Source: an uncultured Lachnospiraceae bacterium (GTDB lineage: Bacteria; Bacillota; Clostridia; Lachnospirales; Lachnospiraceae). From it: 64,000 nt of DNA. The DNA lies in contig CANRNJ010000016.1 in the NCBI GenBank assembly GCA_947631955.1, positions 1 through 64,000 on the forward strand. Reading direction: 5' to 3'. The notes below the pieces were generated by a model, which was not told the DNA's origin, did not search any database, and saw only the letters and a list, made by a program, of their open reading frames with translations. Below, in pieces: positions 1 to 64,000 of this stretch; positions within the stretch are counted from its first letter, which is position 1; every line of letters begins with the position of its first letter. The translations under genes and the position numbers were made by a program.

Positions 1-70
1 ATAGGCAGGAGGTGGAAGTGCAGCAATGCATGGAGCAGACCTGTACTAATCGGTCGAGGGCTTAACCAAA
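1..70 (+). rRNA. 23S ribosomal RNA, 3' end (partial)
   Basis: The first ~70 bases match the conserved 3' end of bacterial 23S rRNA, including CTGTACTAATCGGTCGAGGG at about 41-60. The gene begins upstream of the window. The mature 3' end is placed near 70 by analogy and could be off by a few bases. No 5S rRNA follows: the usual internal 5S segment around CCGAACACGGAAGTTAAG is absent before the tRNA genes. Confidence 0.9.
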
Positions 71-85
71 AGTGAATCAACTTTA

Positions 86-108
86 GAAGGATCGCAGAGC
101 GGTCCTTC
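86..108 (+). other. stem-loop in the 23S-tRNA spacer
   Basis: GAAGGATC (86-93) can pair with GGTCCTTC (101-108) with one G-U pair. No T tract follows, so it is more likely a processing or antitermination stem than a terminator. The rest of 71-215 shows no gene. Confidence 0.4.
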
Positions 109-215
109 CGGCAGAGCAGGTTCTTTTGGAATGTCAGTCACGGCATCTTTCAGGTTCGGTTTTGAGGGCATAATGTCCTGTAGATTTTTAATGGCATTAT
201 GAAAATAGAGATTTT

Positions 216-289
216 GGCCCGATGGCTCAGTTGGTTAGAGCGCCGCCCTGTCACGGCGGAGGTCGTGGGTTCGAGTCCCATTCGGGTCG
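216..289 (+). tRNA. tRNA-Asp (GTC)
   Basis: Cloverleaf with acceptor GGCCCGA pairing TCGGGTC, anticodon GTC in the loop CTGTCAC, T arm GTGGGTTCGAGTCCCAT, and discriminator G. CCA is not encoded. It is the first of six tRNA genes downstream of the 23S gene, probably in one transcript. Confidence 0.95.
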
Positions 290-318
290 CTGTTATGGCA
301 GCTGCGTCTGCTGTATGC

Positions 319-373
319 CGATTCTGTGAATCGACATTCTGCGTTTGCAGCCGGATATCTGTTTCCATATCCG
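319..373. repeat. small inverted repeats in the tRNA-Asp/tRNA-Val spacer
   Basis: CGATTC-TGT-GAATCG at 319-333 and CGGATAT/ATATCCG at 352-373 form two hairpins in the long (159 nt) spacer between tRNA-Asp and tRNA-Val. Similar short inverted repeats lie in the other long tRNA spacers (531-550, 661-679, 836-863). They probably serve transcript folding or processing. No gene is seen in the spacer. Confidence 0.45.
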
Positions 374-448
374 ATATGTCTTATGTGTGTGAAACATCCG
401 TCGGCATATGCGAGTCTGTAAGCAGTCGCCATACTCTTTTATACATAA

Positions 449-521
449 GGGATCTTAGCTCAGCTGGGAGAGCATCTGCCTTACAAGCAGAGGGTCATAG
501 GTTCGAGCCCTATAGGTCCCA
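449..521 (+). tRNA. tRNA-Val (TAC)
   Basis: Acceptor GGGATCT pairs AGGTCCC, anticodon TAC in CTTACAA, T arm ATAGGTTCGAGCCCTAT, discriminator A. 73 nt without CCA. Confidence 0.95.
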
Positions 522-584
522 TTGCATAACTGATAACGTGTCGGTTATCATAATAAAGCAGATTTATAGGATTTAGGTTAATTT

Positions 585-657
585 GCCGATATGGCTCAAT
601 TGGCAGAGCAGCTGATTTGTAATCAGCAGGTTAACGGTTCGAGTCCGTTTATCGGCT
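585..657 (+). tRNA. tRNA-Thr (TGT)
   Basis: Acceptor GCCGATA pairs TATCGGC, anticodon TGT in TTTGTAA flanked by the stem CTGAT/ATCAG, T arm ACGGTTCGAGTCCGT, discriminator T. 73 nt without CCA. Confidence 0.95.
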
Positions 658-702
658 TATGATATCGCCGGACGATATCATAGTACCTTTGAAAGATTAT
701 AT

Positions 703-784
703 GGGCGGATTCCCGAGTGGCCAAAGGGGACAGACTGTAAATCTGCTGGCAACGCCTTCGATGGTTCGAATCCATCTCCGCCCA
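703..784 (+). tRNA. tRNA-Tyr (GTA)
   Basis: Class II tRNA of 82 nt with a long variable arm. Acceptor GGGCGGA pairs TCCGCCC, anticodon GTA in CTGTAAA flanked by CAGA/TCTG, T arm ATGGTTCGAATCCAT, discriminator A. Confidence 0.95.
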
Positions 785-878
785 CTGAGCTGTGATACGG
801 CCGGAGAAGTTTGGCGCTGTGGAACAGCTGAATAATATGCACGCTTATACAGACCGCTGCATATATTTAATTAAATAA

Positions 879-952
879 CGCGGGGTGGAGCAGTCTGGAA
901 GCTCGTCGGGCTCATAACCCGAAGGTCACAGGTTCAAATCCTGTCCCCGCTA
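879..952 (+). tRNA. initiator tRNA-fMet (CAT)
   Basis: Anticodon CAT in CTCATAA with three G-C pairs (GGG/CCC) next to the anticodon loop and an unpaired first base (C1 against T). Both are hallmarks of initiator rather than elongator tRNA-Met. Discriminator A; CCA not encoded. Confidence 0.9.
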
Positions 953-958
953 CTAAAT

Positions 959-1031
<73 letters not shown>

Positions 1032-1033
1032 TT

Positions 1034-1079
1034 AAAAAACCCTTAAACACTGTGATATGGTGTTTAGGGGTTTTTTATT
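1034..1079 (+). terminator. intrinsic terminator of the rRNA/tRNA operon
   Basis: CCCTTAAACAC pairs GTGTTTAGGGG with one G-U pair. The stem is flanked by an A run upstream and a TTTTTT run downstream, so the stem extends with A-T pairs. It closes the rRNA-tRNA transcript. Confidence 0.9.
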
Positions 1080-1207
1080 TACGCGAGCAATTTGCAAAGC
1101 GTGTTTCATTTCGTTTACGCGGGCGGCGGGCCGGACGGACATGCCTGCTGTACCATGTTATTTTTTACCCAACCAAATAAAAAAACGACGCACTGTATCT
1201 ATAAAAG

Positions 1208-1548
1208 GACAGCTGACCGCGCGCCGGAGCAGCCGAACTGACAGACAGAAGCAAAAAAAGAGCAATTGACCGTGCAGCCGGAGCAGCCGGAACAGACAAA
1301 CAGACAGCTAGAAGTAAAGAAAAGGGCAGTTGACCACGCAGCCGGAGCAGCCGGAACAGACAGGCAGAAGCAAAGAAAAGAGAAGCTGACCACGCAGCCG
1401 GAGCAGCCGAACTGACAGGCAGAAGCAAAGAAAAGAGCAATTGACCGCGTGCCGGAGCAGCCGAAACAGACAGCTAGAAGTAAAGAAAAGGTTAGCTGAC
1501 TGTGCAGCCGAAACAGACAGGCAGAAGCAAAGAAAAGAGCAGCTGACG
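1208..1548. repeat. degenerate ~55-bp minisatellite, about six copies
   Basis: About six head-to-tail imperfect copies start near 1208, 1261, 1325, 1381, 1436 and 1491, with a partial seventh at 1538. Each has the order AGC-A/G-TTGACC or AGCTGACC, GCAGCCGGAGCAGCCG, CAGACAGGCAGAAGC, AAAGAAAAG. Copy lengths run from 47 to 64 bp. Several frames stay open on both strands only because the repeat lacks stops; no start with a ribosome site or recognisable protein is present. The surrounding stretch 1080-1655 holds no other feature I can support. It lies between the tRNA terminator and the sigma factor gene, so it forms part of the latter's leader or upstream region. Confidence 0.85.
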
Positions 1549-1655
1549 ATCTCCATGCCGGATGGCCAAAGAAAGCTGAAAAAGGAAAGAAGTAAGAAAA
1601 AAGGGGAAAAGAGGAAAACAGAAAAGAGAACGAGGAAAGGAGGTGCACCGTTACT

Positions 1656-3356
1656 ATGGAGAAAGAGAATGCAGACCGGCTGATCCTTACATACCGCGAC
1701 CGGATATTTGGTTTTGCTCTCGCCAAACTGCGGTCGATCGAACAGGCAAATGAGCTGGCGTCGGATATTGTGTGCGAGGTTTATACATCGTTTCTGCATA
1801 CGGATGATATCGCCAACACGGACGGATATGTATACCGGATCGCAAGGAATGTTTATGCGCGGTACATTAACAGGATGACCCAAAGCAGAAGATTTGAATG
1901 TAGTGACGATATCCTGCTCTCCTTTGAGGACAAAAATCCGCGGGATCCGGCTGCGAGTGCGGAATACGCCGAAACGATTGCCAGATTAAGGCAGGAGATC
2001 GGTTTTTTGACGGTAAGACAGCGGCGGATCATTTATCTGCATTACTATATGCACCGCTCTGTCGCGGAGATCGCACGGCAGCTTCAGATCTCGGAAGGAA
2101 CGGTCAAGTGGCATCTGTCCGATGCACATTCATCACTGAAGGAGGGAATGGAGATGGAGAAAAAGGCAAAGACAGGAGTCGAAAAAGGCAGAAGGCAGAA
2201 AAAGCAGGAAAAATATCCGGACGATCTGGCGGTCAATCCGATCCGGTTTATCAGCATGGGGCACAACGGTACGCCGGGCGGAAAGGGCGACACGGCGGAT
2301 ATGTTCGATACCGTTTTAAAGCAGAATATCGCTTACGCCTGCTATCATAAAGCTTTGAGCGCAGAAGAGATCGCCCGGAGGTTGAATGTCCCCCTGATCT
2401 ACATTGAGGATGAACTGAAGGTACTGTGCGAGTACGGCTATTTGGACAGAACGGATAAAAGTAAGAATCCGAAATATCTTACGAATATGTATATCACGGA
2501 CATGCGGGTATACGATCAGGGCGTACAGGATTCCTATTATAAGGAGGCGGCCCGTTTTTTGTGTGACAATTATTATGCGAAAGTGTTTGAAGGTTTTGAT
2601 CATGCGGCGGACCACTGGGGATTGGTCTGTGCGGACAATGACACAAACTATATGAAATATACGCTGGTCATGCTCTGCAGCCGATTTGCTTATGTGAATC
2701 CGCAGACAGAGGACGCCGACAGATTTATGGTAAAACGCCCCGACGGCGGCTGTTTTATTGCACATGCCGCGGTGACGGACGAAAACGCGGTCTTTACGGG
2801 CGGGTACGATCCGTATTGGTGCTGCGGTTATATGACCCGTTGCTCCGAACAGGAAGAGGCGGAAGACTGTTATCAGGGAATGTCTGTGGACTGCCGATTC
2901 AGCCGGCGCGACGGCGGGTGGCGGGATAATCTCACCAGCGACTGGGAATCGCTGTATCGGTTCATCAAAGGCGGCTGCAAACCGGATGTCCTGACGATAG
3001 AAGAATATAAAAGACTGTGCGATAAAGGATATCTTGCGGACGATAAAGTGCAGGTCCTGTTATACGCGGGCGGGCATACGTTTCATGATATTCAGGATAT
3101 CATATTGAAAAATGCGTCGGCGGACAGCCGGATCCTGCAGTATGGCGCAGAGTTCGACAAGCGCATATTCGCACAGACCGAAAAATATTTTCCGGAACAT
3201 ATCCGTCCTCTGGCCAAAGCATACTGTGACAACAGTATGGCGGCGGGCAGAATGATCCCGTGCCTGATCGAAAGGATGTTAAAGGATGGCATGCTGCAGC
3301 CTTTGGCCGATGCACAGAAAAAGAGCGTATTTTCGCTTCTGTCGTATTCTGTTTAA
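1656..3356 (+). CDS. ECF-type RNA polymerase sigma factor with large C-terminal extension
   Basis: 566 aa. Residues ~8-75 resemble sigma-70 region 2 (LASDIVCEVYTSF, then GYVYRIARNVYARYINR). Residues ~115-160 resemble region 4, with LTVRQRRIIYLHYY and the helix-turn-helix SVAEIARQLQISEGTVKWHL. An ordinary ECF factor would end near residue 170. Here a basic linker leads into a second winged-helix-like segment (ALSAEEIARRLNVPLIYIEDEL, about 235-265), then ~300 residues I do not recognise. The strong site AGGAAAGGAGGT precedes the ATG. No anti-sigma gene is adjacent, so the extension may itself sense a signal or hold the factor in check (inference). The minisatellite lies just upstream. Confidence 0.8.
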   Translation: MEKENADRLILTYRDRIFGFALAKLRSIEQANELASDIVCEVYTSFLHTDDIANTDGYVYRIARNVYARYINRMTQSRRFECSDDILLSFEDKNPRDPAASAEYAETIARLRQEIGFLTVRQRRIIYLHYYMHRSVAEIARQLQISEGTVKWHLSDAHSSLKEGMEMEKKAKTGVEKGRRQKKQEKYPDDLAVNPIRFISMGHNGTPGGKGDTADMFDTVLKQNIAYACYHKALSAEEIARRLNVPLIYIEDELKVLCEYGYLDRTDKSKNPKYLTNMYITDMRVYDQGVQDSYYKEAARFLCDNYYAKVFEGFDHAADHWGLVCADNDTNYMKYTLVMLCSRFAYVNPQTEDADRFMVKRPDGGCFIAHAAVTDENAVFTGGYDPYWCCGYMTRCSEQEEAEDCYQGMSVDCRFSRRDGGWRDNLTSDWESLYRFIKGGCKPDVLTIEEYKRLCDKGYLADDKVQVLLYAGGHTFHDIQDIILKNASADSRILQYGAEFDKRIFAQTEKYFPEHIRPLAKAYCDNSMAAGRMIPCLIERMLKDGMLQPLADAQKKSVFSLLSYSV

Positions 3357-3367
3357 TATCGCCGGAC

Positions 3368-4381
3368 TTAGGTTACGGTTTCTTCCCATTTGTCTGCTTT
3401 TTCCCAGTAAAAGAGCAGCTCAGACGGCACTGTGGCCGTATCGGGAGAAACTGGAGTCTGTAACACGCAGCCCTTTAACGGAAGACCATGGGCGCCGTAC
3501 TTTTTACCGGGTTTATGATGCATCATCAAAAAGGCGGCGCTTCCTTTGGCTGTTTCGGGCCGGGAACTTAAAAATTCTTTGGTATAAAACTGCAGGGTCA
3601 AATCTTTGTCACATTCATATTCGATGCCGATATAGCACATCCCTTTCGGACAGTTTGTCCGCAGCGTCTTGAAACATTTCTGCCGGATCGCCTGTAATTG
3701 CTCCTCAGGCATCATGCCTGTGTATCGGGGGTCTTGAAACTGCTGTTCCATTTTTTTCCACACATCGATCAGAACGACTTGATTGATATAACAGGCGGTC
3801 TGATTGCCAAGGTGGTCTGTGAAATGGAATGTCCGGGGCTTCCCAACCTGTAAGGTAACGGTTTTTTCAACGATATGTTTTACCGGGCATGGATCGTGGA
3901 CGATGGTGATCGGCATTGTTTCAGAATATATGGGAAGCCGTTTGACGTCCGGGATTTCCAATGTGACCAGCATAAGGTCGTCCCATGAGAGTTCTTTCAG
4001 CCAGTCGGGAATGATCCAGCCGACATTCAGCATATCGCAGAACAATTTTAATGCAGAGTAGTTTTCGTCACCGCCAAGCGCCAGAGGTTCGCTTTGTCCA
4101 CCGGCTGCTTTTAACCGTCTGCTGCCGATGCGGATCTCGCAGCAATGAAGACAGCTGCCGCAGGTGTTATCAGGCTGTTTGAGAAGGAGCCGTTGACTGC
4201 GGTTCTTTGTTTTTGACGGGCGGGAAGAGTTATCGGCAGGTTCCAGAATATATATTCTGGCAATATCGTCTAAAGTCATTCCGAGGATGTGGCATCTGCG
4301 GCCATCCCGCTCTATGGTCCTGCCAATCACGCGGATGCCGCGCCAGTTTTTCTGTATGTCGTCCAGTATGGAAAAATTCAT
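3368..4381 (-). CDS. conserved protein of unknown function with a Cys cluster
   Basis: 337 aa from the ATG at 4381, which has GGAGG nine bases upstream; an upstream in-frame Met at 4444 lacks such a site and lies in the promoter. I do not recognise the family. Visible features are an N-terminal stretch MNFSILDDIQKNWRG, a Cys group CGSCLHCCEIR near residue 75 that could bind metal, and a further pair, CPKGMC, near 245. No signal peptide or membrane segment is seen. It runs convergent to the sigma factor gene, 11 nt apart, and is transcribed alone. Confidence 0.6.
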   Translation of the reverse strand: MNFSILDDIQKNWRGIRVIGRTIERDGRRCHILGMTLDDIARIYILEPADNSSRPSKTKNRSQRLLLKQPDNTCGSCLHCCEIRIGSRRLKAAGGQSEPLALGGDENYSALKLFCDMLNVGWIIPDWLKELSWDDLMLVTLEIPDVKRLPIYSETMPITIVHDPCPVKHIVEKTVTLQVGKPRTFHFTDHLGNQTACYINQVVLIDVWKKMEQQFQDPRYTGMMPEEQLQAIRQKCFKTLRTNCPKGMCYIGIEYECDKDLTLQFYTKEFLSSRPETAKGSAAFLMMHHKPGKKYGAHGLPLKGCVLQTPVSPDTATVPSELLFYWEKADKWEETVT

Positions 4382-4415
4382 ACGATGCGCCTCCAGACGT
4401 TCCGGATTTTTTTTA

Positions 4416-4444
4416 ATTATATAAAGTTGTGCGGCGGATTTCAA
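4416..4444 (-). promoter_or_regulatory. sigma-A promoter for the 3368-4381 gene
   Basis: On the minus strand TTGAAA (-35) and TATAAT (-10) are separated by exactly 17 bp, about 35 nt upstream of the chosen start codon. This supports the shorter start at 4381. Confidence 0.65.
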
Positions 4445-4618
4445 TATCCGGCATACAGGAAGATGCCACGGCGGCAGGCAGTTTTGCGCATGCAGATATG
4501 TTACGGCGGCAGGCGGACTTTTTTGCGTTTTATTTTCCTATAGGCATTTTGTGCGATTTGTGTTACCATTAATTACGTTGACAGACATCGCGTATGGGAA
4601 GTGAAAGAGCAGAAGCGC

Positions 4619-5797
4619 ATGAAGAAGATAATGCTTTTTGAAGGCGATATAGAAACGCAGGGATATTTTTCAAGACAGCTTGCGGCAGGATTTGAAAAAC
4701 TTGGACATGCGGCATTTATGTATGACTTGGGAAAACCGTATATAAGCACGGAGAAGTTTTTCCGCTTCTTTGAAAGGGGCAATACGGTCCTTGTCAATTT
4801 TAATTTCCACGGTATGAGCGGAGAAGATTATTTCCTTGATGAAAACGGCAGGAGCATGTGGGACGCGCTGGATATTCCCAGTTATAATATCGTGGTGGAT
4901 CATCCGATGTACTATCACCATTTTCTGGAAAAAGTGCCGCACAACTATCATCATGTCAGCATCGACAGGAATCATGATAAGTATATGGCGAGATTTTTCC
5001 CGGAGATCGAGCGGATGCCGTTTCTCCCGCTCGCGGGAACGCAGCTGTATCCGAATAAGTCCAATGTGCCGACAGTGTATCGCAAGTATGATGTGATGAT
5101 GGTTGGAAATTACTGCGCGCCCAAGACTTTTGAGAAGTTTATTACCCGGATCGATGACGAGTATACGGCGTTTTATTATGGCATGATCGACGATCTGCTG
5201 GCGAATCCGCACAGGACGGTGGAAGAGGTCGCGGAAGCGCATCTTCTCCGTGAATTGGGAGAAGTGCCGGAGGATGAACTGAAAAAAGCGTTGGCAGCGA
5301 TGACGTTCATCGATCTGTATGTGCGTTACACGGTTCGGGGCGAGGCGGTAAAGCGGCTGGCGGACGGCGGCATTAAAGTACACATATTCGGCGACGGCTG
5401 GGAGGCCGTTCCGTGTAAGCACCCGGAGAATCTTCTGCTGATGAATAAACTGGATTCCGAGGGCTGTTTAAAGAAACTCTGCCAGACCAAGATCTCCTTA
5501 AACGTTATGCCGTGGTTTAAAGACGGCGCGCACGACCGGATCTTTAATTCGATGTTAAACGGCGCGGTATGCCTGACAGACTCAAGCGTTTATCTGGACG
5601 GCATCTTGAATGACGGGACGGATTGCTGTATTTACTCTCTGGCGTCCATGGACAGGCTGCCTGAGATTGCGGGCGCGCTGCTTTCCGATCCGGATCGGAT
5701 GCAGAGGATCGCGGATGCGGGGTATCGGACGGCAAAGGCAGGGCACACATGGGCGCACCGCGCGGAGCAGATACATAAGTGGATCGAGAAGGAATAA
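4619..5797 (+). CDS. CgeB/DUF3880-type glycosyltransferase
   Basis: 392 aa from ATG 4619; an in-frame GTG at 4601 is possible, but neither start has a strong ribosome site. The N-terminal half (KKIMLFEGDIETQGYF, then VDHPMYYHHF and SIDRNHDKYM) is like DUF3880. The C-terminal half, with VHIFGDGW, KISLNVMPWFKDGAHDR, NGAVCLTDSS and a terminal HTWAHRAEQI, matches the glycosyl transferase group 1 fold of the CgeB type. It probably adds a sugar to a cell-surface or spore-surface acceptor; donor and acceptor cannot be read from the sequence. The azlC gene follows after 34 nt on the same strand. Confidence 0.75.
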   Translation: MKKIMLFEGDIETQGYFSRQLAAGFEKLGHAAFMYDLGKPYISTEKFFRFFERGNTVLVNFNFHGMSGEDYFLDENGRSMWDALDIPSYNIVVDHPMYYHHFLEKVPHNYHHVSIDRNHDKYMARFFPEIERMPFLPLAGTQLYPNKSNVPTVYRKYDVMMVGNYCAPKTFEKFITRIDDEYTAFYYGMIDDLLANPHRTVEEVAEAHLLRELGEVPEDELKKALAAMTFIDLYVRYTVRGEAVKRLADGGIKVHIFGDGWEAVPCKHPENLLLMNKLDSEGCLKKLCQTKISLNVMPWFKDGAHDRIFNSMLNGAVCLTDSSVYLDGILNDGTDCCIYSLASMDRLPEIAGALLSDPDRMQRIADAGYRTAKAGHTWAHRAEQIHKWIEKE

Positions 5798-5831
5798 GTC
5801 GAAAACCGACAAATCGGAGTTATAGATAAAG

Positions 5832-6548
5832 ATGGAAAACATGCGCAGTAAGAAAGAATATATCGGGTTTGCTTTCCGGCAGTCCATGCCGGTCATGCTT
5901 GGATATGTTTTTTTGGGAACAGCGTTCGGACTTCTTCTGCAGAACGCAGGATATAGTTTTGTATGGGCATTTCTTGCCAGTGCAGTCATTTATGCGGGAA
6001 GTATGCAGTTCGTTCTGGTAAGCCTGCTGACTGCAGGCGCCGGACTTCTTAATACGGCGCTCATGACATTGTTTATCAACGGCAGACATATTTTTTACGG
6101 ATTATCCTTTGTGGAGAAATACAAAAAAATGGGGAAGGCTTATCCGTACATGGTGTTTTCTCTGACGGATGAAACATATTCCGTGCTGTGCGGAACCAAG
6201 GTGCCGGAAGGAATGGACGAGAACAAGGTCTTTTTCTGGATCTCCCTTCTGGATCAAAGCTATTGGGTGGCCGGGTCGGTGATCGGCGCTCTGGCAGGGA
6301 GCCGCATCCATTTTGATTCAACCGGGATCGACTTTTCCATGACGGCGCTGTTTGTCGCGATCGTGGTGGAGCAATGGCAGGGAGCCAGATTGCATTTTCC
6401 GGCGGTCCTGGGTGCGGTCTGCGGTCTGATATGGTTAGTGGTCCTCGGCCCCGATGAATTTATCCTGCCGGCCTTATGTTCCTGTGTGATCATTCTGATT
6501 CTGGCACGCAGACGCATGGAACCGGACATGGGAAAGGAGGAAGGATAG
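5832..6548 (+). CDS. azlC: AzlC family branched-chain amino acid exporter subunit
   Basis: 238 aa, about six to seven membrane segments. The N-terminal block FRQSMPVMLGYVFLGTAFGLL, the AGSMQF motif near residue 58 and FINGRHIFYGLSF near 85 are typical of AzlC. In the known AzlC-AzlD pair the large and small proteins together export branched-chain amino acids or their analogues. The next gene, azlD, starts at the base after the stop codon, with the ribosome site GGAAAGGAGGA inside the azlC end, so the two are translationally linked. Confidence 0.92.
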   Translation: MENMRSKKEYIGFAFRQSMPVMLGYVFLGTAFGLLLQNAGYSFVWAFLASAVIYAGSMQFVLVSLLTAGAGLLNTALMTLFINGRHIFYGLSFVEKYKKMGKAYPYMVFSLTDETYSVLCGTKVPEGMDENKVFFWISLLDQSYWVAGSVIGALAGSRIHFDSTGIDFSMTALFVAIVVEQWQGARLHFPAVLGAVCGLIWLVVLGPDEFILPALCSCVIILILARRRMEPDMGKEEG

Positions 6549-6884
6549 ATGCCGATCAGCATACAACATTCTCTGGCAATCATCGCGGTGACTGCGTTAT
6601 GCACTGTTTTACTCCGGGCATTTCCTTTTCTGGTGTTCGGCGGAAAGAAAGAAGTGCCTAAGACCGTCCGCTATCTGGGCGATGTGCTTCCGGCGTCTAT
6701 TATGGCGGTGTTGGTCGTATACTGCCTGAGAAACATTGATTTTGCGGCGGCTGGCCACTATCTGCCGTCGCTGGTTTCATGCCTTCTTGTGGCCGGCCTG
6801 CATTTTTGGAAGAAAAATATCCTGCTGAGCATCGGTCTGGGAACGGTATGTTACATGATACTGGTGCAGGCGGTGTTTGTTTGA
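6549..6884 (+). CDS. azlD: AzlD family branched-chain amino acid exporter small subunit
   Basis: 111 aa with about four hydrophobic segments, the usual size for AzlD. The motif LLRAFPFLVF near residue 22 and VRYLGDVLPASIMAVLVVYC near 42 are family hallmarks. It directly abuts azlC, as in most genomes with this transporter. Confidence 0.92.
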   Translation: MPISIQHSLAIIAVTALCTVLLRAFPFLVFGGKKEVPKTVRYLGDVLPASIMAVLVVYCLRNIDFAAAGHYLPSLVSCLLVAGLHFWKKNILLSIGLGTVCYMILVQAVFV

Positions 6885-6966
6885 TCTTGATCGTGTGCAT
6901 ATCCGGTTCCGGAGTGTATATCCGGCTTTGCTAAAAAAAGATCCGGCCGTGAAGGGAATAAAAAGA

Positions 6967-7506
6967 ATGAACCTATTTCGGGGAAACCCTCAAAAACGTT
7001 CTGAGAAAATCAGAAGACAGTATGAACGCCATAAGAAGGTGCGCGGCCTGATCAAAAAGCATGCGGATGATATCCTTCATTCGGCCAATTTTAACAGCAC
7101 CAATAAACACCTTCAGCATGGTTCCGTGACGGTCCATAAGCACTGTATGGATGTGGCCCGCTACAGCCTGCTCTTCAACAAGAAATTGGGGATCGGATGC
7201 AACAAATATGATTTGATCCGGGGAGCGCTTTTGCATGATTATTTCCTCTATGACTGGCATGATAAAGATTATCTCCCGCATCGGAAGAGGTTCCATGGTT
7301 TTTTTCATCCCGGCGTTGCCCTTAAGAACGCCGAGAAGGAGTACAGGCTGACGGACAGGCAGCGGGAGATCATCCGCAAGCACATGTGGCCGCTGACCGT
7401 GATGCCGCCGACCTGCAGAGAGGCGTGGGTAGTCACCGCGGCGGACAAATACTGCTCCTTAATGGAAACACTGGGGCTTCATAGGGGACACGGAGCGGCG
7501 GTATGA
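6967..7506 (+). CDS. HD domain protein (predicted metal-dependent phosphohydrolase)
   Basis: 179 aa from ATG 6967, preceded by GAAGGGA; a longer form from TTG 6877 would overlap azlD and lacks a site. Residues ~45-150 form an HD domain: VHKHCMDVARYS, then the HD pair in GALLHDYFLYDWHD, then FHPGVALKNAE and VVTAADKYCSL. Such proteins usually hydrolyse nucleotides or phosphoesters; the substrate is unknown. The stop overlaps the start of the next gene by 4 nt (ATGA), so the two are coupled. Confidence 0.8.
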   Translation: MNLFRGNPQKRSEKIRRQYERHKKVRGLIKKHADDILHSANFNSTNKHLQHGSVTVHKHCMDVARYSLLFNKKLGIGCNKYDLIRGALLHDYFLYDWHDKDYLPHRKRFHGFFHPGVALKNAEKEYRLTDRQREIIRKHMWPLTVMPPTCREAWVVTAADKYCSLMETLGLHRGHGAAV

Positions 7507-8966
7507 GAGAGGAAGATGTCAAAGACAAGGGACTTTACCAAAGATTGTCCGAATACTGCGCCGGTGATTTTTATCCGTATCATATGCCGGGGCATAAGCG
7601 CGGCCGGTATGCCGGGGATATGGCGCGTTATTTTGGGATCGATATAACGGAGATAGACGGTTTTGACGATCTGTATCATGCAAACGGAGTCCTGCGGGAT
7701 GCGCAGGAGCGCGCCAACCGGCTGTATGGGGCGGAGGAAACTTATTATCTGGTGAACGGCAGCACGGTGGGCGTTCTGGCGTCTGTCATGGCGGCGGCGA
7801 AACGGGGAGAGGAGATCCTGATCGCACGAAACTGTCATAGATCCGTTTACCATGCGGCGATCCTCCAAGAACTTAAACCACACTATTATTATCCGGAAAT
7901 ACTGGATGAATATGGTATTTGGGACGGTGTGGGCGCGGACGGCATCAACCGTCTGCTGGAGCAATATCCCGCATGCAGGACGGTAGTCATTACCTCGCCT
8001 ACCTACGAGGGGATCGTGTCCGATGTCAGCGCCGTCGCAAAGAGCGTACATCGGCATGGCGGCGTGCTGATCGTGGACGAGGCGCATGGCGCACACTTTG
8101 GCTTAGACGATCATATGCCGCAGAGCGCGGTCATGTGCGGTGCGGATCTGGTGGTCCACAGCCTGCATAAGACGCTGCCCTCGATGACCCAGACGGCGCT
8201 CCTGCATGTGAAAGGAGAGCGCGCAGACCGCCGGAAACTGAGGGAATATCTCAGGATGATGCAGACGAGCAGTCCTTCGTATGTGATGATGGCGAGCATG
8301 GACTGCTGCGTGCGGTATCTGGAAGAGCACGGTGCGCAGCGGTTTGCCTTTATGAAACGGCAGTATGATCTTTTCCGCAGGCAGACGGAAACGCTTAAAC
8401 ATATACGGATCGGATCAATGACACATATGTCGGAAAAAGGGTATCATCTGACGGACTGGGATATGGGAAAACTGGTGATATCTGTGAGGAATACCTCGTT
8501 GACCGGTCCGATGCTGTACCGTATCCTGCGGGAAGAATATCATCTGCAGATGGAGATGAGCGGCGCGGACTATGTGGTTGCCATTATGACGATCATGGAT
8601 ACGCACGATGGCTGGCAGAGATTGGCTGATGCGCTCCGCCGGATTGATGATAGGATAGAAGGGGAGGAGTTTGACGGCGCGGCAGGGACGGCGTCTTTGC
8701 CGGAAAAGACCGGCCCTTTTACCCCTGCGGAGATCGTCATGACCCCTGCGGACGCCTTTTGTGCGGATCGGAGGGAAGTGCCGCTTGAACAGGCGGCGGG
8801 AAAGACCGCCGCGGAGTTTGTGAATCTGTACCCGCCCGGAATACCGCTCCTTGTGCCGGGAGAGCGGGTGAGTACAGACATACTGGCAAAAATCAGAAAA
8901 TATCTTCAGGCGGGTCTTTGCGTGCAGGGCGTGACGCCGGATGCAGAGATTGCGGTCGTCCTGTAA
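7503..8966 (+). CDS. Orn/Lys/Arg decarboxylase family PLP enzyme (YaaO/SpeA-like)
   Basis: 487 aa. PLP-dependent fold type I enzyme. Visible signatures are YHMPGHKRG near residue 26, YYLVNGSTVG, IDEAHG-type VDEAHGAHFG (Asp binds the pyridine nitrogen), and VHSLHKTLPSMTQTALLH, whose Lys holds PLP. The C-terminal domain (YPPGIPLLVPGE) is characteristic of the Orn/Lys/Arg decarboxylase group. Family members decarboxylate arginine, lysine or ornithine to polyamine precursors. In Bacillus subtilis a homologue (yaaO) sits at the head of the tmk-yaaR-holB-ricT cluster, the same place as here. Which amino acid it uses is not settled. Confidence 0.85.
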   Translation: MREEDVKDKGLYQRLSEYCAGDFYPYHMPGHKRGRYAGDMARYFGIDITEIDGFDDLYHANGVLRDAQERANRLYGAEETYYLVNGSTVGVLASVMAAAKRGEEILIARNCHRSVYHAAILQELKPHYYYPEILDEYGIWDGVGADGINRLLEQYPACRTVVITSPTYEGIVSDVSAVAKSVHRHGGVLIVDEAHGAHFGLDDHMPQSAVMCGADLVVHSLHKTLPSMTQTALLHVKGERADRRKLREYLRMMQTSSPSYVMMASMDCCVRYLEEHGAQRFAFMKRQYDLFRRQTETLKHIRIGSMTHMSEKGYHLTDWDMGKLVISVRNTSLTGPMLYRILREEYHLQMEMSGADYVVAIMTIMDTHDGWQRLADALRRIDDRIEGEEFDGAAGTASLPEKTGPFTPAEIVMTPADAFCADRREVPLEQAAGKTAAEFVNLYPPGIPLLVPGERVSTDILAKIRKYLQAGLCVQGVTPDAEIAVVL

Positions 8967-9063
8967 GATTTCTCCGCCGATCTGCCGAAAACCAATGTGA
9001 AGTATTTGAATTTCCGCTTAAAATATGGCATGATTATATAGAGTGGAAAAGGTATGGCGTTTT

Positions 9064-9669
9064 ATGGGTAAAATCGTGTGTCTGATGGGCAAGAGTTCAT
9101 CGGGAAAAGATACAATCTACAAAAGGATACTTGAACAAAACGGCGTGAACCTTCAGGCGATCGTTCCCTACACTACAAGGCCGATCAGGGCCGGGGAAAA
9201 AGAAGGCGTGGAATATCATTTCACGGACGAAGCGGCGTTTCAGAAACTGGCTGCGCAGGGCAGGATAATAGAGAGCAGGGTGTACAGTACCCGCCTCGGT
9301 CTGTGGCGGTATTTCACCGTGGTGGATGAACAGGTCGATTTACAGCGGTATTCCTATGTGATGATCGGCACTCTGGAAGCATATACGCAGCTGCAGCGGT
9401 TTTACGGCAAAGATAAAGTGCTGCCGGTGATGATCGAACTGGACGACGGAGAGCGTCTGCAGAGGGCGCTTGACCGTGAGAAGGCCCAGGATCATCCGAA
9501 ATATGAGGAAATGTGCCGGCGTTTTCTGGCGGATGCGGATGATTTTTCCAAAGAAAAACGAGAACAGGCCGGTATTAAGCAGACTTTTTACAATGATGAA
9601 GTAGACCGGTGCCTTGACGAGATACTCGCATATCTTCGCGTTCATTTGGCGGATCAGGCAGGGAGGTGA
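9064..9669 (+). CDS. guanylate kinase-like protein
   Basis: 201 aa from ATG 9064 (AAAAGG upstream); GTG at 9043 is an alternative. P loop GKSSSGKDT near residue 9, then the GMP-binding-type block YTTRPIRAGEKEGVEYHF. Guanylate kinase phosphorylates GMP to GDP. The segment after the GMP site (ESRVYSTRLGLWRYFTV) differs from the usual YGTP-containing motif, so it may be a divergent paralogue with another role. It sits where Bacillus has thymidylate kinase (tmk), just before yaaR and holB; the stop is 6 nt from the next start. Confidence 0.8.
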   Translation: MGKIVCLMGKSSSGKDTIYKRILEQNGVNLQAIVPYTTRPIRAGEKEGVEYHFTDEAAFQKLAAQGRIIESRVYSTRLGLWRYFTVVDEQVDLQRYSYVMIGTLEAYTQLQRFYGKDKVLPVMIELDDGERLQRALDREKAQDHPKYEEMCRRFLADADDFSKEKREQAGIKQTFYNDEVDRCLDEILAYLRVHLADQAGR

Positions 9670-9675
9670 TGCGGC

Positions 9676-10116
9676 GTGGATATTAAAGTCAATCAGATGC
9701 AGCAGGCGATGCCCGTGGAACAGACCCAGCAGGTGCAGGAGTCGGACGGGACCTTTAAATTTACGCTGGTCAGCAGGATAGAGGAACAGGATCTGCAGAA
9801 CGCCCTGACCAATATGATGGAGGAGATCACAAGGCAGGGCGAGAAGCTTTCCAAGCACCGCGACATCAAGGATATGAAGCGCTATCGTTCGCTGATCAAG
9901 GACTTTTTAAACGAGGTAGTCAACCGTTCCCATGCCTTTTCCAGAGAGAACTTTCTTGACCGGAAAGGGCGGCACAGGGTGTACGGCATTATCCGGCTGA
10001 TCGATGAAAATCTGGATCAGTTGGCACAGGAGCTGGTCAAGGATGAACAGGATAATCTGGCGATCCTGAATAAGATCGGAGAGATCCGGGGGCTGCTGCT
10101 GGATATTTTCACATAA
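9676..10116 (+). CDS. YaaR family protein (DUF327)
   Basis: 146 aa from GTG 9676 with GGGAGGTGAT upstream. Matches the YaaR family in size and in the core motif [20 protein letters not shown] followed by [19 protein letters not shown]. The protein looks all-helical and cytoplasmic. Its function is unknown, though the gene is nearly always next to holB in Firmicutes, as here (19 nt before holB). Confidence 0.85.
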
Positions 10117-10135
10117 TGATAAAGGGTGGTTATAG

Positions 10136-11125
10136 ATGGCTAAATTTACGGATATCATAGGACAGGAACAGATCAAAGAGCATCTGCGCAATGCGATCTC
10201 GACCGGCAAGGTTTCGCATGCGTATATTATCAACGGGGAGAGAAGTTCCGGCAAAGAGTTCATTGCCCGTGTGTTTGCGATGGCCCTACAGTGCGAGAAA
10301 GGCGGTGTTGAGCCATGCGAAGAGTGTCATTCCTGCAGACAGGCGCTCAGCGGCAATCAGCCGGATATCTTATATGTGAGTCATGAGAAGCCGAATACGA
10401 TAGGCGTGGAGGATATCCGGGAGCAGATCAACGGCGATATCGGAGTGAAACCCTACAGCAGCCGTTATAAGATCTATATTATGAATGAAGGCGAAAAAAT
10501 GACGGTTCAGGCTCAGAACGCGCTCTTAAAGACGCTTGAGGAACCGCCCGAATATGCGGTGATCCTTATTTTGACGACGCAGGTGGAAGCGCTCCTGCCC
10601 ACGATCCTGAGCAGATGCGTAGTGTTAAATATGAAACCTGTGCCGGATGAACTTGTCAAGAAGTATCTGATGGAAGAATTGAAAGTGCCGGATTATAAGG
10701 CAAACATCTGTGTCGCATTTGCAAGGGGCAATATCGGCAAAGCGAAGCTTCTTGCGGCGAGCGAAGAGTTTGAAAAGGTCAAGGACGAGGCGGTCACGCT
10801 TGTAAAATATATCAATGACATGGAAATCAGCGATATCGTCAAGGCGATCAAGAAGATATCGGAGTACAAGTTTGACGTCAACGATTATTTGGACATCCTT
10901 TCCGTCTGGTACCGGGACGTGCTTTTGTTTAAGGCGACCAAAGACATCAACAGCCTGATCTTCAAAGAAGAGATACAGCAGATCATGCGGGTGTCGGACA
11001 GGAGCACTTACGAGGGGATAGAAACGATCGTCAATGCCTTACAGCAGGCCAAGCGGAGATTGGAGGCCAACGTTAATTTCGATCTGACGATGGAGCTTCT
11101 CCTTTTGACGATCAAAGAAAATTGA
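10136..11125 (+). CDS. holB: DNA polymerase III subunit delta'
   Basis: 329 aa. AAA+ clamp-loader fold: DIIGQEQIKEHLRNAI at the N terminus, a zinc site CEKGGVEPCEECHSC near residue 52, sensor-type block AQNALLKTLEEPPEYAVILILTT near 125, and TILSRC. The Walker A position reads NGERSSGKEF, which keeps GKE but deviates from GxxGxGKT, as delta' proteins often do because they do not hydrolyse ATP. Part of the clamp loader of the replisome. Lies between yaaR and ricT, the conserved Firmicutes order. Confidence 0.93.
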   Translation: MAKFTDIIGQEQIKEHLRNAISTGKVSHAYIINGERSSGKEFIARVFAMALQCEKGGVEPCEECHSCRQALSGNQPDILYVSHEKPNTIGVEDIREQINGDIGVKPYSSRYKIYIMNEGEKMTVQAQNALLKTLEEPPEYAVILILTTQVEALLPTILSRCVVLNMKPVPDELVKKYLMEELKVPDYKANICVAFARGNIGKAKLLAASEEFEKVKDEAVTLVKYINDMEISDIVKAIKKISEYKFDVNDYLDILSVWYRDVLLFKATKDINSLIFKEEIQQIMRVSDRSTYEGIETIVNALQQAKRRLEANVNFDLTMELLLLTIKEN

Positions 11126-11174
11126 AAGCCGGATGCTGAGAACAGCGGGCCGGAAATCTGGAGGTTGATAGATT

Positions 11175-12089
11175 ATGATACGAGTGATAGGGGTGCGGTT
11201 TCGTACCGCCGGTAAGATATACTATTTCGATCCGGGCAGACTGGATATCAAGAAGAACGATCATGTTATCGTGGAAACGGCGCGGGGGATCGAATACGGC
11301 ACCGTAGTGGGCGACCCCAAAGAAGAAGAGGAAGACAAGGTGATCCAGCCGCTCAAAGCGGTGCTCCGTATAGCGACGCCCAAGGACGACGAGCAGGAGG
11401 CGGCAAACAAGCTGAAAGAAAAAGACGCGTTTAAGATCTGCCTTGAAAAGATCAGGAAGCATAACCTGCAGATGAAACTGATCGACGCGGAGTATACGTT
11501 TGACAACAACAAAGTGTTGTTTTATTTTACGGCGGACGGACGTATCGATTTCCGCGAACTGGTCAAAGATCTGGCCTCCGTCTTTAAGACAAGGATAGAG
11601 CTCAGGCAGATAGGCGTCAGGGATGAAACGAAGATCCTCGGCGGCATTGGCATCTGCGGCAGGCCTCTGTGCTGCCACAGTTATTTGTCTGAATTTGCTC
11701 CCGTATCGATCAAGATGGCCAAGGAACAGAATCTGTCTTTGAATCCGACCAAAATATCCGGAGTCTGCGGCAGACTTATGTGCTGTCTTAAGAATGAGGA
11801 GGAAACCTACGAGGAACTGAACAGACGCCTTCCTAATCCGGGGGATTTCGTGACGACCGAGGACGGACTGAAAGGGGAAGTGCACAGCGTCAATGTACTC
11901 CGCCAGCTTGTCAAGGTCATTGTGGATGTGGATGATGAAAAAGAGATTCAGGAGTATAGAGTGGAGCAGCTTCATTTTAAAAAGAAGCACAATAAGAACC
12001 GTAAGCTGGATGTGAGCGAGGCAGAATTGAAGGAACTGGAGAAAATGGAAAAACAAGATTCCGCCGCCTCCAAACTGGACGAAAACTGA
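11175..12089 (+). CDS. ricT: RicT/YaaT PSP1-domain protein
   Basis: 304 aa. PSP1 domain with the family's Cys clusters: CGRPLCCHSYL near residue 161 and CGRLMCC near 198, which in Bacillus RicT help hold Fe-S clusters of the RicAFT complex with YlbF and YmcA. That complex affects RNase Y processing, sporulation, competence and biofilm formation. The C terminus (about 255-304) is a charged helical tail. The stop overlaps the trmN6 start by 1 nt. Confidence 0.9.
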   Translation: MIRVIGVRFRTAGKIYYFDPGRLDIKKNDHVIVETARGIEYGTVVGDPKEEEEDKVIQPLKAVLRIATPKDDEQEAANKLKEKDAFKICLEKIRKHNLQMKLIDAEYTFDNNKVLFYFTADGRIDFRELVKDLASVFKTRIELRQIGVRDETKILGGIGICGRPLCCHSYLSEFAPVSIKMAKEQNLSLNPTKISGVCGRLMCCLKNEEETYEELNRRLPNPGDFVTTEDGLKGEVHSVNVLRQLVKVIVDVDDEKEIQEYRVEQLHFKKKHNKNRKLDVSEAELKELEKMEKQDSAASKLDEN

Positions 12090-12829
12090 TGGAGAAGATC
12101 TGCTTAAAAGAACACGAAAGGATCGATGATCTGGAGCGCAACGGATACCGTATCATTCAGGATACCGAGCGTTTCTGTTTTGGTATGGACGCCGTGCTGC
12201 TGTCCGGATTTGCCAGAGTAAAAGACGGCGCCTTTGTGTTGGATCTGGGTACGGGGACAGGGATCATCCCGATCCTGTTGGAGGCTAAGACCAAAGCGGC
12301 GCATCTGACCGGGTTAGAGATCCAGAAGGACAGTGCGGATATGGCATCGCGCAGCGTGCGGCTCAACGGGTTGGAGGATAAGATCGATATTGTCACAGGA
12401 GATATTAAAGAGGCAGAAAGTCTGTTTGACGCTGCTTCTTTTGATGTTGTCACTTGCAATCCACCCTACATGACAAGCCGACATGGGCTGACCAATCCCA
12501 ATGACGCCAAAGCGGTCGCCCGGCATGAGATCCTCTGTACTTTGGAGGATGTGGTGGCGCAGACGGCGAAGCTGCTGAAACCGGGCGGGAATTTTTTTAT
12601 GGTGCACCGGCCGTTCCGGCTGGCGGAGATCATGGTTTTGCTGCGCACATATAAATTGGAGCCAAAGAGGATGCAGCTTGTGTATCCTTATGTGGACAGG
12701 GAGCCCAATATGGTGCTGATCGAGGCAAACCGGGGCGGCCGTCCGAGAATGACGGTAGAAAAACCGCTTATCATATTTGAGAAGCCGGGCGTGTACATGC
12801 CGGCGATACGGGAGATCTACGGATTTTGA
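12089..12829 (+). CDS. trmN6: tRNA1(Val) (adenine(37)-N6)-methyltransferase family
   Basis: 246 aa. SAM-binding Rossmann motif VLDLGTGTGIIPILLE near residue 48 and the N6-adenine methyltransferase motif IV NPPY near 128. N-terminal RFCFGMDAVLLSGFA is typical of the YabB/TrmN6 group, which methylates A37 of tRNA1-Val in E. coli. In Bacillus yabB lies in the same cluster. The exact tRNA substrate here is inferred from family. Confidence 0.85.
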   Translation: MEKICLKEHERIDDLERNGYRIIQDTERFCFGMDAVLLSGFARVKDGAFVLDLGTGTGIIPILLEAKTKAAHLTGLEIQKDSADMASRSVRLNGLEDKIDIVTGDIKEAESLFDAASFDVVTCNPPYMTSRHGLTNPNDAKAVARHEILCTLEDVVAQTAKLLKPGGNFFMVHRPFRLAEIMVLLRTYKLEPKRMQLVYPYVDREPNMVLIEANRGGRPRMTVEKPLIIFEKPGVYMPAIREIYGF

Positions 12830-12849
12830 CGAAGCAGGAAGGAGATCAT

Positions 12850-13692
12850 ATGCCGGGAACATTATATCTGTGCGCGACTCCCATCGGCAATCTGGGCGAC
12901 ATGACTCCTAGAGTGGTCGAAACGCTCCGGGACGTGGACATGATCGCCGCGGAAGATACGCGCAACAGCATAAAGCTGTTAAATCATTTTGACATCAGAA
13001 CGTCTATGACCAGTTACCATGAATATAACAAAATAGAAAAAGCGGAATATCTCGTGGAACAGATGCGGCAGGGCAAAGACGTCGCGCTGATCACGGATGC
13101 GGGAACGCCCGCCATCTCCGATCCCGGAGAGGTGCTGGTACAGAAGTGCTACGAAGCGGGGATCCCGGTGACGTCCCTGCCGGGGGCGTCCGCCTGTATC
13201 ACGGCGCTCACGCTGTCGGGGCTCAGTACGCGGAGATTCTGTTTTGAAGCTTTCCTTCCGGCCGATAAGAAGGAGAAAGCGGCGATTCTGGAGGAGTTGA
13301 AAGAGGAGTCGCGCACGATCATTCTCTACGAGGCGCCCCATCGTCTTGTGAAGACCCTGCAGGAATTATTGGAAGCGCTGGGCAGCCGCCGTATCACGTT
13401 ATGCCGGGAACTGACCAAAAAGTTTGAAACGGTGCTTCCGACAACGATAGAGGATGCGCTCCTTATGTATGCGGACGAAGAACCCCGCGGCGAGTATGTC
13501 CTTGTCGTGGAGGGCAAGAGCCTTGAACAGAAAAAAGTGGAGCAGCGGGCGGCATGGCAGAGTATGAGCATAGAGGAGCACATGGCCTGTTATGAGCGTG
13601 ACGGTATAGACGAGAAGCAGGCAATGAAATTGGTCGCCAAAGACCGAGGGGTGTCCAAAAGAGATATTTATCAATATTTCTTATCAAAGTGA
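12850..13692 (+). CDS. rsmI: 16S rRNA (cytidine(1402)-2'-O)-methyltransferase
   Basis: 280 aa from ATG 12850, which has AAGGAG seven bases upstream; an in-frame TTG at 12826 is rejected. Tetrapyrrole-methylase fold with LYLCATPIGNLGDMTPR, AAEDTRNS, DAGTPAISDPG and LPGASACITAL, all diagnostic of RsmI, which modifies C1402 in the ribosomal P site. C-terminal KRDIYQYF also matches. Last gene of the replication/RNA-modification block. Confidence 0.93.
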   Translation: MPGTLYLCATPIGNLGDMTPRVVETLRDVDMIAAEDTRNSIKLLNHFDIRTSMTSYHEYNKIEKAEYLVEQMRQGKDVALITDAGTPAISDPGEVLVQKCYEAGIPVTSLPGASACITALTLSGLSTRRFCFEAFLPADKKEKAAILEELKEESRTIILYEAPHRLVKTLQELLEALGSRRITLCRELTKKFETVLPTTIEDALLMYADEEPRGEYVLVVEGKSLEQKKVEQRAAWQSMSIEEHMACYERDGIDEKQAMKLVAKDRGVSKRDIYQYFLSK

Positions 13693-13726
13693 ATTGACAA
13701 AACACAGAAAACCCGTAAAATTATGA

Positions 13727-13755
13727 TTGACAAATATATGGTCAGATAATATACT
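13727..13755 (+). promoter_or_regulatory. sigma-A promoter of acpP
   Basis: TTGACA (13727-13732), 17-bp spacer, TATACT (13750-13755): a near-consensus promoter 47 nt before the acpP start. The FabT-like operator begins at the last base of the -10 box. Confidence 0.8.
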
Positions 13756-13767
13756 TTGAGTGTCAAA
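13755..13767. promoter_or_regulatory. FabT-like operator at acpP
   Basis: Palindrome TTTGA-GTG-TCAAA overlapping the transcription start of the acpP promoter. The half-site pattern TTTGA-N3-TCAAA is that of FabT operators in streptococci and enterococci. The following bases CTATTTT are shared with the site at the marR-family gene (24184-24203). A bound protein there would block initiation. Confidence 0.7.
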
Positions 13768-13801
13768 CTATTTTATCTGATGTAAAAAAGGAGATTGGAA
13801 A

Positions 13802-14035
13802 ATGTTAGAGAGAGTTATCGAGATCATTCAAGAACAGTTGAATTTGGACGGGGTGGAAATTACGGAAGAGTCTTCTTTCAAAGATGATTTGGGTGCGGAT
13901 TCCTTGGATTTATTTGAATTGGTTATGGCTTTTGAAGAAGAGTACGGCGTTGAGATACCTTCCGAAGATCTGGAGCAGATCACGACGGTAGGCGCCGTTG
14001 TTGAGTATATGAAAAACAAAGGCGTAGAAGCGTAA
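13802..14035 (+). CDS. acpP: acyl carrier protein
   Basis: 77 aa, acidic. The phosphopantetheine site is Ser34 in [20 protein letters not shown]. The protein carries growing acyl chains for the Fab enzymes encoded downstream. AAGGAG precedes the ATG. It opens the fatty acid synthesis cluster and has its own strong promoter with a FabT-like operator. Confidence 0.96.
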
Positions 14036-14076
14036 TTGCCCGATGCGGTTTACTCAATGTAGGTAAGAGGTATACG

Positions 14077-15000
14077 ATGAAAACACGAATTACAGAACTC
14101 TTAGGTATCGAGTATCCGATCATTCAGGGCGGAATGGCATGGGTCGCTGAATACCATCTCGCATCGGCTGTTTCAGAAGCAGGCGGTCTGGGGATCATCG
14201 GTGCGGGCGGAGCCCCGGCGTCTTTTGTCAGAGAGCAGATACGGAAGGTCAAAGAGATCACGAAGAAACCTTTTGGGGTCAACCTGATGCTGATGAATCC
14301 GGAAGCGGATGAGATCGCCAAGGTGATCGTAGAGGAAGGCGTTTCGGCCGTTACTACAGGAGCGGGTAATCCGGGAAAATATCTTGAAGCTTGGAAAGCG
14401 GCGGGTATTAAAGTAATGCCTGTGGTCGCAAGCGTGGCGCTTGCCCGAATGATGGAACGCGCGGGAGTCGATGCCGTGATCGCAGAAGGCATGGAGAGCG
14501 GCGGACATATCGGTTCTGCGACAACCATGACGCTTGTTCCTCAGGTGGTTGACGCCGTAAATATCCCGGTGGCAGCGGCAGGAGGGATCGCGGACGGCAG
14601 AGGTTTCGCGGCGGCTATGATGCTGGGCGCGGAAGCGGTACAGATGGGCACGAGATTCGTAGTGGCCAAAGAATCCATCGTGCATGAGAATTATAAGAAG
14701 AAAATTCTGGCGGCAAAAGATATCGATTCAGAGGTAACGGGCATGTCGCACGGACATCCGGTCCGCCAGATCCGTAATAGTATGACACGGGAATACCTGA
14801 AGCTGGAGAAAGAAGGAGCTCCGTTTGAGGAGCTGGAACAGCTGACGCTCGGCGCTCTGCGCAAAGCGGTCGTGGAAGGGGATACCGTAAACGGCACGCT
14901 TATGGCGGGCCAGATCGCCGGTATGGTCAAGGAAGAAAAGACATGCGCGGAAATAATTGAAGAGATCATGCAGCAGGCGCATACGCTGCTTAAGGCGTAA
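14077..15000 (+). CDS. fabK: enoyl-[acyl-carrier-protein] reductase II (FabK)
   Basis: 307 aa FMN-dependent TIM-barrel reductase. Signatures are YPIIQGGMAWVAEY at the N terminus, GGLGIIGAGG, EGMESGGHIG near residue 138 and PVAAAGGIADGRG near 165 with AVQMGTRF. FabK performs the last, NAD(P)H-dependent step of each elongation cycle, and its place between acpP and fabD is common in Firmicutes. A hairpin with a short T-rich tail follows before fabD. Confidence 0.9.
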   Translation: MKTRITELLGIEYPIIQGGMAWVAEYHLASAVSEAGGLGIIGAGGAPASFVREQIRKVKEITKKPFGVNLMLMNPEADEIAKVIVEEGVSAVTTGAGNPGKYLEAWKAAGIKVMPVVASVALARMMERAGVDAVIAEGMESGGHIGSATTMTLVPQVVDAVNIPVAAAGGIADGRGFAAAMMLGAEAVQMGTRFVVAKESIVHENYKKKILAAKDIDSEVTGMSHGHPVRQIRNSMTREYLKLEKEGAPFEELEQLTLGALRKAVVEGDTVNGTLMAGQIAGMVKEEKTCAEIIEEIMQQAHTLLKA

Positions 15001-15060
15001 CATTATACAGCCTGCAGTACCGTATGAATGGCAGCGCTGTTTGGAGAAAAGAGATCGTGG

Positions 15061-15088
15061 GCGCAAGCGTGGCGGCTTGCGCTTCTTT
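15061..15088 (+). terminator. intrinsic terminator after fabK
   Basis: GCGCAAGC pairs GCTTGCGC across a 6-nt loop, then TTCTTT. The T tract is imperfect, so termination may be partial. It separates acpP-fabK from the fabD gene set. Confidence 0.6.
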
Positions 15089-15096
15089 AGGACCAA

Positions 15097-15117
15097 ATAC
15101 TTTGAAATTCAAAGTAT
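15097..15117. promoter_or_regulatory. FabT-like operator upstream of fabD
   Basis: Perfect 21-bp palindrome whose core is TTTGA-AAT-TCAAA (15101-15113), extended by ATAC/GTAT on each side. Same half-sites as at acpP and at the marR-family gene. It lies between the fabK terminator and fabD, 70 nt before the fabD start. No strong promoter is evident beside it; TTGCGC (15077) with TACTTT (15098) is a weak candidate. Confidence 0.7.
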
Positions 15118-15186
15118 TGACGCCTGAAAGGCAGACGCCGCAGCCGGGCGGATGAACGGCATAGGATTAGGAAAGGAAGGTATGGG

Positions 15187-16110
15187 ATGGGTAAGACAGT
15201 GTTTATGTTTCCGGGACAGGGAGCGCAGTATGTGGGAATGGGTCAGGATTTCTATGAACAGATCCCGGTCTGCCGGGAAATGTTTGAACTGGCAGGCAGG
15301 GCGGCCGGGTTGGACGTGGCGGCGCTCTGTTTTGAGGAAAACGAGAAGATAAATATCACGGAATATACGCAGATCGCCATGCTGGCGGTGGAAGTAGCGA
15401 TCTTAAAAGCGGTGGAAGAGAGAGGGATCAGGCCGGATATCACGGGCGGTTTAAGTCTGGGCGAATACGGCGCGCTGACGGCCAGCGGCGTAATGAGTGA
15501 AGAAGACGTATTCCGGATCGTGCGCAAGCGCGGAATCTATATGCAGGAAGCCGTACCGGATGGAGGCGCAATGGCAGCCGTGCTCGGTCTGGATACCGCG
15601 GTCATCGAGAAGATCTGCGAAGAAACGGCCGGAACGGTTTCAATCGCCAACTACAACTGTCCCGGACAGATCGTGATCACGGGAGAGGCGGCGGCCGTGC
15701 AGGCGGCGTCGGCCAAAATAACGGAAGCGGGCGCAAAAAAGTGCGTGCCCTTAAAGGTCAGCGGTCCTTTTCATTCCGCCATGCTGACAGGCGCCGGAGA
15801 AAAACTGGCGAAGGAATTGGAGAACGTTTCGATCCATGATATCCGGATCCCTTATATTGCCAATGTGACGGCAGATTATGTGAAAGACAAGGAAGAAGTC
15901 AAGCCGCTGCTGCAGCGTCAGGTGTCGCATCCGGTAAGATGGCAGCAGTCCGTGGAGCGCATGATCGCAGACGGAGCGGATACGTTTATTGAGATCGGAC
16001 CGGGCAAGACGCTGTCCGGTTTCATGCGCAGAATCAACAAAGACATGAAGGTTTATAACGTAGAGAAAACGGAAGACTTGGACAAACTGAGCACACAGCT
16101 TGGCTTATAG
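15187..16110 (+). CDS. fabD: ACP S-malonyltransferase
   Basis: 307 aa. Malonyl-CoA:ACP transacylase with N-terminal FMFPGQGAQYVGMGQDF, nucleophile Ser in GGLSLGEYGAL near residue 90 (the usual GHSLGE has Leu for His here), VSGPFHSAML carrying the catalytic His near 197, and EIGPGKTLSGF near 275. It loads malonyl groups on ACP. Heads the second fab transcription segment. Confidence 0.94.
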   Translation: MGKTVFMFPGQGAQYVGMGQDFYEQIPVCREMFELAGRAAGLDVAALCFEENEKINITEYTQIAMLAVEVAILKAVEERGIRPDITGGLSLGEYGALTASGVMSEEDVFRIVRKRGIYMQEAVPDGGAMAAVLGLDTAVIEKICEETAGTVSIANYNCPGQIVITGEAAAVQAASAKITEAGAKKCVPLKVSGPFHSAMLTGAGEKLAKELENVSIHDIRIPYIANVTADYVKDKEEVKPLLQRQVSHPVRWQQSVERMIADGADTFIEIGPGKTLSGFMRRINKDMKVYNVEKTEDLDKLSTQLGL

Positions 16111-16159
16111 GGCGTATGTGCAGAAAAGTTTCATATAACGATTGGACAGGAGGAAATCT

Positions 16160-16900
16160 ATGTTATCAGGAAAAGTGGCGCTGGTGACAGGCGCATCCCG
16201 CGGGATCGGGAGAGAGATCGCGCTGACGCTTGCAGGATACGGTGCGGATGTGATCGTAAACTATAACGGCTCTAAGGAAAAGGCGCAGGAAACAGCCGCA
16301 AAGATCGAGGCAATGGGAAGGAAAGCGGCCGCCGTACAATGCAGCGTGGCGGACTACGAAGCCTGCGGTAAAATGATAGAAGATATGCTGGCGGCTTTCG
16401 GACATATCGATATCTTGGTAAACAACGCAGGGATCACCAGAGATAATCTTGTGATCAAAATGTCGGAAGAAGATTTCGACGCGGTCATTGATACCAACCT
16501 GAAAGGAACGTTTCATACCATCAAACATATGTACCGGCCTTTTCTGAAGCAGAAGTCGGGAAGGATCATCAATCTGGCATCCGTATCCGGCGTTTTGGGC
16601 AATGCGGGGCAGGCAAACTATTCCGCATCAAAAGCGGGCGTGATCGGACTGACAAAATCTCTGGCAAGGGAACTGGCAAGCAGAAATATTACGGTCAACG
16701 CCGTAGCGCCGGGATTTATTGATACGGATATGACACAGGAAATGACGGAGGATGCAAAAGAGGCGGCTCTTGCGCGCATACCGCTCAAGCGGGTGGGCAC
16801 ACCGGCGGATATTGCGGAAACAGTGGCATTTCTGGCCAGCGACAAGGCGTCCTATATCACGGGTCAGGTCATCTCCGTGGACGGGGGCATGGCCATCTGA
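16160..16900 (+). CDS. fabG: 3-oxoacyl-[acyl-carrier-protein] reductase
   Basis: 246 aa from ATG 16160 with AGGAGG upstream (an in-frame TTG at 16142 is rejected). Short-chain dehydrogenase: NADP-binding [16 protein letters not shown], catalytic Ser in [13 protein letters not shown] and the YSASK tetrad, and the C-terminal [12 protein letters not shown]. Reduces beta-ketoacyl-ACP in the elongation cycle. Confidence 0.94.
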
Positions 16901-16964
16901 TTGCCGAATCGGTAAGGCGGATGTGCGGAATACAGCTATTTTAAGGAAGGAGTAAGTTCATAAC

Positions 16965-18200
16965 ATGAGCAGACGGGTTGTAGTAACGGGCATGGGTGCG
17001 ATCACACCCATCGGACTGAGCGTAAATGAGTTCTGGGAAAGCGTTAAGGCGGGAAGGATCGGTTTTGACAGGATCACCCGGTTCGATACGACGGATTATA
17101 AGTGTAAGCTGGCCGCGGAGGTCAAAGGTTTTGACGGTAAGAACTATATGGATTTTAAGGCGGCGAAGCGCATGGAGCTGTTTTCCCAGTATGCGGTGGC
17201 CGCGGCAAAAGAGGCGATAGAGGACGCGGAGCTTGATATGGAAAAAGAAGACCCCTACCGCGTGGGTGTGGCCGTCGGTTCCGGTACGGGCTCGCTTCAG
17301 GCGATGGAGCGCTCTCACGGGAGATTGCTGGAGAAAGGCCCTTCAAGGATCGAGCCGCTGTTCGTGCCGCTGACGATCTCCAATATGGCGGCGGGCAATG
17401 TGTCCATTCAGTTTGGTTTAAAAGGCAAGAGCATCAATGTGGTGACAGCCTGCGCGACGGGGACCAACTCCATCGGCGAAGCGTTCCGCACGATACAGTA
17501 CGGCGACGCGGAAGTGATGATAGCGGGCGGAACGGAAGGCAGCATCTGCCCTATCGGCATCGGCGGTTTTTCGGCGCTCACGGCGCTTTCCACCTGCGAG
17601 GATCCGACGCGCTGTTCGATCCCTTTTGACAAAGAGAGAAGCGGTTTTGTCATGGGCGAAGGCGCAGCCGTGGTGGTATTGGAAGAACTGGAGCACGCCA
17701 AGGCAAGAGGCGCCAAGATCTATGCCGAGGCAGCCGGTTACGGGTGCAGCTCCGATGCGTACCACATCACATCTCCCGCGGAGGACGGCGCGGGCGCGGC
17801 GAAAGCCATGGAGTACGCCATCGCGGATGCGGGAATCGCCAAAGAAGACATTACCTATATCAATGCCCACGGAACGGCCACGCACCACAACGACCTGTTT
17901 GAAACGAGGGCCATCAAGCTGTTGTTCGGCGAACACGCGAAGGATATCCGGATCAACTCCACCAAGTCTATGGTGGGGCACCTTCTGGGCGCGGCGGGGG
18001 CAATCGAGTTCGTAACCTGCGTCAAAGAGCTGCAGGAAGGCTATATTCATCAGACGGTGGGTTATCAGGTGCCGGATGAAGAGTGCGATCTGAATTACTG
18101 CAAAGAGCCTTACAGGGAAGATTTCGAGTATGCATTGTCCAACTCTCTCGGATTCGGCGGACACAATGCAAGTCTTCTTGTGAAGCGGTATCACGGCTGA
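16965..18200 (+). CDS. fabF: beta-ketoacyl-[acyl-carrier-protein] synthase II
   Basis: 411 aa condensing enzyme. N-terminal RRVVVTGMGAITPIG, active-site Cys in VVTACATGTNSIGEAF near residue 163, the two catalytic His in YINAHGTATHHND and KSMVGHLLGAAG, and terminal GFGGHNASL. Elongates acyl-ACP with malonyl-ACP. Confidence 0.95.
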   Translation: MSRRVVVTGMGAITPIGLSVNEFWESVKAGRIGFDRITRFDTTDYKCKLAAEVKGFDGKNYMDFKAAKRMELFSQYAVAAAKEAIEDAELDMEKEDPYRVGVAVGSGTGSLQAMERSHGRLLEKGPSRIEPLFVPLTISNMAAGNVSIQFGLKGKSINVVTACATGTNSIGEAFRTIQYGDAEVMIAGGTEGSICPIGIGGFSALTALSTCEDPTRCSIPFDKERSGFVMGEGAAVVVLEELEHAKARGAKIYAEAAGYGCSSDAYHITSPAEDGAGAAKAMEYAIADAGIAKEDITYINAHGTATHHNDLFETRAIKLLFGEHAKDIRINSTKSMVGHLLGAAGAIEFVTCVKELQEGYIHQTVGYQVPDEECDLNYCKEPYREDFEYALSNSLGFGGHNASLLVKRYHG

Positions 18201-18287
18201 TGCCGCGGGCCGGACTGCCCGTGCGGAAAGCGCAGGCACAGGTATGGCAGCGGCAGAAAGATAACAGTCAGAAGGAGGGACAGTGGT

Positions 18288-18722
18288 ATGTCACTTATGG
18301 GCGCAAAAGAGATCATGGAGATCATTCCTCACAGACAGCCGTTTATGCTGATCGATACGATCGAGGAATTGGAAGAAGGTAAAAGAGTGGTCGCAAAAAA
18401 ATGCGTATCCTATAACGAGCCTTTTTTTGCGGGCCATTTTCCCGGCGAACCGGTCATGCCGGGCGTGTTGATCGTGGAAGCGCTTGCGCAGGCGGGCGCC
18501 GTGGCAATCTTAAGCCAGCCGGAGTTTAAAGGAAAAACGGCTTATTTTGCAGCCATCAACAACGCGAAGTTTAAAGGAAAAGTAGTGCCGGGCGACGTTC
18601 TGACACTGGAAACAGAGATCATCAAGGTCAAAGGGCCTATCGGCGTGGGCGCGGCGAAAGCCAGCGTGGACGGTAAGCTTGTGGCGCAGGCGGAGCTTAC
18701 TTTTGCCATCGGCGAAGCATAG
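18288..18722 (+). CDS. fabZ: 3-hydroxyacyl-[acyl-carrier-protein] dehydratase FabZ
   Basis: 144 aa hotdog fold. Catalytic His in [11 protein letters not shown] and the [19 protein letters not shown] helix with the catalytic Glu are clear. Dehydrates beta-hydroxyacyl-ACP. AGGAGGGA lies upstream of the ATG. No FabN/FabM-type isomerase gene is in the cluster, so unsaturation must be handled elsewhere or by another enzyme. Confidence 0.94.
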
Positions 18723-18781
18723 AGCGGAGCGGTTTTTAATAAGGACAGGGCAGCTTGCACAGCGCAAAAGGGAGAAAGCGG

Positions 18782-19840
18782 ATGGCAGAAATAAAACCAC
18801 TTGTGATAGGAGATCTGACGGCGTCTGTGCCGGTGATACAGGGCGGTATGGGAGTCGGTGTGAGTCTTTCGTCATTGGCAGGCGCCGTGGCGGCGCAGGG
18901 CGGTATCGGAGTGATCTCTACGGCCCAGATCGGCTATCGGGAACTTGATTTTGACACCGACCCGATCGGTGCGAATCTGCGTGCCATAGGGACGGAAATA
19001 GAGAAAGCGCGGAAGATCGCTGCGGGCGGTATTCTGGGCGTCAACATCATGGTTGCCACAAGACGGTATGAAGATTATGTGAAGGCGGCAGTCGGCGCGG
19101 GCATCGACCTGATCTTCTCAGGCGCCGGTCTGCCGATGGATCTGCCCAAGATCGCAGGCGGGTCGAAAACGAAATTGGCGCCCATCGTATCCAGTGTGAA
19201 ATCCGTACAGGTCATTATGAAATACTGGCAGAAAAAATACGACAGACTGCCGGATGCGGTAGTGATCGAGGGACCGCTTGCGGGCGGACATCTGGGGTTT
19301 GGCAGGGAGCAGCTCGACGATCCGGAGAGTCTGCACTATGACGATGAGGTAAAAGCGGTGATCGCACAGGTCAACGAAACGGCGGCGGCGCAGGGAATCC
19401 GAATTCCCGTCGTGATGGCGGGCGGCGTGTATACCCGCGCCGATATGGAGCATTATTTCGCCATGGGCGCGTCGGGCGTACAGATGGCGACGCGGTTTGT
19501 GACCACCTACGAGTGCGATGCGGCGGAAGCATATAAACAGGCATATATCGATGCAGCAAAAGAGGACATCGTGATCGTGCAGAGTCCCGTGGGGATGCCC
19601 GGAAGAGCGATCCTGAATCCTTTTATGAAGCGGGCAAAAGAAGGGCGCATCCCGCATGGGAAATGTCATCTGTGCATCAAGACGTGCGAGCCTTCGCAGA
19701 CGCCCTACTGCATTACGGATGCGCTGGTCAATGCGGTCCGGGGAGATACGGACAACGGACTGCTGTTCTGCGGCGCCAACGCTTATCGGGCGGCAAAACT
19801 GGAGCATGTGAAAGACATCATGGATGAGTTTCGTCCCTGA
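18782..19840 (+). CDS. second FabK-like NAD(P)H-dependent flavin reductase / nitronate monooxygenase family
   Basis: 352 aa from ATG 18782 (GGGAG upstream). FMN TIM barrel of the NMO/FabK superfamily: VIQGGMGVGVSLSSLAG, GGIGVISTAQIG, VNIMVATRRYEDYV, VIEGPLAGGHLGF, PVVMAGGVYTRADM and GVQMATRFVTTYECDA. It is longer than FabK and ends in a Cys-bearing tail (GKCHLCIKTCEP, YCITDA, LFCGANAY) not found in FabK at 14077. Its place inside the fab operon suggests a role in acyl-ACP or enoyl reduction or in unsaturated acid handling (inference). Confidence 0.8.
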   Translation: MAEIKPLVIGDLTASVPVIQGGMGVGVSLSSLAGAVAAQGGIGVISTAQIGYRELDFDTDPIGANLRAIGTEIEKARKIAAGGILGVNIMVATRRYEDYVKAAVGAGIDLIFSGAGLPMDLPKIAGGSKTKLAPIVSSVKSVQVIMKYWQKKYDRLPDAVVIEGPLAGGHLGFGREQLDDPESLHYDDEVKAVIAQVNETAAAQGIRIPVVMAGGVYTRADMEHYFAMGASGVQMATRFVTTYECDAAEAYKQAYIDAAKEDIVIVQSPVGMPGRAILNPFMKRAKEGRIPHGKCHLCIKTCEPSQTPYCITDALVNAVRGDTDNGLLFCGANAYRAAKLEHVKDIMDEFRP

Positions 19841-19864
19841 TGGCAGAAAATAATGGAGATTGGT

Positions 19865-20830
19865 ATGGGGACTAAGATTATCGGAACGGGAAGCTGTCTG
19901 CCGGAAACGATCGTGACCAATGACGATCTGGCGAAGATCATGGATACTTCGGACGAATGGATCAGCACGAGGACCGGCATCAAAGAGCGGCATCTGGCAA
20001 AAGATGAAACTACGGCCGGCATGTCGGCGGCGGCGGCCCGGAAGGCTATGGAGAACGCCGGTGTGACGGCGCAGGATATTGATCTGATCATAGTCGGTAC
20101 GGTGACGGCGGATCATATAACGCCTTCCTGTGCCTGTGAAGTACAGGCTGCGATCGGCGCGGACAATGCCGTCGCTTTTGACATCAATGCGGCGTGTTCG
20201 GGATTTATGTTTGCGCTGAACATAGCGCACGCCTATCTGCAGACGGGTGCCTGTAAGACGGCTTTGATCATTGGTGCGGAAACGCTGTCCAAGATCATGG
20301 ACTGGGATGACAGAAGCACCTGCGTTTTGTTTGGAGATGGCGCGGGAGCGGCTGTTTTGCAGAAAAGTGACCGGGGAGGGCTTCTTGCCTTTGATCAGGG
20401 TTCGGACGGCGCAAAAGGAAGCGTTCTGTCATGCGCAGACCGCACGAATAACAATCCGCTTGTGAAGACACCCAGAGAACTGGGATATGTGCATATGGAC
20501 GGGCAGGAAGTGTACCGGTTCGCGGTCACAACGGTGCCGCAGTCCCTGACCAGAACCATAGAGGCCGCCGGTCTGTCGGTGCAGGACATTGATTATTTTG
20601 CGCTTCATCAAGCCAATATCAGGATCCTGCAGGCCGTGGCAAAACGTTTGAAAGTATCGGAGGAACGGCTCCCCGTCAGTCTGGATCACTGTGGCAACAT
20701 TTCGGCGGCAAGCGTGCCCATCCTGTTGGATGAGATGAACCGCAAAGGGCTTTTGAAACCGGGAATGAAAGTCGCCATGTCCGGTTTCGGCGGCGGGCTT
20801 ACATGGGCGTCCGCTGTGTTGGAGTGGTAG
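19865..20830 (+). CDS. fabH: beta-ketoacyl-[acyl-carrier-protein] synthase III
   Basis: 321 aa from ATG 19865 (GGAG upstream; 19853 is an alternative). N-terminal TKIIGTGSCLPETIVTN, active-site Cys in DINAACSGFMFAL near residue 112, His in FALHQANIRIL near 245 and Asn in HCGNISAASVP near 274. Starts fatty acid synthesis by condensing acyl-CoA with malonyl-ACP. Last gene of the fab cluster; in many Firmicutes fabH is at the front instead. Confidence 0.94.
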   Translation: MGTKIIGTGSCLPETIVTNDDLAKIMDTSDEWISTRTGIKERHLAKDETTAGMSAAAARKAMENAGVTAQDIDLIIVGTVTADHITPSCACEVQAAIGADNAVAFDINAACSGFMFALNIAHAYLQTGACKTALIIGAETLSKIMDWDDRSTCVLFGDGAGAAVLQKSDRGGLLAFDQGSDGAKGSVLSCADRTNNNPLVKTPRELGYVHMDGQEVYRFAVTTVPQSLTRTIEAAGLSVQDIDYFALHQANIRILQAVAKRLKVSEERLPVSLDHCGNISAASVPILLDEMNRKGLLKPGMKVAMSGFGGGLTWASAVLEW

Positions 20831-20912
20831 CGGTCCCGGTGGTATCAGCACGCATATGCTGTCATAAGAAAACCGTGCCGTACATAAAATCATAATAAGA
20901 ATGTGGGAACAG

Positions 20913-20952
20913 AAGCCGTCGGAAAATAAGATATCGTTTTTCCACGGCTTTT
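20913..20952 (+). terminator. intrinsic terminator after fabH
   Basis: AAGCCG...GGAAAA pairs with TTTTCC.CGGCTT with a small bulge, then TTTT. It ends only a few bases before the spmA start codon, which therefore has no clear Shine-Dalgarno site. Confidence 0.65.
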
Positions 20953-20955
20953 ATC

Positions 20956-21642
20956 ATGGCTATGTTAAATTATATCTGGGCGTGTATGATCATGGTGGGG
21001 ATCATATACGGTGCTATCAACGGCAAAATGGCGGACGTGACCAACGCCGCGCTGGACTCGGCGGGGGACGCGGTATCCCTGTGCATCACGATGATCGGCG
21101 TCATGGCGTTGTGGGTGGGATTGATGGAGATCGCGCAGAGGTCGGGTCTGATCGCCAAAATGACAAGGGGGATCCAGCCGTTTATCAGTTTTCTTTTTCC
21201 GGGGATCCCGAAGAACCACCCGGCAAGGGAGTACATATCTATGAATCTGATCGCCAATGTGCTTGGGCTCGGATGGGCCTGCACACCGGCGGGATTAAAA
21301 GCCATGGAGGCACTTGCACAGTTGGAGCGGGAGCGTGGGAATCCGGCGTATCTGTGCGAAGAAAAGGACGGTGGAAAGGCGGCCCGGCGGCAGAAGGAAG
21401 ACGCCCGCTCCTGTGAAAGGGTGGCGAGCAGCGAGATGTGCACATTCCTGATACTCAATATTTCTTCCCTGCAGCTGATCCCCGTCAACATGATCGCGTA
21501 CCGGCAGCAATATGGCAGCGTCAATCCGGCGGGCATTATCGCCCCGGCGGTTGCGGCGACGCTGATCAGCACGCTGACGGCGGTCGTGTACTGCAAGGTC
21601 CGGAATCTTCTTCCCGAAAGACAAAGAAGAGGACTTTCTTAA
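20956..21642 (+). CDS. spmA: spore maturation protein A
   Basis: 228 aa membrane protein with the nucleoside-recognition (Gate) domain: LNYIWACMIMVGIIYGAING, VSLCITMIGVMALWVGLMEIAQRSG, NLIANVLGLGWACTPAGLKAM and LNISSLQLIPVNMIAYRQ, all SpmA signatures. With SpmB it takes part in spore core dehydration. A charged insert (about 133-155, EEKDGGKAARRQKEDARS) lies in the central loop. Start is 20956 or 20962; neither has a good ribosome site, as both directly follow the terminator hairpin. Confidence 0.9.
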   Translation: MAMLNYIWACMIMVGIIYGAINGKMADVTNAALDSAGDAVSLCITMIGVMALWVGLMEIAQRSGLIAKMTRGIQPFISFLFPGIPKNHPAREYISMNLIANVLGLGWACTPAGLKAMEALAQLERERGNPAYLCEEKDGGKAARRQKEDARSCERVASSEMCTFLILNISSLQLIPVNMIAYRQQYGSVNPAGIIAPAVAATLISTLTAVVYCKVRNLLPERQRRGLS

Positions 21643-21650
21643 AGGAAACG

Positions 21651-21679
21651 TTGAACATAGGCCTTGGGTGAATTATAAT
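21651..21679 (+). promoter_or_regulatory. sigma-A promoter of the FAD oxidoreductase gene
   Basis: TTGAAC, 17-bp spacer, TATAAT, about 95 nt before the chosen start at 21775. The gene therefore has its own vegetative promoter even though it sits between two sporulation genes. Confidence 0.7.
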
Positions 21680-21774
21680 GTAATCATGCGGTGTTTGGCT
21701 CTGAGGCGTCGGTCCGGGAGATCATGACAGACGTTATGGGGCGGCCGCTTTCATCAAAGGAGAGAGGAATCACT

Positions 21775-23145
21775 ATGAAATACGACATTATCATTATTGG
21801 CGCCGGACCCGGCGGAATCTTTACGGCGTATGAACTGACACAGAAGGAAAGCCGTTTGAAGGTCGCTGTGTTTGAGGCGGGGCATCCGTTGGACAAGAGG
21901 CATTGTCCGATCGACAACGATAAGATCAAGAGCTGCGTGCATTGTCAGAGCTGTTCGATCATGAGCGGGTTTGGCGGCGCAGGCGCTTTTTCCGACGGAA
22001 AATATAATATCACCAATGATTTTGGCGGTACGCTGTACGAGCATGTGGGCAAGAAAAGAGCCATCGATCTGATGAAGTACGTGGACGAGATCAACGTGAA
22101 ATACGGCGGTGCGGGGACCAAACTGTATTCGACCGCAGGAAGCCATTTCAAAAAACTGTGCCTGCAGAACAAGCTGAATCTGCTGGACGCTTCCGTGCGT
22201 CATTTGGGAACGGACATCAATTATATCGTACTGGAAAATCTGTATGCCCTGTTAAAAGACAAGGCGGATTTTTATTTTGACACGCCGGTCACTTCGGTGG
22301 AGAAGACGGAAAACGGGTATCGCGTCAACTGCGGAAACGGTTCGTACGACTGCGATAAATGCGTGATATCCGTGGGGAGAAGCGGCAGTAAATGGATGCA
22401 GAAGGTATGCGGAGAGCTCGGCATCGAAACGAAGTCCAACCGCGTGGATATCGGTGTGAGAGTGGAACTCCCGGCGGTGATTTTTTCGCATCTGACGGAC
22501 GAACTGTATGAGAGCAAGATCGTGTATCGTACGGAGAAGTTCGAAGACAGGGTGCGGACATTCTGCATGAATCCTCACGGGATCGTCGTCAATGAGAATA
22601 CGAACGGGATCGTGACGGTGAACGGGCACAGCTATGAGGGAGCGGACAAGCAGACCAACAACACGAATTTTGCACTGTTGGTAGCCAAGCATTTTTCCGA
22701 GCCTTTCAAAGACAGCAACGGCTACGGCGAGAGCATCGCCCGTTTGTCCAATATGCTGGGCGGCGGTGTGATCGTGCAGCGTTTCGGTGATCTGGTCAGG
22801 GGAAGGCGCAGCAATGAGAAACGTATCGAGGAAGGACTGGTGGAGCCGACGCTGTCGGCGACGCCGGGCGACCTGAGCCTTGTTCTGCCAAAGCGTATTC
22901 TGGACGGCATCATCGAAATGATCTATGCCCTTGACAAGATCGCGCCGGGCACGGCAAACGACGATACGCTCCTGTACGGGGTGGAAGTCAAGTTCTACAA
23001 TATGGAAGTGGAGATCGACGAACACCTTGAAACAAAATACAAAGGGCTTTACATCATCGGAGATGGGAGCGGTGTGACGCACTCTCTCTCGCATGCGTCG
23101 GCAAGCGGCGTTCATGTGGCAAGAGATATTCTCGGAACGGAGTAA
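21775..23145 (+). CDS. FAD-dependent dehydrogenase (COG2509 type)
   Basis: 456 aa from ATG 21775 with AAAGGAGAG upstream (a longer frame from 21691 is unlikely). N-terminal dinucleotide fold YDIIIIGAGPGGIFTAYEL. A Cys group CVHCQSC near residue 47 and FGGAGAFSDGKYN follow, then CVISVGRSGS and the C-terminal FAD block GLYIIGDGSGVTHSLSHASASG. Belongs to the uncharacterised FAD-dependent dehydrogenase family related to HI0933-like flavoproteins. Substrate unknown. It interrupts spmA and spmB, has its own promoter, and is followed by a strong terminator. Confidence 0.8.
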   Translation: MKYDIIIIGAGPGGIFTAYELTQKESRLKVAVFEAGHPLDKRHCPIDNDKIKSCVHCQSCSIMSGFGGAGAFSDGKYNITNDFGGTLYEHVGKKRAIDLMKYVDEINVKYGGAGTKLYSTAGSHFKKLCLQNKLNLLDASVRHLGTDINYIVLENLYALLKDKADFYFDTPVTSVEKTENGYRVNCGNGSYDCDKCVISVGRSGSKWMQKVCGELGIETKSNRVDIGVRVELPAVIFSHLTDELYESKIVYRTEKFEDRVRTFCMNPHGIVVNENTNGIVTVNGHSYEGADKQTNNTNFALLVAKHFSEPFKDSNGYGESIARLSNMLGGGVIVQRFGDLVRGRRSNEKRIEEGLVEPTLSATPGDLSLVLPKRILDGIIEMIYALDKIAPGTANDDTLLYGVEVKFYNMEVEIDEHLETKYKGLYIIGDGSGVTHSLSHASASGVHVARDILGTE

Positions 23146-23227
23146 AGAAACGCGCATGTGCGGTACGGCAGAAATCCGGCGCCCGCGCATGACCTGCGCG
23201 GATATCTTATGTATATGACATTCTTAG

Positions 23228-23264
23228 GCTGCATAGATTATATTAATAATCCATGCAGCTTTTT
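23228..23264 (+). terminator. intrinsic terminator after the FAD oxidoreductase
   Basis: 14-bp stem GCTGCATAGATTAT / ATAATCCATGCAGC with one mismatch, loop ATTA, then TTTTT. Confidence 0.85.
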
Positions 23265-23329
23265 CGGTGCGGACGGTGCCTAAGCGGCGCGGTCTTTCCG
23301 GCAGGCTGCGGTTGATCGGGGCGTTATTC

Positions 23330-23860
23330 ATGGCTGCGGTACTTTCCAATATTTCCAATATCATCATACCTGTCATTATTTTTTATATCGTCGCTTATGG
23401 CATTATGGCGCGCACCAACGTGTACGAAGATTTTATCAAAGGCGCCGAGGACGGTTTCCATACCGTGGTCCGTATCATGCCGACTCTGATCGGACTGATG
23501 GTGGCGGTGGGGGTGCTGCGCGCGTCGGGATTTCTGGATTTTATCGGCGGTCTTTTTGCCGGTATGACAGAGAAGATGGGGTTTTCGTCCGAACTGATAC
23601 CGCTCATTCTGATCAAAATGTTCTCGTCGTCAGCCGCAACGGGACTGGTGCTCGATATTTTTAAGAATCATGGACCGGATTCGCTGATCGGACTGACCAC
23701 ATCCATCATGATGAGCTGTACGGAAACGATCTTTTACACAATGTCGGTATATTTTCTCGCGGCAAAGGTCACGAAGACAAGATTTACCCTTGCGGGCGCG
23801 CTCCTGTCCACATTCGCGGGAGTGGCGGCAAGCATTGTACTGGCGGGTATGATGGTATGA
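23330..23860 (+). CDS. spmB: spore maturation protein B
   Basis: 176 aa from ATG 23330, the normal SpmB size. Hydrophobic with nucleoside-recognition-domain features: SNISNIIIPVIIFYIVAYG, VYEDFIKGAEDGFHTVVRIMPTLIGLMVAVGVLRASG, MFSSSAATGLVLDIF, and MMSCTETIFYTMSVYF. Partner of SpmA. It is normally directly next to spmA; here an oxidoreductase gene and a terminator separate the two. Confidence 0.88.
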   Translation: MAAVLSNISNIIIPVIIFYIVAYGIMARTNVYEDFIKGAEDGFHTVVRIMPTLIGLMVAVGVLRASGFLDFIGGLFAGMTEKMGFSSELIPLILIKMFSSSAATGLVLDIFKNHGPDSLIGLTTSIMMSCTETIFYTMSVYFLAAKVTKTRFTLAGALLSTFAGVAASIVLAGMMV

Positions 23861-23908
23861 TCCCCGGCACGGCGTCGTATCGGATCTGCGCGGAACATGT
23901 TTATATTC

Positions 23909-23940
23909 AAAAACAGCGCCTTTATACAGGCGCTGTTTTT
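23909..23940. terminator. intrinsic terminator after spmB
   Basis: Perfect 13-bp stem AAAAACAGCGCCT/AGGCGCTGTTTTT with a 6-nt loop, flanked by A and T runs, so it can work in both directions. Confidence 0.9.
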
Positions 23941-23978
23941 GTGTGAGAAGGATAGAAATGTGTAAACTTTTATATGTC

Positions 23979-24049
23979 AACAGCCTGTCATGAGATAGGC
24001 TGTTATGGTTAGCCGAAGCCGGTCGGCACCGGACAGCACCGGCGGCTTC
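23979..24049. repeat. two inverted repeats upstream of the FabT-like gene
   Basis: AACAGCCT/AGGCTGTT (23979-24004) and GAAGCCG/CGGCTTC (24015-24049). The second encloses two direct CACCGG copies. They lie upstream of the promoter at 24185, so they are not in that transcript. No protein is encoded here; function unknown. Confidence 0.45.
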
Positions 24050-24183
24050 TATAAAGTGTAAGTTAGAATAATCATAAATATCATGTTTCCCCAACTACAA
24101 TATTTACTATAAAAGGTAATTGTGAATACAATATGTCAGATTTAAAAACAAAAAAGAAAAAAAATATAAAAAAAATTTAATAA

Positions 24184-24213
24184 TTTGACCCTCAAACTAT
24201 TTTTTGGTAAAAT
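24184..24213 (+). promoter_or_regulatory. promoter of the FabT-like gene with overlapping FabT-like operator
   Basis: TTGACC (24185-24190), 17-bp spacer, TAAAAT (24208-24213). The operator TTTGA-CCC-TCAAA (24184-24196) covers the -35 box and is followed by CTATTTT as at acpP. This fits autoregulation by the encoded MarR-family protein. Confidence 0.75.
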
Positions 24214-24244
24214 AAACAGCAGAGTAGCGTTATGGAGAACGGAT

Positions 24245-24697
24245 ATGGATATCAGAAGTACGCTGAATGAGATGTTGGTCAGATTATTCCGCATCGTCAA
24301 TGTGATAGAGGAGCGGGCGATCCGTACCGGGGAATATAAGGATGTCACGGCTAACGACATGCATGTGATCGAAGCGATCGGCATGGATGAGGCAAAGAAT
24401 ATGACAAGCGTGGCGCGCTTGCTGGATGTTACCACGGGAACGCTCACGATAGCGGTCAACAGTCTGGTCAAAAAAGGATATGTGGACAGAGTCAGAAGCG
24501 AGGCGGACCGGCGCGTCGTATTGATCTCTCTGTCCGAAAAAGGCAGAAAAGCCTATCTCCACCACAGCCGGTTCCACGACCGCATGATCGAGGCCATAGT
24601 GGAAGAGTTGACGGACGAGGAACAGCAGGTGCTGGAGAAGGCTTTGACTAAACTGAATAAATTTTTTATGACGACAGCAGATCGGACAAAGTCTTGA
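24245..24697 (+). CDS. fabT: MarR family regulator, FabT-like repressor of fatty acid synthesis
   Basis: 150 aa from ATG 24245 with GGAGAA upstream. MarR winged helix: NDMHVIEAIG, MTSVARLLDVTTGTLTIAVNSLVKKGYVDRVRSEADRRVVLISLSEKG. In streptococci and enterococci FabT, with acyl-ACP as corepressor, represses fab genes at TTTGA-N3-TCAAA sites. The same sites are seen here at acpP, fabD and this gene's own promoter, which is the main reason for the call (inference). The last 32 nt overlap the 3' end of the convergent DUF885 gene. Confidence 0.72.
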   Translation: MDIRSTLNEMLVRLFRIVNVIEERAIRTGEYKDVTANDMHVIEAIGMDEAKNMTSVARLLDVTTGTLTIAVNSLVKKGYVDRVRSEADRRVVLISLSEKGRKAYLHHSRFHDRMIEAIVEELTDEEQQVLEKALTKLNKFFMTTADRTKS

Positions 24698-26525
24698 AAT
24701 CCGCGGGGCCGTTTCGCAGAAGGAACCCGTGGAAGTAATTCAGAAAATCGGGGTCGTCATAGACCGCGTCACAGCCTGCGGCCGGGGTCTGGTTATTGCG
24801 GCGCCAGATTTCGGCCGCCTGTTTTTTTAATTCCATGATTTCGAGATAGCCCAGATAGTATTTCGGATAATTGCAGGGCTCCTCGGCGATATAGGAATAG
24901 ACTGCGGCGGCGGTGTTGGCATCCGCAGTACCGAAAGAGGCCAGAATGTTCTGTATGTCTTCAAGCTCCGCTCCATCGTAATGAATGGCGATATCCAGCA
25001 GGGAGTACAGACACAGCTGTATCTTCCGGTCTAGCCGGCATGCGTGGTAATATCCGGCCGCATCGGGGTGTTGGCTGCCTGCAAGTTCAGCCGCATAGTC
25101 ATAGGAAGCGAATTCCGCATACATGGCCCAGCCTTCCACATATCCCCCGTAATACAGAACGCTTCGGAAAGGCGTCATGCCCGACAGAGCGCAGGATTTT
25201 TGACTGTACACCGTCTGGTAAAGGTGGCCGGGGTAACCTTCGTGGGCAAGCGTCGTAAACAGAGAGAGATCGTCGGACACATCCGGCGTATTGATATATA
25301 TGGTATTGTTCAGAGCGTTGTCTACCGGCGGCGTCATGTAGAAGGCCGGGGCGGAATACGGCGCCAGACTGTCGTCCACATATTTGATCGTACATTCGAC
25401 AGGCCCGGAATTTTTGTCGGAAGGGATGCCGGGGTAATCCTCCTCGACGGCACTTTGGAGATGATCCAGCATTTCCTCCGGCGTCATATCGGGGAGAAGA
25501 TCGTTTTCCGACACGAACATGTTCCGGAGAGATTCGTCTGAACGCAGCAGATTTCCCAGTTCCGTATAGTTGGCTGCCAGATCGTCGTACAGAAGCTGTC
25601 TGATCTCGCCGATGCTCCGGTATGAACCGGTCCGCAGGCGCAGCAGCGCCTCATAATATTCTTTCCCGCCTGCGTAATGAGCCAGTCCGCAGGTGTCTTT
25701 GCCGGTCCCTTTCAGAAGGGTCAGCCCGTCGGCGGTCTTGTCGTAAGCAGGCGCCACGACGGTGGTCAGCAGCCGGTTGTTGTCCGACTCATACGCCAGT
25801 GCTTCCTGCCGTGTTATCAGCCCCTTGTCTACAAGCTTCTCCAACCGGCTGGCAAAAGTGGTTTCCAGAAAATGGGTGTCGTTTTCCAACTGCTCCGTAT
25901 CCATCAGAGCCGAACATTGCCGAATCACCTTGTCGGCGGTATGGTCGGACATGAAGAGTCCTGCCGCGGATTTTTCCTGCTCATATGTTATCAGGCCGTT
26001 TAGATGATCCGGGATCTGCTCCAGAATCTTTAAGTACATCTCGATGTCCTGAACATCGTCTATGCGGTACTCGGCCAACAGGATCGGCAGTTCGGAAATG
26101 GCGCCCGAAGAGGGCGAAAGCGGTTCGGCGAAATAAGGATAAGCTGCCGTGCGGCTGACCGCCTCGATATAAGTGCCCAAAAGACGGCAGAGATACCGAT
26201 TGGCTTCCGACAGATTCTTATCCTCGTATGTCTGGAGCTGTTTCCTGGCAATCGACAGGGCATAGATGTCATTGGCCGCGTCGCCGGCATGATACACGGG
26301 CAGAGTCAGGGCGGCTTCGTCTATGCGGCAGGTTTCGGGATGGTCGATGGAATAATGGAACTGGATCGGATCAGCCTGCAGTTCCTGAAGGAAAAAGTCC
26401 TCCGCAAAAGCTTCAAATTCCGAATCCGCATGATTGTATAAATAACCGGAGAGAGTGGCAGTACAAAAACCTGCAAAAATGATGAGAGCGGCAGCCCACT
26501 GACGGATAGATAAGGTACGTTTCAA
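24666..26525 (-). CDS. DUF885 family membrane-anchored metallopeptidase-like protein
   Basis: 619 aa. An N-terminal signal anchor (about 10-30, IRQWAAALIIFAGFCTATLSG) places it outside the membrane. The body matches DUF885 (COG4805): FYMTPPVDNALNNTIYINTP, then the zinc motif TLAHEGYPGHLYQ (HExxxH), and EGWAMYAEF, whose Glu is the likely third ligand. Related proteins are zinc carboxypeptidase-like enzymes of unclear substrate. Transcribed alone, convergent to and overlapping the FabT-like gene by 32 nt. Confidence 0.82.
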   Translation of the reverse strand: MKRTLSIRQWAAALIIFAGFCTATLSGYLYNHADSEFEAFAEDFFLQELQADPIQFHYSIDHPETCRIDEAALTLPVYHAGDAANDIYALSIARKQLQTYEDKNLSEANRYLCRLLGTYIEAVSRTAAYPYFAEPLSPSSGAISELPILLAEYRIDDVQDIEMYLKILEQIPDHLNGLITYEQEKSAAGLFMSDHTADKVIRQCSALMDTEQLENDTHFLETTFASRLEKLVDKGLITRQEALAYESDNNRLLTTVVAPAYDKTADGLTLLKGTGKDTCGLAHYAGGKEYYEALLRLRTGSYRSIGEIRQLLYDDLAANYTELGNLLRSDESLRNMFVSENDLLPDMTPEEMLDHLQSAVEEDYPGIPSDKNSGPVECTIKYVDDSLAPYSAPAFYMTPPVDNALNNTIYINTPDVSDDLSLFTTLAHEGYPGHLYQTVYSQKSCALSGMTPFRSVLYYGGYVEGWAMYAEFASYDYAAELAGSQHPDAAGYYHACRLDRKIQLCLYSLLDIAIHYDGAELEDIQNILASFGTADANTAAAVYSYIAEEPCNYPKYYLGYLEIMELKKQAAEIWRRNNQTPAAGCDAVYDDPDFLNYFHGFLLRNGPADFKTLSDLLSS

Positions 26526-26623
26526 GATGATACCTTCCGATTGGATTTGTATTAATATATGAGATGCACGGAAGAATCATGATAGATCATGGCGGGGTGC
26601 CGAAAGAAGGATGGAACGGGCGC

Positions 26624-27712
26624 TCAGAAGACAATGCGGTCGCGTCCGCTTTCCTTGCCGAGATATAATTTATCGTCCGCTTCTTTCAGGATCGCGGTCA
26701 GATTGCTCTGGAAGTCATATTCCACCAGACCGTAAGTCAGAGATATGGAAAAAGTTTCGCTTCCTCCGTCGAATACGATCTCCTTGATCTTCTGCCGGAG
26801 AGTTTCCAGAGAGATCTTGGCTTCGTCGCCGTTGGTATCAGGGAAGATCAACAGAAATTCTTCACCGCCCCACCGGGATATGAAAGAACCGGAAGGCAGC
26901 GCTTCGGTGAATGTAGAGGCCAGTTTCTGCAGCACGATGTCCCCCACGTTATGGCCGTATGTGTCGTTTATCCGTTTGAAAAAGTCGATGTCGCACAGAC
27001 AGATACTGACGGAATGTTCCGCGGACGTCAGAAGACCCTCCAGATACTCCAAGGTACTGCGGCGGTTGTGCAGAGATGTCAGGGGATCGATGCTCGCCTG
27101 CATTTTCAGCTGCTGATTGTACTCGATCAGCTTGCCCTCCAGCGCCTGTGTGTCCGTGCTGAAGAAATATGCCAGCATGGACATGGACCAGAAGATCGCA
27201 AAAGAGTTAAGAAGCTGGAAACGATTGATGACATCTTCCGGTATGCTGATGCCCGGATTGTTGTTCTGACAGTAAAAGAACAGATACAGGCGCAATGCCA
27301 AAAGCGCCAACACATAGGCGATCTTGAAATGCTCCTGACGGTATTTTGCAAAAAAGCAGAAAAACAGAAGTACAAAAATAAAAGTCTGTACGCCGATGTT
27401 CCAGCCGAATATGCGCACGTTGACCACGACCCAGACGAGCATACAGAGATTCAGCATACAGTAAGATACAAAAGTACGCTGATAATATGACCACACAAAG
27501 ATGCCCAGAAAGACGATCATCGATACATAAAAGAAAATCCTGCCCTTGGTGGAAGCCACCGGCTGAAAAAGAACAATGTTGAAAAAAGAGTAGGCTACCA
27601 TGGTGAGCATAAGGAGCCTGGTCACGATGATAAGCTTGGCAGATTCATTTCGGTCGCCGGTATCCTTGCAGATCAGCTTATATAATTTGTTGAATATATT
27701 CGTTTCTTTCAT
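26624..27712 (-). CDS. membrane diguanylate cyclase (GGDEF)
   Basis: 362 aa. Residues ~25-190 hold five to six hydrophobic segments, an integral sensor region of unknown ligand. Residues ~205-362 form a GGDEF domain: IDPLTSLHNRRS, CDIDFFKRINDTYGHNVGD and the active-site loop RWGGEEFLLIFPD (GGEEF, a functional variant). The RxxD inhibitory site normally five residues before the loop is missing (PSGSFIS), so product inhibition may be absent. Makes c-di-GMP. GAGGAG lies upstream of the ATG. Divergent from the histidine kinase gene. Confidence 0.88.
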   Translation of the reverse strand: MKETNIFNKLYKLICKDTGDRNESAKLIIVTRLLMLTMVAYSFFNIVLFQPVASTKGRIFFYVSMIVFLGIFVWSYYQRTFVSYCMLNLCMLVWVVVNVRIFGWNIGVQTFIFVLLFFCFFAKYRQEHFKIAYVLALLALRLYLFFYCQNNNPGISIPEDVINRFQLLNSFAIFWSMSMLAYFFSTDTQALEGKLIEYNQQLKMQASIDPLTSLHNRRSTLEYLEGLLTSAEHSVSICLCDIDFFKRINDTYGHNVGDIVLQKLASTFTEALPSGSFISRWGGEEFLLIFPDTNGDEAKISLETLRQKIKEIVFDGGSETFSISLTYGLVEYDFQSNLTAILKEADDKLYLGKESGRDRIVF

Positions 27713-27793
27713 ATTGTCTGCCGTGCAGATCTCCTCATAAAATAATATCTTTATAATACACTATATTTCACGTTTATGCAAATGCGCAAATTA

Positions 27794-27824
27794 AAATTGC
27801 AATTTATTCAAAGATTGGTAGAAT
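27794..27824 (+). promoter_or_regulatory. candidate promoter of the sensor kinase operon
   Basis: TTGCAA (27797-27802), 16-bp spacer, TAGAAT (27819-27824). The -35 lies inside the 12-bp palindrome AAATTGCAATTT (27794-27805), which could be a regulator site. Confidence 0.45.
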
Positions 27825-27891
27825 GTAAGAAAAGAGCAGTAAAAAAGGCGGCTGCATCGGCGGTCTTGTACAGGAGCGTAAGGAGAACCGG

Positions 27892-29424
27892 ATGGAGTAC
27901 GGGAAAAGGAAATATTCCATAAAGTATAAGCTGAGTATGCTGACAGTGATCATAGCGGTCCCCTTTCTGACGATGGTCCTGTATCTGATCTATGCGCTGC
28001 ATGATTACAGCGCCGCGTATGACACGATCGTGAGCAATATGACGATCGCAAACAATTACAATCTGAATTTTAAAGAGGAGATGGACGAGAGCCTGTACAA
28101 ACTGGTCGTAGGCGCCGTGACATTTGAATCCATCGGAGAAGATGCCAGCCTTCAGGATCCTTATTATCTGATCGGCGAACTGCGCAGCGAGTTCGGTAAT
28201 TTGATGCGTATCACGACGGACGGCGAAAGCATAGCGTGGCTGCAGATCCTGATGCGCAATCTCGATACGCTCGAAGACCGGGTAGACGACATCAAAGCCA
28301 ATCTGGACAATAAGAACAGTTATGATATGAACATCGAAATGCTCGATAACAATATTTATATCATGACTGAACTGGTACAGGACGATATTCAATATTACAT
28401 TTATTATCAGACAAAAAGCATGGAGTATCTGACAAAGCAGCTCAATGACCGGGTGCATGTCTTTACGGTATTCTGCGCCATTACGCTGGCCCTGATCCTG
28501 ATCTTCGTGATCGTGCTGACGGTCATGACCGTAAAAGGCATCATAAAGCCCATTCAGGAACTGTCGCAGGTGGCTCAGAAAGTTTCGCAGGGCGATTTTT
28601 CCGCAAGGGCCAAAGTAGATACACAGGATGAAGTGGCGGTCTTGGCAGACAGCGTCAATATCATGACGGAAAACATAGAAGGATTTGTCCGCAAGATCAA
28701 AGAGGATGAACGCAAGATGCGGCAGGCGGATCTGCGTCTTCTCCAAGAACAGATCAATCCGCATTTCCTTTACAATACGCTGGATACGATTGTGTGGCTG
28801 ATCGAGGGCAACGACCCCGACAAAGCGGTAAATATGGTCATGTCGCTGTCGGAATTTTTCAGACTGGTGCTGAGCAAGGGTAAGGAATACATCACCATAC
28901 AGGAAGAGGAGATGCATATCAGGAGTTATCTGGAGATCCAGCAGGTGCGCTATCGGGACATCTTAGAGTATGAGATCCATATCGATCCGGAACTGTACCG
29001 GTATCAGATCCTCAAATTAACGCTGCAGCCGCTGGTGGAGAACTCCCTGTACCACGGCATCAAATATAAACGGGCCAAAGGCCGCATCGTGGTGACGGGG
29101 ACCATGGCGGAGGACGGGATCCATCTTAAGGTGGAAGACAACGGCGTCGGCATGGAACCGGAAGAATTGAAGAAACTGCAGAGCGAGATCGTGAAGCCCT
29201 GCAAAAATACCGACAAGGGATTCGGGCTTGCCAATGTCAATGAGCGTATCCGGATGAATTACGGTATGGAGTACGGACTGACGATCGATTCCAAAGCAGG
29301 ACAAGGGACCCGCGTGGAGATCCTGATCCCGGCGGCCGCATATGAACAGACAGGTCCTTTGGAGGAGGAGCAGCCGGATCAGGCGGGGAGAGCGCAGGAT
29401 GGAAAAGAAAATGGAGCAGAGTAA
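27892..29424 (+). CDS. sensor histidine kinase (LytS/YesM type, HisKA_7TM-independent)
   Basis: 510 aa. First membrane helix about 15-38, an extracytoplasmic helical region to ~190, second helix ~195-220, a HAMP domain (IIKPIQELSQVAQKVSQGD), then the His_kinase domain of PF06580 with the phospho-His in QINPHFLYNTLDTI near residue 288, and an HATPase domain with VEDNGVGMEPEEL and GFGLANVNERI. Kinases of this class pair with YesN-type regulators in sugar use. The next gene, a tethered sugar-binding protein, overlaps its end by 26 nt and probably supplies the ligand-sensing part, as XylFII does for LytS in Clostridium beijerinckii (inference). Confidence 0.88.
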   Translation: MEYGKRKYSIKYKLSMLTVIIAVPFLTMVLYLIYALHDYSAAYDTIVSNMTIANNYNLNFKEEMDESLYKLVVGAVTFESIGEDASLQDPYYLIGELRSEFGNLMRITTDGESIAWLQILMRNLDTLEDRVDDIKANLDNKNSYDMNIEMLDNNIYIMTELVQDDIQYYIYYQTKSMEYLTKQLNDRVHVFTVFCAITLALILIFVIVLTVMTVKGIIKPIQELSQVAQKVSQGDFSARAKVDTQDEVAVLADSVNIMTENIEGFVRKIKEDERKMRQADLRLLQEQINPHFLYNTLDTIVWLIEGNDPDKAVNMVMSLSEFFRLVLSKGKEYITIQEEEMHIRSYLEIQQVRYRDILEYEIHIDPELYRYQILKLTLQPLVENSLYHGIKYKRAKGRIVVTGTMAEDGIHLKVEDNGVGMEPEELKKLQSEIVKPCKNTDKGFGLANVNERIRMNYGMEYGLTIDSKAGQGTRVEILIPAAAYEQTGPLEEEQPDQAGRAQDGKENGAE

Positions 29425-30451
29425 GAGTATGCACATCAATAAGATCGCGGTCATACTGCTGTCGGCATTGCTTGTGTTTATGCTGATGCTTGGATGGGGC
29501 CTCGGATTGTTCGCGGATATTGAGGAAGAGCCGTATGTGAACGGGGACACCGACAGGATCGTGGTAGGCGTATCCCAACTGGGCAGCGAATCCAGATGGA
29601 GGACGGCCAATACGGAGTCGGTTCAGAATACTTTCACGCAGAAGAACGGTTATTTTTTGATCTTCAACAATGCCAGACAGAAGCAGGAGAACCAGATCAA
29701 GGCTCTCCGCAGCTTTATCTCGCAGCGGGTGGACTATATCGTCTTTTCGCCGGTTGTTGAAACCGGATGGGATACCGTGCTTCAGGAGGCCAAAGAAGCG
29801 GGGATCCCCGTTATACTGATGGACCGGAACGTGGATGTGGAAGACGACAGCCTTTATGTGACCTGCGTGGGAAGCGATTTCGTCAAAGAGGGGGAACAGG
29901 CAGGGTACTGGCTTGAAAAAGAACTGAAAAAGCGCGGCGCGGCCGATGAAGATATCCATATCGTGGTGTTGAAGGGAACGGAAGGATCCTCGTCACAGAT
30001 AGGCAGGACGGAGGGATTTTTCTCGGTGGCAGAAGATCATGACAACTGGATCGTTCTGGGACAGGAGTATGCCGATTTCACGTCCGCCAAAGGCCGGGAA
30101 GTGATGGAGGGGATGCTTAGGAGATACCGCGATATCGATGTGGTGGTTTCGCAGAATGACGATATGACGTTTGGAGCCATAGAAGCTATCCGCGAATCCG
30201 GCAGGACTGTGGGAGTGGACGGGGATATCATCGTCATATCGGTGGATGGCACGCACGATGCGCTTACGATGGTGGCGGACGGGATGATCAACGTGGATAT
30301 CGAGTGCAATCCCAATCAAGGGGAGTATGTTTCCGACGTGATCGAAAGTCTGGAAAACGGAATGGAAGTTGAGAAGCAGTATTATGTGGATGAGAATGTC
30401 TTTACCATAGACAATGTGACCAAGGATGTTCTCAGCCAGAGAAACTATTGA
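29399..30451 (+). CDS. membrane-tethered YtfQ-like sugar-binding protein (sensor component)
   Basis: 350 aa from ATG 29399 (GGGGAG upstream). A single hydrophobic helix (about 14-36) with no lipobox Cys, then a type I periplasmic-binding fold: IVVGVSQLGSESRWRTAN, FSPVVETGWDTVLQEAKEAG, PVILMDRNVDV, GTEGSSSQIGRTEGF, VSQNDDMTFGAIEAI, and NPNQGEYVSDVIESL. These blocks are like YtfQ, the galactofuranose/arabinose-type binding protein. Lying between kinase and regulator genes and being membrane-tethered, it is more likely a sensor subunit than a transport protein. The ABC importer further on has its own binding protein. Confidence 0.82.
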   Translation: MEKKMEQSKSMHINKIAVILLSALLVFMLMLGWGLGLFADIEEEPYVNGDTDRIVVGVSQLGSESRWRTANTESVQNTFTQKNGYFLIFNNARQKQENQIKALRSFISQRVDYIVFSPVVETGWDTVLQEAKEAGIPVILMDRNVDVEDDSLYVTCVGSDFVKEGEQAGYWLEKELKKRGAADEDIHIVVLKGTEGSSSQIGRTEGFFSVAEDHDNWIVLGQEYADFTSAKGREVMEGMLRRYRDIDVVVSQNDDMTFGAIEAIRESGRTVGVDGDIIVISVDGTHDALTMVADGMINVDIECNPNQGEYVSDVIESLENGMEVEKQYYVDENVFTIDNVTKDVLSQRNY

Positions 30452-30480
30452 AACGCAGCGATCGATTTATGGGGGACCCT

Positions 30481-32103
30481 ATGCTGAAAGTATTTCTTGT
30501 GGAAGATGAAAGTATAGTCAGGGAAGGACTCCGGGACAATATCCCGTGGCAACAGTGGGGATACCGTTTCGTGGGCGAGGCGTCGGACGGAGAGATGGCG
30601 CTGCCTTTGATTCAGGAAACACAGCCGGATGTGCTGCTGACGGATATCAAAATGCCTTTTATGGACGGCCTGTCTTTGAGCCGTATCGTTCACCAGGAGT
30701 TTCCCGATACGAAGATCATCATAATCAGCGGCCACGACGATTTCGAGTACGCGCAGCAGGCCATTGCCGTAGGCGTGGAGCAGTATCTGCTCAAACCCAT
30801 CACGAGGGGCGTCCTGCAGAAAGTGCTGTCCGAACTTAAGATAAAGATCGAAACGGAGCGGGAACAGAAGAATTATCAGGAAAAATACCAGAACGAGGCG
30901 AGAGAGTACGAGCAGTTTTCCCGAACCAACTTTTTTGTCAAAGTTCTGGAAGGCCGGATGCCGGTACAGGATATTTATAAAGAGGCGGCGGAACTGTCCA
31001 TAAAGATCAATGCGCCCTGCTACAATCTGTTCATGTTCAGCCTTCAGGAGAAAAAGACCGTCGAGAACGCCGGGCAGGAGTCCGAGGCATTTGCAAGAAA
31101 AAGGGAAGAGCTTCTGCGTTACTTTGTGCGGTATCCCGAACATGTGGTATTCCGATGGAACATCAATACATATGGCGTCCTGCTGAAAGGAAGCGGCGAG
31201 CAGATCGGGGAACTGACGTCCCGATGTCTGGAGAATGTGGAGCGCATCTGCAGTCCGGTGCAGAATGAGTTTGACTGGTATGCCGCGGCGGGAGAGCCGG
31301 TGGAACGGCTCAGTATGCTGTCGGACTGTTACGGCAGAGTCAACCATTTGTTTGCGTACCGGTTCCTGATGCCGTCGGTACATATTTTTACCAAAGAAGT
31401 GACGGACAATTATATACCGCTTAAGGCGGGAGTAGGCATTGAGGATATCGATTCCGACAAGGTGGCGCCGGAACTGATCCGGGATTTCCTGCAGCGGGGG
31501 ACCCACGATGAGATCGGAGAGTTTGTGGACAGCTGGCTGCACAGTCTGCAGGAAGCGCTCGGCTCAAAACTGTTTCAGAATTATCTGATCTATCATGTCT
31601 ATTTCGTCGCGCTGGCTTATATCGAATCCATCGGCTGCGGCAAAGCGCAGCTGTTGGATCTCATGGGAAAAGACCGCGTGCGGGAGATGGATCCGGGAGC
31701 GGAGGAACTTTCTCCCTATATACAGGGGATACTGGAGAAAGCGATGGAGCTGCGCGATCAGGTATCCGACCACCAGAGCCGGAAAGTGCTCAGACATGCG
31801 CTGGACTATATTGAGGAAAACTATATGCAGGAAACGCTGTCGTTAAATACGGTGGCCAGTGAGGTAAATGTCAGCGCCAGTTATTTCAGCGCGATCTTCA
31901 GTCAGGCGATGGAGGTGACTTTCATCGAGTATGTGACCGGCAAACGAATGGAGAAAGCCAAAAAACTGCTGCGCCAGACCGAGAAGCCGTCAGGGGATAT
32001 TGCGCTTGAAGTCGGTTATAAAGATCCCCATTATTTCAGCTTCGTGTTTAAGAAGACGCAGGGCTGTACGCCGAGAGAATACCGCGCAAGGATCAGTAAT
32101 TAA
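30481..32103 (+). CDS. YesN-type response regulator with AraC helix-turn-helix
   Basis: 540 aa from ATG 30481 (an upstream TTG frame at 30448 overlaps the previous stop). Receiver domain 1-120 with acidic pocket VEDES and phospho-acceptor Asp55 in LLTDIKMPFMDG, Lys in LLKPI. A long linker region of unknown fold runs ~130-430. The C-terminal AraC/XylS domain (about 435-540) has SLNTVASEVNVSASYFSAIF and DIALEVGYKDPHYFSFVFKK. Likely activates the sugar importer genes when phosphorylated by the kinase at 27892. Its 3' end overlaps that of the convergent repressor gene by 11 nt. Confidence 0.9.
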   Translation: MLKVFLVEDESIVREGLRDNIPWQQWGYRFVGEASDGEMALPLIQETQPDVLLTDIKMPFMDGLSLSRIVHQEFPDTKIIIISGHDDFEYAQQAIAVGVEQYLLKPITRGVLQKVLSELKIKIETEREQKNYQEKYQNEAREYEQFSRTNFFVKVLEGRMPVQDIYKEAAELSIKINAPCYNLFMFSLQEKKTVENAGQESEAFARKREELLRYFVRYPEHVVFRWNINTYGVLLKGSGEQIGELTSRCLENVERICSPVQNEFDWYAAAGEPVERLSMLSDCYGRVNHLFAYRFLMPSVHIFTKEVTDNYIPLKAGVGIEDIDSDKVAPELIRDFLQRGTHDEIGEFVDSWLHSLQEALGSKLFQNYLIYHVYFVALAYIESIGCGKAQLLDLMGKDRVREMDPGAEELSPYIQGILEKAMELRDQVSDHQSRKVLRHALDYIEENYMQETLSLNTVASEVNVSASYFSAIFSQAMEVTFIEYVTGKRMEKAKKLLRQTEKPSGDIALEVGYKDPHYFSFVFKKTQGCTPREYRARISN

Positions 32104-33205
32104 CAGGACGATCCGTGGGGGGGGGCGAAGGCGATGCGCTTTCCCGGCTGACCAGTTCCCACGGCAGCTCTTGGGACGATACGGGGATGCCCTGAAGAGC
32201 CTGAAGCATACATTCGGCTGCGCAGGTCCCCATTTCATGCGGCTTGTGCGTCAGTGTAGTGATGCGGATACTGCTCAGCTCGCTCAGATAACTGTTGTCA
32301 AAACAGACCACGGCGATATCGTTTGGGATCGAGAACCCGGCGTATTGCAGTTCTTTGATGATCCAGTAGGCGATTTCGTCGTTGTAACAGATCAGCGCGG
32401 TGCAGGGTCTTAACTGTTTATGTATAAAGTCAAAAAGAAACTGCGTGTCCTGTTTTTTTTCGAGCATATCCTGCTGCATGGTGGTAAACCAGCCGATCCG
32501 TTCGTCCAAAACGACGCAGCCGCAGTCGCGCATACAGGTGATGAATCCCTGATAGCGCTCGATGCCCTGTATATCGTCCATCTTGAAAAATCCCGCGATA
32601 TCCGTATGCCCGTGGGAAAAAAGATATTGTCCGAGCAGATAACCGCCGTAGAAGTTGTCGTCCTTGACGCAGACCGCCCACGGAGGCGCAGGACAGATCC
32701 CGCCGTGAAGAAAGATAATAGGCATTTTCCGGCGGTGCAGTTCTTCGTACAGGTCCGTGTTGGGATTGGGGAGCGCGCTCTTGCAGCCTTCCGCAATGAG
32801 GCCGCGGATCGGTTTGTCCAAGATCTCTTTCAGGTATTCCCTTTCTCTGGCCAGTTGATTGCCGGTAATAAACAGTTTCAGGATAAAGCCGTGTGCGGTG
32901 AGAACAGAGCGGATATCGGCGATCAGGTCGGGATAGATATATTCCTGATCACTGGAGATTATCAGCCCGATGGTATTCTGTGCCGGGTCCGCGGACAGTC
33001 CGGTAGCGTATGACCCGCTTCCCTGTTTCTTGACGATCAGGTCCTGCGCGCACAGAAGGCTCAGAGCCTGACGGACGGTCTGTCTGCTCATATGGTATTG
33101 TCTGCACAGTTCAGCTTCTGTGGGAAGTTTGTAGATCCCGTTTTTTATATCCGCCGAGATCTGGTCTTTCAGACGGGCGGCGAGGATCTGGTATTTAGGC
33201 GGCAT
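32093..33205 (-). CDS. AraR-like repressor: GntR DNA-binding domain fused to LacI-type sensor domain
   Basis: 370 aa. Residues ~4-70 are a GntR winged helix (LPTEAELCRQYHMSRQTVRQALSLL, VKKQGSGSYA). Residues ~77-370 are a LacI/periplasmic-binding-type effector domain (IGLIISSDQEYIYPDL, IIFLHGG, GGYLLGQYLFSHGHTDIAGF, ALICYNDEIAYWIIKEL, VCFDNSYLSELSSIRITTL). The same architecture is known from AraR of Bacillus, which binds L-arabinose. Divergent from the ABC importer, so it probably represses that operon. GGAAGGGGAG lies upstream of the ATG. Confidence 0.85.
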   Translation of the reverse strand: MPPKYQILAARLKDQISADIKNGIYKLPTEAELCRQYHMSRQTVRQALSLLCAQDLIVKKQGSGSYATGLSADPAQNTIGLIISSDQEYIYPDLIADIRSVLTAHGFILKLFITGNQLAREREYLKEILDKPIRGLIAEGCKSALPNPNTDLYEELHRRKMPIIFLHGGICPAPPWAVCVKDDNFYGGYLLGQYLFSHGHTDIAGFFKMDDIQGIERYQGFITCMRDCGCVVLDERIGWFTTMQQDMLEKKQDTQFLFDFIHKQLRPCTALICYNDEIAYWIIKELQYAGFSIPNDIAVVCFDNSYLSELSSIRITTLTHKPHEMGTCAAECMLQALQGIPVSSQELPWELVSRESASPSPPPTDRPVNY

Positions 33206-33316
33206 ATATCGGCTCCCCTTCCTCTTGGTATCAAACAGCGGGCATTAAATTTTGTTATAAATCATAGCTGTTGACTTAAAATAATATAAATATCAAACGT
33301 CATATAGATAGAAGTG

Positions 33317-33351
33317 CCAATCCGTTTTATAGGAAAAAAGGATTGGTTTTT
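33317..33351 (+). terminator. terminator-like hairpin upstream of the importer promoter
   Basis: CCAATCC pairs GGATTGG with a 16-nt loop, then TTTTT. It reads on the plus strand but lies upstream of the importer promoter, so it may insulate or attenuate an upstream start. The loop is long, so strength is uncertain. Confidence 0.4.
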
Positions 33352-33405
33352 CAAAACAAATCCAAAAAAATCTAACTTATTCATAAAAAATATAACACAT
33401 TTTAC

Positions 33406-33447
33406 CAAATTTGTATTTAATTATTTAAAAATACTCAAATTTGTATT
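33406..33447. promoter_or_regulatory. candidate repressor operators, two CAAATTTGTATT boxes
   Basis: Direct copies at 33406-33417 and 33436-33447, 30 bp apart, close to three helical turns. Each carries a palindromic AAATTT core, and the second sits in AATAC-TC-AAATTT-GTATT, an inverted repeat. Lies ~40 bp upstream of the importer -35 box. The ATTTGTA part resembles ARA boxes of Bacillus AraR (inference). Confidence 0.5.
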
Positions 33448-33487
33448 GTTTGTTTCACCAAAATAAAAAAACTGGAATGAAATGACA

Positions 33488-33516
33488 TTGACGGCATATT
33501 TTTATCTTGATAAAAT
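33488..33516 (+). promoter_or_regulatory. sigma-A promoter of the sugar ABC importer
   Basis: TTGACG, 17-bp spacer, TAAAAT. Transcription would start about 70 nt before the binding protein gene. Confidence 0.7.
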
Positions 33517-33594
33517 GTTGGCACAGGAGCAGACGAAAAGTGTTTGCTCTGAAACTTCAAATTCTAATTCAATCAATTAAGGGAGGAAAAAAGA

Positions 33595-34707
33595 ATGAAG
33601 AAGAAATTGGCACTTTTGTTAGTAGCCGGTATGACAATGGCTTCTGTTATCGGATGCGGCAGCTCCGCTGAAACGACAGCTCCGGCGGCAGACACGGCAG
33701 CAGACACAGCAGCCGATGATGCAGCAGCAGATACCGCTGCAGACGATGCGGCAGCAGACACAGCAGCAGATGACGCAGCAGCAGATACCGCTGCAGACGA
33801 TGCAGCAGCAGATACGGCGGCTTCGGGTGAGCTGATCAAGGTCGGTATCATCAACAACGACCCCAACGAATCCGGCTATCGTACAGCGAACGATGCTGAC
33901 TTAAAGGCAACCTTCTGTGAAGCGAACGGTTACGATGCATCTTTTGCATACAGCCTTAAGAACGAAGAGCAGATCAACTCAGCACAGCAGTTCATTCAGG
34001 ACGGCGTTGACTACCTGCTTCTGTCCGCAGCGGATACATCCGGTTGGGATTCCGTACTGCAGGATGCACAGGCTAACGGCGTAAGAGTTATCCTGTTCGA
34101 CCGTACCATCGATGCAGATCCGAGCCTGTATGAGGCTTCTATCGTATCCGATATGAGAGCTGAGGGTGACAAAGCGGTTGAGTGGATGAAGAGCCAGAAC
34201 CTTGGCGAGTACAACATCATCCATATTCAGGGTGTTATGGGTAGTGCAGCACAGATCGGCCGTTCCGATGCGCTTACAGAAACAGCGGCAGCTGAAGGTT
34301 GGAACATCGTTATGGAGCAGACAGCTAACTGGAACGCTGAGGAAGCACAGCAGATCGTGCAGTCCGTAATCGATTCCGGCGAGAGCTTCAACGTGATCTA
34401 TGCTGAGAACGACAACATGGCACAGGGCGCTGTAGCGGCTCTTGACAGTGCAGGTATCACACACGGTGTGAACGGCGACGTTAAGATCATTGGTTTCGAT
34501 ACCAACAAGTTTGCTCTTGAAGAGCTGCTTGCAGGCAACTGGAACTACGACGGACAGTGTAACCCGTTCCAGTCTTCCTATATCGACGACATCATCAAGA
34601 CTCTTGAGAGCGGCGGTACGATCTCCGAGAAGACTATCATCATGGATGAAAAGGGCTTCGACGCAGAAACGATCACTCAGGAAGATGTTGATACTTACGG
34701 TATCTAA
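33595..34707 (+). CDS. sugar ABC transporter substrate-binding lipoprotein (YtfQ-like)
   Basis: 370 aa. Signal peptide with lipobox ASVIGC, lipid Cys at residue 21. Residues ~31-77 are a low-complexity linker of repeated DDAAADTAA. The rest is a type I binding fold like YtfQ: VGIINNDPNESGYRTAND, AADTSGWDSVLQDAQANG, VRVILFDRTIDADPS, GVMGSAAQIGRSDAL, YAENDNMAQGAVAAL, NPFQSSYIDDIIKTL. Captures a pentose or furanose sugar for the permeases encoded downstream. GGGAGGAAAAAAG precedes the ATG. A hairpin follows the gene, which usually lets binding protein mRNA outnumber the rest of the operon. Confidence 0.9.
   Translation: MKKKLALLLVAGMTMASVIGCGSSAETTAPAADTAADTAADDAAADTAADDAAADTAADDAAADTAADDAAADTAASGELIKVGIINNDPNESGYRTANDADLKATFCEANGYDASFAYSLKNEEQINSAQQFIQDGVDYLLLSAADTSGWDSVLQDAQANGVRVILFDRTIDADPSLYEASIVSDMRAEGDKAVEWMKSQNLGEYNIIHIQGVMGSAAQIGRSDALTETAAAEGWNIVMEQTANWNAEEAQQIVQSVIDSGESFNVIYAENDNMAQGAVAALDSAGITHGVNGDVKIIGFDTNKFALEELLAGNWNYDGQCNPFQSSYIDDIIKTLESGGTISEKTIIMDEKGFDAETITQEDVDTYGI
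33685..33825 (+). repeat. tandem repeat coding the Ala/Asp-rich linker
   Basis: Near-identical 27-bp units code DDAAADTAA, about four and a half copies, inside the binding protein gene just after the lipid Cys. The acidic linker likely spaces the binding domain from the membrane or through the wall. Such repeats can change copy number by slippage. Confidence 0.8.
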
Positions 34708-34745
34708 GCTTAGCGGAACCGTATAGATCTTGCGGCTGAGTAAGT

Positions 34746-34786
34746 GGGCGCAGTGCAGAGGATATTATGCGCTGCGCCCTTGTTTT
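34746..34786 (+). terminator. attenuating hairpin after the binding protein gene
   Basis: GGGCGCAGTGC pairs GCGCTGCGCCC (one mismatch), then TTGTTTT. Lies in the 143-nt gap before the ATPase gene and likely stops part of the transcripts. Confidence 0.75.
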
Positions 34787-34850
34787 ATGCAAAGGGAATA
34801 TGGTAACATAGTAAATATAAATAAGAAAACAGCAGGAGGTGGATTTAGGG

Positions 34851-36377
34851 GTGAGTGATAACATTCTCTTACAGATGAAAAACATTCACAAGCGCTTTCC
34901 CGGCGTATATGCCCTGCAGGGGGTGGATTTCAAGCTGCGAGCGGGCGAGATCCATGCGCTGATGGGTGAAAACGGAGCCGGAAAATCGACCTTGATCAAA
35001 GTGTTGACGGGGGTTTACACGAAGGATGAAGGCGAGATCAGCATCGAGGGCAGCCCGGTGGCGATACATTCGCCGCAGGCGGCACAGAATGTCGGCATCA
35101 GCACGGTTTATCAGGAGATCACGCTCTGCCCGAATCTGTCGGTAGCCGAGAATATGTTTATCGGACGTACCGCAGGACTGGGGCAGAACTGGAAGAAGAT
35201 GAACTCCGACGCGGAGAAGATCTTACAGTCGCTCGATATTCCGGCGAAGGCAACGCAGCAGCTTTCAAGCTGCTCCATCGCGGTACAGCAGATGGTAGCG
35301 ATCGCGCGGGCGGTGGATATGGACTGTAAAGTGCTGATCTTAGACGAGCCGACCTCTTCTCTTGATGAAAGTGAGGTTGCGAAGCTGTTTAAGCTGATGC
35401 GTGACTTAAAGGGCAGAGGAGTCGGTATTATCTTTGTGACACACTTCCTCGATCAGGTATATGAAGTCTGTGACAGGATCACGGTCATGAGGGACGGCCA
35501 GCTGGTCGGAGAATACGTGATCGAAGACCTTCCGAGAGTGCAGCTCGTTTCCAAGATGCTTGGCAAGGAATTTAACGATATGGACGATATCAGCGGCGAA
35601 TATCAGACCTATGAGCGCAAAGCGGACGAAAAGCCTGTCTTTGAAGCAAAAGGACTGGCCAGCGAATCGGGCATCAAGCCTTTTGATTTCCATATCGACA
35701 AGGGTGAGGTCAACGGATTTACCGGACTTCTCGGTTCCGGCAGAAGCGAATGTGTGCGCGCGATATTCGGTGCGGACAAAGTGACGGGCGGATCTGTCAA
35801 GATGAACGGTAAGGATGTGAAGATCAGGAAACCTCTTGACGCGATGCGGCATGGGATCGCCTATCTTCCCGAAGACCGTAAGGTGGACGGCATCGTCGGC
35901 GATCTGTCCGTGCGGGACAATCTGATCTTGGCGGCGCAGGTGTTAAAGGGCTTCTTAAAACCGTTCTCCAAGGCGGAGGCCAACAAATTTGCCGATGAAT
36001 ATATCAAGCTGTTAAGTATCAAGACGGCTTCGGCGGACACGCCGATCAAATCGCTCTCCGGCGGCAACCAGCAGAAGGTCATCGTAGCGAGATGGCTTCT
36101 GACCCATCCGGAGTATCTGATCTTAGACGAGCCCACGAGAGGTATCGACGTAGGTACGAAGACGGATATCCAGAAACTGGTGCTGAAACTCGCATCGGAG
36201 GGAATGAGCGTGACCTTTATCTCGTCCGAACTGGACGAAATGCTCAGGACCTGTTCACGTCTGGTCGTTATGAGAGATCTAAACGTAGTAGGAGAACTGA
36301 CGGGACAGGATATGAACCAGAGCAAAGTAATGAGTACGATCGCAGGAGGTGAGAAGCAGAATGCAGAATCAAAATAA
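34851..36377 (+). CDS. sugar ABC transporter ATP-binding protein (two-domain, RbsA/YtfR type)
   Basis: 508 aa from GTG 34851, 10 nt after AGGAGGT (the upstream GTG 34839 overlaps that site). Two ABC cassettes: the first with Walker A GENGAGKST and Walker B VLILDEPTSSLDE; the second with a degenerate Walker A (GLLGSGRSE) and intact LSGGNQQKV signature and LILDEPTRGIDVG. This asymmetry is normal for the RbsA class. Energises import with the two permeases that follow. Confidence 0.93.
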   Translation: MSDNILLQMKNIHKRFPGVYALQGVDFKLRAGEIHALMGENGAGKSTLIKVLTGVYTKDEGEISIEGSPVAIHSPQAAQNVGISTVYQEITLCPNLSVAENMFIGRTAGLGQNWKKMNSDAEKILQSLDIPAKATQQLSSCSIAVQQMVAIARAVDMDCKVLILDEPTSSLDESEVAKLFKLMRDLKGRGVGIIFVTHFLDQVYEVCDRITVMRDGQLVGEYVIEDLPRVQLVSKMLGKEFNDMDDISGEYQTYERKADEKPVFEAKGLASESGIKPFDFHIDKGEVNGFTGLLGSGRSECVRAIFGADKVTGGSVKMNGKDVKIRKPLDAMRHGIAYLPEDRKVDGIVGDLSVRDNLILAAQVLKGFLKPFSKAEANKFADEYIKLLSIKTASADTPIKSLSGGNQQKVIVARWLLTHPEYLILDEPTRGIDVGTKTDIQKLVLKLASEGMSVTFISSELDEMLRTCSRLVVMRDLNVVGELTGQDMNQSKVMSTIAGGEKQNAESK

Positions 36378-37443
36378 ATCAGGTGTTTCGGTATTCTTAG
36401 GCAGACTGGTGAGATCGCAGTATTTTATCCCGTTGACAGCGCTGCTTCTGCTGGCGGTATTTAATCTGATTGCCGATCCGGCCTTTTTCAAGATCACAGT
36501 GACTACGAACAGCGCCGGGAACCGGGTGCTTGCGGGCACACCGATCACGATCCTGGACTATGGTTCAGAACTGGCGATCCTTGCCATCGGTATGACGCTT
36601 GTTACGGCGGCGGCTAAAGGACAGGATATCAGCGTGGGCGCGGCGGTAGCGATCGCGGGCAGCTTTATCCTTCGTATGCTGAGCGGCGGCAATGCCAACG
36701 CTGCAACATTACAGATGCCCATTATCTGCGCGTTCCTGCTTGGCTGCATAGTAGCGATGCTGTTTGGCGCTTTTAACGGCGTGCTGGTGGCGTTCTTCAA
36801 GATACAGCCGATGATCGCCACACTGATCCTGTATACGGCGGGCCGTTCCATTGCGGCGTGGTTTAACAACAACGAGCTGCCGATCATCAAGGATGCATCG
36901 TTTTCCTATATCGGCGGATTTATTCCGGGTATTCCGATCCCTACGCCGTTCTTCATCATGGTGATCTGCGTAGTGATCATCACTCTGGTGCTTAAGTTCA
37001 CCAATCTGAGGCTGTATGCACAGGCGGTAGGCATCAACGAGAACTCCGCCCGCTTAAACGGCCTGAATCCTGCGGCGATCAAGATCCTGTCCTTCGTGAT
37101 CTTGGGTCTGTGTGTGGCGGTCGTAGGACTGATCAAGGTAAGCCGCGTATCTTCCATCAACTACTCGGTCATCGCAAAAGATATCGAGATGGATGCCATC
37201 CTTGCGGTGGCGCTGGGCGGCAACTCCTTAAGCGGCGGTAAATTTAATATGGCAACTTCCATTATGGGCGCATATATCATCCAGTTTCTGACACAGACTC
37301 TGTACAAGTACAAGGTGCCTTCCGAGGCGCTTCCCGCGTACAAGGCGGTCGTTGTCATCGTGTTGGTCATCATGAGCGCGCCGACGGTAAGAGAGTTCTT
37401 TTCCTCCCGTATGAAAAAAGTCAAAGTAAAGGAGGTCGCTTAG
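36361..37443 (+). CDS. sugar ABC transporter permease 1 (YtfT-like)
   Basis: 360 aa from ATG 36361, 10 nt after AGGAGGT; its start overlaps the ATPase gene by 17 nt. About eight to ten membrane helices. Motif LAIGMTLVTAAAKGQDISVGA near residue 80, and SVGA-type GALNG-like FGAFNGVLVAFFKIQPMIATLILY, as in RbsC/YtfT permeases. A second, different permease follows, which matches the YtfT/YjfF arrangement rather than a homodimeric RbsC. Confidence 0.9.
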   Translation: MQNQNKSGVSVFLGRLVRSQYFIPLTALLLLAVFNLIADPAFFKITVTTNSAGNRVLAGTPITILDYGSELAILAIGMTLVTAAAKGQDISVGAAVAIAGSFILRMLSGGNANAATLQMPIICAFLLGCIVAMLFGAFNGVLVAFFKIQPMIATLILYTAGRSIAAWFNNNELPIIKDASFSYIGGFIPGIPIPTPFFIMVICVVIITLVLKFTNLRLYAQAVGINENSARLNGLNPAAIKILSFVILGLCVAVVGLIKVSRVSSINYSVIAKDIEMDAILAVALGGNSLSGGKFNMATSIMGAYIIQFLTQTLYKYKVPSEALPAYKAVVVIVLVIMSAPTVREFFSSRMKKVKVKEVA

Positions 37444-37444
37444 T

Positions 37445-38491
37445 ATGTCAAAGAATAATACGACCGCGCCGTCCGGCGGATTGCGCGGCAAATGGAACAG
37501 CATGACGGATACTAACAAGCTCCTTACCATTACGGTCATAGCGTTTTTCCTGATGTACATAGGCGCGATGATCTTCTTGAAGGGCGGTTTCCTGCGGACG
37601 CAGACGTTCTTTAATATCCTGAATGCCAATGCGGCGCTCATTGTTTTGTCCTGCGGTCTGAGCCTTGTCATGATCACGGGAAGTATCGATATCTCGGTCG
37701 GCGGCGTCACCGCGCTCATCACGATGTGCTGCGCGGTCTATCTGGACAATATGGGCGGCAACGTGGCTGTGTCGGTGCTGATCGCACTGGCGATCGGACT
37801 GGCGTTCGGCGCTTTTCAGGGCGCGCTTGTGGCGTTCCTTGATATCCAGCCGTTTATCGTAACACTGGCGGGTATGTTCTTTGCCAAAGGTATGACGACG
37901 ATCGTCAATTCCAATCCGTTCAACGTCAAGAACGAAGGCTTTACGGCGCTTAAGAATACCCGTATCACGGTGCCGGGCATGGGCTTTGTAAATCCCAAGG
38001 GCATCTATGTGGACGCTTATGTGGAGATCGGCGTGGTCATTGCGCTCCTCGTGGTGGTCGTTATGTTCTGTATGCTTCGCTGGACGAAGCTCGGCCGTGC
38101 GTTCTACGCGGTGGGCGGCAATGTACAGAGTGCGCTGATGCTCGGTATCAATGTAAAGAAGACGAAGTTTCTGGCGCACCTTATCTGCGGCCTTCTCTCC
38201 GGTATCGGCGGATATGTGTATTTCTTACATTCCGGCAACGGCGCCGTAACCAATGCGGCGGGCGCGGAGATGAACGCTATCGCATCCTCCATTATCGGCG
38301 GTACGATGCTGACGGGCGGCGTCGGCAATATCATCGGTACTTTCTTCGGTGTATTGTCATTCAGTACGATCCAGAATATCGTTACCTCCGCCGGTCTGGA
38401 CGAGGCGTGGTGGACGGGTATCACCAAGGCGGCTATCCTGTGCCTGTTCTTAGTGATCCAGAGTATTGTTATGTCGCGTAAAAAGAAATAG
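37445..38491 (+). CDS. sugar ABC transporter permease 2 (YjfF-like)
   Basis: 348 aa; starts 1 nt after the stop of permease 1, with GGAGGT upstream. Multiple helices and the family motif SCGLSLVMITGSIDISVGG near residue 75, FGAFQGALVAFLDIQPFIVTLAGM, GGNVQSALMLGINV and MLTGGVGNIIGTFFGV. Pairs with permease 1 to form the membrane channel. Confidence 0.9.
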   Translation: MSKNNTTAPSGGLRGKWNSMTDTNKLLTITVIAFFLMYIGAMIFLKGGFLRTQTFFNILNANAALIVLSCGLSLVMITGSIDISVGGVTALITMCCAVYLDNMGGNVAVSVLIALAIGLAFGAFQGALVAFLDIQPFIVTLAGMFFAKGMTTIVNSNPFNVKNEGFTALKNTRITVPGMGFVNPKGIYVDAYVEIGVVIALLVVVVMFCMLRWTKLGRAFYAVGGNVQSALMLGINVKKTKFLAHLICGLLSGIGGYVYFLHSGNGAVTNAAGAEMNAIASSIIGGTMLTGGVGNIIGTFFGVLSFSTIQNIVTSAGLDEAWWTGITKAAILCLFLVIQSIVMSRKKK

Positions 38492-38572
38492 ATCATCATG
38501 AAACAAAAGCAGGCTGCACATCGGGATCTTCTGTACCGATGCGGCAGCCTTGCACTTTTACGGAGGTGTATA

Positions 38573-40162
38573 ATGGGAGCAAAACAATGTATTGCAGACG
38601 GGAAAGCCGTATTGGGCATCGAGTTTGGTTCTACGAGGATCAAAGCGGTGCTTGTGGATGAAAACAACAAGCCGATCGCATCCGGCGCGCACGACTGGGA
38701 GAACAGACTGGAGAACGGGATCTGGACTTACAGCTTGGACGATATCTGGACGGGGCTTCAGGACTGTTATGCGAAACTGGCGCAGGACGTACAGGCGCAG
38801 TATGGCGAGAAGATCGTCAAGCTTGGCGCCATCGGATTTTCCGCCATGATGCACGGATATATGGCTTTTAACGCTGAGGAGGAACTGATGGTTCCTTTCC
38901 GCACATGGCGCAACACGATCACGGAGGAGGCTTCCGAGAAGCTGACGAAGCTGTTTGACTATCATATTCCGCAGAGATGGACGATCGCGCATCTCTATCA
39001 GGCCATTTTAAACGGCGAGGAGCATGTGGCGGATCTTGCGTTTGTCATTACGCTTGCGGGTTATATTCAGTGGAAACTGACGGGGGAGAAGATCGTCGGC
39101 GTGGGCGAGGCGTCCGGCATGTTCCCCATCGATATTGCCACGGGGCAGTTCAATGAGGCGATGATAGACAAATTTGACGCGGCAGTCGCGGACAAAGGAT
39201 TTGCATGGAAACTGCGCGATATCCTGCCGGCCGTATATACGGCGGGGCAGCAGGCGGGCGCGCTGACCGCGGAGGGCGCGAAACTGCTGGATCCCACAGG
39301 CACATTGCAGGCAGGCATCCCGTTCTGTCCGCCGGAAGGCGACGCGGGCACGGGCATGGCGGCCACCAACAGCGTGGCGAAGCGCACCGGTAATGTATCC
39401 GCGGGCACCAGCGTGTTCGGCATGATCGTACTGGAGAAAGAACTTTCCAAAGTATACGATGCGATCGATCTCGTCACCACGCCGGACGGCAGCCTTGTGG
39501 CGATGGTGCACTGTAATAACTGTACTTCCGACCTCAATGCGTGGGTAAATCTTTTTAAAGAATATTCCGAGATGATGGGCATGAAAGTGGATATGAACGA
39601 GTTGTACGGCAATCTGTACCGCAAAGCGCTGGAAGGCGAAGACGACTGCGGCGGACTGCTTGCATACAATTACTTCTCCGGCGAGCATGTAACAGGCTTT
39701 AACGAGGGACGCCCCCTGTTTGTCCGGACGCCCGACGCGAAGTTCAGTCTTGCGAATTTCATGCGGGTACATCTCTTTACCTCGCTGGGCGCGCTGAAGA
39801 CGGGACTGGATATCCTGTTAAAAGAAGAGGGTGTTCAGGTAGATGAGATCTTAGGACATGGCGGTCTGTTCAAGACCAAAGGAGTGGGACAGAGTATTCT
39901 CGCGGCGGCGATCGACGCTCCGGTGAGCGTCATGGAAACCGCAGGGGAAGGCGGCGCATGGGGTATCGCGCTGCTGGCGTCATACATGATCCATAAAGAC
40001 GCCGGTGAGAGCCTCGCAGCGTTCCTTGACAAGAAAGTATTTGCCGGACAGAAGGGCGAAAAGATGGCTCCGAAAGCGTCTGACGTGGAAGGTTTTGATC
40101 GATTCATGAAGCGTTACAGCGCAGGACTTGCCATTGAAAGAGCGGCGGTTGAAAACCTGTAG
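38573..40162 (+). CDS. FGGY family carbohydrate kinase, probable ribulokinase type
   Basis: 529 aa from ATG 38573 with GGAGGT upstream. N-terminal ATP fold [18 protein letters not shown], then [15 protein letters not shown] and [35 protein letters not shown] and the C-terminal [17 protein letters not shown] and [16 protein letters not shown]. Phosphorylates a keto sugar, giving a 5-phosphate. The AraD gene next door favours L-ribulose, and the sequence resembles ribulokinases of Bacteroides type; xylulose cannot be excluded. Confidence 0.82.
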
Positions 40163-40179
40163 GCGAAGAGAGCAGACAG

Positions 40180-40262
40180 CCCTGAAAAGGCGCAGAAGGG
40201 GACAGACAGCAGCTCTGAAAGGGCGTAGAGGAAAAAGAGATAACCCTGAAATGAAGCAGAGG
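40180..40262. repeat. three degenerate repeats in the kinase-araD gap
   Basis: CCCTGAAAAGGCGCAGAAGG (40180), CTCTGAAAGGGCGTAGAGG (40213) and CCCTGAAATGAAGCAGAGG (40244), at 31-33 bp spacing. Purine-rich, with GACAGACAGCAG between the first two, somewhat like the minisatellite at 1208. Role unknown. Confidence 0.55.
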
Positions 40263-40276
40263 AAAAGGAGAGATCT

Positions 40277-40975
40277 ATGTTAGAAGAATTGAAAAAGCGG
40301 GTCTATGAGGCAAATATGCTTCTTCCGAAATACGGACTGGTCACTTTTACATGGGGCAATGTCAGCGAGATCGACAGAGAAAGCGGTATCTTTGCGATCA
40401 AGCCCAGCGGCGTGGATTATGATAAGCTGACGCATGACGATATGGTATTGATGGATCTTGACGGAAATAAAGTAGAGGGGCGGTACAATCCGTCTTCCGA
40501 TACGGCCACCCATCTGGAGCTGTATAAGGCGTTTCCCGAAATCGGCGGCGTGGTGCACACCCATTCTTCTTATGCGACCAGCTGGGCGCAGGCGGGACGG
40601 AGCATCCCCTGTTACGGCACCACCCATGCGGACTATTTCTACGGGGAGATCCCGTGTCTGAGATGTCTGACCGCGGACGAGATAGAGGACGCCTATGAAA
40701 AGAATACGGGACTTCTGATCGTCAGCGAGCTGAAACGCATGGAGAAGGATCCTGCGGCGGTCCCCGCGGTCCTGTGCAAGAACCACGGGCCTTTTGCGTG
40801 GGGAAAAGACGCGCATGAGGCGGTGCACAATGCAGTCGTTCTGGAGGAAGTGGCCAAGATGGCATACCGCGCGGAAACGATCAACAAGGATATCGCGCCT
40901 GCGCCTCAGGAACTCCAGGATAAGCATTATTACAGAAAGCACGGCGCCAATGCTTATTACGGCCAAGGCCGGTAG
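40277..40975 (+). CDS. araD: L-ribulose-5-phosphate 4-epimerase
   Basis: 232 aa class II aldolase fold. Substrate and metal sites are visible: [24 protein letters not shown], zinc His pair in [16 protein letters not shown] near residue 95 and third His in [11 protein letters not shown] near 170; [12 protein letters not shown] is typical of AraD/UlaF/SgbE. Converts L-ribulose 5-phosphate to D-xylulose 5-phosphate. UlaF-type roles in ascorbate use are possible by family but do not fit the neighbours. AAAAGGAGAG lies upstream. Confidence 0.9.
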
Positions 40976-41113
40976 GAGAAACGGCGGCCTGCGGTTCGGG
41001 AGGCTCCGGATATCGTGGCAAGATAACGCAAACACAAAGCAAAAATTCGGTGGTGGCATAGAACAGTTTATGCTATGATAGGGTAAGGAAAAAATATAAG
41101 ACGGAGGTTAGAG

Positions 41114-41953
41114 ATGAACAAATTAGAGTTACAGAAAACAGCTAATGAAGTTCGTAAAGGGATCGTAACCGCTGTGCACAGTGCGAAAGCGGGACATCCG
41201 GGCGGCTCGCTGTCCGCGGCGGATATCTTTACATATCTCTATTTTGAGGAGATGAATATCGATCCGAAGGATCCCAAGAAGGCCGACAGGGACAGATTTG
41301 TCCTGTCCAAAGGGCACACGGCGCCGGGACTGTATTCGGCGCTGGCCAACAGAGGATATTTTCCGGTAGAGGATCTGAAGACTCTGCGCCATCTGGGCTC
41401 CTATCTTCAGGGACATCCCTGTATGCAGGAAACGCCCGGCGTGGACATGTCTTCCGGCTCTCTCGGACAGGGAATCTCCGCAGCGGTCGGCATGGCGCTG
41501 GCAGGCAGGATGGACAACAAGGATTATAGAGTATACACGCTTTTAGGCGACGGTGAGATCCAAGAAGGACAGGTCTGGGAGGCATCCATGTTTGCGGGCC
41601 ACCGTAAACTGGATAATCTGGTAGTTATCGTGGACAACAACGGACTGCAGATCGACGGTAAGGTGGAAGACGTATGTTCCCCGTACCCGATCGACAAGAA
41701 GTTTGAAGCGTTCAACTTCCATGTGATCAATATTGACGGCAATGATTTTGACCAGATCGACGCGGCGTTCAAAGAAGCGAGGGCAACGAAAGGCATGCCC
41801 ACCGCGATCATCTGCAAGACCGTCAAAGGCAAGGGCGTTTCTTTCATGGAAAACAACGCGGGATGGCATGGCAAAGCGCCTAACGACGAGGAGTATGCCA
41901 TAGCGATGGCGGATCTTGAAAAGATCGGAAAAGAATTAGGAGGTGCAGACTGA
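41114..41953 (+). CDS. transketolase, N-terminal subunit
   Basis: 279 aa, only the thiamine diphosphate-binding half of a full transketolase. SAKAGHPGGSLSAADI, KGHTAPGLYSALANRG, SGSLGQGISAAVGMALAGR and LLGDGEIQEGQVWEA (metal and TPP site) are clear, with VDNNGLQIDG following. Works with the next gene's product. An extended -10 (TG-C-TATGAT, 41071-41079) upstream could give it a separate promoter. Its stop overlaps the next start by 1 nt. Confidence 0.93.
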   Translation: MNKLELQKTANEVRKGIVTAVHSAKAGHPGGSLSAADIFTYLYFEEMNIDPKDPKKADRDRFVLSKGHTAPGLYSALANRGYFPVEDLKTLRHLGSYLQGHPCMQETPGVDMSSGSLGQGISAAVGMALAGRMDNKDYRVYTLLGDGEIQEGQVWEASMFAGHRKLDNLVVIVDNNGLQIDGKVEDVCSPYPIDKKFEAFNFHVINIDGNDFDQIDAAFKEARATKGMPTAIICKTVKGKGVSFMENNAGWHGKAPNDEEYAIAMADLEKIGKELGGAD

Positions 41954-42894
41954 TGGCTGATGTAAAGAAAGTTGCTACACGAGAAAGTTACGGTAATGCA
42001 CTTGCCGAGTGTGGAGCCGATTTCCCCAATCTGGTGGTTCTGGACGCGGATCTTGCGGGAGCGACCAAGACGGGTGTGTTTCAGAAAGCGTTTCCCGACA
42101 GACATATTGACTGCGGTATTGCAGAATGTAATATGACAGGTATTGCGGCGGGTCTTGCAACCTGCGGCAAGATTCCTTTTATCAGTTCTTTTGCCATGTT
42201 TGCGGCGGGACGTAATTTCGAGCAGGTCCGCAATTCCATAGGCTATCCGCATCTGAACGTTAAGATCGGCGCGACCCATGCGGGCATTACGGTAGGCGAA
42301 GACGGCGCGACGCACCAGTGCAACGAAGACGTGGCGCTTATGAGGACCATTCCGGGCATGACCGTTATCGTCCCCTCGGATGATGTGGAAGCCAAAGCGG
42401 CTGTCCGCGCGGCAATCGAGTTCAACGGGCCGGTGTATCTCCGTTTCGGACGTGCAGCCGTTCCGGTGATCAACGACAGACCGGATTATAAATTTGAGAT
42501 CGGCAAAGGCGTACTGCTCCGGGAAGGAAAAGACGTGACGATCATCGCGGCGGGCATCACCGTGTCTTCCGCACTGGATGCGGCTGACATGCTGGCGGCG
42601 GACGGGATCAGCGCCGAGGTGATCAATATCCACACCATTAAGCCTTTGGACGAAGAGTTGGTGATCGCATCCGCAAAGAAGACGGGTAAAGTCGTAACGG
42701 CGGAGGAGCACAGCGTGATCGGCGGCCTCGGCAGCGCGGTATGCGACTGTCTGTCCCAGAAGCGCCCGACGCCCGTGCTTAAGATCGGTATGCAGGATGT
42801 GTTCGGAGAGTCCGGCCCTGCAAACGCCCTCGTTGAGAAATACGGTTTAGACGGCAAGGGCATTTATAACTCTGTCAAAAGTTTTGTGAAATAA
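41953..42894 (+). CDS. transketolase, C-terminal subunit
   Basis: 313 aa. Pyrimidine-binding and C-terminal domains of transketolase: VVLDADLAGATKTG, CGIAECNMTGIAAGLATCGKI, FAMFAAGRNFEQVRNSI, THAGITVGEDGATHQCNEDVALMRTIPGM and the C-terminal VVTAEEHSVIGGLGSAV. Together with the N-terminal subunit it moves two-carbon units between xylulose 5-phosphate and aldose phosphates. Split transketolases of this size are common in Firmicutes pentose loci. Confidence 0.93.
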   Translation: MADVKKVATRESYGNALAECGADFPNLVVLDADLAGATKTGVFQKAFPDRHIDCGIAECNMTGIAAGLATCGKIPFISSFAMFAAGRNFEQVRNSIGYPHLNVKIGATHAGITVGEDGATHQCNEDVALMRTIPGMTVIVPSDDVEAKAAVRAAIEFNGPVYLRFGRAAVPVINDRPDYKFEIGKGVLLREGKDVTIIAAGITVSSALDAADMLAADGISAEVINIHTIKPLDEELVIASAKKTGKVVTAEEHSVIGGLGSAVCDCLSQKRPTPVLKIGMQDVFGESGPANALVEKYGLDGKGIYNSVKSFVK

Positions 42895-42968
42895 ATGCTT
42901 GGTTCCTGACCGCCGGTGTCTGTACCGGCGGAAAGGGTCCGATATGAGGGAAAGGCATGGGCATATAA

Positions 42969-43637
42969 ATGTCTGAGAGTTGCAGCAGAAAGAATATACT
43001 TTCTCCTTCCATATTGGCAGCGGATTTTGCCATACTGGGGGAACAGATCAAGGAGGCGGCCGCGGCGGGCGCGGAATATCTTCATATCGATGTGATGGAC
43101 GGGGTGTTCGTGCCTTCCATATCGTTTGGCATGCCGGTGGTAAAGACGATCCGCAAGACGACCAATATCGTGTTTGACGTGCATCTTATGATCGTGGAAC
43201 CGGAGAGGTATGTAAAGGAATTTGCCGAGTGCGGCGCCGACAGCATCACTTTTCATCTGGAAGCGGCGGAAGATGCCGACGAATTGATCGATCAGATACA
43301 CGATCTCGGCTGTAAAGCGGGGATGTCGATCAAACCGCAGACTCCTGTAGAAGTGGTCAGAAAACATTTAAGCAGACTGGATATGCTCCTGTTAATGACG
43401 GTGGAACCGGGATTCGGCGGACAAAAATACATTCCTGAATCCACGGAGCGCCTAAGGCAGCTGCGGCAGATGGCGGATGAGATCAATCCGGCTCTGGACA
43501 TACAGGTGGACGGGGGCATCACCACAGACAACGTCAGGATGGTTTTAGATGCCGGAGCCAATGTCATTGTGGCGGGTTCCGCGGTATTTAAAGGAAACAT
43601 AACGGACAACATCAAAAAATTAATGGCGCAGTTCTGA
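42969..43637 (+). CDS. rpe: ribulose-phosphate 3-epimerase
   Basis: 222 aa TIM barrel. LSPSILAADFAILGEQI, HIDVMDGVFVPSISFG, DVHLMIVEPERYV, MTVEPGFGGQKYIPE and VDGGITTDN are the diagnostic Rpe blocks with metal His and catalytic Asp residues. Interconverts xylulose and ribulose 5-phosphates, linking AraD product to the pentose phosphate pathway. End of the sugar gene run. Confidence 0.94.
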   Translation: MSESCSRKNILSPSILAADFAILGEQIKEAAAAGAEYLHIDVMDGVFVPSISFGMPVVKTIRKTTNIVFDVHLMIVEPERYVKEFAECGADSITFHLEAAEDADELIDQIHDLGCKAGMSIKPQTPVEVVRKHLSRLDMLLLMTVEPGFGGQKYIPESTERLRQLRQMADEINPALDIQVDGGITTDNVRMVLDAGANVIVAGSAVFKGNITDNIKKLMAQF

Positions 43638-43649
43638 CTGCGCCATTTG
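43623..43649. terminator. hairpin at the rpe stop codon
   Basis: ATGGCGCAGT pairs ACTGCGCCAT across a 4-nt loop that includes part of the rpe stop, followed by TTG. The T tract is short. Probably ends the rpe transcript. Confidence 0.6.
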
Positions 43650-43715
43650 AATTGTGCCGGAACAAGACTTCCGGCCGCATTAAAGATTTCATATCCTGCA
43701 GCAGCAGGGATGTCT

Positions 43716-45134
43716 TTATTCTACGATATTCTGCAGCCATACTCCCTTTTTGACCAATAGGAATCCGATCACACATTTAAGGATATCGCCGGTCTGGACA
43801 AGCGTATAGACCACCGTCACGGGAAGAGATGTAAAGCGGCTCAGCGTGAAGGCGATGGTCACGCTGACACACCAGATGAATACGCTGTCGAACAGAAAGG
43901 TCACGACAGTCCTGCCGCCCGAACGGAGCGTGAAATAAGAGGCGTGCAGGAAGGCGTTCTGGGGCATGAAAAAGGCGTTTATCATAATAAAATTTCTGGC
44001 CAGTATCCGCACGTCTTCTTCCGTGTTGTAGAGCAGCGGAAAGAACGGAGCGAGGAAAAACATGGCAGCAGCGACCAGCGTGCAGCACATGACAGAGAAC
44101 GCGATCATCTTATTGGCGGCGTCCCTTGCTTCCTTCATTTTACCTGCGCCAAGCAGCTGCCCCACAACGATCGCTACGGAATCGCCCAGTGCGATAAAGA
44201 CGATGTTGAACACGTTATTGATGGTGTTGGATATGTTCTGCGCGGCGATCACGTTCAGTCCGCGCACCGAATAGCATTGCGTCAGCATAGCCATACCTGC
44301 GGCCCACAGAGTTTCGTTTAAGAGCAGCGGCGTACCTTTGACAAGGATCTTACGGGTCAGGGACAGCGGCACTTTCAGGGTCGTGTACAGACCTGTGACA
44401 AACGGATTCCTCTCTTTGCGGCGATGGGTGTGGATCAGCACGATCGCCGCTTCCGCATACCGGGAAATGACCGTGGCCAGTGCGGCGCCTGCGACGCCGA
44501 GGGCTGGTGCGCCCAATTTGCCGTAGATCAGGATATAGTTCAGTATCAGATTGATTATGACCGCCGCAATGCCGGCTTTCATCGGCAGGATCGTCTGCCC
44601 ACATTCGCGCAGCGTGCTGGAGTAGACTTGAACCATCATAAAAGGAGGAAGCCCCGCAAGCATGATCAGGAGGTACTGCCGTCCATAGAGCAGAGTGGCC
44701 GCCGCGCTTTCGGCGGAGCCTTCCCCGCGCAGATAGAAGGAGATCAGGTCATTGCCCGCCGCAAGCAGCAGAAAAGCGGTCAATGCGGTGATAACCGTAA
44801 CGATCCACAGTTTCAGCCGGACCGTACGGCGGATGCCTTCATCGTTCTTCTGTCCAAAGTATTGGGCCGTAAAAATGCCCGCGCCCGAAACGCCTCCGAA
44901 CAGACAGAGGTTATAGACAAAGAGCAGCTGATTGACGATGGCAACGCCCGACATCGGCTCCGTGCCGACGCGTCCGATCATGATGTTGTCAAGCAGACTC
45001 ACAAAATTCGAGATGCCGTTCTGGATCATGATCGGTATGGCGATCGCAAGTACCATCTTATAAAAAGACCTGTCGCCGATAAATTTATGTAAGAGTTTGG
45101 GCTGTCTGCCCGTTCTTCCTGCTGCGCCTGTCAT
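43716..45134 (-). CDS. MATE family efflux transporter
   Basis: 472 aa, about twelve membrane helices. N-terminal FYKMVLAIAIPIMIQNGISNFVSLLDNIMIG, AIVNQLLFVYNLCLFGG and later WAAGMAMLTQCYSVRGLNVIAAQNIS match the NorM/DinF-type MATE fold. Exports cationic organic compounds using a Na+ or H+ gradient; substrate unknown. Stands alone on the minus strand, convergent to rpe. Confidence 0.9.
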   Translation of the reverse strand: MTGAAGRTGRQPKLLHKFIGDRSFYKMVLAIAIPIMIQNGISNFVSLLDNIMIGRVGTEPMSGVAIVNQLLFVYNLCLFGGVSGAGIFTAQYFGQKNDEGIRRTVRLKLWIVTVITALTAFLLLAAGNDLISFYLRGEGSAESAAATLLYGRQYLLIMLAGLPPFMMVQVYSSTLRECGQTILPMKAGIAAVIINLILNYILIYGKLGAPALGVAGAALATVISRYAEAAIVLIHTHRRKERNPFVTGLYTTLKVPLSLTRKILVKGTPLLLNETLWAAGMAMLTQCYSVRGLNVIAAQNISNTINNVFNIVFIALGDSVAIVVGQLLGAGKMKEARDAANKMIAFSVMCCTLVAAAMFFLAPFFPLLYNTEEDVRILARNFIMINAFFMPQNAFLHASYFTLRSGGRTVVTFLFDSVFIWCVSVTIAFTLSRFTSLPVTVVYTLVQTGDILKCVIGFLLVKKGVWLQNIVE

Positions 45135-45221
45135 ACGCTCTCCCCATCCTTGAACTGATTTTATGCCTGTCTGCTTATCTTATAATAAACCTGTGTGAAA
45201 AACAAGACGTGGGTGGGCCGA

Positions 45222-45242
45222 CATACAACAAAATGTTGTATG
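45222..45242. promoter_or_regulatory. perfect inverted repeat, candidate BlaI-type operator
   Basis: CATACAAC and GTTGTATG, 8-bp perfect arms around AAAAT. Contains TACA and TGTA, the half-sites known for BlaI/MecI operators. Near the MATE start (45134), so it could tie the MATE gene to the BlaI-like repressor (inference). Confidence 0.45.
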
Positions 45243-45432
45243 AAAAATATTTTTACGACAAAACAGGCGGCAATATCAAATTATGGATGTACTTCAATTA
45301 AAATAAAAGAAGCAATTTACATTTGTAATGCAAAAGGAGTAAGCATTGAAAAAACAGAATAAGTTGTCGAATATCGCAGATACAACTACACATATCGTTT
45401 ATTTTTCGAGATAATTTAACACAAATTTGCTT

Positions 45433-45514
45433 GCTATTCTACAAATAATAAAATAGTATTGAATTAGGAGAAAATTTCTAATATTATTACTATAATGCTA
45501 TTTGTAAAGATAGC
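45433..45514 (+). promoter_or_regulatory. promoter of the blaI-like gene with flanking inverted half-sites
   Basis: TTGAAT (45459-45464), 17-bp spacer, TATTAT (45482-45487). GCTATTCTACAAATA (45433-45447) upstream is the inverse of TATTTGTAAAGATAGC (45499-45514) downstream, with small differences. The TACA/TGTA-containing arms on both sides of the promoter suit repression by a dimeric BlaI-type protein. Confidence 0.5.
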
Positions 45515-45525
45515 AGGAGGCAGAT

Positions 45526-45906
45526 ATGATACTTGAAAACTTAACAGATTGTGAACAGTTAGTGATGAAGACGGTATGGGATGCCGATGAAGAGTTAAGT
45601 CTTATGGAGATTATGCAGAGAGTCAACGACAAATACCATAAGAAATGGAAACCTCAGACGGTTTCGACTTTTCTGGCGCGTCTTGTGCGAAAAGGATATC
45701 TGCGGCATTACCGTCAGGGACGCTTATTCTTCTATCAGATTTTGATTCCGTTGGAAGATTACAAAGGACAGCTGACCAATGACTATGTCAATTTCTGGAA
45801 TCACGATAATGCAGACGAATTTCTTAGCGCTTTGGCGCAGGAAAGACCATTACGACAGGATGAGATCGAAAGGATACAGACTTTGATTAATGAGTTTGGC
45901 GAGTAG
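45526..45906 (+). CDS. BlaI/MecI/CopY family transcriptional repressor
   Basis: 126 aa, the usual size. Winged helix with LTDCEQLVMKTVWDADEELSLMEIMQRVN and WKPQTVSTFLARLVRKGYLRHYRQGRLFFYQ, the core of the Penicillinase_R family. Its partner blaR1-like gene overlaps by 17 nt. In known systems the BlaR1 protease signals and the repressor is cleaved. No beta-lactamase gene is adjacent, so the signal may not be a beta-lactam. Confidence 0.9.
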   Translation: MILENLTDCEQLVMKTVWDADEELSLMEIMQRVNDKYHKKWKPQTVSTFLARLVRKGYLRHYRQGRLFFYQILIPLEDYKGQLTNDYVNFWNHDNADEFLSALAQERPLRQDEIERIQTLINEFGE

Positions 45907-47299
45907 CTTATTTATTGGGCTTTTATTAACGGATTTTACGGGCATCATCTTCTTTCTGGTGGAACTCCTCTTGTGGAGGTTCATCAAGAAAGACGCCGTA
46001 TTCCTGAGATTTCTGACAACGATAACGATAGGCGCCTGCCTTGTGCCGTATGTCTATATCGTACTGTATCTGGTCAACCGCATAACTATGGATGTCGATT
46101 TGACCGGCCACCACTTGTTTTATATAACGCCGTTGATATTGCCAATAAGCGCTGTACTGGGCTGCATATGGATAGATTTGTTTCTGGCTCTCTTGGCATA
46201 CAGACTGTACCGCCGTTACCGGTGGGCGCGGCTGTGCCGGGGCAACATACCGGAAGAAGACGAGCGGATCAGCAGGATCTTTGCGGAGGTCTGCGGGAAG
46301 CTTGGCATCGAGGAGGGAAAGGTATCCCTCTTTCGGAACGATTCCATACAGGTGCCGTGCATTACCTACTATCACGGGTATGTCGTGATGCTGCCGCTTC
46401 GCAGCTATTCGGAACAGGAAGCGCGGGTCATCTTTTATCATGAACTGTGCCATTATCTGAACCGGGATCTCTATCTGAAGACGGCCGGATGCATTGCGGC
46501 TCTGCTGCATGTGTTCAATCCGTTGATACATATCTTGTTCAAACGTCTGGATCTGCTGTGCGAATGGTGCTGCGACCGGGCGGCGTGCGATAGAGGAGCC
46601 GGGACGTTTACGGAGAAGGAGTATTTCGAAGTCATACTGCACGCGCTGGTGAGCGATGCGAAGACAGATCGGTATCAGCTGTTTGCACTGGCGGACGATA
46701 AGACCAATTTTGAGAGGAGAGTGGAGTACATGTTAGGCTATCATAAGCAGGGCGGAATGAAGAAAGGTACGGCTCTCGTGTTGGCAGTATGTTTTCTCGC
46801 AGGCAGCAGCATGACGGCGTTTGCGGCGGGCGACAGCGTGACCGGGGCATATGAGGGACTGGCAGAGGAATCAAGTGCATGGGAATCGGGTAGTGCTGAA
46901 ATGAAGGCAGCTGCTGACAATATAGACCAAGAAGTGCAGCCGATTGTGGATATCTGTGAATTTGATCCTGCTAAGGTGACCGTCATGGACGACGGCATCG
47001 AACCCATTACAAAAGTGAAAGCGATCAATTGGATAGTGCCGCCGGGCGAAGTTTATGTGTCTATGGATTTCTGGCAGTCCGAGGGCGATTTGATTGATCT
47101 GGTCGTAGTGGGCGATCCGGAGGATGTGGTGTACCGCACAGGGATACAGGACACAGGTGCTGTCTTTCATTATATTGAAGGATCAGGCAGGTTGACCGGA
47201 CAATATACTACTGGGAAGACCGGATTTTACACATTTTTTGTGGCAAATTTGAGCGAAACAGAAGAGGTAAAGATTCAGGCCTATGTCTTCAGAGATTAA
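45890..47299 (+). CDS. BlaR1-like M56 family membrane metallopeptidase
   Basis: 469 aa from ATG 45890. Four helices in the N-terminal ~300 residues, with the zinc motif FYHELCHYLNRD (HExxH) and CEWCCDRAACD (distal Glu/Asp ligand region), as in BlaR1/MecR1. A last helix (about 290-310, ALVLAVCFLAGSSMTAFAA) leads to an extracytoplasmic tail of only ~155 residues. That tail is not a penicillin-binding-protein-like sensor: no SxxK-type site is seen. It may sense another envelope stress or ligand. Confidence 0.85.
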   Translation: MSLASSLFIGLLLTDFTGIIFFLVELLLWRFIKKDAVFLRFLTTITIGACLVPYVYIVLYLVNRITMDVDLTGHHLFYITPLILPISAVLGCIWIDLFLALLAYRLYRRYRWARLCRGNIPEEDERISRIFAEVCGKLGIEEGKVSLFRNDSIQVPCITYYHGYVVMLPLRSYSEQEARVIFYHELCHYLNRDLYLKTAGCIAALLHVFNPLIHILFKRLDLLCEWCCDRAACDRGAGTFTEKEYFEVILHALVSDAKTDRYQLFALADDKTNFERRVEYMLGYHKQGGMKKGTALVLAVCFLAGSSMTAFAAGDSVTGAYEGLAEESSAWESGSAEMKAAADNIDQEVQPIVDICEFDPAKVTVMDDGIEPITKVKAINWIVPPGEVYVSMDFWQSEGDLIDLVVVGDPEDVVYRTGIQDTGAVFHYIEGSGRLTGQYTTGKTGFYTFFVANLSETEEVKIQAYVFRD

Positions 47300-47406
47300 C
47301 ATTTGGCTACTGTATACATTTTATATATAGTAACAGGCTGCTCCGCGCCTGACAAAGCGGAGCGAAAAGGGATTCCGCAATATGCTTTAGCTATTGAGCG
47401 GACTGG

Positions 47407-47433
47407 AACGGAGAAGAGTGATCTTCTCCGTTT
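47407..47433. terminator. intrinsic terminator after the blaR1-like gene
   Basis: Perfect 11-bp stem AACGGAGAAGA/TCTTCTCCGTT with tetraloop GTGA, then T-rich bases. A weaker hairpin GCTCCGC/GCGGAGC lies upstream at 47340-47363. Confidence 0.75.
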
Positions 47434-47498
47434 CTATGTTTGGAAGATGTCCATAGCGCAGTCTGCCTGCCGTGTTCTTATTTTGGACGGGACCGTGG

Positions 47499-47858
47499 CT
47501 ATTTGGCCCGGCTCACGGAGTTGCGCAGCCTCAGAAGTTCATAGTAATCCAACAGGGATTGCGTGTTGCGCGCATCCAGTTCCAATATGGTGTTGAGCAT
47601 GTCGCTGACAGTATAGTTGGCGGAAAGGTGATGATTCAGCACGTCAATGCTTGATTTGTAGTCTGTTCTCTGCAGGAGATAGTCTGTGGATACATCGTAA
47701 TAGTCCGCCAGCATGATCAATGTATTCAGATCCGGCATATGAACGCCTTTTTCGTAGTTGGAAATCGTCGCTACCGTTACATGCAGATGCTGCGCCACGT
47801 CTTTCTGCAGAACGCCCTTTTCCCTGCGTAGTTGTGTCAATAATTTACCAAAATCCAT
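47499..47858 (-). CDS. Xre family helix-turn-helix regulator
   Basis: 119 aa from ATG 47858 (GGAG upstream; a start at 47906 is less likely). HTH at residues ~5-58: LLTQLRREKGVLQKDVAQHLHVTVATISNYEKGVHMPDL, then LADYYDVSTDYLLQRTD, the standard Xre module. The C-terminal ~55 residues are helical and probably mediate dimerisation. Target unknown. The gene is divergent from the GH9 gene. Confidence 0.88.
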   Translation of the reverse strand: MDFGKLLTQLRREKGVLQKDVAQHLHVTVATISNYEKGVHMPDLNTLIMLADYYDVSTDYLLQRTDYKSSIDVLNHHLSANYTVSDMLNTILELDARNTQSLLDYYELLRLRNSVSRAK

Positions 47859-48213
47859 CTTTTTCTCCGGCGCATGGTCGGTGCGTGCGCACATCTTTTG
47901 CAGCATGTGCGCAGCTTGTTATCTTTTGTAGCCGTCATGCATATTTATACTTTTCACCCTAATTCTAGGATAAATTCACAATAAAAGAAATGAGATTCAA
48001 CCATATGTGTATAAAATGCCGAAAATCCTGCGAAAATTTCACAAAACATTTAATCCGGCAGCCCGGTTCCGCTTTCGATTGAAAATAAAATGGCCTCTCT
48101 GCTTGCAAAGAAATGAGGCAAGGAGTAGTATGAAGTTACATGAAAAGGCGCAGGGGAGCGCCGGAAGGGAAAAAGGGCGGGACAGGATCCGCGCCCGGCG
48201 AAAGGAAGGAAAA
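47859..48213. other. divergent gap between the Xre and GH9 genes
   Basis: 355 bp. The left part is the Xre leader. An AT-rich stretch near 47941-48060 carries TATAAA at 48010-48015, a possible -10 for the GH9 gene without a good -35. Reading frames continue upstream from the GH9 start (Met codons at 48007 and 48130), but the residues are basic and not like any domain I know. Confidence 0.5.
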
Positions 48214-49833
48214 ATGGCGATTTATTGTGATCAGACAGGGTATCTGCCGCAGAGTGTGAAGAAGGCGGTAATGACGGCGGGAAAAACGTACGATGTGATC
48301 CGGGTTCAGGGAGCGTCAGAGCAGACGGTGCTGTCGGGCAGCACGCAGGATGCCGGAACGGATAAAGCTTCGGGCGATCATTTATATCTGGCGGATTTCA
48401 GCGAGATCTGTCAGGAGGGCGTCTATTATATACAGAATGAGGAAGGCGAGAAGTCGCATCGTTTCCGGATCGGACAGGACGTATACCGGGCGCTTCAGGC
48501 GGATCTGATCAAAGCGCTGTACTATCAGCGCTGCGGCTGCGCACTGGAGAAGGAGCATGCGGGCGAGTATTCGCATCCGTGCTGCCATATGGATGAAGCC
48601 GTTCTGTGGGAAGACCGCAGCGTGTCTAAGGAAGTCAAAGGCGGCTGGCACGATGCGGGCGATTTCGGACGGTATATCTCTCCGGCGGCGGTGGCGGCAG
48701 CGCATCTGCTGTATGCTTATACGCTTTTCCCGGATAGTTTCACAGAGAACCTGAACATACCCGAATCGGGCAACGGGGTTCCGGATGTGCTGAATGAGTG
48801 CCGCTATGAACTGGAGTGGATGCTCAAACTTCAGGATGAAGAGGGCGGCGCATATCATAAACTTACCGCTCTTCGTCATGCGGATTTTATCATGCCGCAG
48901 GACGACAAGGATCCGTTTTATCTGTTCCCGGTTTCTTCCATGGCGACGGCGGACTATGCGGCCTGCATGGCGTTGGCCTCCAGAGTGTATAAGGCGTTCG
49001 ACGCATCTTTTGCCGACAGGCTTTACGATGCGGCGGTCCGCGCGTGGAACTGGTTGGAGAAGCATCCGGAATACGTCGGTTTCAGGAATCCGGATGGGTG
49101 CAACACGGGCGAATACGGCGACGACTGCGATCGGGACGAGAGATTGTGGGCGGCGGCGGAAATGCTCATTACCACGGGCGATGCCGCGTATCAGACCAAA
49201 GTAAGGGAACTTCTTAAGGAAGACCTCACCAAGACGGATTTCGGATGGACGGATGTGTCGGGGTTTGCGGCGCTGGCGGTACTGACCGACAAGTCGGGCA
49301 TTGCTCCGGCGGATATCGTCGATGATCTTCGGGCAGCCGTCCTTGCGGAGGCGGACAGGCTGACCGGCATAGCCGGGGTTTCCGGTTACGGCGTGGCGAT
49401 GGAACCGGAGGACTATGTATGGGGCAGCAACATGGTGGTGCTCAACCGCGGTATGCTGCTTGTCCTTGCGGCCCTGATCTCGGATGACAAGGCGGCCTAT
49501 GAACAGACCGCGCTGGCGCAGCTGCACTATCTGTTGGGCATGAACGCGTTGGACTACAGCTATGTGACGGGCCACGGCGAACACGCTTATATGCATCCGC
49601 ACAACCGCACTACGGAGTGCGACGGCATCGATCTTCCGATGCCCGGATGGGTCAGCGGCGGACCGTTCAAGACGCCTGCGGACGACGTGGGACGCCGCCA
49701 TATTCCGGCGGGAACGCCTCCTATGAAATGTTATCTGGACGATGCGGCATGTTATTCTCTCAACGAGATCACCATCTACTGGAACTCTCCGGCGGTATTT
49801 GTGACGGCATATTTCAACGCGGGCGTTCGTTAG
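48214..49833 (+). CDS. glycoside hydrolase family 9 enzyme, no signal peptide
   Basis: 539 aa from ATG 48214 with GGAAGGA upstream; ATG 48130 (AAGGAG, close spacing) is an alternative. An Ig-like N-terminal domain (~1-90, IYCDQTGYLPQSVKKAVM) precedes the (alpha/alpha)6 GH9 domain. Catalytic Asp residues are in GGWHDAGDFGRYI near 143, a conserved His/Arg site in HPHNRTTECDG near 465, and the acid Glu in YSLNEITIYWNSPA near 515. Family members cut cellulose or other beta-glucans, or trim exo-glucosaminides. With no signal peptide it probably acts on imported oligosaccharides in the cytoplasm. The map gene starts 11 nt later. Confidence 0.85.
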   Translation: MAIYCDQTGYLPQSVKKAVMTAGKTYDVIRVQGASEQTVLSGSTQDAGTDKASGDHLYLADFSEICQEGVYYIQNEEGEKSHRFRIGQDVYRALQADLIKALYYQRCGCALEKEHAGEYSHPCCHMDEAVLWEDRSVSKEVKGGWHDAGDFGRYISPAAVAAAHLLYAYTLFPDSFTENLNIPESGNGVPDVLNECRYELEWMLKLQDEEGGAYHKLTALRHADFIMPQDDKDPFYLFPVSSMATADYAACMALASRVYKAFDASFADRLYDAAVRAWNWLEKHPEYVGFRNPDGCNTGEYGDDCDRDERLWAAAEMLITTGDAAYQTKVRELLKEDLTKTDFGWTDVSGFAALAVLTDKSGIAPADIVDDLRAAVLAEADRLTGIAGVSGYGVAMEPEDYVWGSNMVVLNRGMLLVLAALISDDKAAYEQTALAQLHYLLGMNALDYSYVTGHGEHAYMHPHNRTTECDGIDLPMPGWVSGGPFKTPADDVGRRHIPAGTPPMKCYLDDAACYSLNEITIYWNSPAVFVTAYFNAGVR

Positions 49834-49843
49834 GAGAGTCGGG

Positions 49844-50716
49844 ATGAAGAAACTGGGCAGAAACGATAACTGTTGGTGCGGCAGCGGCAGAAAATATAAA
49901 GCGTGCCACATGGCCATGGATGAAAAAATCGAGCATTACGCGCTTCAGGGGCATATCGTGCCGACGCGTGACATGATCAAGACGCCGGAGCAGATCGAGG
50001 GCATCCGGCGCAGCAGCAGACTGAACATAGCGATATTGGACGAAATTGCCAGACAGATACATATCGGTATGAGCACCGAGGAGATCGACCGTCTGGTCAG
50101 CGATATGACGAAACAGATGGGCGGCATTGCCGCGCCCCTTAATTATGAGGGTTTTCCGAAGAGCGTCTGCACTTCCATCAATGAGGTGGTCTGCCACGGG
50201 ATTCCGTGTGCAGAGCGGCTCTTAAAGGACGGGGATATCGTCAACGTGGATGTGTCCACGATCTATAACGGATATTATTCGGATTCTTCCAGAATGTTTA
50301 TGCTTGGGGACGTGGATCCCGAAACGCGCCGTCTGGTTCAGACAGCGAAAGAGTGCATCGACATCGGATTGGAACAGGTCAAACCGTGGAATTTTCTGGG
50401 CGACATGGCTCAGGCGATCAACGATCACGCCAAGAGCAACGGGTATTCTGTCGTGCGTGAGATCGGCGGCCACGGCGTGGGACTGGAGTTCCACGAAGAG
50501 CCGTTCGTCAGCTATGTGACGAGAAAAGGCACGGAAATGCTCATGGCGCCGGGAATGGTCTTTACGATCGAACCGATGGTCAACATGGGGAAGGCGGATA
50601 TCTACATTGACGATGAAGACGGATGGACGGTATATACCGACGACGGGAAGCCTTCCGCCCAGTGGGAGGTCACGGTGGCGGTCACGGAAGACGGATATGA
50701 GATTTTGACTTATTGA
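49844..50716 (+). CDS. map: type I methionine aminopeptidase with N-terminal SEC-C motif
   Basis: 290 aa. Residues 1-25 hold a SEC-C zinc motif, GRNDNCWCGSGRKYKACHM. The peptidase (~45-290) shows all five metal ligands: the Asp pair in NVDVSTIYNGYYSDSSRMF, His in GGHGVGLEFHEEP, Glu in FTIEPM and Glu in WEVTVAV. Removes N-terminal Met from new proteins; the SEC-C tag probably aids ribosome or protein contact. It follows the GH9 gene after 11 nt and is followed by a strong terminator. Confidence 0.95.
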   Translation: MKKLGRNDNCWCGSGRKYKACHMAMDEKIEHYALQGHIVPTRDMIKTPEQIEGIRRSSRLNIAILDEIARQIHIGMSTEEIDRLVSDMTKQMGGIAAPLNYEGFPKSVCTSINEVVCHGIPCAERLLKDGDIVNVDVSTIYNGYYSDSSRMFMLGDVDPETRRLVQTAKECIDIGLEQVKPWNFLGDMAQAINDHAKSNGYSVVREIGGHGVGLEFHEEPFVSYVTRKGTEMLMAPGMVFTIEPMVNMGKADIYIDDEDGWTVYTDDGKPSAQWEVTVAVTEDGYEILTY

Positions 50717-50747
50717 TGTTGACGAAAAACCGTTTGTACAGTGTAAG

Positions 50748-50788
50748 GTCAGAGAACATCGAAAGAAAAGATGTTCTCTGACTTTTTT
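50748..50788 (+). terminator. intrinsic terminator after map
   Basis: Perfect 13-bp stem GTCAGAGAACATC/GATGTTCTCTGAC with a 9-nt loop, then TTTTTT. Confidence 0.92.
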
Positions 50789-50817
50789 GTCTTCAAAATT
50801 TGTGCAATATTCCGATA

Positions 50818-50846
50818 TTGTCAGTTCCGGAAAAGTCTGTTATCTT
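50818..50846 (+). promoter_or_regulatory. sigma-A promoter of the envelope operon
   Basis: TTGTCA, 17-bp spacer, TATCTT, about 135 nt before the first gene (50983). The long leader holds a palindrome and a hairpin (next entry). Confidence 0.55.
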
Positions 50847-50870
50847 AGCAGTACAATCTTTGGATCTAGT

Positions 50871-50903
50871 TAAAGTATACTTTATTTCGTGCCGCATGGC
50901 ACG
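50871..50903. promoter_or_regulatory. palindrome and hairpin in the leader of the envelope operon
   Basis: Perfect 14-bp palindrome TAAAGTATACTTTA (50871-50884) and hairpin CGTGCC-GCAT-GGCACG (50888-50903) lie 25-57 nt after the -10 box. The first could be a repressor site and the second an RNA structure. Confidence 0.45.
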
Positions 50904-50982
50904 CATCACGGCGGTTCGCCACAGATTTCCAAATGTTGGATCAAACAAAGTTACAGGAAGAAAGGAGTCAGAGTAGTTATCA

Positions 50983-51855
50983 ATGGGAGAATTATGGACA
51001 AAATTGTCGGATTATTTTAATGAAAGAAGAAATTGTCCGGAAAAACGGGAAGATCGTCTGGCGATCGTGCTGATTTCCGTATCGGCGGTCGTGGTCGTTG
51101 TTCTGCTGCTTTTGGTGCTGTGGGGACATCTTATGGGAGAACGCGGGCAGAAAGCGGAGAATGTGGAGGAAACGGCGGCGATACAGACGTTGGAAATGGA
51201 TGCGCCGGAAAAGGACGCGCAGGAATTGCCGTCATATGAGGACCATGCGGCAGAGGTATCGGCGGAAAATGAGGAAAATAAAGAAATATCCACGATACAG
51301 GAAGAGGCGGTGGTATCTAAGGAGTATGAGCAGGAGGCGGCCAAATACCTTGCGCTGGGCGATAAGCAGGAGAAACTCAGGCAGGAGTATCTGCAGGGTA
51401 TGGATCAGCTTGACGCGAGGATAGCGGAATTGTTGGAAAATATGACGCAGATGGAATCGCGTCTGGAGGAAAACAGGACACAGTACCAAACGTCGGACTC
51501 CGGGCGGGGCGACCAGATCTCCTCGCTGTATACGGAAGTGAACGTGATCGTGCAGAGCCTTAAGCAGACCCAGACCGAGATCTATGATCTGACCGATCTG
51601 GTACGGGTCATGAATTCCGAAACGATACCGCTCATTCAGGAACAGATCGCAGGTATGCAGGAAAATATGGACAGGATCCACGCGGCTGTGGAAGATCTGT
51701 CCGCAAAAGCCGACTCGCTGGAGCAGGCGGACGACAGACTGCGGGAGGAACTGGCAGACGCCAAGAATATCCTCAAAGATCTGGCGGACAACACTCTGCG
51801 CTATCGTTACGATGCGGAAACGAAGACGCTCTATCTGGAATCGGCAGAAGAATAA
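50983..51855 (+). CDS. single-pass membrane protein with long coiled coil, unknown function
   Basis: 290 aa; AAAGGAG upstream. A short cytoplasmic basic N terminus, one membrane helix (~26-48, IVLISVSAVVVVVLLLLVLWG), an acidic linker, then predicted coiled coil over ~100-275 with heptad-like leucines (LDARIAELLENMTQMESRLEE; IQEQIAGMQENMDRIHAAVEDLSAKADSLE). Ends in a short beta-like tag, TLRYRYDAETKTLYLES. I do not recognise the family. First gene of a three-gene operon; likely a rod projecting from the membrane that works with the two secreted products downstream (inference). Confidence 0.7.
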   Translation: MGELWTKLSDYFNERRNCPEKREDRLAIVLISVSAVVVVVLLLLVLWGHLMGERGQKAENVEETAAIQTLEMDAPEKDAQELPSYEDHAAEVSAENEENKEISTIQEEAVVSKEYEQEAAKYLALGDKQEKLRQEYLQGMDQLDARIAELLENMTQMESRLEENRTQYQTSDSGRGDQISSLYTEVNVIVQSLKQTQTEIYDLTDLVRVMNSETIPLIQEQIAGMQENMDRIHAAVEDLSAKADSLEQADDRLREELADAKNILKDLADNTLRYRYDAETKTLYLESAEE

Positions 51856-51868
51856 GGGAGGTGGCGAT

Positions 51869-52114
51869 ATGAGGAAAAGAAGGTTGTTTTTTGCGCTGTC
51901 TGCCTGCGCGGCTTTGGCTGCGGCAGGGTCAGATATCCGCGCATATGCGGATGAGGGCGGCCGTGCGGAGAACGAGCCCATACACAGCACGGGCAGCATT
52001 GTGTTTCAGGAGGACGGCGGCGCGGCGATATATGCGGAGGATATCCGATACCTGAAAGAACAGATAGATGCTTTGTTCGCAGAACTGCCCGGAAAGGAGG
52101 AAACGGGATCATGA
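51869..52114 (+). CDS. small secreted protein, unknown function
   Basis: 81 aa from ATG 51869 with AGGGAGGTGG upstream. A signal peptide (1-~27: basic start, LFFALSACAALAAAGS, ending near AYA-DE). The mature part is ~54 aa and ends in AIYAEDIRYLKEQIDALFAELP, closely like the segment IDSSDLTYLADQIDEL near the N terminus of the next gene's product. The two are thus probably paralogous at this motif. Not recognised as a known family. Overlaps the next gene by 4 nt (ATGA). Confidence 0.65.
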   Translation: MRKRRLFFALSACAALAAAGSDIRAYADEGGRAENEPIHSTGSIVFQEDGGAAIYAEDIRYLKEQIDALFAELPGKEETGS

Positions 52115-53259
52115 GAAAGTGCAGACGAGTATGCGCGTTGATTTTCAGCGCGGTCCTGTGCGCTCTGGCAGTTACCGACAGTGCCAGTGCGGAAGGCTCC
52201 GGACGTTCGGCCGCGATCCTGTCCAGAGGGGCGCTGCGGTACGACGAGGACAAGGTGGTGATCGATTCGTCTGATCTTACCTATCTGGCAGATCAGATCG
52301 ATGAACTGGAAACCGCATATAAGACAACGACCGTCGAGGCCCTTGGAGAGATCCATACGTTTTATTCGACGGAGGACGGGAGCATCACGCATGTTCCGGA
52401 CGGCGGTCATATAGAAGGCAGTACGGCGGCAGATCTGTCGTTTGAAGATCTGTATCAGGGCATCCTCCAGTCACAGTCCGTTGCGCATCTGTCCGACACG
52501 CAAGCACAGGACAGCCATGGATCTTTGCTGTACTATGCGGATGATGAGGCGCAGGACAGCCATGATCTGTTAAATGTATCCACGGATGCAAATGAGTATC
52601 CTGTCCGGATCGTTTCCGCCGGACCGGCGAACCTGACGGCAGGAACGGCGGCGTGGGTTGACGGCAGGCTGATCGTCGGCAGCGGGGCGGATAATTCGGC
52701 CTATTATGACAAAGCATACGGGGAAGCCTACGAGAAGGGGCATGACGACGCTTATGACGAAGCGTATAAGAAAGGGCATGACGACGCCTACGACGAAGCG
52801 TATGCGAAGGGGCGCGGCGACGCCTACGACGAAGCGTATGCAAAAGGACGCAGCGACGCCTACGGGGAAGCGTATGAGAAAGGGCGCAGCGACACCTATG
52901 ACACGGCCTACAATAAAGGACATGAGGATGCCTACAACGAGGCGTACAGCAGGGCGCAGGCAGAATATCAGCCCAAAGTCATCAGCGGCCAGTGTCAGGG
53001 ACGGTATATACAAAACACCTGCATATTTGAGGTGCAGGTGCCGGAAAACCTGAGATTCGTCTGCGGCACGATAACCAATGCGAGTGTGACGTGTTATGAA
53101 TATCTGGACGATTCCCGCGTCCGTGTGTGGTCGGAATCCTTTCAGACCGTATATAATAACGGATCGGTCGCGTTCTATATGACTGCCGGAGGCCAGCCCT
53201 ATGGCGACGTGGCCGCGGCCCCTCCGACCGCCGATTATACGATCATGTATGTTCCGTAG
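52111..53259 (+). CDS. secreted repeat protein with Tyr/Lys/Gly/Asp repeats, unknown function
   Basis: 382 aa. Signal peptide 1-~27 (VCALIFSAVLCALAVTDSASA). Residues ~45-70 carry the shared motif ending in SDLTYLADQIDELETAY. Residues ~198-280 are about six 12-residue repeats of the form AY.KG..DAYDE, rich in Tyr, Gly and Asp, probably helical. The last ~95 residues (GQCQGRYIQNTCIFEVQV onward) look beta-rich, with three Cys, and may be an adhesion or binding domain. Lacks an LPxTG sorting site. I do not recognise the protein. Confidence 0.7.
   Translation: MRKCRRVCALIFSAVLCALAVTDSASAEGSGRSAAILSRGALRYDEDKVVIDSSDLTYLADQIDELETAYKTTTVEALGEIHTFYSTEDGSITHVPDGGHIEGSTAADLSFEDLYQGILQSQSVAHLSDTQAQDSHGSLLYYADDEAQDSHDLLNVSTDANEYPVRIVSAGPANLTAGTAAWVDGRLIVGSGADNSAYYDKAYGEAYEKGHDDAYDEAYKKGHDDAYDEAYAKGRGDAYDEAYAKGRSDAYGEAYEKGRSDTYDTAYNKGHEDAYNEAYSRAQAEYQPKVISGQCQGRYIQNTCIFEVQVPENLRFVCGTITNASVTCYEYLDDSRVRVWSESFQTVYNNGSVAFYMTAGGQPYGDVAAAPPTADYTIMYVP
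52702..52950 (+). repeat. 36-bp tandem repeats coding AY-KG-DAYDE units
   Basis: About six and a half units within the secreted protein gene. Conserved positions are A-Y at 1-2, K-G at 4-5, D-A-Y at 8-10; the third position of each codon varies, so selection acts on the protein. The G...A/D...Y spacing every four residues recalls other GX3-type helical repeats. Confidence 0.8.
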
Positions 53260-53378
53260 CCGGTTTTGGCGCAATGAGGCGGAAGGCAGCCGAGCGGCCG
53301 GTGCAGGGAAACAGCGCCGGACCGATGCAGGAGGGCAGCTGATCAGCTGGTGCAGGCAGACCCCGGCGGGCCGGGTAA

Positions 53379-53407
53379 TTGACAAGCGGCTCTATTTATT
53401 GTAGTCT
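53379..53407 (+). promoter_or_regulatory. sigma-A promoter of metG
   Basis: TTGACA, 17-bp spacer, TAGTCT, ~80 nt before the metG start. No T-box or SAM riboswitch is recognisable in the leader. Confidence 0.6.
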
Positions 53408-53487
53408 AACGTTATACGCCGGTTTCCTGTTTCTGCCGTATTTGGCGTGCGCCGGATCTTGGGAGGCGGTTTTGAAAGGAGATTATC

Positions 53488-55512
53488 ATGAATAAGGGCA
53501 AGTATTATATTACAACGGCGATTGCATATACTTCCGGCATCCCGCATATCGGCAACAGCTATGAGATCGTATTGGCAGACAGCATTGCCCGTTTTAAGAG
53601 AAAAGATGGATACGATGTATTCTTCCAGACAGGGACGGATGAACATGGACAGAAGATCGAACTGAAAGCCGAGGAAGAAGGCGTTACACCGAAACAGTTC
53701 GTGGATAAAGTGGCCGGTGAGATCCGCAGGATCTGCGACCTTTTGAATACTTCGTACGATAAATTTATCCGTACGACGGACGAGTCCCATGAGAAGCAGG
53801 TACAGAAGATCTTTAAGAGATTTTATGATCAGGGCGATATCTACAAGGGGTATTATGAAGGGATGTACTGCACTCCCTGCGAATCCTTCTGGACCGAATC
53901 CCAGCTTAAGGACGGCAAGTGCCCCGACTGCGGCAGAGAAGTGAAACCCGCGCGGGAAGAAGCTTATTTCTTTAAAATGAGCAAGTATGCCGACCGGCTG
54001 ATCGAGCATATCAATACGCATCCGGAATTTATACAGCCGGTTTCCCGCAAGAATGAGATGATGAACAATTTCCTTCTGCCGGGTCTGCAGGATCTGTGCG
54101 TGTCCAGAACATCTTATACATGGGGGATCCCGGTCACTTTTGACGAGAAGCATGTGATCTATGTGTGGATGGATGCCCTGACAAATTATATCACGGGCAT
54201 CGGTTATGACGCGGAGGGGGAGAGCAGCGGGCAGTATAAGAAGCTGTGGCCCGCCGACCTGCATCTGATCGGCAAGGATATCATCCGCTTCCACACGATC
54301 TACTGGCCGATCTTTCTGATGGCCTTGGGGGAGCCGCTGCCGAAGCAGGTGTTCGGGCATCCATGGCTCCTTATGAACAATGACAAGATGAGCAAGTCGA
54401 AGGGTAACGTGATCTATGCGGACGATCTGGTGGACTTTTTTGGAGTAGACGCCGTGCGCTATTATCTGCTTCACGAGATGCCCTATGATAATGACGGAAA
54501 CGTCACATGGGAACTGGTGGGAGAACGGACCAATTCCGATCTGGCCAATACGCTGGGCAATCTGGTCAACAGAACCGTTTCCATGAGCAATAAATATTTC
54601 GGAGGACATGTTGCGAATAAACGGGTCGGAGTGGATCCGGGCGAGGAGGATGTGGACGCAGATCTGTTCGGCGTGGTGGCGGACACATATGCCAGAGCAG
54701 CCGCAAAGATGGATGAACTGCGCGTGGCGGATGCCATTACAGAGATCTTCGCGCTGTTTAAACGCTGCAACAAATATATAGACGAAACGATGCCGTGGGC
54801 GCTGGCTAAGGATGAAACAAAGAAAGACCGTCTGGCTTCCGTATTGTATAATCTTTTAAACGGTATTCTGGTGGGCGCATCTTTGCTGGAGCCTTATATG
54901 CCGGATACGGCGGCTAGGATATCTTCCCAGATCAACGCCCAACTGGTCGATTTCGAGGTGTTGGAAGAGTGTGCCGGTAAGCGGGATATCGCGAGAGCGT
55001 CGTCGCTTTATCCGGAGAATAACCAAGTGACGGATACGCCGGAGATACTTTTTGCACGGCAGGACATGAAAGAGATCATTGAGAAGGAGGACGCTGTGTC
55101 TGAGGCCCGCAAAGCGGCGGCGGGAACGGCGGAGAAGGAAACGCAGGAAACCGTCGGGGAGTCCCCTGTCGATCTGCCGTCCAAAGAAACGATCCCGTAT
55201 GACGTCTTCGATCAGTGCCAGTTCTGCGTAGGTGAGATCATAGAGTGCGCGGAAGTTCCGAAATCCAGGAAGCTGCTGTGCTTCAAAGTGCGTATCGGTT
55301 CTGAAACCAGACAGATCCTGTCCGGAATCAAGCAGCATTACAGCGCGGAAGAAATGGTCGGCAAGAAAGTAATGGTTCTGGTCAACTTAAAGCCCAGAGA
55401 GATCGCAGGCATGATGTCGGAGGGAATGTTGTTATGCGCCGAAGACGCGGAGGGGCGGTTGGCGCTTATGACGCCTGAGAAACCGATGCCGTCTGGCGCG
55501 GAGATCTGTTAG
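53488..55512 (+). CDS. metG: methionine--tRNA ligase
   Basis: 674 aa. Class I synthetase: HIGH-type PHIGNSYE near residue 17, zinc cluster CTPCESFW...CPDCGRE near 128-150, and the signature NDKMSKSKGN near 300. The anticodon-binding helices follow, and a C-terminal EMAP/Trbp111-type tRNA-binding domain (about 565-674: FDQCQFCVGEIIECAEVPKSRKLL, GIKQHYSAEEMVGKKVMVLVNL). Charges tRNA-Met. AAAGGAG lies upstream of the ATG. Confidence 0.97.
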   Translation: MNKGKYYITTAIAYTSGIPHIGNSYEIVLADSIARFKRKDGYDVFFQTGTDEHGQKIELKAEEEGVTPKQFVDKVAGEIRRICDLLNTSYDKFIRTTDESHEKQVQKIFKRFYDQGDIYKGYYEGMYCTPCESFWTESQLKDGKCPDCGREVKPAREEAYFFKMSKYADRLIEHINTHPEFIQPVSRKNEMMNNFLLPGLQDLCVSRTSYTWGIPVTFDEKHVIYVWMDALTNYITGIGYDAEGESSGQYKKLWPADLHLIGKDIIRFHTIYWPIFLMALGEPLPKQVFGHPWLLMNNDKMSKSKGNVIYADDLVDFFGVDAVRYYLLHEMPYDNDGNVTWELVGERTNSDLANTLGNLVNRTVSMSNKYFGGHVANKRVGVDPGEEDVDADLFGVVADTYARAAAKMDELRVADAITEIFALFKRCNKYIDETMPWALAKDETKKDRLASVLYNLLNGILVGASLLEPYMPDTAARISSQINAQLVDFEVLEECAGKRDIARASSLYPENNQVTDTPEILFARQDMKEIIEKEDAVSEARKAAAGTAEKETQETVGESPVDLPSKETIPYDVFDQCQFCVGEIIECAEVPKSRKLLCFKVRIGSETRQILSGIKQHYSAEEMVGKKVMVLVNLKPREIAGMMSEGMLLCAEDAEGRLALMTPEKPMPSGAEIC

Positions 55513-55575
55513 TTGAGTTGTGAAGGCAGGCGCCTGAACGGGGACGGCGCCTGTATGTGAGAGGGGTTTCACGGT

Positions 55576-56508
55576 ATGGTAAAGAAAGAAGAGTTGTATT
55601 TTGATTCGAGGGACAGGGAACACAAGATCCACGCGGTCAAATGGATGCCGGAGGCAGAGAAGCCTGTCTGCATACTGCAGATCGTGCACGGCATGGCGGA
55701 GTATATAGAGCGCTATGACGATTTCGCCGGTTATCTGGCGGAGAGAGGGATACTTGTAGTGGGCGACGATCATCTCGGACACGGCAAGTCCGTTAAAGAA
55801 GGGGAGCCGTACGGGTATTTCTGCAAAGAGGATGCGCCTACCGTTCTCGTCCGGGATGAACACAGGCTCAAAAAGATGATCCAGCAGCAGTATGAAGATG
55901 TCCCTTATCTTATTCTGGGACATAGCATGGGTTCGTTTATCACGCGAAATTATCTGCTCAGATACGGGTCGGGCATAGACGGCGCGATCATTATGGGAAC
56001 AGGTATGCAGCCCAAGCCGGTGCTGCGGTTTGGCATGGCGCTGGCGGCGCTTCAGGGCGCGGTGTTTGGGGCAAAGCATGTGAGCCGGTTCATTAACGCC
56101 GTTTCTTTCGGCGCCTACAATAAGAAGATCCGGTCGCCCAAAACGGCTTTTGACTGGCTGTCGCGCAATGAAGAAAACGTGAAGAAGTATATGAACGACC
56201 CGCTCTGCGGATTTACGTTTACCGCCAACGGCTTTCGGACGTTATTCCAGTTGATCTATAATCTTCACGATAAAGAGAAGCTTAAGAAAATGCCGCACAG
56301 TCTTCCGGTTTTCTTTGTGTCGGGCGCGGAGGATCCGGTGGGGAACTATGGGAAGAGCGTAGAACAGGTATATCGTTCTTTCCGGGAGATCGGCATGGAA
56401 AATGTGCAGCTCAAACTGTATCCGCAGGATAGGCACGAGATCTTGAACGAAACGGATAGAGAAGATATCTATGCGGATCTCTACCGATGGATCCTGCAGC
56501 GGATCTGA
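55576..56508 (+). CDS. alpha/beta hydrolase, lysophospholipase-like (Hydrolase_4)
   Basis: 310 aa. Nucleophile Ser in LILGHSMGSFI near residue 117, acid in FVSGAEDPVGNYG near 255 and His in PQDRHEILNE near 288 form the triad. VHGMAEYIERYDDFAGYL, DDHLGHGKS and FTANGF are typical of monoacylglycerol lipase/lysophospholipase-like Hydrolase_4 proteins. Cleaves an ester, probably lipid; substrate not known. No signal peptide. Confidence 0.88.
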   Translation: MVKKEELYFDSRDREHKIHAVKWMPEAEKPVCILQIVHGMAEYIERYDDFAGYLAERGILVVGDDHLGHGKSVKEGEPYGYFCKEDAPTVLVRDEHRLKKMIQQQYEDVPYLILGHSMGSFITRNYLLRYGSGIDGAIIMGTGMQPKPVLRFGMALAALQGAVFGAKHVSRFINAVSFGAYNKKIRSPKTAFDWLSRNEENVKKYMNDPLCGFTFTANGFRTLFQLIYNLHDKEKLKKMPHSLPVFFVSGAEDPVGNYGKSVEQVYRSFREIGMENVQLKLYPQDRHEILNETDREDIYADLYRWILQRI

Positions 56509-56578
56509 CGGAGGGCGCGGACCATACGGATGACCGGAGGCAGGTCAAAGGGGAAAGCATAGCGGGAAGCGGAGTGGA

Positions 56579-57064
56579 ATGAAAATATTTAGGACCATGA
56601 AAAGGCTGTTGATACTGATGGCGCTGTGCGTGTGCTGCGCGGCGGTCATGGCGATCCTGCCGTTTCGGAACAGGGATGAAAGCGCGCAGAGCGGTCAGGG
56701 GGACGAAACGATCGTCAGCTGGATGATAGACCGGATAGCCGGCGGCGAGCTGGAACTGTCGGATGAAGAGAGTATCCGGCAGGCGATAAGCGAGGGCGAG
56801 GAGAAGTTCGGGATCTCTCTGACGGAAAGCAGCAAAACGCGTATTGTCGGGTTTATGCAGACGCTCGATAACGTTGAAGAGGGCGCCGGTGATTTTATCG
56901 ATCAGGCAAAGAGGATGTATGAAAAATACAGCGGCGAGTTGATCGAGGAAGCTAATGACGCGGTCAGCGGCGCAGTCCAAGAGGCCAATGACGCGGTCAA
57001 CGGGGCGGTCAAAAACGCCGTTCAGGACGCCGCCCGCAGCTTTTTTCAAAGCCTGATACCATAG
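56579..57064 (+). CDS. small secreted helical protein of unknown function
   Basis: 161 aa. N-terminal signal or anchor (about 5-27, TMKRLLILMALCVCCAAVMAI). The central part (~75-105, GISLTESSKTRIVGFMQTLDNVE) is faintly like DUF1002 helical segments. The C terminus has repeated ANDAVSGAVQEANDAVNGAVKN units predicted helical and amphipathic. Family not recognised. The gene lies between the lipase-like gene and the dehydrogenase gene; GGGAAGCGGAG upstream. Confidence 0.6.
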   Translation: MKIFRTMKRLLILMALCVCCAAVMAILPFRNRDESAQSGQGDETIVSWMIDRIAGGELELSDEESIRQAISEGEEKFGISLTESSKTRIVGFMQTLDNVEEGAGDFIDQAKRMYEKYSGELIEEANDAVSGAVQEANDAVNGAVKNAVQDAARSFFQSLIP

Positions 57065-57142
57065 AAGAAACCGGATGGTCTGCGAATGATTCTGCCTTCT
57101 CTGATTATACTATGAGTAGTATGGAAAGAGGAGGCAATTTGC

Positions 57143-58135
57143 ATGAAAATAGCTTTTTTTAGTACAAAGCCTTATGACAGGATATGGTTTGAACCCATGA
57201 GCAAAGAGTACGGCTTTGAGATCCGGTTTTATGAAATGCCGTTTCAGGAGGATACCGTTACGCTTGCCAAAGGCTACGACGCGGTCTGTATCTTTGTAAA
57301 TGACCATGTGAGCGCGGACATGATCCAACAGCTGTACGAGATGAAAGTGAAAGCGCTTCTGCTCCGCAGTGCAGGGTTTAATCATGTGGACGTGAAGGCG
57401 GCGGAGGATAAGATACTGATCCTGCGCGTCCCCAGTTATTCGCCGGAGGCTGTGGCGGAGTTTGCCATGGGGCTGATCCTCACCGTGAACCGCTATACGC
57501 ATAAGGCGTATAATAGAACGAGAGAGTTTAACATGAGCCTGAATGGGCTGATGGGAGTAGACCTGTACCGCAAGACTGCCGGTATTGTGGGAACGGGTAA
57601 GATCGGTCAGGCGATGGTGCGCATCTGCAGCGGTTTTGGTATGCGCGTGATCGCGTATGATCCCTATCCGGATCCCAAGGTGGATGCGGAGTATGTGTCA
57701 TTGGAAGAATTGATGTCGGGTGCGGACCTGATATCGCTCCACTGTCCGCTGACATCCGAAACGCGGTATATCGTGAACAGGCAGACAATCGAAAATATGA
57801 AGGACGGAGTATATCTGGTCAATACTTCCCGCGGCGGCCTGATCGATACGGATGCGCTGATAGACGGGCTGGTAGCCGGAAAATTCGGCGGCGTGGGTCT
57901 GGACGTGTACGAGGAGGAAGAGGGGATCTTCTACGAAGATAAGTCGGGAGAGATCATGCGGGACGAGAATCTGGCCCGGCTGATGACCTTCCCCAATGTA
58001 TTGATCACGTCCCACATGGGTTTTTTTACAAAAGAAGCGATGCAGGCGATCGCTGCGGTGACGCTTGAAAACGCTTATGCGGTCGAAAACGGGCTGCCGC
58101 TTGTCAATAAGGTGGGAGCCGAGGCGGTCAAATAG
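57143..58135 (+). CDS. D-2-hydroxyacid dehydrogenase, D-lactate dehydrogenase type
   Basis: 330 aa. NAD-binding motif GIVGTGKIGQAM near residue 150 and D-2-hydroxyacid signatures: LLRSAGFNHVD, VAEFAMGLILTVNR, catalytic Arg in VNTSRGGLIDTDAL, Glu in GVGLDVYEEEEG, and His in VLITSHMGFFTKEA near 293. The pattern DVYE with EGIFYEDKSGE fits D-lactate dehydrogenase (LdhA), which reduces pyruvate in fermentation. AGAGGAGG lies upstream. Confidence 0.88.
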   Translation: MKIAFFSTKPYDRIWFEPMSKEYGFEIRFYEMPFQEDTVTLAKGYDAVCIFVNDHVSADMIQQLYEMKVKALLLRSAGFNHVDVKAAEDKILILRVPSYSPEAVAEFAMGLILTVNRYTHKAYNRTREFNMSLNGLMGVDLYRKTAGIVGTGKIGQAMVRICSGFGMRVIAYDPYPDPKVDAEYVSLEELMSGADLISLHCPLTSETRYIVNRQTIENMKDGVYLVNTSRGGLIDTDALIDGLVAGKFGGVGLDVYEEEEGIFYEDKSGEIMRDENLARLMTFPNVLITSHMGFFTKEAMQAIAAVTLENAYAVENGLPLVNKVGAEAVK

Positions 58136-58169
58136 ACGGGCGGCTGTCAGCGGTTCTGATGGTTTAAGG

Positions 58170-58198
58170 TTGTAAGTTTGTTGAAAATGCGTTAAAAT
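58170..58198 (+). promoter_or_regulatory. sigma-A promoter of the GNAT gene
   Basis: TTGTAA, 17-bp spacer, TAAAAT, 34 nt before the start at 58232. Confidence 0.6.
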
Positions 58199-58231
58199 AA
58201 ATTAATATGGTATAAAAGGAGTCTTTTGCAC

Positions 58232-58717
58232 TTGAAAACGTCCTATGAGATCAGAAGTGCATATCGCGGTGAATGGCAGGACGCAATGGCGCTTGCGTGG
58301 AAAACATTTCTGCGGTTTGAGGCGGATGTTTATTCTGAGGAAGGCGTGCAGAATTTTCGGAACTTTATCACGGACTCCACCCTTTACAGAATGTTTGTGA
58401 TGGGGTCATACCAGTTGTTTGTGGCTGTGGACCATAACAGAGAAAATCGGGATAAGATCGTGGGAATGATTTCTCTCCGCGGTCTGACCCACATCTCGCT
58501 GCTTTTTGTGGACGAGGCGTATCACAGGCAGGGGATCGGGAGCGCTTTGATCAGGCATTTGGCGGATTATCTGATGACGGAGGCCGGGGCCGACCGGGTG
58601 ACTGTCAATGCATCGCCGTACGGAGTCGGATTTTACCATAAAGTCGGGTTTACGGATCTCGGACCGGAGGAAGTCAAAGACGGCATCATTTATACGCCGA
58701 TGGAATTTGTTTTGTGA
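58232..58717 (+). CDS. GNAT family N-acetyltransferase
   Basis: 161 aa from TTG 58232, 10 nt after AGGAG (TTG 58226 is too close). Acetyl-CoA motif VDEAYHRQGIGSALIRHL near residue 95, then VNASPYGVGFYHKVGFTDLG, the usual GNAT C-terminal block. Acetylates an unknown amine. The HD-GYP gene follows 13 nt later. Confidence 0.88.
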   Translation: MKTSYEIRSAYRGEWQDAMALAWKTFLRFEADVYSEEGVQNFRNFITDSTLYRMFVMGSYQLFVAVDHNRENRDKIVGMISLRGLTHISLLFVDEAYHRQGIGSALIRHLADYLMTEAGADRVTVNASPYGVGFYHKVGFTDLGPEEVKDGIIYTPMEFVL

Positions 58718-58730
58718 GGCGGGAGGATCT

Positions 58731-59987
58731 ATGGAATATATTAAGAGTAAGGATATCTATTTGCTGATGCGCGATCTTTTGAAGCTGGTCCATCCCAGAC
58801 TGATGGAACACGGCTCAAAAGTCGCATACATGGTCTATCTGATGCTGCGGGAGAGAGGCAGGTTTGAAGAGTTTGAACTGGCGGATATCGTCATGCTCTG
58901 CACTATGCACGATATCGGCGCGTACATGACGGAGAAGGGCAAGATCAGCGATATGCTGCGCTACGAATCCAGAGACAGCATGGCGCACTCCATTTACGGA
59001 TATCTGTTTTTCAAGTATCTGTCCCCCGTGCCGGATCTGGCGAAGGTGATCATGTATCATCACATGGACTATGAACAGCTTCAAAAAGTTGACTACGAAT
59101 ACAAGCAGATCGCCGCATATATCAATATCGCAGAGAAGATGGATATCTATTCCACGTCCATGGGCAGCCAGTTTGATATCTATATGTTTGAGAAGATGGC
59201 GGGCACCAGTCTGTCCCCTGACGGACTGGAACTGTTTTATCTGGTTGAGGGCAAGTACAGCATCTTCGACAATATCAAAAGCGGGGAGTATAAAAGGGAT
59301 CTGCACAGCATTGCGGAATATATGATCTTTTCCAATGAGGACAAGAAAAAATTTTTGGAGATGCTGATGTACTGTCTGGGATTCCGGAGTAAGAGTTCGG
59401 TCGTGGACAATGTCACGACAGTGTGCGTCTGTGAGGATATCGCGCAGGAGATGGCGCTGCCGGATGCGGAACGGGAAACGCTCTATTACGGAGCGCTGAT
59501 CCATGATATCGGTATGCTGGCAATCCCGCAGGAGATCATAGAAGCGCCGCGCAAACTGGAGCCGGAAGAGATACAGCTGCTGCGGACGCATGTGGAGATC
59601 GGGGAAAAAGTTCTCAGCGATAAGATGAAGCGCGAAGTGGTAAATATCGGGATGGCGCACCACGAGAGGTGCGACGGCAGCGGATATCCGCGCCGCCTGA
59701 AAGACGTCCAGATGAATATGCCCCAGTGTATCCTTCAGGTGGCGGACGTCGTCACGGCGCTCGTGAACCCCAGAAGTTACCGCCCGGATCTGCCGAAGGA
59801 GAAGGTGATCTCGATCCTGAACGAGGAAGTGGCCAAGAACCGTCTGAAAAAACAGGTGGTGCGCACGTTCGTGAATTCTTACGACCGGATCATGAAGCGT
59901 GTCCGGACAGAATCCGCGGAGATCATGAAGATGTATGAAACGTTGAACATGCAGTATGAACTGATCAGCAAGAAATATAAGATCTAG
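58731..59987 (+). CDS. tandem HD / HD-GYP domain protein (c-di-GMP phosphodiesterase)
   Basis: 418 aa from ATG 58731 with GGGAGG upstream. A first HD-like domain (~15-180) has VMLCTMHDIGAYMTEKG and MYHHMDYEQL. The second (~230-400) is a full HD-GYP: ALIHDIGMLAIPQEII, LLRTHVEIGEKVLSD, MAHHERCDGSGYPRRL (the GYP motif) and LQVADVVTAL. HD-GYP enzymes degrade c-di-GMP. The presence of two GGDEF genes in the window gives a supply of the substrate. Confidence 0.87.
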   Translation: MEYIKSKDIYLLMRDLLKLVHPRLMEHGSKVAYMVYLMLRERGRFEEFELADIVMLCTMHDIGAYMTEKGKISDMLRYESRDSMAHSIYGYLFFKYLSPVPDLAKVIMYHHMDYEQLQKVDYEYKQIAAYINIAEKMDIYSTSMGSQFDIYMFEKMAGTSLSPDGLELFYLVEGKYSIFDNIKSGEYKRDLHSIAEYMIFSNEDKKKFLEMLMYCLGFRSKSSVVDNVTTVCVCEDIAQEMALPDAERETLYYGALIHDIGMLAIPQEIIEAPRKLEPEEIQLLRTHVEIGEKVLSDKMKREVVNIGMAHHERCDGSGYPRRLKDVQMNMPQCILQVADVVTALVNPRSYRPDLPKEKVISILNEEVAKNRLKKQVVRTFVNSYDRIMKRVRTESAEIMKMYETLNMQYELISKKYKI

Positions 59988-60086
59988 CTGCATTAAAAAA
60001 TTTACAGACAAAATTTTGTAATTTGTATAGCTTTTTTGTGTGGTTTTGTAATATAATAGAATTGTATATTCAGGAGCAAGGCTTTT

Positions 60087-60776
60087 ATGGGTAAGTTATT
60101 TGATTTGGACAGCCCGATCATGCGCGGTTTGGGGCGCGTTGGGGATCTGCTTATTATGAATCTGTTAGTGCTCGTCTGCTGCATACCGGTCGTTACGGCA
60201 GGAGCCGCATTTACGGGTATGCATTATGTGTTTCTTAAGATGATGCGCAACGAAGAAGGTTATCTGGTCAGGGGATTCTTTAAATCTTTTGTCCGCAACT
60301 TCAGGCAGGCCACTCTCATTTGGCTTTTGATGCTCCTTATTATAGCGGTCTATGTTATCGATGTGATCATTTTCGGACGTTCGGGCATTGTGTTTCCGAG
60401 TGTTCTGATCGCTGCGTTTCTGGCAATGGGGATCCTGATGCTGCTGATCTCCATGTATGTATTCCCGCTGCTCGCCAGATTTGATAACTCGATCAAGAAT
60501 ACGCTCCGGAATTCTGCTATAATCGCCTTTGCCAATCTGCCGAAAACATTGCTGATGGCACTGTTTTATGCGCTGCCCCTTATCATTGGCTATTATTCAG
60601 TATATTCGTATATATTTATTTTCTTGTTTGGTATTTCAGCCCCCGCATATGGCGCGGCTTGGCTGTATAGTAAGATCTTCAAGAAATATGAACCGGAGGT
60701 CAGCCAGACTTCCGATATGGAGTTTTCCGTTAGTGTAGAACAGGGAGAAAAGGAAACGGATGGAGAAACAAAATAA
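60087..60776 (+). CDS. YesL-like membrane protein (DUF624)
   Basis: 229 aa, about five membrane helices: IMRGLGRVGDLLIMNLLVLVCCIPVVTAGAA and MHYVFLKMMRNEEGYLVRGFFKSF near the N terminus are DUF624 hallmarks. YesL in Bacillus lies in rhamnogalacturonan use genes with YesM/YesN; its function is not known. Here it overlaps the GGDEF gene by 17 nt, so the pair is translationally coupled. TATAAT at 60052-60057 may be its -10 box. Confidence 0.85.
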   Translation: MGKLFDLDSPIMRGLGRVGDLLIMNLLVLVCCIPVVTAGAAFTGMHYVFLKMMRNEEGYLVRGFFKSFVRNFRQATLIWLLMLLIIAVYVIDVIIFGRSGIVFPSVLIAAFLAMGILMLLISMYVFPLLARFDNSIKNTLRNSAIIAFANLPKTLLMALFYALPLIIGYYSVYSYIFIFLFGISAPAYGAAWLYSKIFKKYEPEVSQTSDMEFSVSVEQGEKETDGETK

Positions 60777-62259
60777 GACGATCGTTGTTTCGTGGATTGT
60801 ACCGGGATTGATATTGGTAGCTGTTATTTTTGTTATGATGTTCAATTTTTCAAACAAGAGCAGCGCCGACGCGAAGGATACTATTTCAAAAAATTTAATT
60901 AAATCTGCGCAGGAATACAGCGATGATTTTCTTTACGAACTGGAAACGCTATGCAATGTGGCGAGCCCGTTTCGTGTATGGTTAGAGGAAAATCCCGATC
61001 TGGATGAAGCGGACACGGCTGATATGACGGCAATACTATACTCCTGCACCGATGCATATAAAGTCCTTTACTGCGATCAGGAAGGAACGGGCATCGATCA
61101 GACCGGAGCGCAGATTTCCGTTGCGGGCAGAGATTATTTCAATACGGTCCTTCAATCGGATACCGTATCCTATGTGTATACGAAGGACGACGAGGGAGCG
61201 GCAGGATCGGGAGCCATTGTAGCGGTACAGCGCGTATCGAGAGAGAGCGGCTCGTATTATATGCTGCTGTTCTATTCGATGGACAAATTCAACGGGCTGA
61301 TGCCCAAATCGGATTTTGACAACAGATCTTTTCTGACTCTTGTGGATTCTACGGGCAATATCTTGGGGACCTCCGGAGCGGCGGACAGCGCTGCGCTAGC
61401 GCAGGGAAACATCATGGATTCGATCCGCCCGGAAAACGAGGAAATGACGCGCACCATACAGAACCGTTTTGATAACGGATCCCGCGGGACGACGCCGGTA
61501 GCGGTCAAGGGAGAGGGTTACACGCTCGCCTATGTGCCGTTTAGCGCGAACCGTTGGGAGATGGTACTGGGCGTCAGCCAGAATTATGTGGACAGACAGG
61601 TCGGCATCCAGTGGCAGAATATCAAAGACATGCTGCTTTATTTGGTCATTGCGGTCTTCGTGTTTATCGGCATGATCGTCTTTATCAATATTGTCGGCAA
61701 GATCCGCAACAATGAGAAGAACAAGGAATTGGAAGACAAGGCGGATACGGATCTGCTTACCGGTCTTACCAACAAACTGGCTACAGAGCGCAAGATCAAA
61801 GACTTTATGAGCCAGAACCCGAATTCGCAGTCGATGCTGTTCATATTGGATGTGGATAACTTTAAAAAGATCAACGACACGATGGGGCATGCGTTCGGCG
61901 ATGAAGTGCTCCGTTCACTGGGACAGCAGATCACAGCGCTTTTCCGCGCGACGGATATTATCGGACGTGTCGGCGGCGACGAGTTCATGATATTCCTGAA
62001 AGGGGTTTCTGACAAGGAAGCCATCCGCAAGGAAGCCAGAAAAGTGGAGAATTTCTTCCACAATTTTCAGGCGGGCGAGTACGTTAAATATGCGGCGACG
62101 GCAAGTATCGGCGTTGCCATTTACCCGCAGGAGGGAGCGGATTTTGAAACTCTCTACAAGGCTGCGGACCAAGGGCTTTATAAGGCGAAGAAACGCGGCA
62201 AGAATCAGCTGGCGTTCTATCATGACGAATGGGTCCAGGCGAAGAGCGAGGAAGACTGA
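60760..62259 (+). CDS. membrane sensor diguanylate cyclase (extracytoplasmic sensor + GGDEF)
   Basis: 499 aa. Membrane helix ~8-30, an extracytoplasmic sensor of Cache type (~35-285, with SVAGRDYFNTVLQSD and LTLVDSTGNILGTSG), a second helix ~290-315, then a GGDEF domain: ADTDLLTGLTNKLATERKI, DVDNFKKINDTMGHAFGDEVL and the active loop GRVGGDEFMIFLKG. The RxxD inhibitory site is present (RATD), unlike the cyclase at 26624. Makes c-di-GMP in response to an outside ligand. A strong terminator follows. Confidence 0.92.
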   Translation: MEKQNKTIVVSWIVPGLILVAVIFVMMFNFSNKSSADAKDTISKNLIKSAQEYSDDFLYELETLCNVASPFRVWLEENPDLDEADTADMTAILYSCTDAYKVLYCDQEGTGIDQTGAQISVAGRDYFNTVLQSDTVSYVYTKDDEGAAGSGAIVAVQRVSRESGSYYMLLFYSMDKFNGLMPKSDFDNRSFLTLVDSTGNILGTSGAADSAALAQGNIMDSIRPENEEMTRTIQNRFDNGSRGTTPVAVKGEGYTLAYVPFSANRWEMVLGVSQNYVDRQVGIQWQNIKDMLLYLVIAVFVFIGMIVFINIVGKIRNNEKNKELEDKADTDLLTGLTNKLATERKIKDFMSQNPNSQSMLFILDVDNFKKINDTMGHAFGDEVLRSLGQQITALFRATDIIGRVGGDEFMIFLKGVSDKEAIRKEARKVENFFHNFQAGEYVKYAATASIGVAIYPQEGADFETLYKAADQGLYKAKKRGKNQLAFYHDEWVQAKSEED

Positions 62260-62305
62260 GCGCAGCATTTCCGGCACGATCGCATCATTATCATACGGTT
62301 TACGG

Positions 62306-62330
62306 GCGGCAGAGTTTCTGCCGCTTTTTT
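62306..62330 (+). terminator. intrinsic terminator after the GGDEF gene
   Basis: GCGGCAGA/TCTGCCGC stem with a 3-nt loop, then TTTTTT. Confidence 0.92.
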
Positions 62331-62357
62331 GCTGCATATAAGATCATATAATACGGC

Positions 62358-62386
62358 TTGACATATACCCCATAGGGGTATATATT
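62358..62386 (+). promoter_or_regulatory. CsoR-regulated promoter with copper operator
   Basis: TTGACA (62358-62363), 17-bp spacer, TATATT (62381-62386). The spacer holds a near-perfect palindrome, arms ATATACCCC and GGGGTATAT around ATA (62363-62383), matching known CsoR operators with their TACCCC/GGGGTA core. Binding there would block RNA polymerase until Cu(I) releases the repressor. Confidence 0.88.
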
Positions 62387-62421
62387 GAGAAAAGAGAACA
62401 GAATCAAGGAGGCGGCGGGGA

Positions 62422-62826
62422 ATGTGGACGGATGAAACGGCAGACAGCTGTGGATGCGGGCAGGACGATGAAGACATGCGCATGAAAGAAGACGCGGAAA
62501 GCATGTGCTGCCATGGGGGTGCGGACGATGGCAGGAAGACGTGCGGCAGGTGTAAGAACACGCCGAGAGATGCCGGGCAGCAGAAACAGCTGCAGAATCG
62601 GCTCAACCGTATTATCGGACAGCTGAACGGCATCAAAAAAATGATCGACGATAACCGATACTGCGGGGATATCCTGATTCAGATCGCAGCGGTGGAGAGT
62701 GCTCTGCAGAGTCTGGGGTATACTATTTTTCAGGATCATATGCAGACATGCGTGGCGGAGGAAGTCCGGAAAGGGAATCAGGCGGTTCTGACCGAGGCGG
62801 TGGAACTGGCCAGAAAGCTGAAATGA
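62422..62826 (+). CDS. csoR: CsoR family copper-sensing repressor with Cys-rich N-terminal extension
   Basis: 134 aa; AAGGAGGCGG upstream. The C-terminal ~85 residues are the DUF156 fold: LQNRLNRIIGQLNGIKKMIDDNRYCGDILIQ, QSLGYTIFQDHMQTC. Cu(I) ligands Cys81, His106 and Cys110 keep the 25- and 4-residue spacing of CsoR in Mycobacterium. The first ~50 residues are an unusual acidic extension with six Cys (10, 12, 29, 30, 41, 44) plus a His next to the CC pair. It could bind extra copper. A copper ATPase gene follows on the same transcript. Confidence 0.88.
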   Translation: MWTDETADSCGCGQDDEDMRMKEDAESMCCHGGADDGRKTCGRCKNTPRDAGQQKQLQNRLNRIIGQLNGIKKMIDDNRYCGDILIQIAAVESALQSLGYTIFQDHMQTCVAEEVRKGNQAVLTEAVELARKLK

Positions 62827-62904
62827 CCCCGCGTATCGGGACAATGACGGGAAAGCTGCTTTTGCGTGCCGGTATGATGGTGCGGAAAGGAGAATGGTTA
62901 TAGC

Positions 62905-64000
62905 ATGAAAACGCAGAAATATAATATTACGGGTATGACCTGCGCCGCCTGCAGCGCTCATGTGGAGAAAGCGGCGGCGGGTGTGGAGGGCGTCCGTGAA
63001 GTTACGGTCAGCCTGTTGATGAACAATATGACGGTGAAATATGAGGAACCGGCATCTTCCGAGGCGATCTGTGCAGCCGTCGAAGCGGCAGGGTACGGCG
63101 CGGCTCCGGCGGGTCCGGACAGCGCGGGCAGAGCGGCGGGGACAGACGTTATGGAGGACCATGAAACGCCCCGCATACGAAAAAGGCTGATTGCGTCGCT
63201 GTGTCTTCTGCTGCCGCTCATGTATGTGTCCATGGGGCATCTGATGTGGGGATGGTATGTGCCCGGAGCGTTCGCCGATAATCCGTGGGCGATCGCGCTC
63301 TATCAGCTGCTGCTCACGGGTCTTATTATGGTGATCAACCAGAAATTTTTTATCAGCGGTTTCCGGGGGCTGCTTCACGGAGCGCCTAACATGGACGCTC
63401 TGGTGGCGCTGGGAAGCGGCGCGGCGTTTGTATACAGTACGGCGGTCATGTTTCGCATGGGCGCATATATGGACGACGGCAGCGGGATGATGGCGAGGCA
63501 CTGTCTGCACGACATGTATTTTGAGTCGGCAGCAACGATCCTGACGCTGATCACGGTCGGCAAGATGCTGGAATCCTACAGCAAGGGGAAGACTACCAAT
63601 GCAATCAAAAGTCTGATGGATCTGGCGCCCAAGACGGCTCATGTGATCAGAAACGGGGAAGAAACCACGATCCCGGCGCAGGAGATAGAGGAAGGGGATC
63701 TGTTTATCGTCAGACCGGGAGAGAGTCTTCCGGCGGACGGAGAGGTCCTTGAGGGAGAGAGCGCCGTTGACGAGTCGGCCTTGACGGGTGAAAGCCTTCC
63801 GGTGGATAAACATCCCGGAGACCGGGTGAGTACGGCGACGCTCAATCAAAACGGCGCCCTGACCTGCCGGGCCGTCCGTGTGGGAAAAGATACGACTCTG
63901 CAGCAGATCATCGATATGGTGGAGGATTCCGTGGCGACCAAGGCGCCCATCGCACAGATCGCGGACAGGGTGGCGGCCGTGTTCGTGCCGGCGGTTATTG
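62905..64000 (+). CDS. copA: copper-translocating P-type ATPase (partial, runs off the window)
   Basis: Starts at ATG 62905, with AAAGGAGA upstream, and stays open to the window end (365 codons seen). An N-terminal heavy-metal domain has [15 protein letters not shown]. The membrane part begins near residue 90 ([18 protein letters not shown]), with [12 protein letters not shown], then actuator-domain [14 protein letters not shown] (TGES). The transport CPC motif, the DKTG phosphorylation site and the ATP domain lie beyond the window. Exports Cu(I); first partner of csoR in the operon. Confidence 0.92.

Follow-up and report, generated by a model that had tools for sequence, protein, structure and literature searches.

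What do three consecutive genes of an uncultured Lachnospiraceae bacterium build, if two of their products appear to be secreted, one appears to be anchored in the membrane and none reaches the cut-off of a recognised protein family? Lachnospiraceae are abundant gut commensals, and to our knowledge their contacts with mucus, food particles and each other are poorly known. The three products, here called A, B and C, look like the anchor rod, the adapter and the exchangeable tip of a stalk on the cell surface of a gut bacterium, of a kind not recognised so far. In front of the cassette lies a conserved folded RNA for which Rfam gave no match. If true, a conserved stalk with exchangeable tips that is also present in conjugative modules would make adhesion and gene transfer of Lachnospiraceae accessible to experiment, and in the leader one would have a new regulatory RNA whose target gene is known.

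Layout of the locus

The window, i.e. the whole stretch of 64,000 nucleotides that was analysed, contains the cassette with these surroundings:

50748..50788, + strand: terminator belonging to map, the gene upstream (stem of 13 bp, loop of 9 nt, T run; read from the sequence)
50818..50846, + strand: promoter-like site TTGTCA-17-TATCTT, the second hexamer preceded by TG (consensus match 9/12)
50983..51855, + strand: gene A, 290 aa; short cytoplasmic segment, predicted transmembrane segment, probable coiled coil, conserved C-terminal tail
51869..52114, + strand: gene B, 81 aa; putative secreted adapter, short paralogue of C by sequence
52111..53259, + strand: gene C, 382 aa; predicted to be secreted; conserved base, Y/G-rich repeats, variable tip

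The genes follow one another head to tail, with a gap of 13 nt between A and B and an overlap of 4 nt between B and C, exactly as the first-pass annotation had read them. Note that the ORF listing shows B solely inside a longer in-frame ORF starting at 51812. The upstream terminator claimed there can also be read from the sequence; the terminator scanner is limited to loops of 3–8 nt and the 50748–50788 terminator, with its loop of 9, is therefore not in its list. As to the single promoter, there is a promoter-like site at 50818, but it matches the consensus at only 9 of 12 positions, and the region has four such sites as compared to 2.3 (sd 1.5) in shuffled sequences. A block resembling this site also precedes A in relatives. 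Further downstream, the second gene past metG (56579–57064) encodes a secreted-looking protein of 161 aa with a DUF1002 match slightly under the cut-off (E 2.1e-5).

A is likely to be a membrane-bound coiled-coil protein

51058..51126, + strand: predicted transmembrane segment of A (hydropathy, alignment)
51796..51852, + strand: conserved tail of A, LRYRYD....TLYL (motif count in A proteins)

A looks like a membrane-bound rod, in agreement with what had been proposed for it. A strongly hydrophobic segment is found in proteins of the A family (median start at residue 28); in A it is N-terminal. A coiled coil is likely: the hydrophobic fraction at a/d positions of the window's A is 0.81 in the last two of six scan windows, exceeding the shuffle maximum of 0.69 (n=200), and it does not rise above this maximum in the other four. 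The tail motif was found in 57 of 62 A proteins with the first expression used and in all 62 once the expression was loosened. Homology between this tail and the head of B and C was considered and rejected, as none was detected.

Searches of Pfam and NCBIfam gave no match of A at the curated cut-offs; the weak matches include many coiled-coil families. The best match of A in PHROGs has an E value of 1.3e-4, and its 32 matches among the sequences of solved structures are taken for an effect of coiled-coil composition.

B and C share a head module

51986..52078, + strand: head module of B, containing the shared motif (profile match E 3.4e-7)
52222..52350, + strand: head module of C (predicted hairpin 42–51 plus helix 53–80)
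52642..52692, + strand: second conserved block of C, GTAAWVDGRLIVGSGAD (predicted hairpin)
52693..52965, + strand: 12-residue Y/G repeats of C (predicted helical, low confidence)
52966..53256, + strand: C-terminal tip domain of C (predicted all-beta, low confidence)

B and C both start with stretches that resemble signal peptides by eye, in line with the earlier view that they are secreted. The motif that they had been said to share is exact (AEDIRYLKEQIDAL in B, SSDLTYLADQIDEL in C) and goes beyond chance. Specifically, a profile made from 35 C-family proteins matches B with an E value of 3.4e-7 at model positions 8–77, and in 6 of the 35 aligned C proteins (L036, L044, L050, L053, L054 and L055) a B-type and a C-type head stand in tandem. 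Judged by sequence, B and C are paralogues. B is frequently longer in relatives, so the B of the window can be regarded as a short member of the C family. The first-pass annotation was silent on this paralogy, as it was on the exchangeable tips of C and the structured RNA leader before A.

Its statement that none of the three proteins falls into a recognised family agrees with the Pfam and NCBIfam scans at their cut-offs. B has no match in these collections and a sole match in PHROGs (E 0.42). C has no Pfam match and none at the NCBIfam cut-off, with a weak NCBIfam match to FliH in the repeats (E 0.0083); its best PHROGs match also lies in the repeats and is of unknown function (E 4e-7). Nothing was found for C among the sequences of solved structures, and fold models of its base, compared with solved structures, had no clear relative.

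Fusions and alternative rods

It is likely that A, B and C belong to one assembly, as the first-pass annotation had suspected. This is based on fusions, B–C tandems (six proteins, see above), co-occurrence and an identical gene order seen in a different genus; the coupling is well supported by the fusions and co-occurrence. A and C are fused into one protein in L062, which belongs to the same genus, and in L134 from another genus. The order A-B-C is seen away from map-metG in L136, also from another genus (222, 94 and 336 aa), and in L097 from Lachnospiraceae (217, 66 and 311 aa). The A profile matches the A proteins of these two loci weakly (2e-7 and 3e-6, respectively).

Other loci have a different rod at the anchor position. 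In L054, L056 and L070, membrane proteins with collagen-like stretches are encoded directly upstream of B/C-type genes, and the anchor in the same position in L135 has collagen-like repeats and a coiled coil. The Pfam Collagen family was scanned for in three of these anchors (L056, L070 and L135): it is below the cut-off in L056 and L135 and gives no match in L070. The L056 and L070 anchors end in ATI(T/S)YSDG(T/V)LYITQ, which is reminiscent of the A tail; those of L054 and L135 have different C-terminal ends. Collagen helices are trimers. If collagen-like and coiled-coil rods indeed bear identical kinds of head, a trimeric rod is probable, and the collagen-like rods thus hint at a trimeric stalk.

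L054, L056 and L070 are conjugative modules that bring their own collagen-like anchor together with B/C-type genes. According to Pfam, all three contain TraG/VirB4-like or PrgI genes, L056 and L070 a relaxase, L070 a TrbL/VirB6-like gene, and L054, L070 and L099 a topoisomerase. Two more loci were noted. In L135, from another genus, a C-family ORF of 930 codons (L135:4784-7576) follows the collagen-like/coiled-coil anchor of 621 aa. In L137, a collagen-like ORF that runs off the contig precedes a C-like protein of 307 aa, which adjoins an mraZ-like gene (named by eye).

Distribution and genomic position

With the single C protein as query, 54 of 98 genomes gave a match, the own genome included; the match in G077 was dropped as an artefact, being a 717-aa protein matched via a short acidic repeat. 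The 35-row profile finds C in 69 of the 77 genus genomes (36 of the 39 high-quality ones), and a 21-row profile finds A, at E up to 1e-15, in 72 (37 of 39). Both proteins are present in 68 genomes, A alone in four (G007, G011, G021, G497), C alone in one (G008, a genome 67% complete) and neither in four (G003, G014, G042, G495). The association is significant by Fisher's test (p 2.5e-4), a statistic that ignores phylogeny. In L151–L155, which come from the four genomes with A alone, A including its tail lies directly before metG with no detectable C family, and the cytoplasmic start of A is diverged.

In wider samples the C profile matches 7 of 397 genomes in the family sample (three of the genus, own included, and four of other genera) and 2 of 391 in the class sample (own included, both of the genus). 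In both large protein samples at most five candidates were scored per genome, so that distant members may be missed.

All 65 A ORFs examined in loci of the genus lie next to map and/or metG (both 58, metG only 4, map only 3). The position of C is more variable. Among 71 genomes of the genus sorted by locus, C is beside A in 40 (three with another C elsewhere) and elsewhere only in 19; no A ORF was called in seven, and five have A but no fetched C. Placed by hand were G010 and G057, with C beside A, and G005, G012, G019, G507 and G499, with C elsewhere. In G052 the A/C locus is split by contig ends, and in G498 and G503, whose loci were not fetched, A and C are on one contig, within about 2 kb of each other. 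Altogether, C is beside A in 44 and elsewhere in 23 of the 68 genomes that have both, with one not placed. Separate location in relatives, which the first-pass annotation had named as evidence against its reading, is seen in 23 of these 68 genomes, although A and C still co-occur there. The other sites of C include an ftsI-mraY-like region, a leuS-like neighbourhood, SbcCD-like genes (names by eye) and conjugative modules. An ORF of at least 54 aa lies between A and C in 35 of 38 joint loci, as counted by a mechanical rule that leaves some starts doubtful.

Tips of C

From 90 C-family proteins, 70 with a recognisable end of the base were retained and 20 without the motif were dropped. Single-linkage clustering of the 70 C-terminal parts (BLASTP E 1e-4, at least 50 residues) gave 18 clusters, nine of them with two or more members and nine singletons, some of which are short or truncated. 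Between the nine recurring tip types no mutual similarity was detected. On a quick tree of 66 bases, in which 24 of 63 inner branches are unsupported, the 14 tip labels require 19 changes; the least possible number is 13 and the shuffle mean 43.9. The tips are inherited, with what looks like an occasional switch.

Kinship with phage proteins was considered and rejected. For C, viral contigs gave 37 pattern matches with no relatives among them, and the nine matching phage records all match within the repeats. For the tips, viral contigs gave three pattern matches, concerning one tip, and no relatives; two tips compared with phage records had no match, and the nine tips compared with PHROGs gave one weak match of unknown function. 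A plasmid link of C was likewise dismissed, resting on one record that covers query residues 187–279, mostly repeats.

A proposed membrane-anchored stalk and the alternatives

The best fit to these observations is a single membrane-anchored surface stalk, with A as the anchor, B as the adapter and C as the tip, that displays an exchangeable, adhesin-like binding domain. We give this reading about an even chance; trimerisation, docking and binding are its inferred parts. A would form a trimeric rod through the wall, and its tail would dock the heads of B and C. The exposed tip of C would bind a partner such as another cell, mucus or a glycan, in which case the stalk would work as an adhesin with exchangeable tips. 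The versions in conjugative elements would aid cell–cell contact during mating. It is possible, although rather doubtful, that all this amounts to a new class in Gram-positive gut bacteria: a self-assembling trimeric three-protein fibre with interchangeable coiled-coil or collagen-like rods and species-swapped tips, serving as a mating adhesin and controlled by an anchor-specific, single-copy RNA leader.

Within the first 24 residues of A, several positions vary little or not at all among 21 aligned proteins, the conserved cytoplasmic start being EFMTKVSDYLNERRNDPE in many relatives. This would suit an envelope sensor, in which the start of A binds a cytoplasmic partner and B and C report the state of the wall or of a ligand via the coiled coil. 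We find such a sensor unlikely: A has no signalling family in Pfam or NCBIfam, this conserved start is missing from the anchors of the conjugative elements and of L136 and L097, and it is diverged in the four genomes that have no C. Alternatively, the proteins could form a wall scaffold or a wall-linked structural factor with no external ligand. B/C genes are near ftsI-like and mraY-like genes in L037 and L038 (names by eye), and the mraZ-like neighbour in L137 points the same way, but the diversity of the tips and the carriage by conjugative modules are better suited to outward binding, which makes a scaffold quite improbable. Least of all do we believe that B and C form a secreted pair unconnected with A, its proximity being incidental, since the 23 of 68 genomes with B/C away from A are set against the A–C fusions in two genera, the A-B-C order in another genus and the co-occurrence.

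Comparison with known systems

The proposed stalk can be compared with several known systems. Trimeric autotransporter adhesins of the YadA type are described as having a membrane anchor, a trimeric coiled-coil stalk and a ligand-binding head (PMC7616799), a plan that the stalk cassette would resemble if its probable coiled coil is trimeric. In these adhesins each chain is a single polypeptide and the anchor is a beta-barrel, whereas here the parts are spread over three proteins with one transmembrane segment, in a Lachnospiraceae relative. A C-terminal beta-barrel anchor is not among the Pfam matches of A, whose membrane segment is N-terminal, and B and C have no Pfam match. The same review gives anchor, extension and adhesive tip for the sortase-anchored pili and adhesins of Gram-positives (PMC7616799), again a plan like that of the cassette. 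Unlike these, A, B and C show by eye no C-terminal sorting signal of the LPXTG type. No prepilin N-terminal methylation domain, as in type IV pili, turned up when Pfam and NCBIfam were scanned (E up to 1). Bacterial collagen-like surface proteins have collagen-like stretches as do the L054, L056, L070 and L135 anchors, but the A of the window has no Pfam Collagen match.

Phage tail fibres combine a conserved base with an exchangeable C-terminal tip, and their likeness to C is an analogy. They differ in that C matches phage collections and PHROGs in its repeats only and the tips have no more than a single weak match, whose function is unknown. Among the titles and abstract beginnings examined, we found no title on an A-B-C system.

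A structured RNA leader upstream of A

50846..50966, + strand: structured leader RNA of A, outer stem plus three hairpins (alignment, covariation, model R1)
50859..50864, + strand: 5' side of the leader outer stem, UUUGGA (pairs with UCCAAA at 50928–50933)
50872..50883, + strand: leader hairpin AAAGTATACTTT (alignment)
50910..50920, + strand: leader hairpin GGCGGTTCGCC (type retained in the diverged clade too)

A GTATAC core is present in 43 of 63 examined regions upstream of A, and 42 of the 43 (L176 excluded) were aligned. The alignment supports 21 pairs in four helices, in which 95.0% of cells are paired as compared to 38–46% after sliding by 1–3 columns, and changes on both sides affect 6 pairs and 44 cells versus shuffled means of 3.1 and 12.8; note that such support is favoured because the structure was drawn from the same sequences. 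Pair types give a weaker signal (19 versus 17.3 in shuffles, 34 of 500 of which reach that value). RNAalifold alone finds three of the four helices, with 13 pairs, five of which are changed on both sides; the outer stem is a hand addition. The window at 50600–53600 has no Rfam match at E up to 1, and the leader copy of L072 has none at E up to 5.

Model R1 occurs once in 53 of the 77 genus genomes, in each case immediately before A (gap −2 to 131 nt). In the family it matches 2 of 299 genomes, own included and both of the genus. Both of these large RNA searches ran under stricter filters, with which distant members may be missed. A wider leader regulon was rejected: R1 is single-copy, and the near-matches to the core in G000:C7 resemble each other and are without the rest of the leader.

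The folded leader before A would control the amount of stalk made. Could it instead be a DNA operator, or a separate small RNA? Such an element would agree with the near-invariant palindrome AAAGTATACTTT and with the single copy per genome. We regard it as improbable in view of the excess of cells changed on both sides, the loss of pairing upon sliding and a swap in the outer stem, where UUUGAA/UUCAA(A or G) stands in for UUUGGA/UCCAAA in four of 52 regions. These 52 are the regions readable by a simple rule (11 were unreadable). Their longest helix is the outer stem or a variant of it in 39, which include the four swaps, and another helix in 13; its mean length is 6.2, compared with 5.3 in shuffles (largest shuffle 5.9). 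A cis-acting mRNA leader is thus the reading that we prefer. R1 has no match in 19 of the 72 genomes with A, and in 17 of 18 aligned upstream regions of this kind the promoter block and a GGC-TCGCC hairpin are readable by eye.
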